Part shown: one piece after another, positions 1-6,017 of the stretch
Position numbering within the stretch: position 1 is the first letter of the stretch
How the letters are laid out: each line of letters begins with the position of its first letter
Assembly: GCA_017615235.1 (NCBI GenBank)
Contig: JAGAAM010000105.1
Location: 1-6,017 of the forward strand
From: Clostridia bacterium
GTDB taxonomy: Bacteria > Bacillota_A > Clostridia > Oscillospirales > CAG-382
Reading direction: 5' to 3'
Length of the DNA stretch: 6,017 nt
Made by a program: the position numbers and the translations under genes
The notes under the pieces: model-generated
Told to the model about the DNA's origin: nothing
Database searches by the model: none
Seen by the model: only the letters and a program-made list of their open reading frames with translations

Positions 1-1887
1 ACCGTCGGCTCTGCCGAATGCGGTGTTCTCGCCGAGCGCGGGTACCGGCATGGTATCGACTACCTCGTCGCCGTGCGAAAGCACCAGCGTTTCACCGTGG
101 AGCGAGATCGCGAAATTGAGGATAAGATAGCCCTTGCGGACGTTCTTCGTCTCCTTGGAGAGGAGCACGATCTTATAGCCGCCCGCCGGTATCTTCAAGC
201 CGTCGAGGCTGCCCTTGCGGGGTTTTTCGGCGTCGTCGGAGAGATACCAGCCGGATAGGTCGATCTCCTTATCCGAATTGTTGTGGAGTTCGACGAAATC
301 GGTATAGGTGCCGTAGGAACCGGCAAGATATTTGGTGTTGACGGATACCGCCTCGCTGATCTCGACGGTGGCGGGACGGGCGTCTTTGTCATAACTCAAC
401 GCGCCGGCGCTGTCGTTGGCGTGGCCGATCGAGATCGCACCGGAAGTATACCCGAATCCGGACGCATCGCGCGAGGAGAGGGACCAGGACTTGCCCCTGC
501 CGGCAGGCATACACTCGACGGCGTCGCCGCGTTTGCCGCTCGGAGAGGTGAGATAGACCGAATCGCCGGAACTCAGAGCGAATCCCGTCGAGACTTCGGT
601 GCCGTAGTCGTCGGCGTAGATAACGAGTATCTCTCCGGGCGCGAGTTCGCGTTCGGGAAGTTCGTAACGGCAGGGATCCTTTTCGGAATCGCTTAAATGC
701 CATCCCTTGGTGGAGACGGTGCCGCCGCTGATATTGCAAAGCTCGACGACGTCGCGGATTTTTCCGCCGTACGCCGTCTCGTCGGAGGCGAGCAGCACTT
801 CGTTTATAACTATCGGGAGCGTCCTGTCGATCATACTCTCGGCAAGAGCCTCCATTCCGGATTCGTCGTTGGGGAATCCGACGGTAGTGCGCATCACTTC
901 ATAGACGAATTCGCCGTCTTCGTTCCTGACGCGGGAAAGCGACATATTCGTTCCGCAGCGTTTGACGCCGACGCATACGTATTTGCCTCCTTTTGAAAGC
1001 ACGACGGTCTCGCCGGAAGAAAGCCCGAAATCGGTGTGGAATTCGCCGTTGTCGGCGACAGTCTCCTTGCCGGAGGCGAAGATGAGCATTATCTCGCCGG
1101 GTTCGAGGTTGCGGTCGGGAAGCGCGCTGCGGTTGCGTTTTTCAAGCGAATCGGAGATGAAATAGCCCGCGGTCGAAACCGTTTTGCCGCTGACGTTGAG
1201 TATCTCGATGATATCGACGAACTCGCCTTCGAAATCCGGCAGGGCGGAACAGTTGTCGGTGAGTATCTCGTTTATGACGATATCCGGAGATTCGTCGGCC
1301 TGCCCTTTGCGGAAAGCCTCGACGCCCTCCTTGGTGTTCGGAAGTCCGGGCGAAGCCTCCTCGGAGACGAAAAATCCGGTGTCGGTATAGATCATCACCT
1401 CGTCGGCGAGCATGGCGACCGTCTCGACGGAATCGATGACCGATCCGTCGGGAGCGAGCAGCCCGATATACTCCTTGCCGGAGGAGGAAAGACGGAAGGG
1501 GACTTCTTTGCCGTCAAGATAGATTATCTTGTATTCGTCCTTCGCGATACGTACGTCGCCGAATGTATACCGCGCGACGGAGCCTTTCTCCGTAGCGAGC
1601 CCGAAACCTTCGAGAAGGACTTCGTCGCCGTAATTGTATATCTCGATATAATCGCTGAATTCACCGTTCGGATCGGGGATGATCGACCTGTTTTTAGTGC
1701 AGATCTCGTTGATCCGCAGACAGATGTTCTGTATATCGCCGTCGTAAAACACGGGTTTTCCGACGGAACTCTGGATAAGGATCATTATACCGACCGAAGC
1801 GAGCAGACATACCGCCAGGATCGCGGCGATCATAATATCACGCGTGCGGAACGGTTTATTTGCCTTGTTTGCCGGTTTTTTTGCCAT
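1..1887 (-). CDS. Membrane-anchored multi-LTD (lamin tail domain) protein, 3' end beyond window
   Basis: The frame is open for 629 codons from ATG 1887-1885 to the window edge; the C-terminus is missing. The start is supported by AAAGGGGG (1895-1902) 7 nt upstream. A lysine/arginine-rich N-terminus (residues 2-16) precedes one hydrophobic segment (about 18-38, IMIAAILAVCLLASVGIMIL), so it is probably a signal anchor exporting the rest. Four lamin-tail-like repeats follow, about 57-185, 203-340, 359-491 and 508-629. Each opens with a motif like IVINEIL, continues with a D-hydrophobic-(I/V)E(I/L)-x-N strand such as DYIEIYN or DFVELHN, then in repeats 2-4 GW/GY-x-(L/I)SD, PG/PAG turn, FxLSSG-type strand. 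Repeats 1-2 end in G(L/F)PN-x3-G-x-EA (181-191, 337-347); repeat 4 ends AFGRADG. Bacterial LTDs are immunoglobulin-like folds common in extracellular proteins, and in Clostridia they often precede a CotH kinase domain. Here that is only a guess. Function is unknown; adhesion or surface/spore envelope roles are possible. Confidence 0.85.
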   Translation of the reverse strand, partial: MAKKPANKANKPFRTRDIMIAAILAVCLLASVGIMILIQSSVGKPVFYDGDIQNICLRINEICTKNRSIIPDPNGEFSDYIEIYNYGDEVLLEGFGLATEKGSVARYTFGDVRIAKDEYKIIYLDGKEVPFRLSSSGKEYIGLLAPDGSVIDSVETVAMLADEVMIYTDTGFFVSEEASPGLPNTKEGVEAFRKGQADESPDIVINEILTDNCSALPDFEGEFVDIIEILNVSGKTVSTAGYFISDSLEKRNRSALPDRNLEPGEIMLIFASGKETVADNGEFHTDFGLSSGETVVLSKGGKYVCVGVKRCGTNMSLSRVRNEDGEFVYEVMRTTVGFPNDESGMEALAESMIDRTLPIVINEVLLASDETAYGGKIRDVVELCNISGGTVSTKGWHLSDSEKDPCRYELPERELAPGEILVIYADDYGTEVSTGFALSSGDSVYLTSPSGKRGDAVECMPAGRGKSWSLSSRDASGFGYTSGAISIGHANDSAGALSYDKDARPATVEISEAVSVNTKYLAGSYGTYTDFVELHNNSDKEIDLSGWYLSDDAEKPRKGSLDGLKIPAGGYKIVLLSKETKNVRKGYLILNFAISLHGETLVLSHGDEVVDTMPVPALGENTAFGRADG

Positions 1888-1894
1888 TGAGGGA

Positions 1895-1902
1895 CCCCCT
1901 TT
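1895..1902 (-). promoter_or_regulatory. Ribosome binding site of the LTD gene, within a potential small hairpin
   Basis: On the minus strand AAAGGGGG lies 7 nt before ATG 1887. It is a G-rich variant of AGGAGG and decides the start. The bases AGGG (1900-1897) and CCCT (1893-1890) can pair around a GGT loop, which would partly bury the site in a 4-bp stem. The pairing is short, so any effect on translation is speculative. Confidence 0.6.
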
Positions 1903-1929
1903 GAAAGGCTTGCGCCGATCTTTTATATT

Positions 1930-1960
1930 ATTGCCGGAAAATGCTTTCATTACCGGAAAA
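1930..1960. repeat. Short direct repeat ATTRCCGGAAAA in the LTD leader
   Basis: Two near-identical 12-mers, ATTGCCGGAAAA (1930-1941) and ATTACCGGAAAA (1949-1960), lie 19 nt apart and differ at one base. The second runs into the 5' hairpin. They sit between the predicted transcript start and the RBS, so they would act in the leader RNA or as a protein site downstream of the promoter. No known operator is recognised. Confidence 0.45.
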
Positions 1961-1975
1961 GCGCTTTGCTTTTCC
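1955..1975 (-). other. Hairpin at the predicted 5' end of the LTD mRNA
   Basis: A perfect 8-bp inverted repeat, GGAAAAGC (1955-1962) and GCTTTTCC (1968-1975), surrounds a 5-nt loop. On the minus strand it starts only a few bases after the predicted transcript start. No run of T follows, so it is not a terminator. A 5'-terminal stem-loop of this type commonly protects mRNA from decay; that role is inferred. Confidence 0.5.
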
Positions 1976-1985
1976 CTGAAAATAT

Positions 1986-2014
1986 ATAATACCACATTAT
2001 TTTATTTTTTTCAA
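1986..2014 (-). promoter_or_regulatory. Sigma-A promoter of the LTD gene
   Basis: Read on the minus strand, TTGAAA (2014-2009) and TATTAT (1991-1986) are separated by exactly 17 nt of A/T-rich sequence. This is five of six matches to each sigma-A box. It predicts a transcript start near 1979 and a leader of about 90 nt before the LTD start codon. It lies just downstream of the pfkA terminator, so the LTD gene should be its own transcription unit. Confidence 0.7.
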
Positions 2015-2035
2015 CAATATAATACAAATCAAAAC

Positions 2036-2068
2036 ATAAAAAACGCGCCGGGATTCACGGCGCGCTTT
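2036..2068 (-). terminator. Rho-independent terminator of pfkA
   Basis: On the minus strand, 17 nt after the pfkA stop codon, a perfect 7-bp GC stem CGCGCCG/CGGCGCG (2064-2058 and 2050-2044) with loop TGAATCC is followed by TTTTTT (2043-2038). This is a classic intrinsic terminator. It separates pfkA from the LTD gene lying in the same direction. Confidence 0.9.
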
Positions 2069-2084
2069 GTATGTTTTTGAGTTT

Positions 2085-3149
2085 TTAAAGCGTAATGTGG
2101 TCGATGATGTAGTTGAGATACTCCTTGTACGCCCTCTTGTCGGAGACGATGCGCTCCATCTCGTAGAATTTGTTCGGAGGGATGGCCTCCTTTTCCTCGG
2201 GAGTGAGCTTGTTCTTCATAAGGCGGTCGACGGTAAGCGCGTCGTGGATGTCCATGGCGATTATGTTGTTGCCGCGCAGGCACATGACCTGCATCATCTG
2301 ACCTTTGACGAGGTTTTCGACGGCGGCGCAGCCCATCTGGGTGGCGAGCACCCTGTCGCGCAGGGTCGGCGAACCGCCGCGCTGGATATGCGCCAGCCTT
2401 GCGAAGCGGGTCTCGATGCCGCTGCGCTTCTCGATCATGGCGCTGAGTTCCTCGCCGTAATCGTGGCCCATTCCTTCGGCGGAGATGATTATGAAGTTGC
2501 GCTTGCCGTTCTTGCGGGCGTCGATCATTTTGTTTATGACGTGGTCGAAATCGGTGGGTATCTCTTTGATGACAGCGGTGACCGCGCCTACGGCAATGGA
2601 AGTCTGGAGCGCGATATCTCCGGCGTCCCTGCCCATTACCTCGACGACGGTACAGCGCGCGTGGCTTTCGCTGGTGTCGCGAAGTTTATCGACGAGCTGG
2701 ACGACGGTGTTCATCGCGGTGTCGAAACCTATCGTCATCTCGGTGGAGGCGATGTCGTTATCGATAGTGCCGGGGATGCCGATGCAGGGCACGCCGGCGT
2801 CGGTAAGCTCGACGGCGCCGCGGAAAGTGCCGTCGCCGCCGATGGTGACGATGCCGTCGATATGGTGCTTTTTGCAGTTCTCGACCGCTTTTTTCATTCC
2901 CTCGGGAGTGCGGAATTCATCGCTCCTGGCGGTATAAAGCATCGTGCCGCCGCGGTTTATGATAAAGGAAACGTCGCGCTCGTGAAGATCCTTGATGTTT
3001 CCGTCGATAAGTCCCTGATAACCGTTATAGATACCGGCGACCTCGACTCCGCGGTACAAAGCGAGCCTCGTGACCGCCCTTATCGCAGCGTTCATGCCGG
3101 GAGCGTCGCCGCCGCTGGTGAGAACGCCTATCTTTTTGACGCTTTTCAT
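2085..3149 (-). CDS. pfkA: ATP-dependent 6-phosphofructokinase
   Basis: Phosphorylates fructose 6-phosphate to fructose 1,6-bisphosphate, the committed step of glycolysis, in the cytoplasm. The 354-residue protein starts at ATG 3149; GGAGGT (3161-3156) 6 nt upstream favours this start over an in-frame ATG at 3206 lacking support. Visible motifs: nucleotide-binding SGGDAPGMNAAIR (12-24), INRGGT (64-69), GGDGT (104-108), catalytic PGTIDND (126-132) whose D130 matches the family's catalytic Asp127, substrate-binding MGRD (172-175), and HIQRGGSP (254-261). Glycine after GGD and PGTIDND rather than PKTIDND are the signatures of ATP-using rather than pyrophosphate-using enzymes. The protein is about 35 residues longer than the 320-residue E. 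coli PfkA, the excess lying at the C-terminus after about residue 315. It is a single-gene unit with its own sigma-A promoter and terminator, divergent from spoIVA; the pyruvate kinase gene often linked to pfkA is not here. Confidence 0.97.
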   Translation of the reverse strand: MKSVKKIGVLTSGGDAPGMNAAIRAVTRLALYRGVEVAGIYNGYQGLIDGNIKDLHERDVSFIINRGGTMLYTARSDEFRTPEGMKKAVENCKKHHIDGIVTIGGDGTFRGAVELTDAGVPCIGIPGTIDNDIASTEMTIGFDTAMNTVVQLVDKLRDTSESHARCTVVEVMGRDAGDIALQTSIAVGAVTAVIKEIPTDFDHVINKMIDARKNGKRNFIIISAEGMGHDYGEELSAMIEKRSGIETRFARLAHIQRGGSPTLRDRVLATQMGCAAVENLVKGQMMQVMCLRGNNIIAMDIHDALTVDRLMKNKLTPEEKEAIPPNKFYEMERIVSDKRAYKEYLNYIIDHITL

Positions 3150-3155
3150 ACAAAC

Positions 3156-3161
3156 ACCTCC
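3156..3161 (-). promoter_or_regulatory. Ribosome binding site deciding the pfkA start
   Basis: GGAGGT on the minus strand, 6 nt before ATG 3149. It settles the start at the methionine before KSVKKIGVLTSGGD, which agrees with where the family's first beta strand begins. Confidence 0.9.
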
Positions 3162-3177
3162 GTTTGTTGCTGAATAT

Positions 3178-3206
3178 AATCTATCACAATTAACGCTTAG
3201 TGTCAA
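3178..3206 (-). promoter_or_regulatory. Sigma-A promoter of pfkA
   Basis: Minus strand: consensus TTGACA (3206-3201), a 17-nt spacer, then TAGATT (3183-3178), four of six for the -10 box. The predicted transcript start is near 3171, giving a leader of about 22 nt. The -35 box plus spacer forms an imperfect palindrome, TTGACACT-A-AGCGTTAA (3206-3190), with six of eight paired positions; it could be an operator, but no specific regulator is recognised. Confidence 0.75.
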
Positions 3207-3232
3207 TATTTTTCGGAAAAGGTTCTAATAAT
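3204..3232 (+). promoter_or_regulatory. Possible sigma-E promoter of spoIVA
   Basis: CAATATT (3204-3210) and CTAATAAT (3225-3232) are separated by 14 nt. This resembles the sigma-E pattern TCATATT / CATACAAT with 13-15 nt spacing, matching at five of seven and five of eight positions. spoIVA is sigma-E dependent in Bacillus, so a mother-cell promoter is expected here. Predicted transcript start is near 3240, about 43 nt before the start codon. Its -35 box overlaps that of the divergent pfkA promoter. Confidence 0.45.
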
Positions 3233-3282
3233 CCGCGCCACGGAATAGATTGATAACAAAAAAGTGTTCATGAGGAACAGAT

Positions 3283-4758
3283 ATGACCGGAAAAGGGATA
3301 TACGGAGATATAGCGGCAAGGACGGGCGGAGATATTTACATCGGAGTAGTGGGGCCGGTACGCACCGGCAAATCGACGCTTATCAAACGATTCAGCGAAA
3401 ATATGATACTGCCGAACATCGAAGGGGATTTCCTGCGCGAACGCGCGAAGGACGAGATGCCCCAGTCGGCTTCCGGAAGGACGGTCATGACGACGGAACC
3501 GAAGTTCATCCCGGAAAACGCCGCCGAAGTGACGCTCGACGGCGATACGAAATGCCGGATACGCCTGGTCGACTGCGTGGGCTATATCGTCCCCGGAGCG
3601 ATGGGGCTTTCGGAGGACGGCGAACCGAGGATGGTCATGACTCCCTGGTCGGAAACTCCCCTGCCCTTCGAGGAAGCGGCGGAGACCGGGACGAAAAAGG
3701 TCATAACCGACCATTCGACCGTCGGTATAGTCGTCACCACCGACGGAAGCATAAGCGACATCCCGCGCGAAGCGTACATCGACGCGGAAAGCCGCGTTAT
3801 CAACGAACTTAAAGCGATCAGCAAGCCTTTCGTCGTGGTGCTGAACTGCCTTCAGCCGAATTCGCTGAGGTCGCGCGCGACCGCCGCGGAGCTTGAGGAA
3901 AAATTCAACGTCCCGGTAATGGCGATGAACTGCCGCGAGATGGGCGAAGCCGAGATCACGGATATTTTAAAAGGGATACTTTACGAATTCCCGGTAAGGG
4001 AGATAAGGTTCGCGCTGCCGAAGTGGATCGACGCGCTCGACGAAAGCGACGGGCTTAAAAAGCGGCTTTATTCCGAGGTGCGCGACAGCGTGAAAACCAT
4101 CCGCAGGGTCGGCGAGATACGCGACGCGGCGGCGGGATTCAAACAAAGCGACGGAATGAAAGCCGCGATGACTCTTTTAGACCTCGGCAAAGGCAGCGCG
4201 AGGATCGAAGTCACCGCGCCGGAAAGGCTTTTCTATTCGGTGCTGGGCGAAAAAAGCGGGTTCGAGATCGAAAACGAGCGCGAACTGTTCCGCATAATAA
4301 GCGAACTGGCGCAGACGAAGAAGAAATACGATAAAGTCGCCTCCGCGATCGACGACGTGATGAACGACGGTTACGGGATCGTCATGCCCTCGATAGACGA
4401 CCTTACTCTTGAAGAACCGGAGATAGTCAAACAGCCGGGCGGCTACGGAGTAAAGCTGAAAGCCAGCGCGCCTTCGATACACATGATGAAAGCGGATATC
4501 GAGACGGAAGTCAACCCGATAGTCGGCACCGAAAGCCAGTCGGAAGAACTGGTCAGCTTCCTTTTGAAAGAGTTCGAGGAAGACCCGAAGAAGATATGGG
4601 AGTCCAATATGTTCGGCAAAACTCTTCACGAGCTCGTCAGCGAAGGGCTCAACAGCAAGCTCGCGCATATGCCCGACGACGCCAGAACGAAGATCGCCGG
4701 GACGATAAAACGGATCATCAACGAGGGCAGCGGCGGTCTGATATGCATACTCTTGTGA
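3283..4758 (+). CDS. spoIVA: Stage IV sporulation protein A, coat-basement ATPase
   Basis: SpoIVA is made in the mother cell, binds the forespore surface and polymerises using ATP hydrolysis to form the platform for the spore coat. This copy is 491 aa, against about 492 in Bacillus subtilis, and looks complete. Visible features: conserved N-terminus AARTGGDIYIGVVGPVRTGK (11-30) containing Walker A GPVRTGKST with K30; sensor-type threonines T70 and T71 in TVMTTEPKF; Walker B RLVDCVGY (94-101, D97); a TPW-x4-PFEEAA stretch (120-133); HSTVGIVVTTDG (144-155). These sit at the same numbers I recall for the Bacillus protein. The C-terminal half includes APSIHM and VGTESQSEELV and ends INEGSGGLICILL, the hydrophobic tail typical of SpoIVA. 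The start is backed by GAGGA (3272-3276), 6 nt upstream. It is probably co-transcribed with the overlapping YmxH-like gene. I see no defect in any key residue. Confidence 0.97.
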   Translation: MTGKGIYGDIAARTGGDIYIGVVGPVRTGKSTLIKRFSENMILPNIEGDFLRERAKDEMPQSASGRTVMTTEPKFIPENAAEVTLDGDTKCRIRLVDCVGYIVPGAMGLSEDGEPRMVMTPWSETPLPFEEAAETGTKKVITDHSTVGIVVTTDGSISDIPREAYIDAESRVINELKAISKPFVVVLNCLQPNSLRSRATAAELEEKFNVPVMAMNCREMGEAEITDILKGILYEFPVREIRFALPKWIDALDESDGLKKRLYSEVRDSVKTIRRVGEIRDAAAGFKQSDGMKAAMTLLDLGKGSARIEVTAPERLFYSVLGEKSGFEIENERELFRIISELAQTKKKYDKVASAIDDVMNDGYGIVMPSIDDLTLEEPEIVKQPGGYGVKLKASAPSIHMMKADIETEVNPIVGTESQSEELVSFLLKEFEEDPKKIWESNMFGKTLHELVSEGLNSKLAHMPDDARTKIAGTIKRIINEGSGGLICILL

Positions 4759-5024
4759 CCGGCGCGCCTGAGAGCGCGACTCTTTCGGAGCTTTCAAAAA
4801 AGGAGGTCGTCAATATCAAGGACGCCTCGATGCTCGGAAGTATCTGCGATATGGAGATCGACGTGTTCAACGGAAACGTCAAGGCGATCATCCTTCCCGG
4901 CGGCGGGATGTTCGCCTCGCTCTCGCAGAAGAACCGTATAACGATACCCTGGCGCGACGTAGTCCGTATCGGCGACGACGCGATACTCGTAAAGTATTTT
5001 CCTCCGGACGAATGCGGGAAATAA
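4743..5024 (+). CDS. ymxH: YlmC/YmxH-family PRC-barrel sporulation protein
   Basis: A 93-aa protein of the small PRC-barrel-like YlmC/YmxH family, found in spore formers; the biochemical role is unknown. Recognised from LSELSKKEVVNIKDASMLGS (14-33), the acidic strand CDMEIDVFNGNVKAIILPG (35-53) and the closing IPWRDVVRIGDDAILV (68-83). The family core usually begins near LSEL, so the first 13 residues may be a short extension. The start is uncertain: ATG 4743 overlaps spoIVA by 16 nt, while GTG 4755 would overlap its TGA by a 3-base GTG/TGA junction; neither has a good ribosome binding site, which points to translational coupling with spoIVA. A strong AAAAAAGGAGGT (4795-4806) lies inside the gene but encodes the conserved KKEVV, with no start codon at working distance. 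The linkage with spoIVA supports a sporulation role. The symbol reflects family resemblance rather than proven orthology to Bacillus ymxH. Confidence 0.85.
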   Translation: MHTLVTGAPESATLSELSKKEVVNIKDASMLGSICDMEIDVFNGNVKAIILPGGGMFASLSQKNRITIPWRDVVRIGDDAILVKYFPPDECGK

Positions 5025-5031
5025 AAATCCT

Positions 5032-5118
5032 TGCGCGTAAGCGCATATCGATCCGCCGAAGGCGGAATATCGAAACTGCGAAGCCGTTATATCGGGTTTG
5101 CAAAGCAAACATCTCGAC
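5032..5118 (+). repeat. Array of four mini-hairpins with conserved ATATCGA-like linkers
   Basis: Eight bases after the ymxH stop come four small inverted repeats at about 20-22 nt spacing: TGCGC-GTAA-GCGCA (5032-5045), TCCGCC-GAA-GGCGGA (5052-5066), AACTGC-GAA-GCCGTT (5074-5088, one T/C mismatch) and GTTTGC-AAA-GCAAAC (5096-5110). Linkers are TATCGA (5046-5051), ATATCGA (5067-5073), ATATCGG (5089-5095) and a variant ATCTCGAC (5111-5118). Stem sequences differ completely while arm length, 3-4 nt loops and linkers are kept, which implies selection or copying at the structural level. The loops are C(GAA)G, C(AAA)G triloops and a GTAA tetraloop, all compatible with stable folding. The array lies in the 3' untranslated region of the spoIVA-ymxH transcript, just before its terminator. 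The function is unknown. Confidence 0.75.
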
Positions 5119-5148
5119 AAAAAAGGAAGGGCGGACCCTTCCTTTTTT
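5119..5148. terminator. Bidirectional rho-independent terminator
   Basis: A perfect 7-bp stem GGAAGGG/CCCTTCC (5125-5131 and 5136-5142) with loop CGGA is flanked by A6 (5119-5124) and T6 (5143-5148), so it terminates on both strands. It serves spoIVA-ymxH from the left and the LRR gene, whose stop is at 5164-5162, from the right. Confidence 0.92.
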
Positions 5149-5161
5149 ACGTTCTGTTCCG

Positions 5162-6017
5162 TCAGCTTCTGTGCCAGTAGAAATCGCTGTATGTGCTTGT
5201 TAAACACCTCGCCGCTATTGCAGGATCCGAAAGATCGGAAGAACTTAAATTCGTTCCGCTCGCCGCGGATGACGAAGTCGATACCCACCATCCGTTCGGG
5301 TTTGCAAACGTCACGCTTGTAAGCGAAGTGCAGCTTTCGAAAGCACTCTGGCCTATGCTCGTTACGCTTTTGCCGATCGTTATGCTTTTAAGCGAGGTAC
5401 AGTAGGAGAAAACTTGTGTGTCTATGCTCGTTACGCTGTCGGGGATCTCTATGCTTGTAAGCGAGGTGCAGTAGGAGAAAGCACTCGCACCAATGCTCGT
5501 TACACCGTTTCCGATCGTTACGTTTTCAAGCGACAGGCAGTTGTGGAAAGCATAATCGCCTATGCTCGTTACACCGTTGCCGATCGTTACGCTTTCAAGC
5601 AAGGGGCAGTATAAGAACGCACCTTCGCCTATGCTCGTTACGCCGTCGGGAATAACCATGCTTGTAAGCGAGGCGCAGTCGGAAAAAGCATATCCGCCTA
5701 TGCTCGTTACGCTGTCGGGGATAACCATGCTTGTAAGCGAGGTGCAGTCGCGGAAAGCGCCAAATGCGATGCAAAGCGTACCGCCTTTGATAGCATATGC
5801 TCCGGAAATATCATCTTTTGCTCTTATGAGATATTTATCGATATACAAAACGCCGTTTTCCCAGTTGCTTTCGTTGCTGTAATATAAAGTGTCTTCATAA
5901 GCTTGTCTGCCTATGCTTGTTACGCCGCTGCCGATCGTTATGCTTTCAAGCGAAGTGCAGCACCAGAAAGCTTCACTGCCTATGCTCGTTACGCTGTCGG
6001 GAATCGCTATGCTTGTA
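5162..6017 (-). CDS. BspA-like leucine-rich-repeat surface protein, 5' end beyond window
   Basis: The C-terminal 284 codons of a longer gene; the frame is open to the right edge (first full codon 6016-6014) and ends at TGA 5164-5162. It contains about nine BspA-type LRR_5 repeats of 23 residues with consensus SxTIPDSVTSIGxxAFxxCT, where alternate copies read TIGNGVTSIG. An island of about 35 residues near visible residues 38-72 (containing SNWENGVLYIDKYLI and ISGAYAIKGG) breaks the array; such islands are common in these proteins. The last 45 or so residues leave the repeat pattern: FANPNGWWVSTSSSAASG, a serine-rich stretch, then LTSTYSDFYWHRS at the very end. No LPxTG sorting signal or membrane anchor is visible at this end. 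BspA-like proteins are mostly secreted or surface exposed and bind host or microbial ligands; the role here is inferred. Starting at TTG 5848 would cut the repeat array, so that start is rejected. Confidence 0.88.
   Translation of the reverse strand, partial: TSIAIPDSVTSIGSEAFWCCTSLESITIGSGVTSIGRQAYEDTLYYSNESNWENGVLYIDKYLIRAKDDISGAYAIKGGTLCIAFGAFRDCTSLTSMVIPDSVTSIGGYAFSDCASLTSMVIPDGVTSIGEGAFLYCPLLESVTIGNGVTSIGDYAFHNCLSLENVTIGNGVTSIGASAFSYCTSLTSIEIPDSVTSIDTQVFSYCTSLKSITIGKSVTSIGQSAFESCTSLTSVTFANPNGWWVSTSSSAASGTNLSSSDLSDPAIAARCLTSTYSDFYWHRS
5354..5767 (-). repeat. Six tandem 69-bp repeats encoding LRR units
   Basis: The motif TATGCTCGTTAC, read on the plus strand, recurs at 5354, 5423, 5492 (as AATGCTCGTTAC), 5561, 5630 and 5699, exactly 69 nt apart, matching the 23-residue LRR period. 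Bases around the motif are nearly identical while the intervals vary, so the array could change copy number by slippage or recombination in frame. Confidence 0.85.
5912..6017 (-). repeat. Further 69-bp LRR repeats, running off the window
   Basis: Copies of the same repeat begin at 5912 (TATGCTTGTTAC) and 5981 (TATGCTCGTTAC), again 69 nt apart. The 144-nt gap between this block and the six-copy block is one degenerate repeat plus the non-LRR island. The second copy is cut by the window edge. Confidence 0.8.

Follow-up and report, generated by a model that had tools for sequence, protein, structure and literature searches.

The window analysed here, a stretch of 6,017 nucleotides from a Clostridia bacterium, carries an array of four mini-hairpins with a nearly constant short linker, and this array very probably is a member of a family of hairpin-array elements that recurs in related genomes. 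The best explanation, which we regard as probable, is that it represents the solo arm of a mobile element that is linked to genes of the S23/IVP family and resembles the Gut-1 RNA (RF01706).

Results

The four hairpins occupy positions 5032-5110, and their linkers begin at 5045, 5067 and 5089 (ATATCG in each case) and at 5111 (the outer ATCTCG), leading to a spacing of exactly 22 nt (Table 1). With four hairpins and four linkers the array is built like one half of the two-sided elements described below. Its outer end is followed by AC, a feature which it has in common with arrays of two related genomes (G031 and G023). On the plus strand the array lies 3' of ymxH, and on the minus strand directly behind the terminator-like hairpin of the BspA-type LRR gene.

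Table 1. Positions of the hairpins, linkers and neighbouring features in the window.
Feature	Positions	Strand	Description
PRC-barrel (YmxH-type) gene ymxH	4743..5024	+	upstream context; stop at 5024
Hairpin 1	5032..5045	+	TGCGC-GTAA-GCGCA, loop cGTAAg
Linker 1	5045..5050	+	ATATCG; first base doubles as final base of hairpin 1
Hairpin 2	5052..5066	+	TCCGCC-GAA-GGCGGA, loop cGAAg
Linker 2	5067..5072	+	ATATCG
Hairpin 3	5074..5088	+	AACTGC-GAA-GCCGTT, loop cGAAg; one T/C mismatch in the stem, fails the strict stem test
Linker 3	5089..5094	+	ATATCG
Hairpin 4	5096..5110	+	GTTTGC-AAA-GCAAAC
Outer linker	5111..5116	+	ATCTCG, one mismatch to ATATCG; then AC
Terminator-like hairpin with A run and T run	5119..5148		between the array and the end of the LRR gene
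BspA-type LRR gene	5162..6016	-	converges on the array; stop at 5162; open at window end

If a strict test is applied (arms of at least 5 bases, loop of 3-4 bases), three of the four hairpins pass. No other 87-nt stretch of the window is as dense in hairpins, and three strict hairpins were reached in one out of 3000 dinucleotide shuffles of this sequence. The preliminary description had placed a hairpin array beyond random expectation at this site, in a spoIVA-ymxH neighbourhood. The array and its excess over shuffled sequence are borne out, and Pfam agrees with spoIVA and the PRC-barrel gene as neighbours; all four proposed hairpin units are present, but the stem at 5074-5088 contains a mismatch. 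An origin of the array by chance was rejected in view of the recurrence in relatives and the paired stems reported below, together with the shuffle test. Neither a second inverted half nor an S23/IVP reading frame was found within the window, and the Rfam search of the array gave no match approaching any gathering score. In three relatives of ymxH (43-55% identity) a run of three linkers behind the gene was found in none.

To follow the arrays beyond the window we searched 197 genomes from one order (that of the genome of locus L002) with the linker pattern ATATCG-N12-18-ATATCG-N12-18-ATATCG and used the same pattern reversed as a control. The pattern is present in 43 of the 197 genomes compared to 3 of 197 for the reversed pattern. 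At least two matches occur in 24 genomes, with a maximum of 24 per genome, and part of the 43 genomes possesses a single match without hairpins in an apparently coding stretch. The recurrence in relatives that had been anticipated, as opposed to a local coincidence, is thereby confirmed.

Between the linkers of the loci analysed, 169 of 252 distinct segments pair perfectly (Watson-Crick, at least 4 bp) across at least 70% of their length. These 169 segments have 97 different 5' arms, and random re-pairing of the arms gives a match in 4.6%. A looser pairing score is reached by 182 of the 252 segments compared to 4.6% in shuffles. As the stems are mostly perfect and the arms are of many different sequences, pairing is kept while the sequence is free, in agreement with the earlier proposal that unit number and stem sequence vary under retained palindromy. 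Stem modules recur in many copies among the arrays.

Read on the ATATCG strand, 82 of the 169 stem segments have a cGNAg or cGNNAg loop, and none of the 169 has a cTN(N)Cg loop. The emphasis previously put on GCGAAGC-type loops thus finds support in the relatives. Loops of this type are reportedly exceptionally stable in single-stranded DNA, as is said to follow from work of Bevilacqua and colleagues and, for GCGAAGC, of Hirao. GNRA loops in RNA would suit part of the cGNAg/cGNNAg set as well. The linker spacing in relatives ranges from 18 to 27 nt with a mean of 22.2 nt. Because of this variation a strict helical phasing of the linkers is unlikely, and we rejected it. An outer linker ATATCG followed by A or C, read by eye, is frequent in relatives; that arrays always end in ATCTCGAC, as had been suggested, is not general.

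The common layout is CGATAT-hairpin-CGATAT, a centre, and ATATCG-hairpin-ATATCG, i.e. a pair of inverted halves. For 70 distinct half-arrays the sequence extends 400 b to either side; of these, 55 have a partner at a distance of up to 320 nt, 14 are solo, and one has a single opposite linker. The number of strict linkers per half is four in 56 out of 74 halves, and four or five in 70 out of 74 if one mismatch is allowed in the next linker. One half may be closed by a long stem (GATATAAATCC.../...GGATTTATATC). This closing stem reads GAGATAAATCC.../...GGATTTATCTC in L009 and L025 and GAGATAAATTCC.../...GGAATTTATCTC in L021, which is a two-sided change read directly.

Some variation of this layout was also observed. 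Most pairs that were read face apart, and some paired halves face each other with ATATCG inward (L031/L044, L037 and L046, in genomes G006 and G023). At the right ends of L054 and L055, ATATCG elements continue into arrays with an ATGAATT linker via a shared hairpin, as if two families had fused. L036 (G023) contains near-copies of a whole paired element at 4670-4953 and 6442-6702, 1.8 kb apart, with outer hairpins that are alike (AAATTTGTATCC..GGATACAAATT).

In G006 two inverted ATATCG arrays flank a small-protein gene (L047), and in G067 an ATATCG array precedes one (L021). Both proteins match the 23S_rRNA_IVP/S23 four-helix bundle family PF05635, with scores of 79.1 and 78.0 bits at a cut-off of 33.8 bits. 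The family was found in 20 of 21 array genomes examined. Among the genes read, an S23/IVP gene linked to ATATCG was not found in 14 of these 21, which may reflect incomplete genomes or remnant arrays. Among the matches listed, S23/IVP occurs in 22 of the 24 genomes with at least two array matches compared to 66 of the 173 others (p = 4e-7). Proteins with at least 63% identity to the ATATCG-flanked S23/IVP are confined, among the matches listed, to its own and four other genomes, and all of these genomes have ATATCG array matches as well.

The S23/IVP search of the 21 array genomes gave 68 matches, 62 of which lie in the 60 loci that were read (L056-L115) and six outside them (one with a stop, five short). 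Near these genes other constant linkers occur in arrays of the same build, namely CATCAT, CTTCAC, CTTCAT, AATTCA, ATTTCA, TTTAGC and TATAAC. At least four hairpins are found in the 300 b upstream of 39 out of 55 S23/IVP genes, compared to 5 out of 58 control ORFs of the same loci. In L066 a TATAAT-like box, read by eye, lies between the array and the gene. Downstream of the ATATCGA-linked S23/IVP gene of L109 we further note a lysine riboswitch aptamer (1978-2150, 81.8 bits).

Of 63 S23/IVP reading frames parsed, 57 entered a tree, whereas six fragments, including L113 of G067 next to an ATATCG array, were left out. The linker labels require 19 changes on this tree for 15 groups ("none" included) compared to a mean of 38.9 after shuffling, and a value as low as 19 was reached in 0 of 200 shuffles; the labels stem from a list of 14 linkers drawn up after viewing the loci and are thus not blind, and several loci are orthologous pairs (e.g. 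L068 and L083) and not independent. AATTCA, ATTTCA and CTTCAT are each placed on one side of a branch, and ATATCG requires two changes. CTTCAC requires four changes for five genes, a value as low as which is found in 57 of 500 shuffles, and 16 of the 57 genes carry no linker label. The linker tends to be specific to the S23/IVP lineage.

The architecture of the arrays is shared by Gut-1, which was catalogued in 2010 as a certain RNA that is not cis-regulatory, is found in the human gut only and is a noncoding RNA unaffiliated with mRNAs, according to the entries on it in PMC2864571. The window array possesses the minimum of three hairpins with a constant linker that characterizes Gut-1. In both, the hairpins are joined by a constant short linker, three of them in Gut-1, and some half-arrays that immediately precede S23/IVP genes are high-scoring Gut-1 matches. 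They differ in that the Gut-1 linker is (G)TGAAAT, whereas the window linker reads CGATAT on that strand, and in that the window array is without a Gut-1 match: neither a scan of the window (E <= 5) nor a search of 161 bases with the array gave one. Compared to the gathering cut-off of 50 bits, the ATATCG array of L013 scores 50.8 bits, and matches on or beside other ATATCG arrays score 31-43 bits. The preliminary view that the array fits no described pattern does not stand, given the equal architecture of this Rfam family.

Directly upstream of the gene, Gut-1 is above the cut-off in four of five ATTTCA-linked S23/IVP loci (L095 70.8, L089 63.5, L092 58.8 and L094 50.2 bits; none in L073). 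L095 contains a second match above the cut-off on the opposite strand, which corresponds to the other half. In total, Gut-1 matches occur in 81 of the 197 genomes, 68 of them over the cut-off. Scores reach 91 bits, and a single genome can have as many as 22 matches, which equals the number of candidates scored. Of the 14 genomes used as controls, that of E. coli has a match, and this is below the cut-off.

Among the matches listed, S23/IVP is found in 70 of the 81 Gut-1 genomes compared to 18 of the 116 others (p = 2e-24), and 11 of the 81 Gut-1 genomes are without an S23/IVP match. For the comparison of positions we drew on the first 150 listed matches of each family. For eleven of the 150 Gut-1 places the distance to a listed S23/IVP gene is at most 900 b, and ten of these precede the gene by 145-168 nt and share its strand. 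The remaining 139 lie farther from any listed S23/IVP gene and are either gene-less copies or copies whose gene lies outside the matches listed. Rfam's Gut-1 is a half-array of S23/IVP-type elements.

Evidence for movement comes from one intergenic site in three relatives. In G146 and G169 a 278-base stretch between two genes contains a complete ATATCG element and is identical at 277 of 278 positions, compared to 233 of 255 and 222 of 261 positions in the flanks (85-91%). In G106 the same site consists of 45 bases with a terminator-like hairpin and is without the cassette, while its flanks match those of G169 at 249 of 255 and 258 of 261 positions. The presence of the cassette thus differs between close relatives, and the cassette is more alike than its surroundings. 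Judged from these alignments, the empty site and the cassette identity indicate movement of the element, and they support the mobility suggested in the preliminary description. The identity could also result from an assembly chimera in G169, since its contig starts near the site. A target duplication was not seen at this single empty site, where the intergenic stretch itself differs.

Another presence/absence comparison among the relatives gave no clean empty site. An element is located behind tRNA-Trp in G050 and G006 and is absent there in G068 and G031; as the downstream sequence differs, this comparison is less clean than that with G106. Between the orthologous arrays of G050 and G006 (L083 and L145) one entire stem differs, as read by eye. 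Six hand-picked copies within G013 gave 11 aligned pieces of at least 90 b, nine of which are 91-98% identical and two 79 and 87%. The same genome contains a separate dispersed repeat of about 285 bp (L054 3487-3775, L128-L135), which in a search covering G013 alone occupies about 20 near-full places with 78-94% identity, plus partial ones. The copies read contain a 9-bp hairpin (CGCCGACAA-NGCC-TTGTCGGCG), and the repeat is not a linker array.

A tRNA gene lies within 500 b upstream of 22 out of 57 S23/IVP genes, which belong to several linkers other than ATATCG, a count into which the orthologous pairs mentioned above enter as well, and downstream in three loci. All 31 upstream tRNAs are co-directional with the S23/IVP gene. 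None of the six ATATCG-labelled S23/IVP genes was found behind a tRNA. A position near terminators, which had been put forward for the arrays, was observed for 5 of 76 ATATCG arrays compared to 4 of 74 controls. This is no enrichment, and terminator targeting as a rule for ATATCG arrays was rejected. Taken as a whole, the earlier interpretation is partly supported.

Discussion

The arrays could be regarded as structured non-coding RNAs, acting in trans or in a 3' UTR, with S23/IVP as a protein partner and an incidental spread. The listing of Gut-1 as a certain RNA that is not cis-regulatory, as stated in PMC2864571, and scores of up to 91 bits are in agreement with this. However, a genome can contain as many as 22 matches (equal to the number of candidates scored), one element is matched on both of its strands, the halves are paired and inverted, and one orthologous site is occupied or empty depending on the genome. 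Such features are not required of a single-function RNA gene, and we consider this explanation unlikely. Another possibility is that S23/IVP regulates itself by binding the arrays in its own 5' region, and that solo arrays are decayed and functionless. This appears improbable to us: while the arrays are found shortly before the gene, and linker and protein tend to go together, many arrays are without an adjoining S23/IVP gene (139 of the 150 listed Gut-1 places, among the listed genes), and the TATAAT-like box of L066 indicates that the array may be outside the mRNA.

Template switching, which turns imperfect palindromes into perfect ones, could keep the stems of a passive dispersed repeat whose fold has no function, and both the entire stem that differs between L083 and L145 and the recurrence of stem modules would be compatible with it. 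As it leaves the constant linkers, the loop polarity (82 compared to 0 out of 169), the four to five linkers per half and the tie to S23/IVP unexplained, we judge it very unlikely. A REP/RAYT- or IS200-type repeat moved by a Y1 transposase is very improbable, even though short dispersed intergenic hairpins with a loop type reportedly very stable in single-stranded DNA are reminiscent of it: the linked gene found is S23/IVP, and of the GTAG or CGTC tag that REP/RAYT palindromes bear according to PMC3733652, neither is present on either strand of window positions 5032-5118.

CRISPR arrays consist of identical repeats of about 20-40 nt and unique non-palindromic spacers. Here only about 6 nt are constant and it is the variable segments that form palindromes, which does not fit a CRISPR array. 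The S23-linked mobile element we favor resembles the S23p-encoding intervening sequences (IVS) within 23S rRNA genes, such as that of Coxiella, which are described in PMC4990558 as small elements with an S23/IVP gene, inverted repeats and short repeats (heptamers) upstream of the gene, and are called selfish there. The arrays differ from them in being intergenic, in having several copies per genome, in forming hairpin arrays and not one long stem, and in being gene-less in many cases; that of the window lies between ymxH and the LRR gene and not inside a 23S rRNA gene. MITE/REPIN repeats are likewise short, dispersed and intergenic, with inverted halves and presence or absence at an orthologous site. 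In contrast to these, the linked protein is no known transposase, the stems are not conserved in sequence, and a target duplication was not seen at the single empty site with its differing intergenic stretch.

A repeated short motif beside the S23/IVP gene may be a general rule, of which hairpin spacing is one form. Two S23/IVP genes outside the order (L164 from Treponema and L165 from a Nostoc plasmid) are flanked by short tandem repeats in inverted orientation that lack hairpins, those of Nostoc being of the ATTCGCA type. In two faecal contigs labelled as phage, hairpin arrays precede S23/IVP.

We know of no activity of S23/IVP proteins. The only solved relative found by a structure query (2RLD) has five chains, and the S23p of Xanthomonas is a homopentamer toroid, as cited in PMC4990558. 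A kinship of S23/IVP with Avd of diversity-generating retroelements, a homologous four-helix-bundle family, is reported in PMC10053308. We infer from this that S23/IVP could be a nucleic-acid-binding pentamer that reads the linkers; the four to five linkers of a half would be in keeping with five subunits.

A full element consists of two inverted half-arrays with four to five short fixed linkers each (ATATCG/CGATAT in the present case) and mini-hairpins of free sequence between them. In its autonomous form an S23/IVP gene (PF05635) directly adjoins the arrays, and the window array is probably a non-autonomous half. The following mechanism is proposed tentatively. The hairpins might fold in RNA or single-stranded DNA and serve as rigid spacers, so that the four to five linkers would be displayed single-stranded at a regular distance, where the pentameric S23/IVP could bind them in cis or in trans. 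The protein might then assist the copying of this folded strand to further intergenic positions, which in several lineages would lie behind tRNA genes. Possible routes for this putative copying are RNA with a reverse transcriptase acting in trans, or single-stranded DNA. Stems would drift and yet stay paired because the fold alone would matter.

Conclusions

The connection between the arrays, Gut-1 and S23/IVP appears to be new, Gut-1 and S23/IVP themselves being known names without a known function. Among the open-licence papers listed in our literature searches, no title or abstract opening connects hairpin arrays or Gut-1 with S23/IVP. The observations bring together a function-less protein family (S23/IVP, PF05635), an orphan RNA (Gut-1) and the dispersed hairpin arrays of Clostridia. 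It is conceivable, with chances slightly short of even, that S23/IVP and the arrays constitute an unrecognised class of mobile elements with a protein-to-linker code, in which a pentamer would read four to five copies of the linker specific to its lineage, presented on one strand between mini-hairpins that vary freely, and gene-less arrays and Gut-1 would be non-autonomous passengers. If this is true, S23/IVP would gain a nucleic-acid target accessible to bench tests with short oligonucleotides, and part of the catalogue of structured RNAs would become parts of mobile elements. The arrays would then provide an example of a structure that is kept while its sequence is free.
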